A stretch of DNA of 42,786 bases, from positions 1 to 42,786 of IMG/VR virus record IMGVR_UViG_3300034104_001071. One strand, 5' to 3'. The stretch comes from a virus. Of the stretch, positions 1 through 42,786 are shown in pieces. The notes beneath the pieces were generated by a model. That model did no database searches. It was not told the origin of the DNA and saw nothing but the letters and a program-made list of their open reading frames with translations. Both the position numbers and the translations under genes were made by a program. Positions within the stretch are counted from its first letter, which is position 1; each line of letters starts with the position of its first letter.

Positions 1-2288
1 GAAGATCTCTTGCAAGCCCATAACTTTTGACCGTCATACTCAAAGAACAGTCCGTTCATTTCATTAAACAGACCAACTCTTGTGCAAGCTCCAGCCCAAG
101 TAGAAACAGTAACAATTGAGTTTTCTCCAGATGGATTCATGTTTGTTGTGTATGTAAATCCTGGAATAATTGTTGTCTTGTATGCAAATGTATTTTGATT
201 AATAACGTCAGTTACTAGGAAGTCTCCATTAAATGGATTATAGTCTCCACCAACAACTTGAATTCCTTCAACCTTTACTCTTGCACCTGGTTGCATGCCG
301 TGATCTTGAACGGTTGTTACAGAAATTGTTGCTGCACCACTTGATACGTCAGAAGTTATGCTATTAATGTCATAGCTTGGTGTAAATTTAGCACCTGTTG
401 AAAATTGAATTGCCTTACCAGATTGATACCTAAAAGTTTTTCTTGTTTGACGAATTTGTTTAATTCCAGTAACATTGTTTACTGTAGAAAGCTCAACTCC
501 ACCGTTAGAGCTTGTGTGTCTAATATATGCGTCTGGCTTACACACTAAAATTGCAGAACTATTTACATCTCCAGTTGGGAAAGCCTTAGTTATACCAGAT
601 CTAGTAAACGATAAAGTATTTGGTGTTGGAACAGATGTTACAATCCAAGATCCATTAATGTTAGTAACAAGATCATTAGTTGTGCCGTTACCAACATTTC
701 CAATTAAACCTGAAGATGCAACGCTTGTAACATTCGTAGCAGTTTTGTCGTAACTAACTTTTGCTGAATATACTGCTGCACCAGAAGGTGAAACTGCAAC
801 AGAAGTTACGTTTCCGCCATCAGGAACGACATACGAAAAAGTATTAGTGGCAACTGCTGTAACTTCAAGCTCTAAGCCGTTAAACGTGTCGTCTACACCA
901 GATATATTTAATTTGTCTCCAATTACAAATGGATGACCTGCGGATGTTAGTGTTGCTGTATTAGTAGTCATTGCTTTATTTGTAATAGCACCTATTGTTT
1001 TTACTGTATATTGTCCATTAAATGTTGCGTCTACTCCAGAAACACTAATTGTGTCAGCAGCTAGGTAAGCATGATCTGTTGATGTTGTTAGGGTTGCAAC
1101 GTTTGATGCTAAAAGCTTATTAGTAACTGTTGTTTCTCCAGCATAAGAAACTCCATTAATTAAAATTGGTGTTCCTGGAACTAGTCCATGTGGATCAGGA
1201 GTTTCTATTGTAGTTTGAGCATTTAGGATTCCAGTAGTGCCACCTGCTGATCCAGAAATAGAAAATCTGTCTAGGCTTCCAGTAATGCCTCCAGGAATAT
1301 GAGCATTGTCAAAAATTCCACCAGGAATCATAGATGTTAAAACATCATCTTTGGTGCTTCCAGCTGTTACCCTTGCTTTTGCAAGATAGTAAAACAATTT
1401 TGTATTATCTGTTTTTACCCCATTGGCGGTATCTGCAGTGGAAATTGTTACTGTGCTTGTTGAATCAATTGCTGCTTTAACTTTAAATTGGTAAGCAGTT
1501 GTTGATGTTAGTCCAGTAAATGTAACGTAGTACTTAGTGTCTGCAGATATGCCAACGGCTGTGCCAACAGAGCTAAAAATAATTGGTTGGTTGGAAACAA
1601 GATTATGTGCTAGGTTTCCTTGTGTTGTAAAAATTCCCCCAGTTGTGGCAACACTTAATGATAGTTGTAATGGAACTGTTACTGGGTAGGTGCCATCTGC
1701 ATTTTCATCTAAGCTTTCTTGGACACTAATAACATCATTGTTTGCAAGACCGTGAGCTGTTACCGTAAGAACAGAAATTCTGGATTTGTCTCTAACAGTT
1801 AAACCACCATTTGAAACAGAATCTGAAATTTCTAAAGAGTTACCACCAGATCCTTTTGAGAAAAATGATGGATAGTTATGGGTAAGAGCAAGAGCCTCCC
1901 ATTTTGAACCTTGCACACCATATTCAAAATCTGTGTCAATTAAAGACTGGGGTGTTGCAACACGCATCTTTGCTACTGCATCAACTAGGTTGTCTGATGG
2001 AGTAATTTTTTCATCATACTCATCATAGATAACCTGAAGCTTATCTGTTGAAAGCATTTGTGAGCAGTCATAATTTAAAGTAATTGTAGTTGTTGATCCA
2101 GTAGAAGAACCTTTTACTGAATATGATAAAGCACTTAGCTCTGGATCGGAGAAATTATAGATCACCTGATTTGTAGTAACATTTGTAATCAACATGAGAT
2201 TTTCTCTCTGGATTACTCTTGGAATCACCACTGTGTCTGTTGATGGTGAAAATGTGTAGTAGGTGTCTAGTAAGACCTTCTTTGCCAT
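1..2288 (-). CDS. large virion structural protein (tail tip/fibre), 3' end outside window
   Basis: The frame is open from the ATG at 2288 to the window edge (762 residues, C-terminus missing). AAAGGAG lies 10 nt before the ATG, just after the stop of the upstream fibre gene. The protein is Thr/Ser/Val-rich and beta-rich with no cysteine-based sites. Residues in the middle carry at least two copies of a module of the form ATLTT..H.y..gD.isVSGVD.tFNG.y.V, a pattern of short beta domains common in phage tail proteins. The last visible part (GLFNEMNGLFFEYDG) resembles a motif in virion structural proteins of cyanophages and pelagiphages. It is the last gene of a run of four tail-tip or fibre genes. 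Exact role unknown; a structural assignment is fairly safe, a specific baseplate role is not. Confidence 0.75.
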   Translation of the reverse strand, partial: MAKKVLLDTYYTFSPSTDTVVIPRVIQRENLMLITNVTTNQVIYNFSDPELSALSYSVKGSSTGSTTTITLNYDCSQMLSTDKLQVIYDEYDEKITPSDNLVDAVAKMRVATPQSLIDTDFEYGVQGSKWEALALTHNYPSFFSKGSGGNSLEISDSVSNGGLTVRDKSRISVLTVTAHGLANNDVISVQESLDENADGTYPVTVPLQLSLSVATTGGIFTTQGNLAHNLVSNQPIIFSSVGTAVGISADTKYYVTFTGLTSTTAYQFKVKAAIDSTSTVTISTADTANGVKTDNTKLFYYLAKARVTAGSTKDDVLTSMIPGGIFDNAHIPGGITGSLDRFSISGSAGGTTGILNAQTTIETPDPHGLVPGTPILINGVSYAGETTVTNKLLASNVATLTTSTDHAYLAADTISVSGVDATFNGQYTVKTIGAITNKAMTTNTATLTSAGHPFVIGDKLNISGVDDTFNGLELEVTAVATNTFSYVVPDGGNVTSVAVSPSGAAVYSAKVSYDKTATNVTSVASSGLIGNVGNGTTNDLVTNINGSWIVTSVPTPNTLSFTRSGITKAFPTGDVNSSAILVCKPDAYIRHTSSNGGVELSTVNNVTGIKQIRQTRKTFRYQSGKAIQFSTGAKFTPSYDINSITSDVSSGAATISVTTVQDHGMQPGARVKVEGIQVVGGDYNPFNGDFLVTDVINQNTFAYKTTIIPGFTYTTNMNPSGENSIVTVSTWAGACTRVGLFNEMNGLFFEYDGQKLWACKRS

Positions 2289-2305
2289 TTAGTAAATTTC
2301 TCCTT

Positions 2306-5300
2306 TTATCCTAAAGCTACGTCTACCGCTTTAAACGGATAGATCCTAGTCTTTTTATTAACTTGTGGTCCTGGGAATACTCTTGCATTAACAATAGATC
2401 CGTGTGGCGGTGATTCAGCAAACTTAACTCTACCATTATCTACAGTGTAACCTTTAAATCCCATCAATCCACTTTGCCAGACATACTCTCTATTTTGAAT
2501 AAATGCTGACTGCACTACTCCATTTAGAGATATGACAAGCCTTAGAGGATTGTCTAGGACCAATTGTTTCTGGTTATACCTAGCTTCAAAGGCGTTGTTT
2601 CTTCCATCAAAGCTTCCTGAAAAATCGTCCAGTTCAATTATATCAGAATAAAATCCCTTTACCTCTCCAGTAACCTCAATATTTTTAACCTTTAAGTTTT
2701 GACCATAAGTATCTATGCTAAATGGAGCCTCGTCTGGAGATATTGCTCCAACCCACATTGCATAGTTTTTAGTATTATTATAAATTTCAACGGCTGGATA
2801 TGAAAATGCAATTACATCAAAATCTCCAGGAACTGTCTGATCAATGCTATTTGGAAGGACTTTTTGATAGCTAATTTTATTTGATGCTGGAACTGCAGAT
2901 ATTACATATTGACCTGTCCAGTCATTATCAATATATCCCCTGTCATTAAATGTTGGTATATTAATTACCTGACCAACAGAATATACATGGTTGCTGGTTA
3001 AAGTTACTGTTACTACATTGTTTACTACTTCATAAGAGTCTACGTCATATGGTGAAAAAATAACAGGGCTTGGATTGGTGTCAAAAGTTAGGTATCCGTC
3101 AGCATACACTTCAAGTACTGCATATGTTGTACCGCTAATTAACTCTTGTGTCATATTAATAATTGGGAAGTAGTTGTTGTTAAGTGAGTACAGTACGTCA
3201 TAAAATAAAGGTATGTTTGATAGTAATATGTTATCTCCAACGGAAACCTGATCTTCATCTGCAATATCTAGATATATCTTTACGTTGTAAAATGGACTTT
3301 CTGGATCTACTTCATTTGGTTCTTTTAAAGCACTAATTCTTTTTATATTTAACCTAACATTATCTCTTGACCCTGTTGAAAATGATAAAAAGCATGGAGA
3401 GCCAGAAAATTGTTTTTGGGTGTAGGTTCCAGTAACAAAAATTGGTGGTAAAGATTTAGTTGTAACAATTTTGTCATTATCAATATTTGGCTGTGCAAAT
3501 ATTCCAGACATAGCGTACTCTGATTCCCCAGGAGTTTCAATAGATATATTTCTACCTTCCGCAGGAAGACCACTAAAGAACTGCATTGTAATTGTTGAAT
3601 TTACATAACTGATTGCAAAGTTTTCATTATTAATGGTTCTTGGTGCTGGAGATCTTAGCTTAATTAACTTGCTGTTAACAATTTCTGCCACGATTCCAAT
3701 GTATTCAAATTGTGATGTGTTCCAAGCTGTTGGTGATCCAGTAACTGCCCAAAGTTCATATCCAATTTCAATATTTTTTATATCATTGGCAAATGTAATA
3801 TATGGTGATCTAGAGTTTCCAGTCATTCTTCCAAGTACAGAAGTTTGAGATGTTGCCGTAGCATTCATTCCAGAAAGGCTAGTTGGAGTAATTCCTGTAC
3901 GATCTCTTCTTACATAAAACTCTCCAGATAAAGCATACTCAACTACTAGACTTGTTCCATTGTAATCTGAGTCAGCAGCTCCTGTAATATTAATAGTTTC
4001 GCCCTTATAAAAAGAGTTGTCTGAAACGTACTTAATTGTAAGTCCGTCTGGCTCTAACTGAGCTGATGTTATCTTTGATGTTTTTAAGAACAAGTTTCTT
4101 TTTATGTTTGAAGAACCAGCTTGAGTTTCTTGAACAATGTCAAGAATTTCATTTGAATAGAATCCAGACTGTAAATAAGATGTAGACTCTTTTGTTCCAG
4201 AGAATAGTCCACCAGCTCCAGCAATCCATCCATAAGCATTTCCACCAATTTGAGCAGAGTTAGCAAACACATCAGATCCACGGATGGTTGATCCGATAAT
4301 TGTTCCAGCCTCAAGAGTTCCACTTATAGTTAAGTCGGTTCCATCAAAGAAAAGTTTTTCTGTTCCAAGGCTAAATCTTCCAGAGGCATCCATCCAGATT
4401 CCACCAGTTTTATAGGTGCTTGTTCCAGAAGAAATTGCTGTAGTTGCTGCTGTGTTAGTTCCAGTAAGCTTTAATACATTTGTTGCATGGTTTCCAATGT
4501 TTACAGTATTTAAAAAAGTTCCAGAAGTTGCGTTTACTGCACCAGTAAAACTTCCAGAGGTTGCTGTAATTGCACCAGTAATTGTAGCGTTAGTTGCAGT
4601 CAAAGCTCCTGCTGAAGTGACGCTAAATGGAGCAGATTCTGGACTTGCGTTACCTGCATAGAAAGGATATCCAGTAGTATTTAATCCAACAGATGTAGAT
4701 CCAGTTCCTGCGGTTAGTGAGGTGGCTCCAATTGTAAATCCACCAATATTACCAAGTGAAGCATTTATTGTTCCAGTAACAGTTAGGTTTCCAGAACCAT
4801 CCATTGTTACAGATCCATTTGCACCTGCAAGCCTAAACTTACCAGACCTATCAATGTAGAATCCGTTTCCAGCACTGTCTGTGGTTGCAGTTCCAGCTAT
4901 GGTTGTAAAAATTGCAGGAACTATTCCAGTTCCAACTTGTCCACGAATAGTAATATTGCTTGCACTTGATCCAGTTGTTCCAACAATAATATTTGCATTT
5001 TGACCATCTGAAACAATTGCAGTATCAATAAGTTTAAAGTTTGCAATTGTTGGTGTTTCTGATGATGATGTTGGAAGGGTAAAGACTGGAACCCCATTGT
5101 CATATCCCACTAATCCAAGACTTGATACTGTTAAACCATCTGTTGTAGTACCTGCAACTAAAGATCCCCCAGTTAATATGTTTACGGTTCCAGTAAATGA
5201 TCCAGAAGTTGCTGTAATTGCACCAGAAACTGTAGCACTGGTTGCTGTTAGTGCACCAGCATTAGTAACGCTAAACTTAGCATTTGTTCCAGTTTCAGAA

Positions 5301-7390
5301 TCTGCTCCTGCAAAAAATGTATAGTTAGAAGTTCCAGATGTTATACCTGCAGTAATTCCAGTTGCTGGAATTGCTGGAGTATATAGGTTGGCTGTTCCAA
5401 TTTTAAAGCCACCAATTGCTCCAGTGGTTGCAGTTATTGTTCCAGAAATATTTGCATTTGTTGCAGTTAAAACTCCTGTAGGAGTAACTCTAAATGGGGC
5501 ATCTGCAAAAGTGGCATCTCCTAAATAAATTCCATTAGAGTCTGCCTTAAATATTTCATCTCCAGTACCAATGCTAATTGTTCCACCAGTTAAAGCACCA
5601 GTAAAACTTCCGCTAGCAGCAGAAAGGGATCCACTAAATGTTCCAGATCCATTAATTGTTAAGTTTGTTCCATCCCACAACAAACCCTGACCAAGACTAA
5701 ATCTTCCTGAAGCATCTGCCCAAAACTTTGTTGTTGTCGTGTTATAGCCAAGTGTTCCAGATCCAATACCTATTGCAGTTGTTGCAGCAGTAGATGTTCC
5801 AATAAGCTGAATGTTATTTGACGCTGTTGCGTTATTTCCAACATATACGGTATTTATAAACGTTCCAGACGTTGCATTAATTGCACCCTCTACAAATAAA
5901 CCGTCAGCAATTGTGTATCTAAGTTTTTGACCAAGGCTAAATCTTCCATTACCGTCAACAAAGAATCTTGCAGTTTCTGTGTTATACCCACCAGTTCCAA
6001 CTCTAATAAAAGTATTAGCTGCAGTTGATCCACCAACAAGTTGAATGTTACTAAAAGAGTTTGTGCCAACAACTAATCTGTCAGATATTCTAAGGGATGT
6101 ATCTGCTTCTTCTGTATTAGTGGTAAAAGAAATAGTTCCAACGGCATTACCAACGCTAAATCTTCCGTCCGTATACCAATAGTTATATCTATCAATATAC
6201 AGACCATCATTTACTAGTGTTCCTGCCGTAAGATTATTAATGTCTGAAACATTATCATTAATTTTTAATAACGTTGAGCTTGGACCGTTAACCGTTAAAC
6301 CGCTTACAGTTAGGTCAGAATTAATTATTACATCAGTTCCAATTGTTACAGTTGATCCATCATATATGATTCCCTGCCCTCCGCCAACATTAAGAGTTTG
6401 AGCAGTAATTCTTCCATCTATACTAAGCTGATCTGTTGTTGGATTCCAAGACAAAAAGGAAGTAGAATCTCCAACTTTAAATTCACCATCGCTATTCCAG
6501 TAATTATTTGCATCAATAGAGAAACTTGTTGCTGTTACATCACCGTCAATAGTTACATCTGTTCCAAGTCTTACAGTTGTTCCATCGTAGGTAATTCCTT
6601 CCCCTCCGCCAACATCTAGGGTGTCAGCAGTGATTTCTCCACGAATAGCAACATTATTAAATATAGAGTTTCCTGATCCAGACAGAATCCAACCAGAAGA
6701 TCCAAGGTATTTGTTTTCCCAGTCTTCTCTAATTATTTCTACATAGTTTGCTGGGTATCCATCAGAACCTAGGTATGTTGGAATAATATAATCTGACTCT
6801 AAGCCGTAAGAGTTTAAATATTTAATAATTAAATTAGAATTAAATTTGGCTTGAGCAAAAGAACTTCCACCACTAGTATAAGACCCAGTTATTGATTTTG
6901 AAACAGTAAAGGTATTATTTGTTACTGCAGTAATTTTAGTCTTTGTTGTATTAAATTGGGCTGGAAATATATCAGACACTGTTATAAAAGTGTTTGTTGT
7001 AAAATTATGATTTATTGATGTTGTATAAGTTACGGTAGAAGCTCCTGCGGTTGCCCCAGTAATTGAATAAACAACTCTTGTTGCAGGGTCAGCCGTTATA
7101 TCAAAAAACTCTGATGGGTCTTCTGGCTCTACAATAATTACTGGTCTTGCAACGTATTCTCCAAGCTGATCTAATACAATTACAAAATCTCCTGGAACAA
7201 TGTTTGGTCTATACTCAGTTGGATTCCATACCTGAACATCATAAATTTTTGATGGTATTGCACCATTAAATGACCAAGAAGCAATTGACTTGTTTATTAT
7301 TCTAAAAGAGTCTTCTCTTGAATTAAAGTATCCAACAAGATTATGGATATTTGGACTTACAGGATTGTTTGAATAGGATTCGTTAGCCAC
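2306..7390 (-). CDS. modular tail fibre protein (1694 aa)
   Basis: A very long fibre-like protein. The N-terminal ~200 residues look like a tail-attachment part. Residues from about 240 to 1050 are a shaft of imperfect repeats with recurring phrases such as ITATSGSFTG, ASGRFSLG, IGGFTIG and GALTATNATI. This is typical of trimeric beta-structured phage fibres. The C-terminal 100 residues contain LVISLNGVVQ, a motif shared with C-terminal domains of many phage structural proteins. The start is GTG at 7390, 8 nt inside the upstream gene, with GGCGG/AAAGAG upstream, which implies translational coupling. Likely role: host recognition at the tail tip. The repeats suggest growth by internal duplication. 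Receptor and fold are inferred, not shown. Confidence 0.8.
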   Translation of the reverse strand: MANESYSNNPVSPNIHNLVGYFNSREDSFRIINKSIASWSFNGAIPSKIYDVQVWNPTEYRPNIVPGDFVIVLDQLGEYVARPVIIVEPEDPSEFFDITADPATRVVYSITGATAGASTVTYTTSINHNFTTNTFITVSDIFPAQFNTTKTKITAVTNNTFTVSKSITGSYTSGGSSFAQAKFNSNLIIKYLNSYGLESDYIIPTYLGSDGYPANYVEIIREDWENKYLGSSGWILSGSGNSIFNNVAIRGEITADTLDVGGGEGITYDGTTVRLGTDVTIDGDVTATSFSIDANNYWNSDGEFKVGDSTSFLSWNPTTDQLSIDGRITAQTLNVGGGQGIIYDGSTVTIGTDVIINSDLTVSGLTVNGPSSTLLKINDNVSDINNLTAGTLVNDGLYIDRYNYWYTDGRFSVGNAVGTISFTTNTEEADTSLRISDRLVVGTNSFSNIQLVGGSTAANTFIRVGTGGYNTETARFFVDGNGRFSLGQKLRYTIADGLFVEGAINATSGTFINTVYVGNNATASNNIQLIGTSTAATTAIGIGSGTLGYNTTTTKFWADASGRFSLGQGLLWDGTNLTINGSGTFSGSLSAASGSFTGALTGGTISIGTGDEIFKADSNGIYLGDATFADAPFRVTPTGVLTATNANISGTITATTGAIGGFKIGTANLYTPAIPATGITAGITSGTSNYTFFAGADSETGTNAKFSVTNAGALTATSATVSGAITATSGSFTGTVNILTGGSLVAGTTTDGLTVSSLGLVGYDNGVPVFTLPTSSSETPTIANFKLIDTAIVSDGQNANIIVGTTGSSASNITIRGQVGTGIVPAIFTTIAGTATTDSAGNGFYIDRSGKFRLAGANGSVTMDGSGNLTVTGTINASLGNIGGFTIGATSLTAGTGSTSVGLNTTGYPFYAGNASPESAPFSVTSAGALTATNATITGAITATSGSFTGAVNATSGTFLNTVNIGNHATNVLKLTGTNTAATTAISSGTSTYKTGGIWMDASGRFSLGTEKLFFDGTDLTISGTLEAGTIIGSTIRGSDVFANSAQIGGNAYGWIAGAGGLFSGTKESTSYLQSGFYSNEILDIVQETQAGSSNIKRNLFLKTSKITSAQLEPDGLTIKYVSDNSFYKGETINITGAADSDYNGTSLVVEYALSGEFYVRRDRTGITPTSLSGMNATATSQTSVLGRMTGNSRSPYITFANDIKNIEIGYELWAVTGSPTAWNTSQFEYIGIVAEIVNSKLIKLRSPAPRTINNENFAISYVNSTITMQFFSGLPAEGRNISIETPGESEYAMSGIFAQPNIDNDKIVTTKSLPPIFVTGTYTQKQFSGSPCFLSFSTGSRDNVRLNIKRISALKEPNEVDPESPFYNVKIYLDIADEDQVSVGDNILLSNIPLFYDVLYSLNNNYFPIINMTQELISGTTYAVLEVYADGYLTFDTNPSPVIFSPYDVDSYEVVNNVVTVTLTSNHVYSVGQVINIPTFNDRGYIDNDWTGQYVISAVPASNKISYQKVLPNSIDQTVPGDFDVIAFSYPAVEIYNNTKNYAMWVGAISPDEAPFSIDTYGQNLKVKNIEVTGEVKGFYSDIIELDDFSGSFDGRNNAFEARYNQKQLVLDNPLRLVISLNGVVQSAFIQNREYVWQSGLMGFKGYTVDNGRVKFAESPPHGSIVNARVFPGPQVNKKTRIYPFKAVDVALG

Positions 7391-8396
7391 TCTTTACCGC
7401 CGATTGAGAATAGTATACTCTGCTTAAGCTTGGACCAATTAATTCATAGGAATCGTCTTTTTGCATCCAGTAACCAACCCAGGAAGATCCCTGTTTTTCA
7501 TATCTAGCCACAGTAAATCTGTAGTCCCTCGCAACTGACTCATTTTGTTCACCAATGTTAGCGTTTCTTTCTGTTAATAAAATTGTTGATGGTTTTGTTG
7601 AATACGATGGAGGATCTACATTCATTGGGCTATTATTTAAATAGTAGTACGATCCATTTTTTATATAAAAGAATACTATTGCATCAAACATCGTTTCGTC
7701 ACTAATTAAGAGTGTTAAAATTTCTTGTGGTGCACTGACATCAACGTGGTATTTTGTTCCAGATTGTGTAGTACTTGTTGTTTTTTCGGTACTTGCAGCA
7801 GTTTGACTTGTAGCAGGTATTGCTGGCAATGTAAAATTAAGAACTCCATTATTACTAGTTGTTGTGCTAGTTACTAGCGGAGCCCCTTTTGCATTTTTCC
7901 AAGATGTAGTAAATCCTGATGGTACTGGGTTTGGAATAACTGCGGTTGCACCAACTGTAGTTCCAGACGGATTTCCAGAAACTGTGTATATTAATCTGTC
8001 ATAGTAGTCTCCACCTGCTGGCTGTGACATTCCGTTTACGGTAAACTGTTGACCATTTGTTAATCCAGATACATTATTTACATAAAATTGATATGGAGGA
8101 GAAATGTTGCTTCCTCTTTTCCACCCAGTTATAGTTTTAGAAAAGCTTCCACCAGCTTGAATTGATCCAGCAGCAATTGTTTCACCTGGAATAGTTACAG
8201 TAGTTTCAGTAGTCGTTGACCAAGGCTCTGATACTATTCTATACAATGGTTGATAGGTAGATAAAAATCTTGGGGTAGGTGGAACAACGAATTCAATGGA
8301 TGGTCCAACAAGAGATGGATTGTTTCTTGACTCAACTACCATCCTGTATCTTTGACCAGAAACTAAATTGGGGATACTTACTTCTACTTTAGCCAT
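7383..8396 (-). CDS. tail-associated protein with fibronectin-like N-terminus
   Basis: 337 aa. The N-terminus (VSIPNLVSGQRYRMVVESRN) looks like a fibronectin type III strand pattern, followed by a Ser/Thr/Gly-rich region and a beta-rich C-terminal part. No catalytic motif was recognised. The gene starts at the last base of the preceding stop (TAATG at 8398-8394) and overlaps the long fibre gene by 8 nt, so it is translated as part of a tail-fibre operon. Probably a minor tail or fibre-adaptor protein; this is inferred mainly from position and composition. Confidence 0.7.
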   Translation of the reverse strand: MAKVEVSIPNLVSGQRYRMVVESRNNPSLVGPSIEFVVPPTPRFLSTYQPLYRIVSEPWSTTTETTVTIPGETIAAGSIQAGGSFSKTITGWKRGSNISPPYQFYVNNVSGLTNGQQFTVNGMSQPAGGDYYDRLIYTVSGNPSGTTVGATAVIPNPVPSGFTTSWKNAKGAPLVTSTTTSNNGVLNFTLPAIPATSQTAASTEKTTSTTQSGTKYHVDVSAPQEILTLLISDETMFDAIVFFYIKNGSYYYLNNSPMNVDPPSYSTKPSTILLTERNANIGEQNESVARDYRFTVARYEKQGSSWVGYWMQKDDSYELIGPSLSRVYYSQSAVKSG

Positions 8397-9400
8397 TATG
8401 TTACCGTCTTATTAAATCCCATGCTTAAATAGTATTCAATGTCCATTACAGAATTTGAAGCCTTTACAATTGGTGTGCTTAATACCGCTCTTGATACCAT
8501 TCCATAAACAGTGTCAATGGCATCTACGTTATTAAATCTTATGGCATCAACAACAACGTCTGCATCTGAAGTTATAGTAATCTTATTAATGTTTGACCAT
8601 CTTGGGTTTCCAACTTTTGCATTTTGCATTTGCTCAACTGTTCTGCTTGCTATTCCATAAGTTTGTGTTCCAGTTATTGCAAAAGTTCCAACAAAATAAT
8701 CATCTACTGTTGTTTCAAATTTCATTGTTACTGTTGGGGTATTTCCAGTAAGCTTTGAATAGGCAATGGAAAGGGTGTCTACAGAGTTATAAATATTTAA
8801 GTTATACGAAGAAATCCTTGAGGAGTCTGCCATGTTTAGGATATCTCCTGATTTAATAAATAATGCTGAGTCTCCAACTCTAAATGAATAAGGTGTAAGT
8901 GCTGATGTTATGTAGCAAGATGTTGATGGAGCCGTGGTTGGTACTGGGCTAGGTAGTACTAGTGTAGTTTCTTCCTCCTTCCAAAGATCTAATGGTGATC
9001 CAGAGAACAATGCAGTATCTCTTAGTGAAACTGCATTAGTAACTCCACTTGAAGGAAAGAGTCCAAGTTCATGAATTTTGTATGACTCTCCACCAGTTGC
9101 GGTAGTTCCAAAACTTGCCTTAAAAATCATTGCGTCAAAGTTTCCTGCGTTATCTAAATATGAAAGTCTTACTGGAGCAGCAGCTACATCAAAGCCAAGA
9201 ATATTATTTGGGATTAAACCGTTTGAGTCTGGTGTGCCGTTAGCAGTATTATCAATACCTATGTGTATTTCTCCACCAACAGTTGGCACTAATCCCATAA
9301 GTGACTTTAAAATAATAGATCTTCCAGCCCTAGTGATAGAATTTTTCTGCTCACCAACATATTCTCCGTCTAAATAAATTTTATATATCCCAGTAAACAT
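8396..9400 (-). CDS. minor tail protein, first gene of the distal tail-fibre operon
   Basis: 334 aa, beta-rich, unknown family. The N-terminal half (LDGEYVGEQKNSITRAGRSI, then FGTTATGGESYKIHELGLF) resembles phage tail proteins that sit next to fibres. There is no Shine-Dalgarno sequence. Instead TGG-TATAAT ends 6 nt before the ATG, which predicts a leaderless mRNA starting at or next to the start codon. It would head a transcript covering this gene and the three downstream fibre genes. The gene ends in a TAATG overlap. The tail assignment rests on context; specific function unknown. Confidence 0.7.
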   Translation of the reverse strand: MFTGIYKIYLDGEYVGEQKNSITRAGRSIILKSLMGLVPTVGGEIHIGIDNTANGTPDSNGLIPNNILGFDVAAAPVRLSYLDNAGNFDAMIFKASFGTTATGGESYKIHELGLFPSSGVTNAVSLRDTALFSGSPLDLWKEEETTLVLPSPVPTTAPSTSCYITSALTPYSFRVGDSALFIKSGDILNMADSSRISSYNLNIYNSVDTLSIAYSKLTGNTPTVTMKFETTVDDYFVGTFAITGTQTYGIASRTVEQMQNAKVGNPRWSNINKITITSDADVVVDAIRFNNVDAIDTVYGMVSRAVLSTPIVKASNSVMDIEYYLSMGFNKTVT

Positions 9401-9406
9401 AGTAGA

Positions 9407-9415
9407 ATTATACCA
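9407..9415 (-). promoter_or_regulatory. extended -10 TGG-TATAAT for a leaderless mRNA
   Basis: TGG at 9415-9413 and TATAAT at 9412-9407, six nt (TCTACT) before the ATG at 9400, which has no Shine-Dalgarno sequence. The -35 is weak. Confidence 0.6.
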
Positions 9416-9417
9416 TT

Positions 9418-10233
9418 TTAAGATACTTCATAGCATTTTACAACAAAATCTTGATTAGAAATTGAAGTAAACTCTAGTCTCATGTCGTATCCTACGCTTC
9501 CATTTCTAAGGAGTTTTACTTCTCTTGGCAAAAAGGTTCCACCCCTCATTGAACCAAAATATTTAGCCTTTTCAGCACTATTAGATAAATCACTAATTAA
9601 ATTATTTATTTCATTTAAGTCTGTTGAAAACCTTTCTTGTAGGTCTGCTTGCTCTAAAGTAAATGGAGACTCTGGTCTTGAAAAACTTGAAGAAAGAGTT
9701 TCTGTTTTAGCTTCTCTATCAAAATCTAGGTAGGATTCTGGAACTCTATCTATGCCAGAAAAATTATATCTAATTAAAAGAGATTTTGCATTGTTTACTA
9801 AACTTAAGACAAGACGTTTTATTTCTTCTAAGTATATTTCTTTATAGTTTACTCCATCTACTAATCCAGTTGATGCAACAACTGTTTCTACTGGTGTAGC
9901 TACAACCTGTTGTATTGCAGTGCCAGGATCATCAACAACTTCTTCAGCGGTGGGGGTAACAATTTTAGTTATTTTAACGGGTGGATCATAGAAGTTTGAA
10001 CCAACACCTTTGTATCCTGGAGTTTTTTGTGCTTCTAAATAATCTTTTGCAAGTTTATTTGCAGCAGTAGCTGCTGCTCTTGTTGCTGGTGTTTGGGCAC
10101 CTTGAGTAACTTTAGGTTTAGGTGGTGGAGGAACTCTATCTTCTCTAACATTTGCTGACTCTGTTTTTTTTACTGGAGCACTAACAACTTGACCTTTTGT
10201 ATTTACAATTTTACCAGGTTTTAATGGTGGCAT
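9418..10233 (-). CDS. hypothetical tail-region protein with proline/lysine-rich N-terminus
   Basis: 271 aa, not recognised. The first ~100 residues are low complexity, rich in Pro, Lys, Ala and Thr (for example VPPPPKPK), and are probably disordered. The middle has two helical stretches (LEEIKRLVLSLVNNAKSLLI and a 'DLNEINNLISDLSNSAEKAK' type helix). The end is a short beta-rich part. It starts 1 nt after the stop of the Tal-like gene, with GGGAG about 10 nt before the ATG. Position between the Tal-like gene and the fibres suggests a linker or chaperone of the tail tip; this is a guess. Confidence 0.65.
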   Translation of the reverse strand: MPPLKPGKIVNTKGQVVSAPVKKTESANVREDRVPPPPKPKVTQGAQTPATRAAATAANKLAKDYLEAQKTPGYKGVGSNFYDPPVKITKIVTPTAEEVVDDPGTAIQQVVATPVETVVASTGLVDGVNYKEIYLEEIKRLVLSLVNNAKSLLIRYNFSGIDRVPESYLDFDREAKTETLSSSFSRPESPFTLEQADLQERFSTDLNEINNLISDLSNSAEKAKYFGSMRGGTFLPREVKLLRNGSVGYDMRLEFTSISNQDFVVKCYEVS

Positions 10234-10234
10234 A

Positions 10235-13200
10235 TTATAACATCTCCCTTAGCAATACATCCATCTGTATTCCATTGCTTCCTACATTATAGTCTATTCC
10301 TGATAATACATATGTCTTGTCCCCAATATCATTAGATGAAAATCCTCTTGACTTGTAGATAACTTTTATTTTATCTCCAATCTGTAGCAATGGGTTTGGA
10401 AAAATTCTTGCTCTAATTTCCCTTTTTTCAAATGAGGAATATTTTGCAATCCATTCTGATAAGCTTTGAGCTTGAGTATAGCTATTTAAATATTCAGCAG
10501 ATATATTTAAAGATTGCTCACCATATAATCTTTTATTTATTTCTAATTCATTTTGGGAGTTAGGGTCATTAGACATAGAGTCTTTAATGTCTACAGTTCC
10601 GCCACCTGTTTTTTTCAATACCATTCCAGAAATAAACAATGGGAAATTTGTTCCATTTCCAAGCCAAACAGAGCTTCTTGAAGAATTATATACCCAGAAA
10701 GAAGCACCCCAAGAAGAACTCTTAAACTCTTTAATAAAGTAATCTGGATTAACCCTACTAAGTTCTATTAACCTTGTTGAAAATGCTGGCTCATTAAATC
10801 TAGCTTGAATATATTTTGCTTCTCTTACGGTATTTCCAAAGTCATCATAATAAATTGGAAAAGATGATCCTATAATATTTTTAATAAATGGAGAAAAAAT
10901 TCCCCTATTTTTTGAAACTAGAGTTACACCATCTTTTCCGTAAATTTTTTCATTATCACCAATTAACTCTGAAAGAGATTGATTACTTCCAGTTGGAGCT
11001 GAAATTGCATACATGTAATCATAAATAGCATTAGAGTCATCTCTTACAAATACTCCAATATTGTTTGTTGGAGACAGTGGAGAATCATCATGTGCGGTCA
11101 TAGCCTGTTTTCCATTAATAAAAATAATAAAGTCTTTTTTGCTGTCTAAAATTTGAACTTCTAAAGAAAAAACATTTGTCAGTGCTTCTTCAGACTTTCC
11201 AATATCTGCAATAGAAATTGTTCTTTCAAATGTTGTTGGTGCTGCATTTTTATATCCAGCAGATCCTAAAAGCTTTGGCTTTATTGTTCCGCCATCATTA
11301 TAAACTTTATAAAATTTTACGTTTTCTAGATAAGACTTTCCTGGAGTATAATCTCCGCTAGGAGCCTGAACTTCTAAAAAGTATCCAGTTGTAGCTGTTG
11401 TACCAGACAAATAAAAACAAATTCCAGCAATGTCAGACATCGCAGACATTTCTTCTGGGCTTCCTTTTGGACTAAAAAGATTCATTCTTGTTCCAATTCT
11501 GGTTGGATTAATTCCAGTGTTTTTTGTAAACCCACTAATAACTTGTTGACCAGCGTCTGCAATGTTAATTTGGATTGATTCAGCTGGTGCTCCAGTTCCT
11601 GTTTTAGTTGATGGTGGTCCTGCTAAGTTTGCATATCCACCATAAGCAACAGCTTTAGTTGAAATATCAAAGGTGTCTGGTACTGCAGTGTCTACCATAA
11701 TTTTCATGGACTGACCATAGTCTGAAATTTGTCCAGTTGGAGATGCATATACTTTGCTTGCAAATTTTGACCAACCGTTACTTTCTACAAGACCACAATA
11801 ATGTAGTGAAACTTCTGTGTCCTTAAATCCTCTTCCATCATTTTTACAAAAATAAACATATCCAGTTGGAGTAGATGAAAAAGAATTTGGATAAGAATCA
11901 ACTGCCATATCCATTTCAACTATTAATGAATACGGAACAAAGCTTGATCCAGATGGGGCTGCTGCTATTTCTGAGTCTACTTCAGCCTGAGAAAAGTAAA
12001 TTTTTACTTCATTTACATATCCTGGTTTAGTTATGTTATAAAGTATTCCATAAAACTTAATTAGTTCAGTATCAATGTAGACGTATCCAGAGAACCTATT
12101 TCTATATGAAACAGCCATGTCATTTTCTGCAATAACAATTTGACAAGAAGACTTTTCAACTAGAGTCATTCCCAAAAATGCTTTTCTAATAGCATCATTT
12201 TTATTTTTTGCTGTAAAAGTTAAACCATCCAATATAATTTTTGGTCTTGAAGCTTTAACGTCTTTAATTAAAATTCCACAAGACAATAGTGATTCAGCAG
12301 CATTTTGTTGATCATTTCCTGGGTTCCAAACTTGTTGTGGAATATACGAAATATTTCTATTTAATGTAACTTCGGAATATCCAGCATCAATAACTTTTGA
12401 TGTATCTTGTGAAATTGACGCTCCAGGATTACCTTGTAAAGTTCTATCTAAAAGTTCATAAGATCCTTTTGGTATTCCAAGAGAAGAATAAGCAACTTCA
12501 CCTGCGTTAATTGGAGCCAATACTGAATCTTCAAATGACTCAATGTTTGAAACATATACCCCATTAATTGATAAATACTCTGGATCTCCAGAGTCTAATT
12601 CGGTAGAGTCTCCAACCAATGCATAGTTCCAAGTTTCAGTTTTTTGTAAAACAGCCTCTTTTGTCAATGCATTTAAAATTCCAAACTGATCAAAATACAT
12701 AGATAGCTGTGCACTTTTAGCTAATTCATTAATTGCTTCTGCAACTGACATTTCTTTTTTACACCAAAAAAAGTCAACTCTGATGTCTTCATTTTCATAT
12801 TCTTTAGTTTCTGCTGTTTTATTAAAAGAAAATCTAGTAAATCCAGAATTGTCTAATAAAATTTTAATAATTGCAGAAACTCTAATTCCGTCTAAAGCTC
12901 CAAGAAGAATGTCTGGTGCTGGCTTATCTCTAAGAAATTTCATGTAGTCGCTTAAATTTGCAGTAACAGACCAGTCTTCTGCTTCTTCCCAAATGTTTAC
13001 ATACAAGACATTTATTGGAATATATTTTGTTACAGATCCACTTGTGACTTCATGTAAAAATGTAAATTTAACATTTGGCTTAAGCATTCCATAAAAAATT
13101 GACAGTATGTTTTTATCACTAATTAGGTTATCTTCACTAAATAGTCTTATCTGTCCATCTCCACCTACCATAGATCCTACTGGAAGACCTAGAAAAGAGT

Positions 13201-14212
13201 CTCCAATATTTGAGCTACTAGAAAAATCTTCAGTGTATGAGGATAAGTCAACAACCATTCTTGGAGATAGCTCAATTACGTCAAGAGTTCCGTCTTCTTT
13301 TGGATCGTTTGTATTTACGTCTGCTAATTCCTGTACGGAAAACCTTATTCCCTTAATTGACTGATATCCTGTAGTTGAGGATTTTAAGAAACTTGTTATG
13401 GTTCCCTCTTCTTCTACACCAGCAGCTACAACCCACTGCCAACTTCCAGAAACAAGTTTTCTTGAAAGTCTTAAAATTCCATCATTCATTGTCGTACTAT
13501 TTGTTGTTCTGTATATTGATGTCCAAGTATTACTTCCAGAAAGCAAAACTTCAACTGTAAAGTCTCTAGCATAACCATTTACTGTTTGTGTTTTTACGAC
13601 AATTTTATTGCATCTTACAGCTTCCTCATAATGTACAAAAACATTGTTACCTTTCATTTTTCCAAGGGAATTTGAAACACCAATAAAGTTACTATCAATT
13701 CCGTAGGTAGCATTTGATTTACACCTTCTTGGAGACACCCAGTATCTTCCAGACTGTGATTCATTTGCCGCATAAATTCTATTACTTGTCTGAAGAATAT
13801 TGTAGGCTCTTGCTTCGCTAGCATCAGCTACCAGGTTTCTATCTCTAGCTGCAGGAAATGTTACTGGAAAAATAATTCCAGGATCTGGTCTTTCTGGCTC
13901 AGTAATTAGTCTAATTGAATTTATCTTTTTTCTTTCTAATTCTTCAACTTCGTAATCATTTGGGGTTGAACTTACAGTATAGTAATGTCCTCCATTATCC
14001 CAACATCCAGTCAGCTCACTAGCATTAAATGTAAGTGCTTGTGTTTGAGTTGCCTCTACTCCATCTCCAACAATTTCTAGGGGGTACGATCCAATATAAT
14101 CTACAACTGTGTATGCATTATGATTCCACTCAGCAATAATTTTATGCTTTGATGAAATAGTCTTTGATTTTTTAAATAGATTGTCTATGTCTGAGTTTCC
14201 TGTAGTTAACAT
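10235..14212 (-). CDS. Tal-like tail-tip/minor tail protein with LamG-like module
   Basis: 1325 aa from the ATG at 14212. A start 33 nt upstream in the same frame is possible, but this ATG has GGAGG 4 nt upstream and forms a TAATG overlap with the previous gene, so it is preferred. Second large gene after the tape measure, the usual place of a tail-associated (Tal) or central tail-tip protein. Residues around 420-600 have a pattern common in minor tail proteins of actinobacteriophages (WCKKEMSVAEAINELAKSAQ followed by FDQFGIL). A stretch around residues 860-1020 (YFLEVQAPSG ... FIIFINGKQAMTAHD ... IGVFVRDDS) looks like a LamG/concanavalin-type jelly roll, probably for glycan binding. No lytic domain was seen. 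Confidence 0.75.
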   Translation of the reverse strand: MLTTGNSDIDNLFKKSKTISSKHKIIAEWNHNAYTVVDYIGSYPLEIVGDGVEATQTQALTFNASELTGCWDNGGHYYTVSSTPNDYEVEELERKKINSIRLITEPERPDPGIIFPVTFPAARDRNLVADASEARAYNILQTSNRIYAANESQSGRYWVSPRRCKSNATYGIDSNFIGVSNSLGKMKGNNVFVHYEEAVRCNKIVVKTQTVNGYARDFTVEVLLSGSNTWTSIYRTTNSTTMNDGILRLSRKLVSGSWQWVVAAGVEEEGTITSFLKSSTTGYQSIKGIRFSVQELADVNTNDPKEDGTLDVIELSPRMVVDLSSYTEDFSSSSNIGDSFLGLPVGSMVGGDGQIRLFSEDNLISDKNILSIFYGMLKPNVKFTFLHEVTSGSVTKYIPINVLYVNIWEEAEDWSVTANLSDYMKFLRDKPAPDILLGALDGIRVSAIIKILLDNSGFTRFSFNKTAETKEYENEDIRVDFFWCKKEMSVAEAINELAKSAQLSMYFDQFGILNALTKEAVLQKTETWNYALVGDSTELDSGDPEYLSINGVYVSNIESFEDSVLAPINAGEVAYSSLGIPKGSYELLDRTLQGNPGASISQDTSKVIDAGYSEVTLNRNISYIPQQVWNPGNDQQNAAESLLSCGILIKDVKASRPKIILDGLTFTAKNKNDAIRKAFLGMTLVEKSSCQIVIAENDMAVSYRNRFSGYVYIDTELIKFYGILYNITKPGYVNEVKIYFSQAEVDSEIAAAPSGSSFVPYSLIVEMDMAVDSYPNSFSSTPTGYVYFCKNDGRGFKDTEVSLHYCGLVESNGWSKFASKVYASPTGQISDYGQSMKIMVDTAVPDTFDISTKAVAYGGYANLAGPPSTKTGTGAPAESIQINIADAGQQVISGFTKNTGINPTRIGTRMNLFSPKGSPEEMSAMSDIAGICFYLSGTTATTGYFLEVQAPSGDYTPGKSYLENVKFYKVYNDGGTIKPKLLGSAGYKNAAPTTFERTISIADIGKSEEALTNVFSLEVQILDSKKDFIIFINGKQAMTAHDDSPLSPTNNIGVFVRDDSNAIYDYMYAISAPTGSNQSLSELIGDNEKIYGKDGVTLVSKNRGIFSPFIKNIIGSSFPIYYDDFGNTVREAKYIQARFNEPAFSTRLIELSRVNPDYFIKEFKSSSWGASFWVYNSSRSSVWLGNGTNFPLFISGMVLKKTGGGTVDIKDSMSNDPNSQNELEINKRLYGEQSLNISAEYLNSYTQAQSLSEWIAKYSSFEKREIRARIFPNPLLQIGDKIKVIYKSRGFSSNDIGDKTYVLSGIDYNVGSNGIQMDVLLREML

Positions 14213-14754
14213 TAAACCTCCACCAGACTGATAGACACATCCCATAGATCATTGTGTTGTCCTCTTTTTACAATAGTAAAATCAAAATCATCAAAGAAAA
14301 CATTATACTTTTCAACATTTGTAATTGAATTTCCAGAAACAGAGGCATCATATACTAGTAGCATCCAAAAATCTGAAAAATTTGCATCATACCAAGCTTT
14401 AATGTCTTGTCCTGCACCAAATCCATCTGAGGTAATTTTATTTGAAAGACCATCTGGAGATGCAGGTGTTGGTCTAGTTTTTCTAGAAGGAATGGCTTCC
14501 CAAGAAGTAGAAAAAGACATTTTGTCTGCAACATGAACAGAACGCATTGTTCCATCAATCATTCTTCTTCTAGACTCAATTCTTTGTGGAACAATTGATA
14601 AAGATGATCTATTATCATCAGTTAGGTATAAGGGGGTTGATGGTGCAAAATCCCATTGTCCAGAGTTTTCTCCAGTTCCAGCAATTGGTTCTGTTAAAGA
14701 AAAAATAATTAAAGATGGTTTCCTATAAGTTTTTTGTAAGTCTGCTAGTGCCAT
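14212..14754 (-). CDS. distal-tail (Dit)-like protein
   Basis: 180 aa. Directly downstream of the tape measure and upstream of the Tal-like gene, the classic place of the distal tail protein. The sequence (SLTEPIAGTGENSGQWDFAP at the start, DFDFTIVKRGQHNDLWDVSI near the end) is beta-rich and compatible with a Dit or tail-completion fold, but family identity could not be confirmed by reading alone. GGAG lies 6 nt before the ATG, and both ends are TAATG overlaps with neighbours, so expression is tightly coupled to the tape measure and Tal-like genes. Confidence 0.6.
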   Translation of the reverse strand: MALADLQKTYRKPSLIIFSLTEPIAGTGENSGQWDFAPSTPLYLTDDNRSSLSIVPQRIESRRRMIDGTMRSVHVADKMSFSTSWEAIPSRKTRPTPASPDGLSNKITSDGFGAGQDIKAWYDANFSDFWMLLVYDASVSGNSITNVEKYNVFFDDFDFTIVKRGQHNDLWDVSISLVEV

Positions 14755-17700
14755 TAACTACTCCTTCCAAAAGCTCTTTTATTGTCTTCCTTACCAATAG
14801 CCGTAACAATTTTTTGTGCAATCCTATTTGGATCCATCGAAGGACCAGATGCATCAACCGTGATGTTATATACGTTACTGTTAGATACCATTGTACCACT
14901 ATCTACTGGAGAAATGCCAGACATTGATGGCATACCAAATTTTAATTCTGCAATTCCATCTTTTAAGGTTTGTGTTAGTGGCTTTGTTAAAACCATTTCT
15001 CCCTTATGAAGTTGGGCAAGACCATCAGACATTGTTTCTCCACCAATTCTCATTCCTGGGGGATTAGATCCATTTTTAAGTGCTGACCACTCAAAGTGTA
15101 GGTGAGGACCAGTAGAGTTTCCAGTATTTCCAGAATCACCAATAAAGTCTCCAGCACTAACGGACCCTCCCTTACCATGTGAATTTAAGTGGGCATACAA
15201 AGACTCTGTTCCGTCAGCATGTTTAATTGTTACATATTTTCCAAAGGAACTGTTGCCCTTGCTCAGATTAGATGCCTGTCCTCCAGCCATAGCATAAACT
15301 GGAGTTCCAGTTGGTGTTGCGTAGTCAATGGCTGCTCCATATCTTGAACTGTGCTTATTTCCACTTGGGTAAGTTCCTCTTGCAGTTATGCCATAGGATC
15401 CACGAAGTATTCTTGCCACCTTTCCAAGTTTTTCTGGAATAGATGTTGGACTTCCAGAGCCACCACCGTCTGAATTTTCTGGTTCTTCATTCATTGCACT
15501 TGCTGCTGCAGAAACTAAAGCGTTAGCTGAATTAATTGCTGCAACTGCTGTTTTAACTCCACCAGCAAATGCTGCTGCTGATGCTGGTGCTTCGGCACCA
15601 CCAACACGATATCCAATACCACCAGGAATACCCATTCCTCCTGTATTATTAATTTTATCTAATGTGTCTTTTCCAATTCTCTTAACTGAGTCTGCCTTTA
15701 CAACATATTCTCCATTTGACAATTGAGCTGGAATGGAGTCAGATGTTCCAGTTCCTGGACCAGTTACATATCCACCCTTTGCATATCCACCAGTTCCACT
15801 ATTCTCTGATCCAGCCCCACCCTTACTCTTAGGCAAAGCTTTTTTAATTAAAGTCTTTAGGTCTGTTGCATTTACTCCATATTCTTTTGCAGATTTTTGC
15901 AACTCTGCATCAAATACCGATTGGAAGTTATCTCCAAATGATGTTGCAAGTTTGCTCATTGTATCTTGTGCACTCTTTGGCATATTTGCAGCAACCGAAG
16001 ATATTGCATCTGCATATGCACCAAGATCTTTACCAAGTTTTTCTCCAACTGGCATATCCATAAGCTCTTGCAATTTACCCTTTGCATCATCAAATGCTCT
16101 AATTTCTGCAGACTTATTTGTTTGAATTTTTATAGCTTCTTTTTGAAGTGAAGCCATTCTCTTTTCATGGCGTTCTCCTTCTTTGTCCATAAGCTCTTGA
16201 TTTTTATCTAGTTGCTCTTGTAAGTTTCCAACCGCCAAATCTGCCTGTTCTTTAATCTTATCAATTGTTTTTTCAATCTCGTCAATTCTTGCCTGAGACA
16301 TTTCTTCAACTTTGCTAATTTCATTTTGTTGTGCATTTTCTTGAGCAGCAGCAGCCATTTCATTTTGTGCTTGTAGGAATCCAAATACGTCTCCACTTGC
16401 AAGTGCACCAAGACCACCAAGAGCAGTTTGTCTTTGATCGTTCTCAAAAGAGGACTGATCCTTTTGTGACTGAAGTGCATCTAGGTACTTATCAGAACTT
16501 TCTTCAATTGCATCAATTTCTTTTTCTTTTGCATTAATCTGTTCGTCTGCTGCTTTTTGAATTTGCTTAATTTCTTTTTGGATAGCCTTGTTTCGCTTTT
16601 CCATGTTCTTCTGAAAATTCTTTGTACGCTCATTTTCTGATTCTTGAGCGTTTTCATTGTTTGCAGCAAGTTGATCGTAGTATGCTGTTCTTACCTGAAT
16701 TTCTTTGTCAATTTCATCAATTGCATCTTGAATCTGAGTATTAACTGTAATGTTAATTTGTTTCTGAGTATCAATTGCAGCCATTTCAGTTCTTAGTCTT
16801 TGTGCTTCATCTGCTGCCAACTTTCCATCTGCAATAACTGTTGTTAAATCAATACCTGCAGCAGCAGCTTGTACTAGCAAGAACTGATCTTTGGTTCCTT
16901 GAACCTTATCAGTTGTATCGTCAAGTGCTGCATTCATTGTTTGAACGAACTTGCTATCCTCTTCAAATCCAAGATCCTTAGCCATTGCCTGTGCACTCTC
17001 ACCTAATGCTGATGCAATATCTGCTTGATTAGTTCCTGTTTCTGCACCCTTTTTAAATGTTGCTTCGATTGTCTTACTCATGGTTTCAAATCCTACGCCA
17101 AGATCTGGAGACATAAGAGCAGATTTAAATGCTTGTGTAATTTGACCTTCCAAGTTTGCAAAGTCTTGATTAGAGGTTAATTTGTTTGGACCCATTACTG
17201 GGGTTACTGCCCCTCCGCCTCTTGCTGGCATTGCAATATTTCTGGTAAACAAGGCATTAATATTTCCAACTGCTGCTTGACCAACAGCTTCGGTTGCCTT
17301 AATTGCAGTTGCTTGTGCATCTACTTCTCCGTTTGCACCAGTAACTACTGTTTGATTTAATGTTCCAGAAACACTTTGAAGTGCTCCCATTTTTCCACTT
17401 GCCTGGGCTAAAACAGATAAAACTTCTTTTGCTTGTTCAGGATTAAATCCTTGCTGCAACATCTTCCCATATTGACCAAGGAATATTGATGATGGGTCAT
17501 TAGACTTTCTAATTTCTTCTACAAGTTTTTTATTTTCTTCTTGTTCTAAGATTGATTGTTTTAGGGCTGGATCAACAGTTGCTGCAGTTGGTGCTGCTGC
17601 AAGACCCATCTCTTTTGCAATTTTAACATTTTCTGCCATTGCAGCATTAACGTTTAGTAATTCAATTCCATAATATTCTGCAGCCTTAGTTTGTTCTGCA

Positions 17701-20700
17701 TATAAAGATTCTCCAGCTTTTTTAGCATTATCAATTGATTTTTGATAAGCAACAAACGCTGCAGTGCCAAGGGCAATTGCTGCAAGAACTGCCATTCCAG
17801 CTGGTCCAGTTGCAATACCAATTGCGGAAAGAGTGCCTCTAGCAAGCATTCCACCTTTGCCAGCTTTTCCAGCCTTATCTGCTAAGCCTCCCATGACTCT
17901 TCCAGCACCGACTTTTTTCTTAGCATCTTCAAGGGCATTTGGGTTATTAATTGGGTACTGTCTTCCACCTCTAATAAAGTCCATGGTTGATGTTCCACTT
18001 CCAAATGCTCCAGACTTTATTCCTCTGGCTTTGGCACCAACACTCATTCCTGCTCCACCAATACCACGAACTTGGGCAATTGTAGTAATTGCTGATAAGG
18101 CAATCATTGCTGTGGTTAAAGAGTTTGTAAATCCAGAAAGAGCTTCATTTGTTCCAGTAAGAGCTGGGAGCATAAATGCTCCAGTCATTGCTAGACCGCC
18201 AACAGCACCTGCTTTTTGTCCTCTAAGTGCTTTCTTTTGAGCCTTAATATCTTGCCCATCTCTAATTCCATCTTCAGCCATCTTTGCATCTACCCAGGCT
18301 TCTTCTGCTACAACTTGACCACTAGCCATTTTAACTGGCTTGTTGTTTCTAGTTGTTACTACCTTTCCAGACTCTTCATGATCTTTTATTTGCTCTTTAG
18401 TTAAGGCTCCACCAGTTGCTCTTCTTGGGGTACTAGGAACTCGTCCTCTTCCACCAACTGGGACCGATCCAAGATATCTCTTCATTTCTGGAGAATCATC
18501 CTTGTCTGGGTATACAGTTCCTGCCTTGCCAATTCCTGCTGTTATTTTGTACGCTGGATCACCTGCGTTTAATGCATTTGTTGCTCTAATATATTCTAAA
18601 GTTTTTGGAGTTATTGATCCATTGGATTCTAAAATTGATAATGCTGATAAAAACTTTTTTCTTGCTTCTCCAGATACTGGGTGGTTTCCAGAAAGAATTG
18701 ATTTAATTTGAGCTGGTGTTGCTTTAGCTTGTTTCAGTGCATCTCTAAACGCTGCGGTGTTTCCTTTCTCTGCGTCTACACCACCTCTAGTAAGATATTC
18801 AAATGCTAGGTTTTCTACCTTTGGCATCCATGCAAGTTTTGGAGGAAGCCATCTCTTATATGTTTTACCATCAATTGTAACTAAGTCTTTTTGTAAGTGA
18901 CCAGCTTCAACCTTAGAAAATCTGTCAATATCAGAATCACTAAAGTAGCCTGATTCTTTTAACTTAGCTCTAATAGCTGCTTCCATTGGATTTATTATTG
19001 CAAGGCTATCTTCTTTATTTCTTATTTTTCCAATTACTGCAGGTCTTCCAGTTCCAGGGTTAGCTCTTCCTGGCTTGCTTGTAAGCCTTCCAAGATCATT
19101 TACCATGTTTCTTGAATTTTCAGATTTAGAAGACTTAAATTTTTCACCAATCTCTAGCAAGAAATCTTTAGTGATAAGACTAGTTTTAGTTTGTCCAGTT
19201 CCTGTATTTAATCTTTTAGTTAAAGAGTCTACAATAATTTTTGCATCTTTTTTATTGTCAACACGAGATAATGTTTTAGTTAGCCAGTCATCAAGTGGGA
19301 GCTGACTTCCTGTTTTTACATTTGTTTTTATAAGGTCTTCTAAAGCACTATATCCAGGAACTGATCCACCTTCAATAAGTTTTATAAAGCCACCATTTGC
19401 ATAAGCCCATGGCAAACCGCCAGTTCCTTGAGCATGACCTCTTTGTCTAGCTTTTTCTACAAGCTCTGCTTGTTTCTTTGCAAGTGCAGCAGCAGTTGGA
19501 GACTTAGCAGCAGTAAGACTTAATCCAGAATGATGTGCGTGTAATGCTCTCCAGTCAATGCCTCTTGCATCCTCTAAGTCAGTAACGATTCCCTGATACA
19601 TTTTCTTTTCAGCAGGTGTCATATTTGGAAGCTTGTTAATTGCACCCTTTGTTTTTCCAAGAGCATCATCAATTTTTGCCAAAAACATAGATTCATATTT
19701 TTCTGGTGTCATGCTTCTTGCAATATCACCAGTTGATTCTGCAAACCATTTTTTAGCCCCACCCTTTTGTGCTAAGAAATTAATTAGTGCTTGTTCTTCA
19801 ACTGGAGTTTTAGGTCCACCAACTGTTCTTGGCTGGGAAGCCCTATTTGCTACAAAACCTGATCCTACATCTGTTACTGTTCTTCCAAAAAGATTATCTG
19901 GCTGTAAGTCATTATCTCTTCTAATAATAGAAGCCAATGCCTGTGAAGCAAAATCTTCTGGGTCAATTTTTCCAGTTGATTTGGCAAATGCTTCATCGTA
20001 TGGAGATCTAACAGCAAACATTTGCTCGCCAGTTCTAGGATGTGCAATTTTAATCATTTCTTGATTTGGAGTGTTTAGTCCAAATATGTCTCTTGTTAAC
20101 TGTGTTCCTCTTGCCTCAACAAGTGCGGAGTCAGAATCTGTATGACCCTTAACAACATATTTTTTACCATTAATTTCATAGACACCATTTACTCCTGGAA
20201 TTGCAGAACTAAATCCGCCAATGCTAGATGATCTTGTTCCAAGTTCCGTTAATGGCATAGAAGCAAATCTTCCTGTTTTTGCTTCTTGATCTGCCTTTCT
20301 TAAAAGACCTCTAACATTTCCAATTCTTTCTGAAAACTTTTCTGGCATACCAAGGAATAAAGGCTTTCCTCCACCACGATTTAATCTAATTGGACCACCA
20401 TTTTGGAATCTTGGAGCCTGATTAAAATTAATTTCTTCTAGCATAGGACCAAACTTTTTAGCTGCTTTTTTATTTACTACAAATTCTCCAGGCTCAAGTA
20501 GTGCTGGAACCTTATCTCCGTCTCCATTTCCAGGAACGTAAGGTTGCCCTCCTTGCTGAAGTTTTGCTTTCTTTCCTCCACCTTTTGGAGATCTTCCTCC
20601 AGCAGTAGTACCAGGCATAAACAATCTATTGCTTAACCTAACTTCTTCTCTTAGGTTTGCAAGATATCCTTCCATAGTTAAATTTAACTTGTCAAGAGAT

Positions 20701-22553
20701 GCTTTTTGATTATTGTAAGCTCTTGCAAGAACATCTGATGCTTTAGATGCTGCAAGCTGAGTGTCATCTAGCATTTCAAATTTTTCTGTTCTTAAACCTG
20801 CAAGTGAGGCACCAAGCTTAGTAATAGACATTGCAGATTTAGTTATGTATCCTGCAAAGTTTGCAAATACACCAACAAGCATAATCAAAGGTCCTGCAAT
20901 TAAGGTAAATCCTGTTGCAACCTTTAAGAAGCTTTTAACTGGTCCTGGAAGACCACTTGCATATTCAACAAGCATACCAATAAGAGTAGCTGTTTTTTCA
21001 AGGAAAGGAATTACTGAATTTGTTAAAACTTCACCAACTGGAAGTAAAGATGCCTTAATTGCTTCCATAGATCTTTGAAAACGCATAGCTGATGATTCTG
21101 TAAGAGTTCTAATTTCAGAGTTTGCAATTTTTGCAAGGTCTTGAGAAGAAGCCCCCATAAGTTTTAAAACCTCTACTGTTTGTGATCCTGAAGCATTTAG
21201 GTTATCAAACAAGGCAGAAATTCTTGCAAACTGATATTTACCAAAAAGCTGTTCAATAAGTTGTGCTTTTGCAAACTGATCAAGACCTGCAAGTGCTTCC
21301 TGGAAAGCCATAATTGTTGGCATGAGCTTTCCCTTGTTTGCTTTTACAATTCCATCTAGATCAATTCCATATTGCTTTGCAGTAATTGATGCTTGTTTTG
21401 TTGGGTTGATAAGGGAGGCGAGACCAGACTTGATAGCATTTGCACCTTCGGCTGCATTCACGCCTCCCTCTTTCATTGCTACAAGTAAAACTGCTAAGTC
21501 TTTGACATCTCCGCCAAGAGAGTTAACAACTGGACCAACACGAGGGATTGCTTCAGTTAAATCTTGGAGTGATGCAGATGTCTGGTTTTCAACGGCGTTA
21601 AGGAAGTTAATTGACTCTGCCAATTCGTTTGTACTCATATTAAAAGCACCTTGAAGAGCGAGGGTTGCCTTCATTGCTTCTTGTCTATCAACCTCACCAA
21701 GTACGGCTAGGCGTGTTGTTTGTGCAACTGAGTCTAAAAGTTTTTGTCCTTCTAGTCCAGTTGCTGCCAAGTCTGCTGCCAGACCTGCTGTTTCTTTTGC
21801 TGCTATACCATATTTACCAGCAAAGTCTTTTGATAATTGCTCAACTTGAGACCTCATTGTATTTGTTGCTTGTTGATTTGCACCAACAAGATCTGAACCA
21901 TAAACTTTGGCAAATCTTGTAAGTTCTTTATCTACTTCTCTAAACGTTTTAGATACTGTTGCACCAAAAATTGTCAATGGTACAGTAAGACCAACAGTAA
22001 GCTGACGACCTGCCCACTGTGTATTTTTACCCCAGTTAATAAGCTGAGTTGCACCATCATTTACAAGTTTATTAAAGATAGAAAATTGTTTTTGGCTAAT
22101 AGCCATTTTTGTATTAATGTCAGATGTGTCAATTGTAAGGGGGGTGATAAGCATTCCTTGCTGACGACCCTTTTGGTTTTGCCCCATACCAACAAGTTGA
22201 GACTGTGCTCTTCTTACTTCATCTTCAGCAAGCCTTCTAGCCATGCTATTTTTTTTGTAAGCCTGTGCTGCCTCTTTGTAGTATTGACGAAGAGTTAATT
22301 GATTTTTTTGAAGGGCTTTTCCAAATCTTTCTACGTCACTGGTAAGGTCTACAATTTGAGCATTAAACCCTCCAACGTTTCCAAGACTGGACATGAAAGA
22401 ACCTGCACGAGCATTTCTTACCTTATTGGCTTCACTGTCAAGAGACTTAAACGCAGCATTAAGTACAGTAATGTCTTTTACAAGTGATCGAATTTGAGTT
22501 TGGAGAGGACCAAAATTTGCATCAAAACCAAACGTAGACCTAACATCAGTCAT
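14754..22553 (-). CDS. tape-measure protein with embedded kinase-like and C-terminal M23 domains
   Basis: 2599 aa, very long. The N-terminal ~600 residues are the TP901-type tape-measure core: coiled coils, LSKDFAGKYGIAAKETAGLA, then a hydrophobic segment near 550 (VATGFTLIAGPLIMLVGVF). Two VPALLEPGEFVV / IPAQLSNGEYVV motifs, typical of actinophage tape measures, flank the middle. Residues about 775-1000 hold a kinase-like signature (K802, D882-x4-N887, D895-V-G897). Around 1430-1560 there are hydrophobic segments. Near 1930-2100 there is a long Glu/Lys-rich coiled coil. Residues ~2380-2490 are an M23/LytM peptidase fold (D2410, H2455, H2484-L-H2486), but the usual first zinc-ligand His is Gly2406. 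Role: sets tail length and probably enters the envelope during DNA injection. Confidence 0.93.
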   Translation of the reverse strand: MTDVRSTFGFDANFGPLQTQIRSLVKDITVLNAAFKSLDSEANKVRNARAGSFMSSLGNVGGFNAQIVDLTSDVERFGKALQKNQLTLRQYYKEAAQAYKKNSMARRLAEDEVRRAQSQLVGMGQNQKGRQQGMLITPLTIDTSDINTKMAISQKQFSIFNKLVNDGATQLINWGKNTQWAGRQLTVGLTVPLTIFGATVSKTFREVDKELTRFAKVYGSDLVGANQQATNTMRSQVEQLSKDFAGKYGIAAKETAGLAADLAATGLEGQKLLDSVAQTTRLAVLGEVDRQEAMKATLALQGAFNMSTNELAESINFLNAVENQTSASLQDLTEAIPRVGPVVNSLGGDVKDLAVLLVAMKEGGVNAAEGANAIKSGLASLINPTKQASITAKQYGIDLDGIVKANKGKLMPTIMAFQEALAGLDQFAKAQLIEQLFGKYQFARISALFDNLNASGSQTVEVLKLMGASSQDLAKIANSEIRTLTESSAMRFQRSMEAIKASLLPVGEVLTNSVIPFLEKTATLIGMLVEYASGLPGPVKSFLKVATGFTLIAGPLIMLVGVFANFAGYITKSAMSITKLGASLAGLRTEKFEMLDDTQLAASKASDVLARAYNNQKASLDKLNLTMEGYLANLREEVRLSNRLFMPGTTAGGRSPKGGGKKAKLQQGGQPYVPGNGDGDKVPALLEPGEFVVNKKAAKKFGPMLEEINFNQAPRFQNGGPIRLNRGGGKPLFLGMPEKFSERIGNVRGLLRKADQEAKTGRFASMPLTELGTRSSSIGGFSSAIPGVNGVYEINGKKYVVKGHTDSDSALVEARGTQLTRDIFGLNTPNQEMIKIAHPRTGEQMFAVRSPYDEAFAKSTGKIDPEDFASQALASIIRRDNDLQPDNLFGRTVTDVGSGFVANRASQPRTVGGPKTPVEEQALINFLAQKGGAKKWFAESTGDIARSMTPEKYESMFLAKIDDALGKTKGAINKLPNMTPAEKKMYQGIVTDLEDARGIDWRALHAHHSGLSLTAAKSPTAAALAKKQAELVEKARQRGHAQGTGGLPWAYANGGFIKLIEGGSVPGYSALEDLIKTNVKTGSQLPLDDWLTKTLSRVDNKKDAKIIVDSLTKRLNTGTGQTKTSLITKDFLLEIGEKFKSSKSENSRNMVNDLGRLTSKPGRANPGTGRPAVIGKIRNKEDSLAIINPMEAAIRAKLKESGYFSDSDIDRFSKVEAGHLQKDLVTIDGKTYKRWLPPKLAWMPKVENLAFEYLTRGGVDAEKGNTAAFRDALKQAKATPAQIKSILSGNHPVSGEARKKFLSALSILESNGSITPKTLEYIRATNALNAGDPAYKITAGIGKAGTVYPDKDDSPEMKRYLGSVPVGGRGRVPSTPRRATGGALTKEQIKDHEESGKVVTTRNNKPVKMASGQVVAEEAWVDAKMAEDGIRDGQDIKAQKKALRGQKAGAVGGLAMTGAFMLPALTGTNEALSGFTNSLTTAMIALSAITTIAQVRGIGGAGMSVGAKARGIKSGAFGSGTSTMDFIRGGRQYPINNPNALEDAKKKVGAGRVMGGLADKAGKAGKGGMLARGTLSAIGIATGPAGMAVLAAIALGTAAFVAYQKSIDNAKKAGESLYAEQTKAAEYYGIELLNVNAAMAENVKIAKEMGLAAAPTAATVDPALKQSILEQEENKKLVEEIRKSNDPSSIFLGQYGKMLQQGFNPEQAKEVLSVLAQASGKMGALQSVSGTLNQTVVTGANGEVDAQATAIKATEAVGQAAVGNINALFTRNIAMPARGGGAVTPVMGPNKLTSNQDFANLEGQITQAFKSALMSPDLGVGFETMSKTIEATFKKGAETGTNQADIASALGESAQAMAKDLGFEEDSKFVQTMNAALDDTTDKVQGTKDQFLLVQAAAAGIDLTTVIADGKLAADEAQRLRTEMAAIDTQKQINITVNTQIQDAIDEIDKEIQVRTAYYDQLAANNENAQESENERTKNFQKNMEKRNKAIQKEIKQIQKAADEQINAKEKEIDAIEESSDKYLDALQSQKDQSSFENDQRQTALGGLGALASGDVFGFLQAQNEMAAAAQENAQQNEISKVEEMSQARIDEIEKTIDKIKEQADLAVGNLQEQLDKNQELMDKEGERHEKRMASLQKEAIKIQTNKSAEIRAFDDAKGKLQELMDMPVGEKLGKDLGAYADAISSVAANMPKSAQDTMSKLATSFGDNFQSVFDAELQKSAKEYGVNATDLKTLIKKALPKSKGGAGSENSGTGGYAKGGYVTGPGTGTSDSIPAQLSNGEYVVKADSVKRIGKDTLDKINNTGGMGIPGGIGYRVGGAEAPASAAAFAGGVKTAVAAINSANALVSAAASAMNEEPENSDGGGSGSPTSIPEKLGKVARILRGSYGITARGTYPSGNKHSSRYGAAIDYATPTGTPVYAMAGGQASNLSKGNSSFGKYVTIKHADGTESLYAHLNSHGKGGSVSAGDFIGDSGNTGNSTGPHLHFEWSALKNGSNPPGMRIGGETMSDGLAQLHKGEMVLTKPLTQTLKDGIAELKFGMPSMSGISPVDSGTMVSNSNVYNITVDASGPSMDPNRIAQKIVTAIGKEDNKRAFGRSS

Positions 22554-22927
22554 TACTCATTACCTACAAATGAATATGACATTCCAAGGTCCGAAGTAAA
22601 CCCGTACTCTACAGCTCTTGCTGCTTCATCACTACCTGTCAATTTTTTCATTGCCCTCGCTTGAATTTCTTGGTAAGACACTGGAGCATCACTTCCAGAG
22701 CTTCCAGAAGAACCTTCATCAAGTTTTACTCCCTGCAATGCAGCAAAAAACTTTTGATTTCGTTCATCTTTCTTATAGATAGCCTCAAGTGTTGCCACAA
22801 GTTCAGGCATAGAAATAGAACTTTCTAGTTCTTCATAATCCTTCCAGTGTCCTAGAAGGAAGACTTCTGATTCTAGAGCAGCTAGGTCTAGTTCTGACCA
22901 ACTAGTTCCTGAGCTGCTGCTAGCAGG
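22553..22927 (-). CDS. T-frame part of tail assembly chaperone gpGT (made by -1 frameshift)
   Basis: This reading frame is open from 22942 to its stop at 22553, across the end of gpG. Slippage at CCCAAAC (22933-22927) fuses gpG residues 1-99 to 124 residues of this frame, giving a 223-aa gpGT. The junction region reads LAALESEVFLLGHWKDY, then the segment starting MPELVATLEAIYKKDERNQK. The ATG at 22810 has no good Shine-Dalgarno sequence, so separate initiation there is unlikely. In lambda-like phages gpGT binds the tape measure and recruits tail-tube subunits. The gene sits immediately before the tape-measure gene (TAATG overlap), as expected. Confidence 0.85.
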   Translation of the reverse strand, partial: PASSSSGTSWSELDLAALESEVFLLGHWKDYEELESSISMPELVATLEAIYKKDERNQKFFAALQGVKLDEGSSGSSGSDAPVSYQEIQARAMKKLTGSDEAARAVEYGFTSDLGMSYSFVGNE

Positions 22928-23223
22928 TTTGGGTCGTTCAACCTAATGTCTGCTGCTACCTCTAGAATTTTATACATTGTCTGAAGATCCAAAGCATCTT
23001 CTAGCTTTTCTGGATCATTTGCCAATGCTGGATGGTATTGCTTAAATGCAATCTTTGTGCACTCTAGCAAAACACTAAGAAATTCATCTTCTGTTTCTGC
23101 TGAAGTTGCGGTTGCCCATACCTTCATTACTTCTCTTAAGTTTTTAATATTTAATGGTTTGATTGTTACTTCAGTACCGTCTAGTAGTTCTAGGTCAATA
23201 CTTTCATAAATTTTTGTTGCCAC
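22888..23223 (-). CDS. tail assembly chaperone gpG
   Basis: 111 aa, between the tail-tube gene and the tape-measure gene. Start is GTG at 23223 with a strong AGGAGG 6 nt upstream. The sequence (LELLDGTEVTIKPLNIKNLR at the start, then a helical part) is typical of actinophage gpG-type chaperones. Near the 3' end, the heptamer C CCA AAC is in frame for -1 slippage into the T frame. Standard translation stops at 22888 and yields gpG; a fraction of ribosomes yields gpGT. The gpG/gpGT ratio is known to matter for tail assembly in lambda. Confidence 0.85.
   Translation of the reverse strand: MATKIYESIDLELLDGTEVTIKPLNIKNLREVMKVWATATSAETEDEFLSVLLECTKIAFKQYHPALANDPEKLEDALDLQTMYKILEVAADIRLNDPNLLAAAQELVGQN
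22927..22933 (-). promoter_or_regulatory. -1 ribosomal slippery heptamer CCCAAAC
   Basis: On the minus strand the gpG codons ..GAC CCA AAC CTG.. contain C CCA AAC, an X XXY YYZ heptamer. After -1 slippage the tRNAs re-pair with CCC and AAA and translation continues in the open T frame to 22553. Its position about 40 nt before the gpG stop fits the family pattern. Confidence 0.85.
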
Positions 23224-23278
23224 AATTTCCTCCTGTGTTATTCCTTTTAATTATATAGTATTTCTCATACAAATGGAA

Positions 23279-23304
23279 TAAGGTGGGTCCTAAGACCCAC
23301 CTTA
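23279..23304 (-). terminator. strong hairpin after the major tail gene (partial terminator or processing site)
   Basis: Perfect 11-bp stem (TAAGGTGGGTC / GACCCACCTTA) with a 4-nt loop in the 108-bp gap between the tail-tube and gpG genes. The tract that follows on the minus strand (ATTCCATTTG) is only weakly U-rich, so it may lower read-through or protect the tail-tube mRNA rather than fully terminate. Confidence 0.6.
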
Positions 23305-23331
23305 AACCTATTAAATTATAACCTAGGCAGT

Positions 23332-24042
23332 TTATGCACCGTATACACGGTCAATAACCTTTCCATAAGTCTGGTTTCCATCAGGAGCATTGTTTGCTTC
23401 AGCTGACGAAGGAAGAAGACGGAAGGATACAGGAAATACTGTAGCCTCATTTCTTCTAACACCCAAAGTAACTGTTTCCATAGAAAGAGCACGATAAGCG
23501 ACATATAGACGCTCAACTTTCTTTCCAGCAAGTCCAGCAATTTCTGCACCTGCCTTTACCTTTTCATCTGGTCCAGGACCAACTACAAGAACTGATCTTT
23601 CTACTGGAGAGTATCCAAGAGCACCACCGTTAAGGAAGACTGTTTCTTGAGCACCGTTTGTTGCAGTAGATCCACCTGTTCTATCTGAATCCTTACCACC
23701 GATAGCAACTAAGAAGTTTTCAAGAGTAGCTTCTGTGAATGTTGTATTCAACATAACACGCTGACCTTGCTTGAAGATCTTTGCTACGTCTAGGAGTTGA
23801 TCAACCTGTACTTCACCGTAATCTGGTTCAAAGGACATTTCTGCACCTTCTGAAGTATAGCCAACGTGTCTCCAGTTTGTATCGTTAACCTTTGATGGGT
23901 TTGTGAATGTTGCTGCTGGCGAGGTATCACCTAAGGTGACTCCTGCTGCTGCGATATCTGTTTCATCGTATTCTTCGCCAGCGTTTTTTCCAATGTAAAG
24001 GACACCAGCACCTACGATAATATTTTTTGCACTATAAGACAT
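23332..24042 (-). CDS. major tail (tube) protein
   Basis: 236 aa, immediately upstream of the tail chaperones and downstream of the tail terminator, the standard place for the tail-tube subunit. The sequence starts SAKNIIVGAGVLYIGKNAGE and continues with a segment of the type TNWRHVGYTSEGAEMSFEPD, a pattern common in actinophage major tail proteins. AGGAGG precedes the ATG by about 12 nt. Codons here are more GC-rich than in neighbouring genes, as in the capsid gene, consistent with high expression. An 11-bp hairpin lies just downstream. Structural role in the tube is confidently inferred from context and pattern. Confidence 0.85.
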   Translation of the reverse strand: MSYSAKNIIVGAGVLYIGKNAGEEYDETDIAAAGVTLGDTSPAATFTNPSKVNDTNWRHVGYTSEGAEMSFEPDYGEVQVDQLLDVAKIFKQGQRVMLNTTFTEATLENFLVAIGGKDSDRTGGSTATNGAQETVFLNGGALGYSPVERSVLVVGPGPDEKVKAGAEIAGLAGKKVERLYVAYRALSMETVTLGVRRNEATVFPVSFRLLPSSAEANNAPDGNQTYGKVIDRVYGA

Positions 24043-24121
24043 TTATTTATTTACACCTCCTGCCAATTTTAAATTTTTAGCTTTTCAGCGTTTCCTCAAG
24101 ATAATAATACCACGCTGATGT

Positions 24122-24670
24122 TTATGATTTGGTATATTCATATGTAAGGATAAGGCTAGTAATGTACCTATCGTCTGTAGCCCTATCTCCCAAGAAATCC
24201 ATATCTGGACTTTCTTGATCTGCACGAATGTACTTAAATCTTATGTTTTGACTTGCTTGTAGTGAATTGTTAATATCTTGTGCTGACTCATCAAATTTTT
24301 TAAAAGTGTCATAAATATAGGTTTTAACAAATTGTACGTTGTCATCATTATTAGCGGTATTTTCAGATCCATAAATATAATATACTGTTTGTGCTTTTTC
24401 TAAAGCCCACATTGTTCCTTTAATTGGTGGATAAACTGTGTCATATATAATTCTTACTGATGGCTTAACTATTTCTGGACCCATTTGGTCTATATGGTTT
24501 CCTGAAATTGCTTGATCAAAGTAGAGTCTTGAACCAGCTGGTTTCATTGTATTAGAAAGTGAGTTGTGAAAATCTTTAATGTTCCAAACACTATGAATTT
24601 CTTGGGTTCCAGCAATTGCCTTATTATAAAGATATTTGTTGATAATATGAATTGGAAGCTCTAATGCCAT
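24122..24670 (-). CDS. tail terminator protein
   Basis: 182 aa, between the neck protein and the tail-tube gene. The sequence (IHIINKYLYNKAIAGTQEIH..., then PSVRIIYDTVYPPIKGTMWA and a strand-rich end with ITSLILTYEYTKS) fits tail terminator or completion proteins, which cap the tube and join it to the head. The start overlaps the previous stop as TAATG with GAGGT 7 nt upstream. Assignment is mainly by gene order plus general pattern. Confidence 0.6.
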   Translation of the reverse strand: MALELPIHIINKYLYNKAIAGTQEIHSVWNIKDFHNSLSNTMKPAGSRLYFDQAISGNHIDQMGPEIVKPSVRIIYDTVYPPIKGTMWALEKAQTVYYIYGSENTANNDDNVQFVKTYIYDTFKKFDESAQDINNSLQASQNIRFKYIRADQESPDMDFLGDRATDDRYITSLILTYEYTKS

Positions 24671-25395
24671 TATCTTGACCTCTTAGAAATTTTTCCTGCA
24701 GATACTGCTGCTTGCATAGCCATACTTGAAATTGTACCACTAGAAATCTTACGAAGTACGAGTTTTGTTTCTGATAATATTGCTCTTTCTATTCTTTCAT
24801 AAAATCCAAGATCAATCAGAACATCATTTGCTCTGGATGTCATAAACTGATTAAAAGTTTCAGTAAAAGAGTTTTCTACTGCTACACCACCAGGATTTGC
24901 AACATAACTTTGTTTTGAAAATATAAGCTCTCCATCAATTTCAAACACTAAAGATTTAGCTCTTTTTGGAGTAATTGTTACTGGAGTTCCAGACTCCATA
25001 ATAAGTGCTTTAGATTTAAATACTTGACCGCTATCACCAGGAACTTTTGATGGCAAAAAACTATACTGCAAAATTGCTTTGTTACTGTCAGAACTTATGT
25101 TTGATTTGAACAGCCTTGCCCTTGGGTCCCCAGATTGACCAGGCTCGTAAATATGATGATATCTATTTGGATTTACTCTTGCCAAGTGATCTACATAGGA
25201 CTCAAAATACTTAGATATGTGTCTTAGCCCATATTCTTGTATTCTTACCTTTTCTTCATTAGATAGTCTATTAATTAACTCCGCCTGAAAGTGTGCAGTT
25301 GCTGCAATTTTTTGAGAAAGATCTCCAGTTCTAACAGATTTAAATTTTGTTTTTTTTGTTAATGAAGCAATTTTTGTGGAATCAATTCTAGCCAT
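24670..25395 (-). CDS. neck protein, HK97 gp10-like
   Basis: 241 aa in the head-tail connector block. N-terminal helices rich in basic residues (KIASLTKKTKFKSVRTGD, NEEKVRIQEYGLRHI), a central beta-rich part and a C-terminal helical tail. This is compatible with HK97-gp10-type neck proteins. A strong GGAG lies 5 nt before the ATG, which directly follows the previous stop (TAA ATG). Family identity is inferred mainly from order: adaptor, head closure, neck, terminator, tube. Confidence 0.55.
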   Translation of the reverse strand: MARIDSTKIASLTKKTKFKSVRTGDLSQKIAATAHFQAELINRLSNEEKVRIQEYGLRHISKYFESYVDHLARVNPNRYHHIYEPGQSGDPRARLFKSNISSDSNKAILQYSFLPSKVPGDSGQVFKSKALIMESGTPVTITPKRAKSLVFEIDGELIFSKQSYVANPGGVAVENSFTETFNQFMTSRANDVLIDLGFYERIERAILSETKLVLRKISSGTISSMAMQAAVSAGKISKRSR

Positions 25396-25830
25396 TTAAA
25401 CTCCATTTAACTTTTGAACTTCTGGTCTAATTAAAATTGTTTCATATTCAACAATGTGTCCACGATGATCTGATATTGGAGTGCTTCCACGAGGCTCAAA
25501 GATTGTTGATCCAGATACTCCAGATGTAGGACCCTCTTTCCAAATAACTAAACCATCTGAATTTTTAATATTTGCAACCTTAACTGTTGAGTCTAAAGTA
25601 ATTCCAGCTCTTAGTTTTACCATGCTGTTAGTTACCTTTAAAAAATCTTCAATGTTTACAGTTGTAGAGTTATCTCCCAGTCCAGCTCTTACGATACCCC
25701 TTGCTAAACATGGAACAGTTTGATTAAAAGACCATGTTTTTACAATAGATCCAGTAGTTGAGTTTTGTGAAATAGATGCTACATAAATGTCTGCGGTCAT
25801 CGTATATGCTGATTTAGCGACACATGTCAT
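25396..25830 (-). CDS. head-closure protein
   Basis: 144 aa, next gene after the head-tail adaptor, where siphoviruses encode the head-closure (stopper) protein. The sequence is strand-rich (TMTADIYVASISQNSTTGSI at the N-terminus, then GLVIWKEGPTSG... and YETILIRPEVQKLNGV at the end), like small beta-barrel closure proteins. No spacer to the previous gene; the following gene starts directly after its stop. Assignment mainly from gene order. Confidence 0.55.
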   Translation of the reverse strand: MTCVAKSAYTMTADIYVASISQNSTTGSIVKTWSFNQTVPCLARGIVRAGLGDNSTTVNIEDFLKVTNSMVKLRAGITLDSTVKVANIKNSDGLVIWKEGPTSGVSGSTIFEPRGSTPISDHRGHIVEYETILIRPEVQKLNGV

Positions 25831-26748
25831 TTAAATCACCAGCAAGTTAAAGTTCTTGTAAGGTGCAATTAATGAGTCAACTGCTAGGTTTCCAGTTCCA
25901 GAATAAATATTTGGATTGTACTCTAAATCAAATGCGTCATTCTTTACAGACTTTAGTCCTGTATTTCTATAACTCCAGTCCCCACAACGCATATCTTCTA
26001 CAAGCATAATAGTTGCTTCTTTGATTGCAAGGGGTACAAATCTCCATCCGTATTCTCCACGAACGGTATAAAGGCTGTTCTTTTCAAATCCACGCTCATT
26101 GGCAAGGACTGTTGGCTCTGCCCACTCAAATAGGTTGGCACCTTCTTCAATTACTTTAAGTCTTGTTTTACTTTCTGCAATTGCAACTGGTCTATAGAAT
26201 AAGTTAATTGCAGGATCTTCTGTGGAATCAAAGATAACTTGGTCATCTTTAATTACTTTATCAAACGATTCAGCTCTTTTTCTTAAGTCTAGAACATCGC
26301 TTCCCTGACCATATGCCTGAATTGATTCATAAGTAAATCCAAACTGATCACTAAGTTTAGAATCAATAATAAGTCTGGCTCTTCTCTCTAAGGCTTTTAA
26401 AGAATCTGCCTGACCAGTTATACCCAAAGCTAGTTGAAGATCCGTTACAGTTGCGTATGGTCTTACTAGTGAGGCATATAAAACATCCTCAGTAAAAGAT
26501 GCTTGGTCAATTACCTGTAAGTTAATTTGAATTTTTCTGTTATATTTTACAACATCGTATGGAAGTGTAATATGGAATGGCTGGTATGCAACTGGAGTTG
26601 TTACAGCAGTCTTTTTTTCTGCTTGATCTGCAATTAAATATTCCCCAAGAGATGTATCATAAACATCGTAAACTAGGCTATCTGTTCCAGCAGGAGCCCT
26701 ATATTCAATTACTAAAGGGTCTCCGTCACTAGTTAAATACTCTTTCAT
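25831..26748 (-). CDS. head-to-tail connector/adaptor protein
   Basis: 305 aa. The C-terminal two thirds begins VRPYATVTDLQLALGI and continues with helical segments (LKALERRARLIIDSKLSDQF, then AIKEATIMLVEDMRCGDWSY), the pattern of gp6-like connector proteins that sit under the portal. The N-terminal ~90 residues are an extra beta domain (YRAPAGTDSLVYDVYDTSLG), also seen in some actinophage adaptors. It overlaps the previous gene as TAATG. Confident as a connector by position and helix pattern. Confidence 0.65.
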   Translation of the reverse strand: MKEYLTSDGDPLVIEYRAPAGTDSLVYDVYDTSLGEYLIADQAEKKTAVTTPVAYQPFHITLPYDVVKYNRKIQINLQVIDQASFTEDVLYASLVRPYATVTDLQLALGITGQADSLKALERRARLIIDSKLSDQFGFTYESIQAYGQGSDVLDLRKRAESFDKVIKDDQVIFDSTEDPAINLFYRPVAIAESKTRLKVIEEGANLFEWAEPTVLANERGFEKNSLYTVRGEYGWRFVPLAIKEATIMLVEDMRCGDWSYRNTGLKSVKNDAFDLEYNPNIYSGTGNLAVDSLIAPYKNFNLLVI

Positions 26749-27170
26749 TAATCAATACCATAAAAAGACTTTATCTCTTCAGTTGTAGCCTTTCTAACTT
26801 CTCCTCTTGCCAAATTTAATATTTCTTCTGCTTTTTCTGCAGACAAAACTTTGAAAGGCTCTTCAATAGTAAAAGTGGTAAGATTTGCAACATTTAAAGC
26901 ACTTCTTGGATGTACCATTTTTAACACAACGTCTGCTTCAGTCTGTGTCTGTACTTTTTCTTTTACTTCTACTTTAACTTCTGTTTCTTCTTTAGTTACC
27001 GCTTCAACATATGTAAAGTCTTTATCTACTTTTTCTAGATAAGATTCCCAGGTATATCCTGATGCCTCAATAGCACCAAGGTAGTCAACCTTTTTTCTTA
27101 AATCTTTTACTTCAATGTCTAGTACTTTACAAATTGCTTTAAGCTCAAGAACTGTTTTACTTTCGAACAT
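26748..27170 (-). CDS. hypothetical head-region protein with SAP-like N-terminus
   Basis: 140 aa. The N-terminal 35 residues (VLELKAICKVLDIEVKDLRK) resemble a SAP/LEM-type helix-extended loop-helix. A charged low-complexity middle (EETEVKVEVKEKVQTQ) follows, then a short folded C-terminus. It is the first gene after the capsid terminator, has its own GGAGG 7 nt before the ATG, and a TATAAT (27194-27189) upstream, so it may head the connector operon. Analogous small proteins between capsid and adaptor are common, but function is unknown. Confidence 0.65.
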   Translation of the reverse strand: MFESKTVLELKAICKVLDIEVKDLRKKVDYLGAIEASGYTWESYLEKVDKDFTYVEAVTKEETEVKVEVKEKVQTQTEADVVLKMVHPRSALNVANLTTFTIEEPFKVLSAEKAEEILNLARGEVRKATTEEIKSFYGID

Positions 27171-27188
27171 GCGTCTGCCTCCATATTA

Positions 27189-27194
27189 ATTATA
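27189..27194 (-). promoter_or_regulatory. -10 element TATAAT upstream of the connector operon
   Basis: TATAAT lies between the capsid terminator and the gene at 27170, with a predicted start about 12 nt before the ATG. No clear -35 was seen. It would restart transcription after the terminator. Confidence 0.4.
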
Positions 27195-27198
27195 CTAC

Positions 27199-27236
27199 AA
27201 AAAAATAGAAGAGGGGCTACATTTCTGTAACCCCTC
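27199..27236 (-). terminator. rho-independent terminator after the major capsid gene
   Basis: On the minus strand GAGGGGTTACA-GAAA-TGTAGCCCCTC forms an 11-bp stem (one G.U) closed by a GNRA tetraloop, followed by TTCTATTTTTTT. This is a textbook terminator 22 nt after the capsid stop codon. Confidence 0.85.
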
Positions 27237-27257
27237 ATCTTGGTATTCAGTTTGCGA

Positions 27258-28301
27258 TTAAGCCTGTTGACCAACTGCAATAGCTGACTTCTCTTCAAGT
27301 GCGACACCCATGCGAACGAATACTGTGTATTCCATTGTGTCCTTCTTTGGCTTGAACTCACGATGTACAGTAACATCTCTCTGGAAGCCCCAAATACGGT
27401 TGCTTGGTACGGTCAGATCAACAAAGTTGTCTGGGTACAAAGGAACTTCTAGTACTGGGAGTCCGAAGATTAGATACTGTGCACCTGCTGGTCCACCAAT
27501 CTGTGGCAGAACGCCATCAATTACTCTCTGTGCAACAGCCTCTGGAACACCACCTGCTCCGATTTGACGGAGTTCAGCGATTAGTTCCTGAAGATGCTTG
27601 CTGTTCATGTAGAACTTCAGATCCTGACGGCGAGCCTTGAACTTGCGAGGTAGAGCATTGTAGATAGTCTCCAATGCTTCTAGGCTTAGCTTGGTTGTAC
27701 CAGCTGCACCATTGTCCCAAATGCCTGTCAAAGTTGCAGCAGCTGCTGCAGCTTCGTGAGCACCTGCGAAGTTAGTATCAAGTGTCTGACGGATAAATCC
27801 TGCAAGGGTATTATTGTAAGTACCATTGCCAGATGTTCCTGGACGACCATTGATTGCAATATCCTCAAGATCGTTACCGAACTGAGTTGCCATCAAACGT
27901 ACAACGTGATCTTCTAACTGCTGACCTTCAATATTATCCTCTAGGGATTCTGTTGAAAGTTCGTAGTCTAGACGGAACTTGGTTGTTGTTAATTCAATCT
28001 TTGTGAATGCTGGGGCAGCGTTTGCACCTGTGTCCTCAGCTTGTGTTGCCTTAGCAACAAGACGTGAACCAACACGAACCTTATCGAGTTCCATTGTATT
28101 ACCACGCATAACTACTCTACGACCATCATTGGCAAGAACCATCTCATCAAAGATATAATCGATAAATTGTGCTGACTGTGCTGGGTTTAGTACACCACCA
28201 TTGTCACCTGAGTTTCCCTGTGCCGTCATAGCACCTGGAGATTCAAGTGGGGAGAGAACTGTACCGCTAGCAGCAGCCTTTTCTAAAATATTATCACTCA
28301 T
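27258..28301 (-). CDS. major capsid protein, HK97-fold
   Basis: 347 aa, directly after the protease/scaffold gene. The N-terminal ~30 residues are low complexity. The rest has the HK97-type pattern: QFIDYIFDEMVLANDGRRVV, KIELTTTKFRLDYELSTESL (strands of the P-domain and spine), and a C-terminal GFQRDVTVHREFKPKKDTME with MGVALEEKSAIAV. No long delta domain is present, consistent with a separate or fused scaffold upstream. Shine-Dalgarno AGGTGG precedes the ATG. Codon use is clearly more GC-rich than the surrounding genes, as expected for the most abundant virion protein. A strong terminator follows. Confidence 0.88.
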   Translation of the reverse strand: MSDNILEKAAASGTVLSPLESPGAMTAQGNSGDNGGVLNPAQSAQFIDYIFDEMVLANDGRRVVMRGNTMELDKVRVGSRLVAKATQAEDTGANAAPAFTKIELTTTKFRLDYELSTESLEDNIEGQQLEDHVVRLMATQFGNDLEDIAINGRPGTSGNGTYNNTLAGFIRQTLDTNFAGAHEAAAAAATLTGIWDNGAAGTTKLSLEALETIYNALPRKFKARRQDLKFYMNSKHLQELIAELRQIGAGGVPEAVAQRVIDGVLPQIGGPAGAQYLIFGLPVLEVPLYPDNFVDLTVPSNRIWGFQRDVTVHREFKPKKDTMEYTVFVRMGVALEEKSAIAVGQQA

Positions 28302-28324
28302 TTTTATTTTTTCACCACCTTTTC

Positions 28325-30091
28325 TTAGTTAATATATTCTGCGGAACCGAGGAAACGCCCGCCCCACATTGATTTCTTCAATGTGGAATTATTCTCTGGA
28401 GCATTTTCTAATTCTCCAGACTTCTTTACTGCTGTATCTGACTCAACTGCGTCCACACGATTAATAATCTGTGAAATGGTTTCTTGAACCTCAGCTAGAG
28501 TCTTTGACAGCTCTTCTTGCTTTGTTGCAAAAGAACTTGTTACGTCTGCAACACTCTTTGCAACAGCATTTACAGATTCTGCACTTTTAGCTGTACCTTC
28601 CAGTACAGTTGCAGAAATAAAATCTTTGATTTCGTCCAATGCTTTTACCAAGTCAATCGCTTCACCGTTATTTTCGGTGGAAGCGTCAGTGGCAACCTCA
28701 TCTGACTTTTCTACAGATTCTTCTGTAGCAGCCTCTTCTGCAGGAGCTTCTTCAGCTACTGCTTCTTCAGTCTTAGGAGTTTCTTCTGTTTCTACAACAT
28801 CTTCTGCACCTTCGACTACTTCGTCTACTTCAACAACCTCTTCGGTTGTTACTTCTTCATTATCAGCCACGATAACACCTCCTTCATTATTTTTGGTGGC
28901 AACTGACTCAATTTGGATATCTGTTCCAATTGCCTTATCTACTGTCTCTTCAGACAGTAATTCTTTTGTAGGAATTCCAAAGAATTTCTTTACCTTTGCA
29001 TTCCAAGCTCTTAAAGTTTTCATTTTATGTCCAACCTTTGTTTCCGTTGGTTTCCACGAATTTCCTTCTTTTCTATAAACGGTAATAACAACTGCAGGAT
29101 CTTCTGGAGTTCCAGTTACCGTTACAGACGAGTTAGGTACATTAATTTTACCATTAGTTACTACTCTTGTTACCTTTCCACGAGCAGTTCCGCCAGATGA
29201 TCCCCATTGAACAAAGTCTCCAGTTGAAAATGAAGCCTTAGACATTTCTTTTTTCTTCTTACTACCATAGCCTTTTTCTTCATCGTCATCTTCTAAATCT
29301 GATTTAAATTTTCTATTTTGGCTTGGATATTTATTTGCAGTTTCTTCATTTGTAATTACATTTCCCTTGTTTAAGTGTAGGTCTAATGCTTTAGAAATAG
29401 CCTTTGAAAGGTCTTCGCCTTCCATTGTTTCTACCCATCCAATTGAGTCAAGTGTCTTACTGCAAAGAGCACATTCTTTTGATTCTAGTTCTCCAGTGAA
29501 TGCAACACCATCTGTTTCACACCAGAAAACATTGTCAATGTGAGATTTTTCAAAAATTCCTTCTGCTACGGTATTTGTTTTTTGAATTGAAAAAATATTT
29601 GCTAGTTGATTTGCTGGTGAGTCAACAAGTGACAGTTCAACCAAATCATAGTCTTTAATAATTCTAACGGTATGCTCTAGTTCTGGGTCGTACACATTAT
29701 CTGAGTCTTTTACTGCTCCACCAATTGAAAATCCAGTAAGTGTTCCGTCAAGAACCATTTCCCAGATATCTGAAGCACCCTTTGAGATGTATGTGTCCAC
29801 AAATACTCCACTGTATTGTTTATTTGTTGCTTGATCAAAAAATGTTTCTGTTCTAAAGTTTACTACTTTTCCAGCAGGAATTGGCTGGTGCATGAGGCGA
29901 ACATTTCCTCTAAAATTTTCAAATGCTTTTTGGGATGCGTCAGCAGATACACGATCACCTTGACGGTCAATGTTATCAAGTGTTGCGAAGCCAGAGACTA
30001 TTCTCTTTTCGACATCAATTTTTGAAATAGGCATTGTCAGCGTTACTTGCTGACCATTAGTAGATAATGAAGCCTTTTGTAAATCTACCAT
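28325..30091 (-). CDS. prohead maturation protease fused to Tudor-like and scaffold-like domains
   Basis: 588 aa from the ATG at 30091. An in-frame GTG at 30112 lies inside a hairpin, so it is less likely. Residues ~20-165 are an S78/U35-type prohead protease: H68 in RLMHQPIPAGK, S122 in LTGFSIGGAV, and LVELSLVDSPAN. Residues ~185-225 hold a CxxC-containing patch (ECALCSKTLDSIGWVE). Residues ~275-370 read GDFVQWGSSGGTARGKVTRV and end with VGHKMKTL, a DUF2945/Tudor-like barrel. The rest is a Glu/Ala/Thr-rich low-complexity region plus a coiled coil, probably the scaffold. The last residues (WGGRFLGSAEYIN) may bind the capsid. A TATAAT (30106-30101) precedes the ATG. Confidence 0.85.
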   Translation of the reverse strand: MVDLQKASLSTNGQQVTLTMPISKIDVEKRIVSGFATLDNIDRQGDRVSADASQKAFENFRGNVRLMHQPIPAGKVVNFRTETFFDQATNKQYSGVFVDTYISKGASDIWEMVLDGTLTGFSIGGAVKDSDNVYDPELEHTVRIIKDYDLVELSLVDSPANQLANIFSIQKTNTVAEGIFEKSHIDNVFWCETDGVAFTGELESKECALCSKTLDSIGWVETMEGEDLSKAISKALDLHLNKGNVITNEETANKYPSQNRKFKSDLEDDDEEKGYGSKKKKEMSKASFSTGDFVQWGSSGGTARGKVTRVVTNGKINVPNSSVTVTGTPEDPAVVITVYRKEGNSWKPTETKVGHKMKTLRAWNAKVKKFFGIPTKELLSEETVDKAIGTDIQIESVATKNNEGGVIVADNEEVTTEEVVEVDEVVEGAEDVVETEETPKTEEAVAEEAPAEEAATEESVEKSDEVATDASTENNGEAIDLVKALDEIKDFISATVLEGTAKSAESVNAVAKSVADVTSSFATKQEELSKTLAEVQETISQIINRVDAVESDTAVKKSGELENAPENNSTLKKSMWGGRFLGSAEYIN

Positions 30092-30100
30092 AGCATTCTT

Positions 30101-30106
30101 ATTATA
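30101..30106 (-). promoter_or_regulatory. -10 element TATAAT before the protease gene
   Basis: TATAAT lies 9 nt before the ATG at 30091, which has no Shine-Dalgarno sequence. It would yield an mRNA with a leader of only about 2-3 nt. It overlaps one arm of the hairpin 30106-30133. No clear -35. Confidence 0.35.
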
Positions 30107-30133
30107 TAACACTTTTGTTATTATAAGTGTTAT
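30106..30133. repeat. 9-bp inverted repeat over the portal stop codon
   Basis: ATAACACTT at 30106-30114 and AAGTGTTAT at 30125-30133 form a perfect stem with a 10-nt loop. It covers the portal stop codon (30132-30130). It lacks a long U-tract, so it may be an mRNA-processing or translation-insulating structure. Confidence 0.5.
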
Positions 30134-31728
30134 TGTTGTTGTCTACCTTCGCCTTGAGTTGCTCTTGTTCCAGTTCCAGAGTCTGCAGCATTACCAGTTC
30201 TTTCTTGGTCTCTTCTTCTATTAGAAGTTGCTCTTGCTGTTTGGTCTGCTGCCTGTTGACCTGTTAATTGAACTGGTTCATCCCCACCTGAAATTGGAGA
30301 TAGTCCAAGTCTTGGTCTAATTTCATTTGGCATAACAACCTGCATACGAAGATATCTTTCGTCAATCTTTGACTGAGTGTCTTCATCTGTAAGGGTAAGT
30401 TCTTTAAAGTGAAGCTTAAACATGTCTGTTTTTTCAGCAATAATTCTATTAATTTTCTTTTCTAGAATGTCCTGTTGTGGTCTACATACCTGTTCTTTAA
30501 ATGTTCTGTCTGATTCACGAGCATTTGCAAGAGAAATATTCTCTGCTGATCCAATTTTAGAAATTGGGGTACGATGAGCCATAAGAATTTCTTCACGATT
30601 TGCTTTTCTGTAATTGTTAAATGAAGAGTCCTGAATGCCGTTTTCAATTGCTTCCATCTTCATTTCTACCTTGTTTACACCGTCATCAGGAGGTAGTGGG
30701 ACTACTACTGTTCTATGATTTTGACCACGCATGTTATTTTGCATAAATTCAAATAGTTTTTGTTCTGCTTCTGGAGTAAACTTTGCACCCTTTAGCCAAA
30801 AAATATAACGAGGAACTGCTTTATTCTCAAAGTATTCCAAATTGTACTTTGATGCAAATTCGTTTCCAGCCATTGCATTTTTAGCAGTTACAATTGGTGG
30901 AATTCCATAATAAGTATTTGTTGGGGTATATTCTTTTAAGTGAATAATTTCATTTGGACGAGCATCTGATCCAACTGGATTTGGCTGGCTTACATCCTGG
31001 AAGTTTCTAAAAAATACTGCCTTACCATTTACGATTTGAACAAATCCATCACGAAGTCTGCGGATACGCATTGTTGCTGCTGGGATGTGACCAATATATC
31101 CAATTTCTCCAGCAGAGGTTCTGCCAATTTCTAGGTATCCATTTCCAGTGGCTTCTTTATCAATATAAGCTTTCATTAAAGTTGCAGTAAATGTGTCATC
31201 ATCATTACGAGACTCTATCCATTCTGTTACTTCTAGCTTTACTCTTTCCATTTTTCTTCTTGCACGAGCAAGCTGATCCATGTCAGTCATTTCTTCAAAT
31301 CTTTGCTGAACCTGCAATGTTTCTTGTAGTTCATACCCAAGACCAACAATATTAGCAACCTTTGCTTGAATAGCTGCGTAGTTTGCTGATGAAACTTCAA
31401 ATATTTTTGCCAACGAAGATAAATTATATGGGGGCTCAATTACATCAAATAGACCATATCCATACTTGTCTGGAATCATTTGCTTAGATGAAGCACCTTG
31501 ACCACTTAGTTCATTATTGTCTGCTTTTTCTAGTTTACGCTTTGCAGCTCTGCGAAAATTGTGACTAAGACCAGAAAGAGAAAGAATATCGTCTCCAGAC
31601 TTTTTAAATTCGTCTGATCCAGTCCAAGGAGATTCAGCTTTAGGTGTTGAAAAAAGCTTTACTCCACTTACTTCTCTGTTAGTTTCTTCCATTGTTAAAC
31701 AACTCTTTCCAGTTTTCTGAATCGCCAT
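30130..31728 (-). CDS. portal protein
   Basis: 532 aa. Portal-type pattern: YGLFDVIEPPYNLSSLAKIF, then YLEIGRTSAGEIGYIGHIPA, IIHLKEYTPTNTYYGIPPIV and a helical segment after it (ANREEILMAHRTPISKIGSA), followed by a Gln/Arg/Thr-rich C-terminal tail. This matches SPP1/HK97-type portals (phage_portal family), including the 'ptsy yGipp' signature. The gene lies just upstream of the protease and capsid genes. The start at 31728 overlaps the previous gene by 50 nt; an ATG at 31692 overlaps by 14 nt and is equally possible, since neither has a good Shine-Dalgarno sequence. Confidence 0.88.
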   Translation of the reverse strand: MAIQKTGKSCLTMEETNREVSGVKLFSTPKAESPWTGSDEFKKSGDDILSLSGLSHNFRRAAKRKLEKADNNELSGQGASSKQMIPDKYGYGLFDVIEPPYNLSSLAKIFEVSSANYAAIQAKVANIVGLGYELQETLQVQQRFEEMTDMDQLARARRKMERVKLEVTEWIESRNDDDTFTATLMKAYIDKEATGNGYLEIGRTSAGEIGYIGHIPAATMRIRRLRDGFVQIVNGKAVFFRNFQDVSQPNPVGSDARPNEIIHLKEYTPTNTYYGIPPIVTAKNAMAGNEFASKYNLEYFENKAVPRYIFWLKGAKFTPEAEQKLFEFMQNNMRGQNHRTVVVPLPPDDGVNKVEMKMEAIENGIQDSSFNNYRKANREEILMAHRTPISKIGSAENISLANARESDRTFKEQVCRPQQDILEKKINRIIAEKTDMFKLHFKELTLTDEDTQSKIDERYLRMQVVMPNEIRPRLGLSPISGGDEPVQLTGQQAADQTARATSNRRRDQERTGNAADSGTGTRATQGEGRQQQ

Positions 31729-32011
31729 AAGGTGTCAATCCCTCAGCCATTCTTTCAATATCTTCTCTTGCTTGTGTATCTGTAGCTCTTCCAACTCCAG
31801 GCATAAACTTTGCAGTTCCTTCTGGCTTACCCCAATATGCTGCAGCATCTGCAAGTGATTTCATTTTTGAAATATCATACTGGACCGATGGAACATTTAA
31901 TGTATTGCCTTCATTGTCCATAAATGGCTCTCCATTAGGCAGGACCCATACATAAATTCCATGAGAAGACTTGCTTTCTACAACACTTAGTTTATTATTT
32001 GATTTTGACAT
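31679..32011 (-). CDS. hypothetical protein heading the portal-capsid operon
   Basis: 110 aa, unknown family. Visible parts are GIYVWVLPNGEPFMDNEGNT, a short beta segment, and SLADAAAYWGKPEGTAKFMP followed by a charged helix. No Shine-Dalgarno sequence exists. Instead TTGCGT, a 17-nt spacer and TGG-TATCAT end 6 nt before the ATG, predicting a leaderless transcript. It overlaps the portal gene, so it likely opens the portal-protease-capsid operon. Function unknown; position suggests a head-assembly helper. Confidence 0.7.
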   Translation of the reverse strand: MSKSNNKLSVVESKSSHGIYVWVLPNGEPFMDNEGNTLNVPSVQYDISKMKSLADAAAYWGKPEGTAKFMPGVGRATDTQAREDIERMAEGLTPYGDSENWKELFNNGRN

Positions 32012-32017
32012 ACCACA

Positions 32018-32046
32018 ATGATACCATTTTTATAATAATTACGCAA
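32018..32046 (-). promoter_or_regulatory. extended -10 promoter (TTGCGT-N17-TATCAT) for a leaderless mRNA
   Basis: -35 TTGCGT at 32046-32041, then a 17-nt spacer whose last three bases are TGG (32026-32024), then -10 TATCAT at 32023-32018, and the ATG 6 nt later at 32011. The predicted start site coincides with the start codon. Confidence 0.6.
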
Positions 32047-35000
32047 TTAAGCAGACGAAAGTACAGATGTTGTTAGTGAAGGTGCACTCTTATTAAAACC
32101 TAAAACTTTTTTCTGGGTTTGTGTTTGAGTAAAAACTGGACTTGAGCTAACGGTAGTCTTTAAATAATAATAACTTCTATTTTCTTTTCCACCCTTAACA
32201 AATACAACAGATCCATCTGCTGGCAAGGTAGTTTTTGTTAATATAGCTTTTGCTGTGTCAATGCTGTCTACAGTGTAGATGCCATTTTGAGAAGCTGTTG
32301 CTTGATTTTTAAGCAAAATTATATCTCCTGGAACAATTTCTGAGTTATCCACCATTAATAAGTCTCTGTTTGAATTATAAATAAGATGCCACTTTGTACT
32401 AACACTTGTAATTGGAATGTTTACAGTAGATGCCAGTCTTGGGCAGCTAGAAAAACTTAAGAAGGACTTTTGATTAGCTAATGGCTGATATGTGTTTCTT
32501 CCATCAGATGCCTCGCTATCTGATATTAAAATATTTCTAAATGATCCTGCTGATCCATCTGGAACTCTAATTGAGCTTGTAGAAAATAAAATATTATAAA
32601 AGTATTCTTGATCTGAAGGAATAGATGTCAAAACTGCAATGTTATCTACCATCCAGCCAGATCCAGCAAATCCAAAAAATAGATTAGAGTTGTATGGAAT
32701 TCCATTTGTAAATACTATTGAGTAATAGTTCCATGCAGAAAAATCATAAGTGGCTGATTCGCTAAACCTTTCTCCGTTAATATAAACCTGGACTCCTGTA
32801 TCTTCTGGATCTGCAGATGTTACCTGGATTCCAGTTGTTCTAAAAAATTCTATTAGTGCTGGATCCCCAATGCCTTTTCCACTAAACATAACGCTATAAA
32901 TTTCTGTTGTTGCATCTGATGTAATTCCTTTAACATCAAATGGTATCTTAATATAAGGATTTTTAGAGTTATGTGATCCAACTCTAACTCCAGTATAAAA
33001 CGCTCTGTGTAAGTCTGTGGTTTTTTCAAGTTCTGGTAAGAATTGAAATGCCTGATTTGTTGATGAACTGTATCCAGAAAAATACATAGGGTTTTTTCCA
33101 GGATTTGTGTCATTAATCTCTATGTAGTTTCTTGAATCTTCTTGAAGTACCTCATAGGTATAAATTCTAAAATAATCTAATATTCCAGGTGTTTGATAAA
33201 TGTCTGATGATCTTAAAGTTCCAGATATTTGATATTGAACTTCTTGTGCTTTTACTGTAGAAGGAATGTTGGTTGGAATATTTATTAATCTAATGTTGGT
33301 TCCAGATTCAATAGTAGATGTAGTTGATCCAACAATTGTTTTCAAATCATAAGATATTTCTGCTGAATTAGAACCAATTTCACATTTTGGAGCTAGAAAA
33401 ATTCCAGAAGCAAAAGTAGCATCATGTTTGTCAAGTCCAATTAAATCTGTTAAAGATAGTGTCATAGTAAAAGACCCACTAGTTGCAACTGCAATTGACC
33501 TATTGTAATATTTTGAATATAGTTGATATAGGCTTGAAATTCCTTTTGTTTGTCTGGCACTCCAATTAGCCGTAACGCTTGAAGAATCAATAATATCTAC
33601 ATGAGATAGATATCCATCAAATCTTTTTATTTCTGAAGTTTCTATTCCTTTTGGAACTATTGATCCTTGGAAAACTGGGCTACTTCCAAATCTGATAAAA
33701 GAATCTTGTATGGGGAAAATATTGGAAGATGTTATTGTTCCAGTAGTTTTATCGTTGTTATCATCTATAACTCTAATTACAATATCGGGTCCGTTTTTTG
33801 CTACTGATATTAAAAATGATGTTGATGTTGTATAAATAGCGTGTGTAAAAAGTGTTGTTTCAGTGCCACTTTGGGTTTTATATTTAACAATTACATTTTT
33901 GTTATTTATTAAACAGCTAATATATTTATCCGATACAGACTTTGAACCAATATACATAAGCTGTTGGTCTCCTGTTGTAGCGTGGCTAGAATCTATCTTA
34001 AAAACAGCTTCTATTTTTTTTGTATTTCCGTCTGTAATAGATTCGTGATTATTTACTTCAACATAGCTATAGCAGTCGCTTGGGAATTTAATAAAAGACT
34101 CTCCACTTAAAATTGCAAACATATCTTCTTGAGAAAAAGAAACATTGTCAGAAGATAGATTCAGGGAATGGTTATTGTAATTTACGGTTGATAGGTTATT
34201 ATTATTTGCTAAAAGATTTTTTAATACTGCTCTATTTGACCAAGTATTGTTATCTACATAATTTATTTGTTTTAATGGCTGAGTTTGTTGCATATTTGTT
34301 TCATAGCTAACGCCACCAAGAGATTTATAAATATACTTTGGAACATTGTATCCAAGACCATAAACGTAATGTCTTTTTGCTACAGAAGAATCTAAGGCAT
34401 TTGGATAAATTGCTATAGTGTCATAAGTAACTCCATCAAAATATTGTGAACTGCTATTAATTCTATTTGGAAACAAAAAATCTATTGTCCTGGTTTCTTC
34501 TGCTCCAAAAACTTCATCCTCAATAATTGGAATGTTTCCAGAAACACCGTTTACAATAAGTTGTATTGAATATGTTGTATAAACAACCATAATATGTAAT
34601 GGTGTATTAAAGTTTGGCACATGTACGGAAGACTCATAAATTCTATTACTTGAGGTATCTCCAATTTTAAAAACTAAATAGTCCAAATCTCTAATGTATA
34701 GTCCAGTATTGGTTGCCCCTGAAAATGCAACAATTTTTGACTCTCCAGTTCTAGAAGCAGCACCTGAAGATAATTGTTCTGGACTTATAGACAAATTCAT
34801 CCAAAACTCTAATGTATGGGCTGACCCTCTTGTTTGTGATGAAAATTTTCCAAGTGAAGGAACGGAAAAAATTTTATTATTGGTTGAATAATTACTTGTA
34901 TAGCTTCCTTTATTTGACAAACAGGTTTTTCCACCATATGTCATTGGAATAAAATTTCTAGAGTATTTATTGAAAGCAGCTAGCCCATTGTAGGTTTCGC

Positions 35001-35100
35001 TATTTATAAAAGCATCAGCATATATGATTGCTCCACTAACCTCGTCCATTGACCATATGGCTTCTGGGGAATCTTTTAATATAAGAGCTGAATAAGACAT
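32047..35100 (-). CDS. LamG-like adhesin / virion fibre protein (1017 aa)
   Basis: The N-terminus (ALILKDSPEAIWSMDEVSGA followed by strand-rich segments with HTLEFWMNLSI and HIMVVYTTYSIQLIVNG) is a concanavalin/LamG jelly roll. A second similar module lies around residues 370-500 (KKIEAVFKIDSS..., PDIVIRVIDDNND). A third is likely near 790-880 (ISVMFSGKGIG..., WNYYSIVFTNGIP, FFGFAGSGWMVDN). GAGG precedes the ATG by 5 nt. It sits between the RNR and the portal operon rather than with the tail genes. Probable surface protein of the virion (fibre or decoration) binding glycans; the attachment site is unknown. Confidence 0.75.
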   Translation of the reverse strand: MSYSALILKDSPEAIWSMDEVSGAIIYADAFINSETYNGLAAFNKYSRNFIPMTYGGKTCLSNKGSYTSNYSTNNKIFSVPSLGKFSSQTRGSAHTLEFWMNLSISPEQLSSGAASRTGESKIVAFSGATNTGLYIRDLDYLVFKIGDTSSNRIYESSVHVPNFNTPLHIMVVYTTYSIQLIVNGVSGNIPIIEDEVFGAEETRTIDFLFPNRINSSSQYFDGVTYDTIAIYPNALDSSVAKRHYVYGLGYNVPKYIYKSLGGVSYETNMQQTQPLKQINYVDNNTWSNRAVLKNLLANNNNLSTVNYNNHSLNLSSDNVSFSQEDMFAILSGESFIKFPSDCYSYVEVNNHESITDGNTKKIEAVFKIDSSHATTGDQQLMYIGSKSVSDKYISCLINNKNVIVKYKTQSGTETTLFTHAIYTTSTSFLISVAKNGPDIVIRVIDDNNDKTTGTITSSNIFPIQDSFIRFGSSPVFQGSIVPKGIETSEIKRFDGYLSHVDIIDSSSVTANWSARQTKGISSLYQLYSKYYNRSIAVATSGSFTMTLSLTDLIGLDKHDATFASGIFLAPKCEIGSNSAEISYDLKTIVGSTTSTIESGTNIRLINIPTNIPSTVKAQEVQYQISGTLRSSDIYQTPGILDYFRIYTYEVLQEDSRNYIEINDTNPGKNPMYFSGYSSSTNQAFQFLPELEKTTDLHRAFYTGVRVGSHNSKNPYIKIPFDVKGITSDATTEIYSVMFSGKGIGDPALIEFFRTTGIQVTSADPEDTGVQVYINGERFSESATYDFSAWNYYSIVFTNGIPYNSNLFFGFAGSGWMVDNIAVLTSIPSDQEYFYNILFSTSSIRVPDGSAGSFRNILISDSEASDGRNTYQPLANQKSFLSFSSCPRLASTVNIPITSVSTKWHLIYNSNRDLLMVDNSEIVPGDIILLKNQATASQNGIYTVDSIDTAKAILTKTTLPADGSVVFVKGGKENRSYYYLKTTVSSSPVFTQTQTQKKVLGFNKSAPSLTTSVLSSA

Positions 35101-35116
35101 AATTTCCTCTTATACA

Positions 35117-37060
35117 TTATACAGTTTTAGCGGTACCAAAATCGCTTATATCACAAGCACCTGCAACACATGCAAGATCTTGAACACTTGTAGTTCCGTC
35201 AAATGTTTCGTAAATCTCTAACCACTTCCAGTCAAGGTCTGCAGGAGTTTCAGAAACTAGTGCTTCATACTCTTCCTTTGTGCATTCTTGGTATGGAGCC
35301 TGTTGGTATGTATGCTCTGAATAAGGCAAAAAGGATACTCCAGACATTTCATCAATGTGTTCGTATACCCAAGCACCTACTGCCATCCATTCATTTTCTT
35401 TAACAGAAACAGTAATAGAAGGCTTGTGTTCTGCCCAATGTCTTTGGTAAGTAAGCCAAATATCTAAGTGCTGCACAGCAGTTAGATCTTGTCTTAGTGT
35501 TGCACCTTCTGGTGCAGCAATAGGAAATGAAAACACCATAGTGTCATTTGGTTTCATTACATCTGGCTCATGCTTAATTCCCATATCTACCAAGAATGAT
35601 GTAATTGGGTCTTTCATATCTCCACGAATTGTGCGTGTGTAATACTGTGAGTGCCATGGGTGCATTCCTGAAGATGCATTTACTAATTGAGAAACTGTAC
35701 CAGATGGCTTAACACATGTAATTGCTGCTGCCTGGTTTACTCCAATTTCTTTAGCCCATTTTGCATTAATTTTAACTGCATGCTCACGCATTTCATCAAG
35801 CCACTTGGAAAGCTCTTCTACGCCTCTAGAACCATTCAAGACAGGATGTGATAGCTGACCTGTTAGTGAGACACCAAGTAAACTTTCTTCCTCTGAGTTC
35901 TTCTGCCAAATTTTTCTTAGGTACTTAAATCTAGTAAATGAAGACTGAACGGTTCCAAGAATAGTTGCCAATTCAACCTTGTCTTTTAGTTCCTCAAGAG
36001 TGTCTGTGTCACGAACAATAACTTCTGTAAGGTTGCAAAACTGGTAAGGACGTAAAATAATTTCAGAACATGGGTTAGTTCCAAAATCTACAGTGTGGTC
36101 TCTACGACCATTCTTTTCTGCAACATTTTGTGCTGCTGCACGACTAAAAATTCCACGCTCTCCTGACTTTGAGTCATAAAGTGCTTTCCATTCATCCATA
36201 AATACTTCCATGGTTGGACGAGTTCCATAAACTGCAGAATTATTTGCAAGAGCTCTTTGACCTGAATATTCCCACCATGATCCAGATTTTGCTGCTGCCA
36301 TATTTCTATCTTCTAGGTCTGAAAGAGAAATCATTGCTGATCTACGAACCCCACCTACTACTACAACTTCTGCAATTTTACACATTAAGTCATGTGCTTC
36401 TAGCGGTGTTAATTTTCTACCTGCTGCATTTTTTACAACTGCAACAGAAAACTTAAATAGACGATCTAGTGGATCTGGACCAGATGCACGACCACCAAAT
36501 GTTTTAAGGCGAGCACCTGCAGGACGTACCTGAGACATATCCCAAGATGGAATCTGACCTTGCCATAAAAGTGCAAGAAGTTCTTTTAATGATCTAGCCC
36601 AACCTGCTTTAGAATCTTCTACAACAATGGTAGTATCTGTTTTTTCAAAATGTTCGGAGATTTCTGGTAACTGATTTACATAACGTGACTCTACGGAGTA
36701 TCCAACACCAGTTCCACACATAAGAATATACATGCCTTCGTCAAAAGAGCGAAGAGAGTCTACTGGAAGGTAAGAGCAATTGTAGAGACAGGTGCTATCA
36801 CGATCTAAGGCAGGTCCTGCGGTCATTAAACCTCTCATGGACGGCATTACCCTAGTTTTTAAAATAGCCTCTGAAATTTGTTTCTTAATCTTGTCAGACA
36901 TAACATATCCATTATGCTTTTCAAGTGCTTCAAACATGTATGAGGTATAGCGACCTACGGTTTCATCCCAATTTTCTCTGCGGTTTTCCGATTCCATCCA
37001 TCTCGCATAGCGTGTCTTGTGGATTACCTGCTGGTATGCAGTGGGTAGAACATAGGTCAT
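35117..37060 (-). CDS. nrdJ: adenosylcobalamin-dependent ribonucleoside-triphosphate reductase (class II, monomeric)
   Basis: 647 aa from the ATG at 37060, chosen because GGAG is 9 nt upstream; another ATG 9 nt earlier abuts that GGAG. It reduces NTPs to dNTPs using B12 for radical formation. Key residues of the Lactobacillus leichmannii-type enzyme are present: NPCSEI with the thiyl-radical Cys331 and Glu333, the partner Cys342 (same 11-residue spacing as C408/C419) and a likely Cys95 partner. The C-terminal redox pair Cys631/Cys636 in ACVAGACD has the same spacing as C731/C736. It is about 90 residues shorter than the 739-aa model enzyme. It would supply dNTPs for phage replication without needing NrdAB or oxygen. 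It sits inside the structural region. Confidence 0.93.
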   Translation of the reverse strand: MTYVLPTAYQQVIHKTRYARWMESENRRENWDETVGRYTSYMFEALEKHNGYVMSDKIKKQISEAILKTRVMPSMRGLMTAGPALDRDSTCLYNCSYLPVDSLRSFDEGMYILMCGTGVGYSVESRYVNQLPEISEHFEKTDTTIVVEDSKAGWARSLKELLALLWQGQIPSWDMSQVRPAGARLKTFGGRASGPDPLDRLFKFSVAVVKNAAGRKLTPLEAHDLMCKIAEVVVVGGVRRSAMISLSDLEDRNMAAAKSGSWWEYSGQRALANNSAVYGTRPTMEVFMDEWKALYDSKSGERGIFSRAAAQNVAEKNGRRDHTVDFGTNPCSEIILRPYQFCNLTEVIVRDTDTLEELKDKVELATILGTVQSSFTRFKYLRKIWQKNSEEESLLGVSLTGQLSHPVLNGSRGVEELSKWLDEMREHAVKINAKWAKEIGVNQAAAITCVKPSGTVSQLVNASSGMHPWHSQYYTRTIRGDMKDPITSFLVDMGIKHEPDVMKPNDTMVFSFPIAAPEGATLRQDLTAVQHLDIWLTYQRHWAEHKPSITVSVKENEWMAVGAWVYEHIDEMSGVSFLPYSEHTYQQAPYQECTKEEYEALVSETPADLDWKWLEIYETFDGTTSVQDLACVAGACDISDFGTAKTV

Positions 37061-37114
37061 TAAAATCATCTCCGAAGTATTTAAAATTTAGTTTCGCTGA
37101 TTGCGAGTAACTCT

Positions 37115-37144
37115 ATTCTACACCATATTGGTCACAGTTCTGAA
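37115..37144 (-). promoter_or_regulatory. possible promoter of the RNR gene
   Basis: TTCAGA (37144-37139), 18-nt spacer, TAGAAT (37120-37115) on the minus strand in the 110-bp gap before the RNR start. The -35 is a weak match. Confidence 0.35.
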
Positions 37145-37155
37145 ATCGGGGTGTG

Positions 37156-37164
37156 TGATAAGAT
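37156..37164 (+). promoter_or_regulatory. extended -10 TGA-TAAGAT for a leaderless mRNA
   Basis: TGA at 37156-37158 and TAAGAT at 37159-37164, six nt (TAAGTC) before the ATG at 37171. No Shine-Dalgarno sequence and no good -35. Confidence 0.55.
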
Positions 37165-37170
37165 TAAGTC

Positions 37171-37398
37171 ATGATAACAATACAAGAATTACATATTTAC
37201 AATAAATTACAATCAGCTAAAGTGGCTCCAGAAATTAGATGTCCTGGAAATCCAGATCATATGCATATGCTTCCTTGGTTTACAGAATCAGAAGAACCAG
37301 TATTTAAATGCATAGCTTGTAATACAATATTACATTTAGGTAACGATTTAACAAAAAAGATTAAATTTCTAGTCAGTGAACTAGGAAGTAGTGTATAA
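37171..37398 (+). CDS. small zinc-finger-like protein on the opposite strand
   Basis: 75 aa, one of only two convincing plus-strand genes. It has paired metal-ligand-like residues: C24 in RCPGNPDH with H30/H32, then C47-x2-C50 in FKCIACNTIL, suggesting one zinc site. A short basic helix ends it (TKKIKFLVSEL). It lies divergent to the RNR gene, with TAAGAT 6 nt before the ATG and no Shine-Dalgarno sequence (leaderless prediction). The 71-bp region after its stop is almost pure A/T and separates it from a convergent gene. Function unknown; a DNA- or protein-binding regulator is possible. Confidence 0.7.
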   Translation: MITIQELHIYNKLQSAKVAPEIRCPGNPDHMHMLPWFTESEEPVFKCIACNTILHLGNDLTKKIKFLVSELGSSV

Positions 37399-37469
37399 TT
37401 GTTATTTATATAATAAAGATAGTTTTAAAGTATTATTATATGAATAATATAAATTATATATATTATATA
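37399..37469. other. A/T-only spacer between convergent genes
   Basis: A 71-bp stretch that is almost entirely A and T, with overlapping short palindromes (ATAATATAAATTATATATATTA type). It may act as a weak bidirectional terminator or a DNA-flexible site. No gene is seen. Confidence 0.4.
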
Positions 37470-37811
37470 TTAGGAAGCAAACGAAACATCTGCAGTAACT
37501 AAAATTGGACCAGTTAGAATTGTAGTCTTGTTTGTTCCATTTGTCATTTCGATATCATAAACGTAAGCTTTATTAGCAATAAGTTTTGCAGATTCTGTAG
37601 AAGACAAAGTTGCTTTAATTACTCCACCAAGAAGATTTTCTTTTGTAACTTGAAATGTTGCAGCTACTGTAGTTTTATTTTTTTCTTTTATTTGAGCAAC
37701 AAAAACCGAATCAGTAACATTTAAAAATGTTGTTGAGCTAGTTTTCAATGTCATTTGAAAAGCAAAAGTATCTCCACGGTAAATCTTAAAAGATTTAAAT
37801 CCTGGAAGCAT
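37470..37811 (-). CDS. BppU-like small baseplate/fibre protein
   Basis: 113 aa. The pattern (FKIYRGDTFAFQMTLK, NVTDSVFVAQIKEK, KAYVYDIEMTNG...ILTGPILVTADVSF) matches the small beta-sandwich found in N-terminal domains of BppU-type baseplate proteins and in stand-alone phage structural proteins. Starts at a TAATG overlap with the previous gene, so it belongs to the same operon. Probably a virion protein attached to fibres or the tail tip. Family match is by eye. Confidence 0.65.
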   Translation of the reverse strand: MLPGFKSFKIYRGDTFAFQMTLKTSSTTFLNVTDSVFVAQIKEKNKTTVAATFQVTKENLLGGVIKATLSSTESAKLIANKAYVYDIEMTNGTNKTTILTGPILVTADVSFAS

Positions 37812-38863
37812 TATCCAACAACTACCGTCTTAAGGTCTGTAATTGAGCTGTTTGTTGTTACTGTAACAGTATTTGCATCGGTAACTACAATTGCAGCATC
37901 TACCTGAGCACCTGCCAACCAGCAATTAACTGTAACATCTGATGTTGCTAGGTTGTGAGTAATTGTATGAGTTGTTCCAGTTGTTGTTGTAACAAACTTT
38001 CTAGCAATTGCAATTTCTGAACCAGTAATACCTGCAGTCCACTTGTCAGTTGTTTCGTTCCAAAGAATTGATGCGTTATCAGAAGTTCCACGCTCAACTT
38101 CAATACCTGCATTAGCAGATGGAGTTCCAGTAACATTCTTGTTAAGAAGAACGATATTATCTTCTACAGCAAGAGTTTCTGTGTTAAGAGTTGTTGTGGT
38201 TCCATCAACTTGCAAGTCTCCAGTTACAGTAAGTTTTCCACCAATTGTTACGTTGTCTGGAAGACCAACTGTATAAGCAGTTCCTGTATTTGTAACTTCA
38301 ACTTCGTTTGTTGTTCCAGCCAAAGAAACTACACCAGTGTTAGTTAGTGCAAGTGTTCCTCCTGGATCACCATATACAACAGAAATTCCGTTGTGAGTTG
38401 ATGTTGTAAGAATGTTTCCAATTACATCTTCTGAAGCTTCTTGGAAATTAGAAATCTTTGAAGCTGTAACTTCTGGAATGTCTGCAGCTACAAGTGATCT
38501 AAATGTTGGAATAGCTGCTGTTGAACCAGCTCCTGGTCCAGCAAGAACAGTGTTAACTGCTGCTGTATTCCACTCAAAAGCTAGCGTACCTGAAGCATTA
38601 GCAGGAGAGCCTGATACTGTAAATAGGTCTGGTGCATCAAGATTGATGGCAATGGTTGGAACATCATCGGTGAATGCAACGGTTTTCCATGCGGTACCAT
38701 TGTAAAGTCTTAGATGGTTCTGGTCTGAACCTGCTCCTGTAAAGTAAATAATACGACCTGTAGTTAGGTCTGTACTTGGATTTGTTGAAAAATCCTCAAA
38801 AATAAATCTTTTTGCCTTGTTTAGTCCAAGGTCTAAATCAACTGTAAACAGTCTCGATGCCAT
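37811..38863 (-). CDS. fibre protein with C-terminal HNL-type domain
   Basis: 350 aa. The N-terminal part (RLFTVDLDLGLNKAKRFIFE, GRIIYFTGAG) looks like a tail-attachment domain. The middle has TGDLQVDGTTTTLNTETLAV and the phrase GIEVERGTSDNASILWNETT, a pattern common in T4-like and cyanophage fibres. The last ~60 residues (THTITHNLATSDVTVNCWLA...) are a small beta domain also found at the end of the upstream gene's product. Likely a tail or head fibre; no receptor can be assigned. Confidence 0.75.
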   Translation of the reverse strand: MASRLFTVDLDLGLNKAKRFIFEDFSTNPSTDLTTGRIIYFTGAGSDQNHLRLYNGTAWKTVAFTDDVPTIAINLDAPDLFTVSGSPANASGTLAFEWNTAAVNTVLAGPGAGSTAAIPTFRSLVAADIPEVTASKISNFQEASEDVIGNILTTSTHNGISVVYGDPGGTLALTNTGVVSLAGTTNEVEVTNTGTAYTVGLPDNVTIGGKLTVTGDLQVDGTTTTLNTETLAVEDNIVLLNKNVTGTPSANAGIEVERGTSDNASILWNETTDKWTAGITGSEIAIARKFVTTTTGTTHTITHNLATSDVTVNCWLAGAQVDAAIVVTDANTVTVTTNSSITDLKTVVVG

Positions 38864-38895
38864 AATAATCAGTTTTCCCTATTGAAGTAACAGGG

Positions 38896-39357
38896 CTAAG
38901 TTAGATACGCTGTACCGCTTGAAGCACTGTTCATTACTATTTTAACAGTGTTTGCATTCAAATACACTAAGTCAGTTTCAAGGATTCTGCTTGCGTTGTC
39001 CAAAACGGTAACATTTGGATAAAAGTTTAAGTTGTGGTTAATTGTCCACTCTGCAGCAATTGTAGACTGTATATGGGTATGTCTTACATTGTTTACTGGA
39101 TTAGTGCCAATGTCTGGATAGTCAATTACTACGTCTCCAGTTTTTCCATTTACAGACATTACTGGACCAACGTTATCTACAAGAGCAATTTCTACGTTAA
39201 AATTGTCTTCGCTAGCAGCAACAAAAGCTTGTCCAGTTTCAAAATTATAGGTTGTGGTAGATCCAACTGTGCTGGATCCATCTTCAGATGTTGGTGCTAA
39301 AATTAGAGAAGATAGTAGGTTGTCTTCTTCAATGTAATCTACGCTAATCTCTGTCAT
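38896..39357 (-). CDS. small fibre/collar-type structural protein
   Basis: 153 aa. It contains MSVNGKTGDVVIDY, the 'VNGktGdVvl' motif of phage collar and fibre proteins, followed by THIQSTIAAEWTINHNLNFY and an end of the form VYLNANTVKIVMNS. The C-terminal ~60 residues match the C-terminal domain of the next gene's product in pattern (W.I.HNL...V.V.D...I). No Shine-Dalgarno sequence; TGA-TATAAT ends 6 nt before the ATG. First gene of a three-gene structural operon. Confidence 0.7.
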   Translation of the reverse strand: MTEISVDYIEEDNLLSSLILAPTSEDGSSTVGSTTTYNFETGQAFVAASEDNFNVEIALVDNVGPVMSVNGKTGDVVIDYPDIGTNPVNNVRHTHIQSTIAAEWTINHNLNFYPNVTVLDNASRILETDLVYLNANTVKIVMNSASSGTAYLT

Positions 39358-39363
39358 AACAAA

Positions 39364-39372
39364 ATTATATCA
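39364..39372 (-). promoter_or_regulatory. extended -10 TGA-TATAAT for a leaderless mRNA
   Basis: TGA at 39372-39370 and TATAAT at 39369-39364, six nt (TTTGTT) before the ATG at 39357. It overlaps the last codons and stop of the glycosyltransferase gene. No Shine-Dalgarno sequence. Confidence 0.6.
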
Positions 39373-40306
39373 TTAAACGGGCTTCAACAGAATCAAGGTG
39401 ATCTCTTACAACCTTTTCCCATTTCCATTTTTTATGAACATCCAAAGCCCTCTTAGCCTGAACTTCAAGTATGGACTCTATATTTTTTTCTGTATGTTGC
39501 ACAAGAGCAGCAAAATGATTTAGGTCAGGTCTAAACATTTTTCCAGGATGAATTAATTGCCAGGGGTTGTACACTAGTTCAGAATTAATAACTAGCTCTG
39601 GACAATGCTCTTTGTAGTCACACCAACCATCTGTCATAACAACTGGCATACCTGTGGCTAATGCTTGTAGTGGCATGAGACCAAACCCTTCTCCCCAAGA
39701 AGGATAAAGCAAAGCGTGGTGCTGACCAACAAAGCTAGCAAGCTCTGAATAAGTAACGGTTTCCACAACCACGTTAATGTTTGGCTCATTAATTTCAAAC
39801 TCTGCTGCTGAATATGCTTTTACTGTTAACTCTACATCTTTTCTTCCAGCATATAATTCAAGAAAAGTATTAATAACTTCTGGTAAGTTTTTACGGTAAG
39901 CAGGATGCCCCAAATGCAGGAACTTTATCTTATCTTCTACTTTTCTTTCAATAGGAGCCCAAGTATCGTCTACTCCATGTGGAAACACATATATTTCTTT
40001 GTCTGTAAATTTACTAAATACATCTTTACAGAATTGATTAGGCACCCACATTTCATCAAGGTGGGAAATATACTCTTGCCACATAGGTTGAAGCTCAGTT
40101 GACTCCCAAGCGGTATATCCAATCTTGTGGGAATTTTTTCCATGAAATTTATAGAATTGGGGATGGCTAAAAGTTATTTCAACTGGGTTTTCTCGCTCAA
40201 TTAAAAGACTATGATTTGTCTTACCAATATTGGTAATTATTTTATGTGTTGCGTATCCGTAGCCAGTTTTAATACTGCCATCGCAATTATTGAAACCAAA
40301 TTTCAA
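39365..40306 (-). CDS. GT-B fold glycosyltransferase (family 4-like)
   Basis: 313 aa. It transfers a sugar from a nucleotide donor to an unknown acceptor (phage protein, DNA or host surface glycan). Visible signatures: IGYTAWESTELQPMW in the N-domain, GHPAYRKNLPEVINTFLEL at the start of the C-domain, and WGEGFGLMPLQALATGMPVV in the donor-binding region. The usual E-x7-E pair is E206-x7-Q214, so the second Glu is Gln. The start codon is TTG at 40306; upstream is only a weak GAAAG. It lies 14 nt after the stop of the membrane/coiled-coil gene. Confidence 0.85.
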   Translation of the reverse strand: MKFGFNNCDGSIKTGYGYATHKIITNIGKTNHSLLIERENPVEITFSHPQFYKFHGKNSHKIGYTAWESTELQPMWQEYISHLDEMWVPNQFCKDVFSKFTDKEIYVFPHGVDDTWAPIERKVEDKIKFLHLGHPAYRKNLPEVINTFLELYAGRKDVELTVKAYSAAEFEINEPNINVVVETVTYSELASFVGQHHALLYPSWGEGFGLMPLQALATGMPVVMTDGWCDYKEHCPELVINSELVYNPWQLIHPGKMFRPDLNHFAALVQHTEKNIESILEVQAKRALDVHKKWKWEKVVRDHLDSVEARLMI

Positions 40307-40320
40307 AACTTTACTTTCTG

Positions 40321-40620
40321 TTAATTGCGTTCTAGTTTTTCTAAACGCTCTTCAATACGACCAACAGCATCTTTAATAGATGTGCCATGATTAGGTCTCA
40401 TTTCAAAAGATATGCAAGCAATTTCTTCTTCCATAAATCTTAATCTTTCTTGCATTCCAGGACGACCATCAAATCCTGGTCTTGGCTCTTCACCAAAGTA
40501 ATCATCTAGGAAGTGTATAAATCTTTTTACAAGTTTTGTAGCTTTATATAGCCCAACACTGATAACTCCAATTGCAGTTATTGTTGCAGCAATAGTCATC
40601 AACCATTCATTTGGAGTCAT
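40321..40620 (-). CDS. single-TM coiled-coil membrane protein (actinophage type)
   Basis: 99 aa. One N-terminal TM segment (about residues 7-26: LMTIAATITAIGVISVGLYK), a basic stretch, a GFDGRPGMQERLRFMEEEI segment and a C-terminal coiled coil (SIKDAVGRIEERLEKLE). Small proteins of this shape next to holin genes are common in actinobacteriophages. It follows the holin-like gene by 22 nt. It may help lysis or anchor something to the inner membrane; the exact role is unknown. Confidence 0.65.
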   Translation of the reverse strand: MTPNEWLMTIAATITAIGVISVGLYKATKLVKRFIHFLDDYFGEEPRPGFDGRPGMQERLRFMEEEIACISFEMRPNHGTSIKDAVGRIEERLEKLERN

Positions 40621-40638
40621 TATCTATACACTTCCACA

Positions 40639-40660
40639 AAGACTACTTTGAAGTAGTCTT
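40639..40660. repeat. hairpin over the holin stop codon
   Basis: AAGACTACT / AGTAGTCTT forms a perfect 9-bp stem with a 4-nt loop and contains the holin stop codon (TAG). No U-tract follows on the minus strand, so it is not a classical terminator. Confidence 0.5.
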
Positions 40661-40984
40661 CTTTGCTGTAGATTTTTTAGCAGGTGCCTTAGTTGCCTTT
40701 TTTGCAGGTGCAGCTGGTGCACTTGCAGTTTTTGCTTTTGGGGCTTGCTTTGTTACCATTTCTGCAATATCAACTGCTTGCTTGGCTAGTGATTCTGGGG
40801 TTGCATTCTTACCAAATGCAATATCGTTCTTATTCATGTAGCGAATTGCTACTGGTGCAAATGCTGCGACTAGAGCAGATAAATAACTCTGCCATTCAGT
40901 AACACCTGCTAAGTACAATGCAATTGCTGCTGCCAGGAAGGATCTTCCGTATGACTGTAGCATTGCCATCTGTGACTTTGACAT
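40643..40984 (-). CDS. holin-like membrane protein with lysine/alanine-rich tail
   Basis: 113 aa from the ATG at 40984 (GGAG 6 nt upstream; an in-frame TTG 12 nt earlier is unlikely). Two predicted TM helices (RSFLAAAIALYLAG near 14-27 and YLSALVAAFAPVAIRYM near 33-49) are followed by a helix and a long Ala/Lys/Pro tail (KKATKAPAKKSTAKKTTSK). This architecture matches putative holins of actinobacteriophages. It is a good holin candidate, but no endolysin gene lies beside it here. A TATAAT lies 42 nt upstream. Confidence 0.7.
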   Translation of the reverse strand: MSKSQMAMLQSYGRSFLAAAIALYLAGVTEWQSYLSALVAAFAPVAIRYMNKNDIAFGKNATPESLAKQAVDIAEMVTKQAPKAKTASAPAAPAKKATKAPAKKSTAKKTTSK

Positions 40985-41025
40985 ATATTTCTCCAATGTT
41001 ATTCCCGTTTGGGATTGTACTAACC

Positions 41026-41031
41026 ATTATA
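41026..41031 (-). promoter_or_regulatory. -10 element TATAAT upstream of the holin operon
   Basis: TATAAT about 42 nt before the holin ATG, following a T-rich run on the minus strand; no convincing -35. Confidence 0.45.
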
Positions 41032-41103
41032 CAGCAAAAAAAAATAAAATTTCGGCGGTGGCGTTCGGCGAAAAGAGAACAAAACACCAACTCCCTATAT
41101 AAC

Positions 41104-41133
41104 TTGACACAAGATAAAAAGAGTTGCTATAAT
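41104..41133 (+). promoter_or_regulatory. near-consensus sigma70/SigA promoter (TTGACA-N18-TATAAT)
   Basis: TTGACA at 41104-41109 and TATAAT at 41128-41133 with an 18-nt spacer; predicted start about 41140, giving a 20-nt leader with AAAGGA before the ATG at 41160. It is the strongest promoter match seen in the window. Confidence 0.8.
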
Positions 41134-41159
41134 AGGTACTTACTAACAAAGGATTATAT

Positions 41160-41405
41160 ATGTCAGAAGAACAAATTGACACAGAAGTAAAGAATATGAA
41201 TGATAATCTAGGAACTATCCTATATATCATGTTAGGTCGAATTTATGATCTTCTGGTACTAATTGCTGATAGTCAAGATAAAGGTGAAGATGTATTAAAG
41301 CTTATGGAATTACATCGTCAAGGTAATATTATGTCACCTCTACCTGCATTGAATGTACCAGATTTTGAATCAGAAGAAAAGTCTTCCACATCCCCCGAAA
41401 AATAA
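41160..41405 (+). CDS. small acidic protein driven by a consensus promoter
   Basis: 81 aa on the plus strand, unknown family. The middle is a hydrophobic/amphipathic helix (LGTILYIMLGRIYDLLVLIA), then a helix rich in Leu, Glu and Lys, and an acidic Ser/Glu-rich tail. It has AAAGGA 7 nt before the ATG and the best promoter in the window just upstream, so it is probably expressed strongly, perhaps early. It converges with hsp20. No function can be assigned. Confidence 0.7.
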   Translation: MSEEQIDTEVKNMNDNLGTILYIMLGRIYDLLVLIADSQDKGEDVLKLMELHRQGNIMSPLPALNVPDFESEEKSSTSPEK

Positions 41406-41484
41406 AATTGTAAATATAAAATGAGCAGTTTTATGTCTTTACTCAGGACACTTACCCATCCCAAGGTAAACCTATAGCTTTTAG

Positions 41485-41892
41485 CTACTTGATAGAGATA
41501 GCTTTTGGCTTTTTCTCTTCAGGGATATTCCTTGTAATTATAATGGATAAAATACCATCATTTAGTTTTGCATCCGAGACTTCCATATATTCTGCTAAAG
41601 CAAATGTTCTTTTGAACTTACGCCCTGCAATTCCTTTATGGATATATTCATCATTTGTTTCTGGAAGTTCTCCATCTACCGTCACACAGCAATCTTCTTC
41701 AGTAATAGTTAGATTTGACTTATTGTAGCCAGCTACTGCCAATTCAATAACAAAGTTGTCTTCACTGATTTTTTTAACGTTATATGGAGGAAAGCTAGCT
41801 GCATTTGTTTTTGCTAAAGTTTCTAGCTTTGGAAAAAAACTTTCCCATCCGATCATGTATGGGTCATTTGCCCACGTTGTTGTATATTTCAT
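41485..41892 (-). CDS. small heat-shock protein (Hsp20/alpha-crystallin family)
   Basis: 135 aa. An ATP-independent holdase. The alpha-crystallin domain spans about residues 34-122: FPPYNVKKISEDNFVIELAV, AGYNKSNLTI, then GRKFKRTFALAEYMEVSDAK and the conserved NDGILSI (the G-x-L motif). It ends with a C-terminal I-x-I motif (I132-S-I134), which drives oligomerisation. Hsp20 genes also occur in T4-like cyanophages. AGGAG lies about 6 nt before the ATG. The promoter region has TATAAT (41954-41949) and a CRP/GlxR-type box further upstream. Likely helps folding or assembly of virion proteins or protects proteins under stress. Confidence 0.92.
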   Translation of the reverse strand: MKYTTTWANDPYMIGWESFFPKLETLAKTNAASFPPYNVKKISEDNFVIELAVAGYNKSNLTITEEDCCVTVDGELPETNDEYIHKGIAGRKFKRTFALAEYMEVSDAKLNDGILSIIITRNIPEEKKPKAISIK

Positions 41893-41948
41893 TTTTTGCT
41901 CCTTTTAAGCGAGTTAAATTCACACCCCATAAGGCAATGTGTATAGAT

Positions 41949-41954
41949 ATTATA
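41949..41954 (-). promoter_or_regulatory. -10 element TATAAT of hsp20
   Basis: TATAAT in the minus-strand context GGGTATAATATC, predicted start near 41942, leader of about 50 nt. The -35 is poor, which would fit an activator-dependent promoter. Confidence 0.5.
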
Positions 41955-42025
41955 CCCTAGATTGTATCCAATATATTATTGTTATACAAACGTTATCTAT
42001 TTGTTATTATTTTGTTATATATTAA

Positions 42026-42041
42026 TGTGATGTAGGTCACA
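42026..42041. promoter_or_regulatory. perfect CRP/GlxR-type operator TGTGA-TGTAGG-TCACA
   Basis: The 16-mer matches both the E. coli CRP core (TGTGA-N6-TCACA) and the actinobacterial GlxR pattern TGTGANNTANNTCACA exactly. Its centre is about 91.5 nt upstream of the predicted hsp20 start, similar to the distal class I CRP position. Binding is inferred. Confidence 0.6.
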
Positions 42042-42191
42042 TATATATAATACTATAAAATGTGAATGCAAATATTTTTTTTAGATCTGCAGCTAGACCT
42101 ATTTTGAAGAAAATGTGAATGAGATTTTTATTTGTATGATGCCGAATTTTCAAAAAAGCTTTCAAAAAAAATACTGAGCACATACAAGCAC

Positions 42192-42222
42192 AAAAAAAAT
42201 CACTAGACATTTAATCTAGTGA
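42192..42222 (-). terminator. rho-independent terminator of the micro-operon
   Basis: On the minus strand TCACTAGA-TTAAATG-TCTAGTGA forms a perfect 8-bp stem, followed by eight T. It ends transcription coming from the right end. Confidence 0.8.
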
Positions 42223-42232
42223 AATTTTCTTG

Positions 42233-42290
42233 AGCATAATGCCTGATTATTTTTTAAGCATAATGCGGTTTTATTTTTGAAGCATAATGC
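42233..42290. repeat. three 24-bp-spaced repeats carrying in-frame ATG...TAA minigenes
   Basis: AGCATAATGC occurs at 42233, 42257 and 42281, exactly 24 bp apart. On the minus strand each copy supplies an ATG followed by a very short reading frame: MLQK-stop (42285-42271), MLKK-stop (42261-42247) and MLKKISLD-stop (42237-42211). All three are in the same frame. The core GCATTATGC is also a near-palindrome. Confidence 0.7.
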
Positions 42291-42294
42291 GGTT

Positions 42295-42369
42295 CTAGAA
42301 ATCATCTATGCTTGCTAGGTATGCACCAATCATAACTAGTACCATAATGAAACCAAATAATAATTCCAT
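42295..42369 (-). CDS. 24-aa single-TM micropeptide
   Basis: A tiny gene starting ATG at 42369 and ending TAG at 42295. The product is almost entirely one TM helix (ELLFGFIMVLVMIGAYLA) with a short acidic end (SIDDF). A strong GAGGGG, formed by the last codons of the previous gene (Glu-Gly-stop), lies 6 nt before the ATG, and the gap between the genes is only 3 nt, so translation is coupled. Short size lowers certainty, but the Shine-Dalgarno sequence, coupling and TM composition support it. Role unknown; membrane micropeptides of phages can act in lysis or superinfection immunity. Confidence 0.55.
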   Translation of the reverse strand: MELLFGFIMVLVMIGAYLASIDDF

Positions 42370-42372
42370 TGA

Positions 42373-42561
42373 CTACCCCTCGATTGCTTCAATAACTACC
42401 GCACCTATTGCAGATAGTAAACCAATAGCAACGGTTGCTATCATTACATTGATAGACATTCCGTTTAATCCAATAACTAGTAATTGCAATTCAAGCAATA
42501 GTGCAGGTAATGAGAATACCGCAACGAATAGCAACACATCACGCAAGTGAAATAGAAACAT
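42373..42561 (-). CDS. 62-aa two-TM membrane protein
   Basis: Two hydrophobic segments (about residues 8-31, VLLFVAVFSLPALLLELQLLV, and 37-58, INVMIATVAIGLLSAIGAVV) around a short loop with Asn/Gly. GAGG, inside the last codons of the previous gene, lies 7 nt before the ATG, and the gap is only 2 nt. It might be a holin/antiholin-like protein or an immunity factor; nothing in the sequence decides. Not recognised as a known family. Confidence 0.6.
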   Translation of the reverse strand: MFLFHLRDVLLFVAVFSLPALLLELQLLVIGLNGMSINVMIATVAIGLLSAIGAVVIEAIEG

Positions 42562-42563
42562 AA

Positions 42564-42674
42564 TTAATCCTCACACATAATGCAGATAGAGGATTCAATT
42601 TCAAACGGTGCTAACTTATCACCGCACACTAGGCAGGTTGCCTTAGTGATTTGTTCTAATGCTAATTCATTCAT
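42564..42674 (-). CDS. 36-aa double-CxxC zinc-ribbon-like protein
   Basis: Start ATG at 42674 with GAAAGG 8 nt upstream. The reading frame also stays open further upstream with a TTG, but that part has no ribosome-binding site. The protein has C14-x2-C17 and C31-x2-C34 with a 13-residue spacer, the pattern of a small zinc ribbon. It is the first complete gene of the micro-operon. Possibly a regulator or binding factor; unknown. Confidence 0.55.
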   Translation of the reverse strand: MNELALEQITKATCLVCGDKLAPFEIESSICIMCED

Positions 42675-42742
42675 TTGATTAGCCTTTCTTTTAGTAGGTA
42701 GTTTTAATCTAGCGTAGGGGTCTGACAATTTTGGGGTCGTGC

Positions 42743-42786
42743 TTATTGGTTGATGATGAACCAACCAACAAACACGCCGTACAATG
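42743..42786 (-). CDS. C-terminal end of a possible small membrane protein (partial)
   Basis: The window edge cuts a frame that ends LYGVFVGWFIINQ-stop at 42743, which looks like the end of a TM-containing protein. Only 13 residues are visible, so this is weakly supported; the start lies outside the window. Confidence 0.3.
   Translation of the reverse strand, partial: LYGVFVGWFIINQ

Follow-up and report, generated by a model that had tools for sequence, protein, structure and literature searches.

A predicted kinase-like cassette in the tape-measure proteins of environmental phages

Siphophage tape measures have so far been seen as rulers, wall-degrading entry tools and proposed membrane pores. 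Does one of them also carry a kinase that could act in the host? The question arises from the window analysed here, a virus record of 42,786 bases (G+C 36.7%) taken as one whole stretch, in which a preliminary description had read a PI3K/HipA-like kinase signature inside the tape-measure protein (TMP). We propose, with a probability of roughly 0.55, that this region is a HipA/PI3K-like kinase with enzymatic activity, which the TMP carries as cargo and which is freed at the host envelope as the DNA enters. The fold and the modularity are computational results; we infer activity, delivery and target.

The carrier and the predicted fold

The domain lies within one long reading frame, identified as a TMP by a PhageMin_Tail core (Pfam) and by its match to a tape-measure PHROG. 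The gene and its parts are as follows.

14754..22553, minus strand: TMP gene, 2599 aa (ORF; PF10145, E 1.3e-27; phrog_10030 tape measure, E 3e-140)
21240..21839, minus strand: core domain PhageMin_Tail, residues 239-438 (Pfam)
20844..20933, minus strand: hydrophobic segment 1, residues 541-570 (hydropathy scan)
20475..20510, minus strand: VPALLEPGEFVV motif upstream of the cassette, residues 682-693 (sequence; kept in the kinase-less TMP of locus L085)
19524..20333, minus strand: kinase-like domain, residues about 741-1010 (AlphaFold; Foldseek against PDB and BFVD; about 195 loci)
18339..19373, minus strand: variable region after the kinase, residues 1061-1405 (profile search)
17742..17831, minus strand: hydrophobic segment 2, residues 1575-1604 (hydropathy scan)
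15072..15332, minus strand: C-terminal M23 peptidase domain (cell-wall entry), residues 2408-2494 (PF01551, E 5.1e-23)

Along the chain, the core with its hydrophobic stretch (541-570) is followed by the kinase, the variable region, the second hydrophobic stretch (1575-1604), a coiled coil and the M23 peptidase. Of the other kinase-bearing TMPs that we checked, 10 have a second hydrophobic segment, and in these at least one such segment is C-terminal to the kinase. Residues 1061-1405 are partly common to kinase-less TMPs in the profile search, which sampled this region sparsely. A Pfam scan of the whole TMP, which found PhageMin_Tail and M23, returned no MuF domain. By its TMP core the virus is closest, among named phages, to those of Streptomyces and Gordonia (32-35%), which makes actinobacteria plausible hosts.

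Elsewhere in the window, a 1017-aa ORF (32047-35100, minus strand) has the portal gene (30130-31728) on one side and a gene for ribonucleotide reductase (35117-37069) on the other. It has no Pfam, PHROG or cultured-phage match; judged by eye, its sequence is reminiscent of LamG-like beta-sandwich repeats, and it is possibly an attachment protein. A glycosyltransferase gene (phrog_2170; 39365-40306, minus strand) may encode a host-surface modifier.

The two-lobed kinase fold proposed for the domain was supported by AlphaFold, which modelled an N-lobe that is rich in beta strands and includes a C-helix, together with a helical C-lobe. The window domain was modelled with a pLDDT of 90.9 and a pTM of 0.88 (18 sequences), and a distant member, L065 (36% identical), with a pLDDT of 95.7 and a pTM of 0.91 (54 sequences). 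Active-site residues were placed by their secondary-structure position in the model. The elements follow one another as in a kinase. The N-lobe runs from strands with a Gly-rich turn through the K802 strand and the C-helix with E813 to two further strands; in the C-lobe, well over 100 residues in the model, a helix leads to the loop with D882 and N887, which is followed by a short hairpin, D895 and then helices.

When the window model was searched against the PDB with Foldseek, the top match was CtkA of H. pylori (E 1.7e-4, probability 1.00), followed by HipA, PI4KII-alpha, HipT and eukaryotic protein kinases, in keeping with the kinase-like matches that the proposal predicted. The L065 model agreed, matching HipA, YabT, CtkA, RioK1, other kinases and LepB, which likewise has a lipid-kinase region; the best E for the L065 model (2.4e-3) was weaker than that for the window model. 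Kinases are abundant in the PDB, and matches to them might arise by chance. We rejected this explanation because the best matches of the window model are of rare types (CtkA, HipA, PI4KII-alpha and HipT). It is also countered by an independent library, BFVD, in which Foldseek matched phage proteins, including one named PI3/4-kinase and one HK97-type portal. The modelled domain thus very probably has a kinase fold.

At the level of sequence profiles, no HipA-family match rose above the cut-off, and only HipA_2 appeared, in two members out of 54 with an E of about 0.02. None of the 54 matched PF00454 (PI3K/PI4K; Pfam, E 0.1), and a HipA_2 search of five related virus records found none. An hhalign comparison with a profile of 11 HipA proteins, for which plasmid HipA homologues were used, was weak (probability 2%, P 0.022) and placed K802 on HipA K181 and E813 on the helix glutamate. 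TM-scores against the PDB were all below 0.4; because of these scores and the missing Pfam matches, we place the modelled domain within the protein-kinase-like superfamily and outside its named families, as a distant HipA/PI3K-like member.

Several other search results were set aside. A Pfam match to Acyl-CoA_dh_M (residues 766-819, E 0.0008) is below that family's own cut-off, is shared by few members and is contradicted by the model. Sequence searches of the PDB gave no kinases; what they matched, for the most part within the helical tail, was apparently due to chance. NCBIfam and PADLOC scans gave nothing useful.

Candidate active-site motifs

The motifs named in the preliminary description, K802, E813, D882-x4-N887 and D895-x-G897, are at the residues it assigned to them (window 19857-20228).

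20193..20228, minus strand: Gly-rich loop candidate SSIGGFSSAIPG, residues 776-787 (G780 and S782 invariant)
20148..20150, minus strand: K802, candidate ATP-binding lysine on the strand before the C-helix (invariant, 54/54; strand in the model)
20115..20117, minus strand: E813, candidate C-helix glutamate (46/47 representatives; helix in the model)
19893..19910, minus strand: catalytic-loop candidate D882-LQPD-N887, a D-x4-N motif (D882, L883 and N887 invariant)
19863..19871, minus strand: D895-V-G897, candidate metal-binding DxG (D895 and G897 invariant)

K802 is the last residue of the VVK strand, and VEARGTQ begins at residue 812. By itself, this motif set is weak evidence, near chance: 0.6 occurrences of D-x4-N...D-x-G are expected per shuffled TMP, and a fuller motif pattern, written post hoc, is present in 1% of shuffles. 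The motifs are raised above chance by their conservation across representatives. K802, D880, D882, L883, N887, D895 and G897 were unchanged in 47 representatives (<90% identity) and in 54 (<85%), and members sharing as little as 33-40% identity keep every catalytic position. The median dN/dS was 0.16 over 538 pairs, and about 0.19 for the window against L007, which indicates purifying selection. Residue invariance combined with low dN/dS is, as far as sequence can tell, the pattern of a working active site, and we consider it quite likely that the domain is catalytically competent. The ATP lysine, helix glutamate, catalytic Asp, metal Asn and metal Asp are all conserved, as in the protein-kinase-like superfamily.

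We rejected a pseudokinase because the catalytic residues are invariant. The domain might also be an inactive kinase-like scaffold, serving tail structure or acting as a tape-measure spacer, and it is indeed located in a structural protein whose length it alters. Against this stand the invariance of all catalytic positions among even the most distant members and the finding that TMPs with and without the kinase are both common, so that we regard a scaffold as very improbable.

An exchangeable cassette

Relatives of the kinase domain are encoded at about 195 IMG/VR viral loci. They were gathered stepwise: one protein query led to 5 viral loci, their alignment to 20, and a wider alignment to 195, of which 80 were kept. 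No relatives were found in INPHARED cultured phages or GTDB genomes. Among the 118 kinase ORFs examined, 112 have the TMP N-terminal core and the other 6 are truncated or split TMPs; the domain was TMP-internal in all of these ORFs or fragments, and none was a free-standing toxin gene with a HipB-type antitoxin gene as its partner. At three loci (L146, L051 and L055), apparent frameshifts split the TMP frame around or after the kinase, reflecting either sequencing error or real split genes.

The claim that the domain is inserted was supported by L085, whose TMP has a core 93% identical to that of the window and lacks the kinase; the gap corresponds to about residues 721 to 1060, and an identical VPALLEPGEFVV is kept directly before it. 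The motifs said to flank the domain held on one side: VPALLEPGEFVV occurs once upstream (682-693), and its later relatives in the window TMP are only distant and degenerate (2276, 2512). A VPALLEPGEFVV-type motif is present on both sides of the domain in some relatives (e.g. L033, L059 and L086).

When complete TMPs with distinct N-termini were gathered by the core alone (best 80 core matches), 18 of 39 contained the kinase. Core and kinase identities are discordant, and the discordance runs both ways. The core is the more similar part in L026/L046 (98% against 72% for the kinase) and L142/L135 (94% against 61%), and the kinase in L005/L009 (82% against 49% for the core) and L026/L033 (62% against 36%). 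The position of the kinase also varies between TMPs, and other TMPs of the group have HAD phosphatase, cytidylyltransferase-like, SLT or NlpC/P60 domains downstream of the core (Pfam). From these comparisons, the kinase domain is almost certainly an optional, exchangeable cassette.

Two further arrangements were seen. In the L004 TMP, residues about 755-880 contain a HAD-type MLMVDLDDTLWD... directly N-terminal to the kinase; the HAD phosphatase domains that Pfam detects in other TMPs of the group are in their variable regions. In L003:30-902, the first ~36 residues of the domain are L007-type and the remainder matches the window exactly. L003 thus seems to have arisen by recombination, the breakpoint falling within the kinase close to the Gly-rich loop.

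The accompanying cassettes also bear on the chemistry of the domain. A kinase fold could serve AMPylation or the phosphorylation of phosphoinositides or nucleotides, for example of membrane lipids at the entry pore. PI4KII-alpha is among the Foldseek matches, and the HAD phosphatase and cytidylyltransferase-like cassettes of related TMPs suggest small-molecule chemistries; the best matches, however, are protein kinases (CtkA, HipA and HipT), and a specific lipid-binding feature was not found. We consider such a role improbable.

Proposed delivery and known systems

TMPs are late proteins, so the kinase would be present in the producing cell too. The main rival to delivery is therefore a kinase that is active late in that cell, on tail proteins, the TMP itself or host proteins, and is a passenger in the virion, with assembly regulation or exclusion of superinfecting phages as the outcome. 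There is a parallel in the HipA-family kinases that Gratiaviridae encode between portal and capsid genes, for which late immunity to other phages has been proposed (PMC8008677). However, assembly does not need the kinase, since about half of the related TMPs are without it (18/39 with), and a free gene would serve late action equally; all the cases found are fused to a TMP, which hints that delivery is important. We think late action rather unlikely, and that the kinase acts after injection somewhat probable.

Published work on related systems is consistent with delivery. On ejection, siphophage TMPs insert into the envelope, and they often bear muralytic domains (PMC6116005); they have been proposed to form pores (PMC6116005, PMC8718954). 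In contractile injection systems, TMP-related effectors bear enzyme domains, e.g. a nuclease (PMC11126660; PMC13277306), and protein kinases occur among the polyvalent proteins that phages inject (PMC5512222). In the delivery that we propose, the TMP would lie inside the tail tube and be expelled on reaching the host envelope, where the M23 domain would open the cell wall and the hydrophobic segments would enter the membrane. The kinase, which lies between two such segments in the chain, would be released at or across the membrane and refold. When folded, a domain of ~270 residues might exceed the width of the tail tube, and would then need to travel unfolded or be specially placed. With host ATP, the kinase would then phosphorylate a host protein or, less likely, a lipid, which could favour genome entry or early takeover. 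Injected polyvalent proteins and the T7 kinase are thought to favour these same outcomes.

In the literature covered, which excludes most subscription journals and preprints, we found no earlier description of a tape measure with a kinase fold, and a prior account may exist. A broader idea, which we offer tentatively, is that the TMPs of this large environmental phage group might be polymorphic effector carriers, with a fixed entry backbone and swappable enzyme cassettes. A common cassette would be a new kinase family, delivered with the DNA and phosphorylating host targets before phage gene expression. If so, tape measures would be delivery vehicles for signalling enzymes, with a conserved, active-looking cassette in nearly half of the TMP group, and would provide a direct route to probing events in the host during the earliest minutes of entry. 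Such probing is made feasible by a natural pair of TMPs, one that has the cassette and one that lacks it.

Among known systems, the best structural matches are the HipA and HipT toxin kinases and CtkA, HipA-like Ser/Thr kinases that have the Lys, the D-x4-N and the following Asp in the same order. In HipA, however, the metal Asp is 18 residues past the Asn (N314-D332), whereas here it is 8 (N887-D895), and the present domain is TMP-embedded, with no antitoxin pairing and no HipA-family Pfam match above cut-off. PI3K/PI4K proteins share the D-x4-N loop, and PI4KII-alpha is among the Foldseek matches, but a PF00454 match is absent here. The MuF polymorphic toxins of temperate phages (PMC5576092) are similar in that exchangeable effector domains are borne by the virion; unlike them, the present system has no MuF domain and no immunity gene identified, and its carrier is a tape measure. 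The kinases of phage polyvalent proteins (Iyer 2017, PMC5512222) are likewise found in large multidomain proteins thought to be injected with DNA, but have lost the C-terminal subdomain, whereas the domain described here has a large helical C-lobe and is carried by a tape measure. In the contractile injection systems of actinobacteria, the TMP-related effectors Tme and Sle1 (PMC11126660, PMC13277306) are also tape-measure relatives with effector domains and membrane segments; those systems are non-viral, and their effectors have C-terminal nuclease or other domains, whereas here the predicted kinase is internal to a phage TMP.
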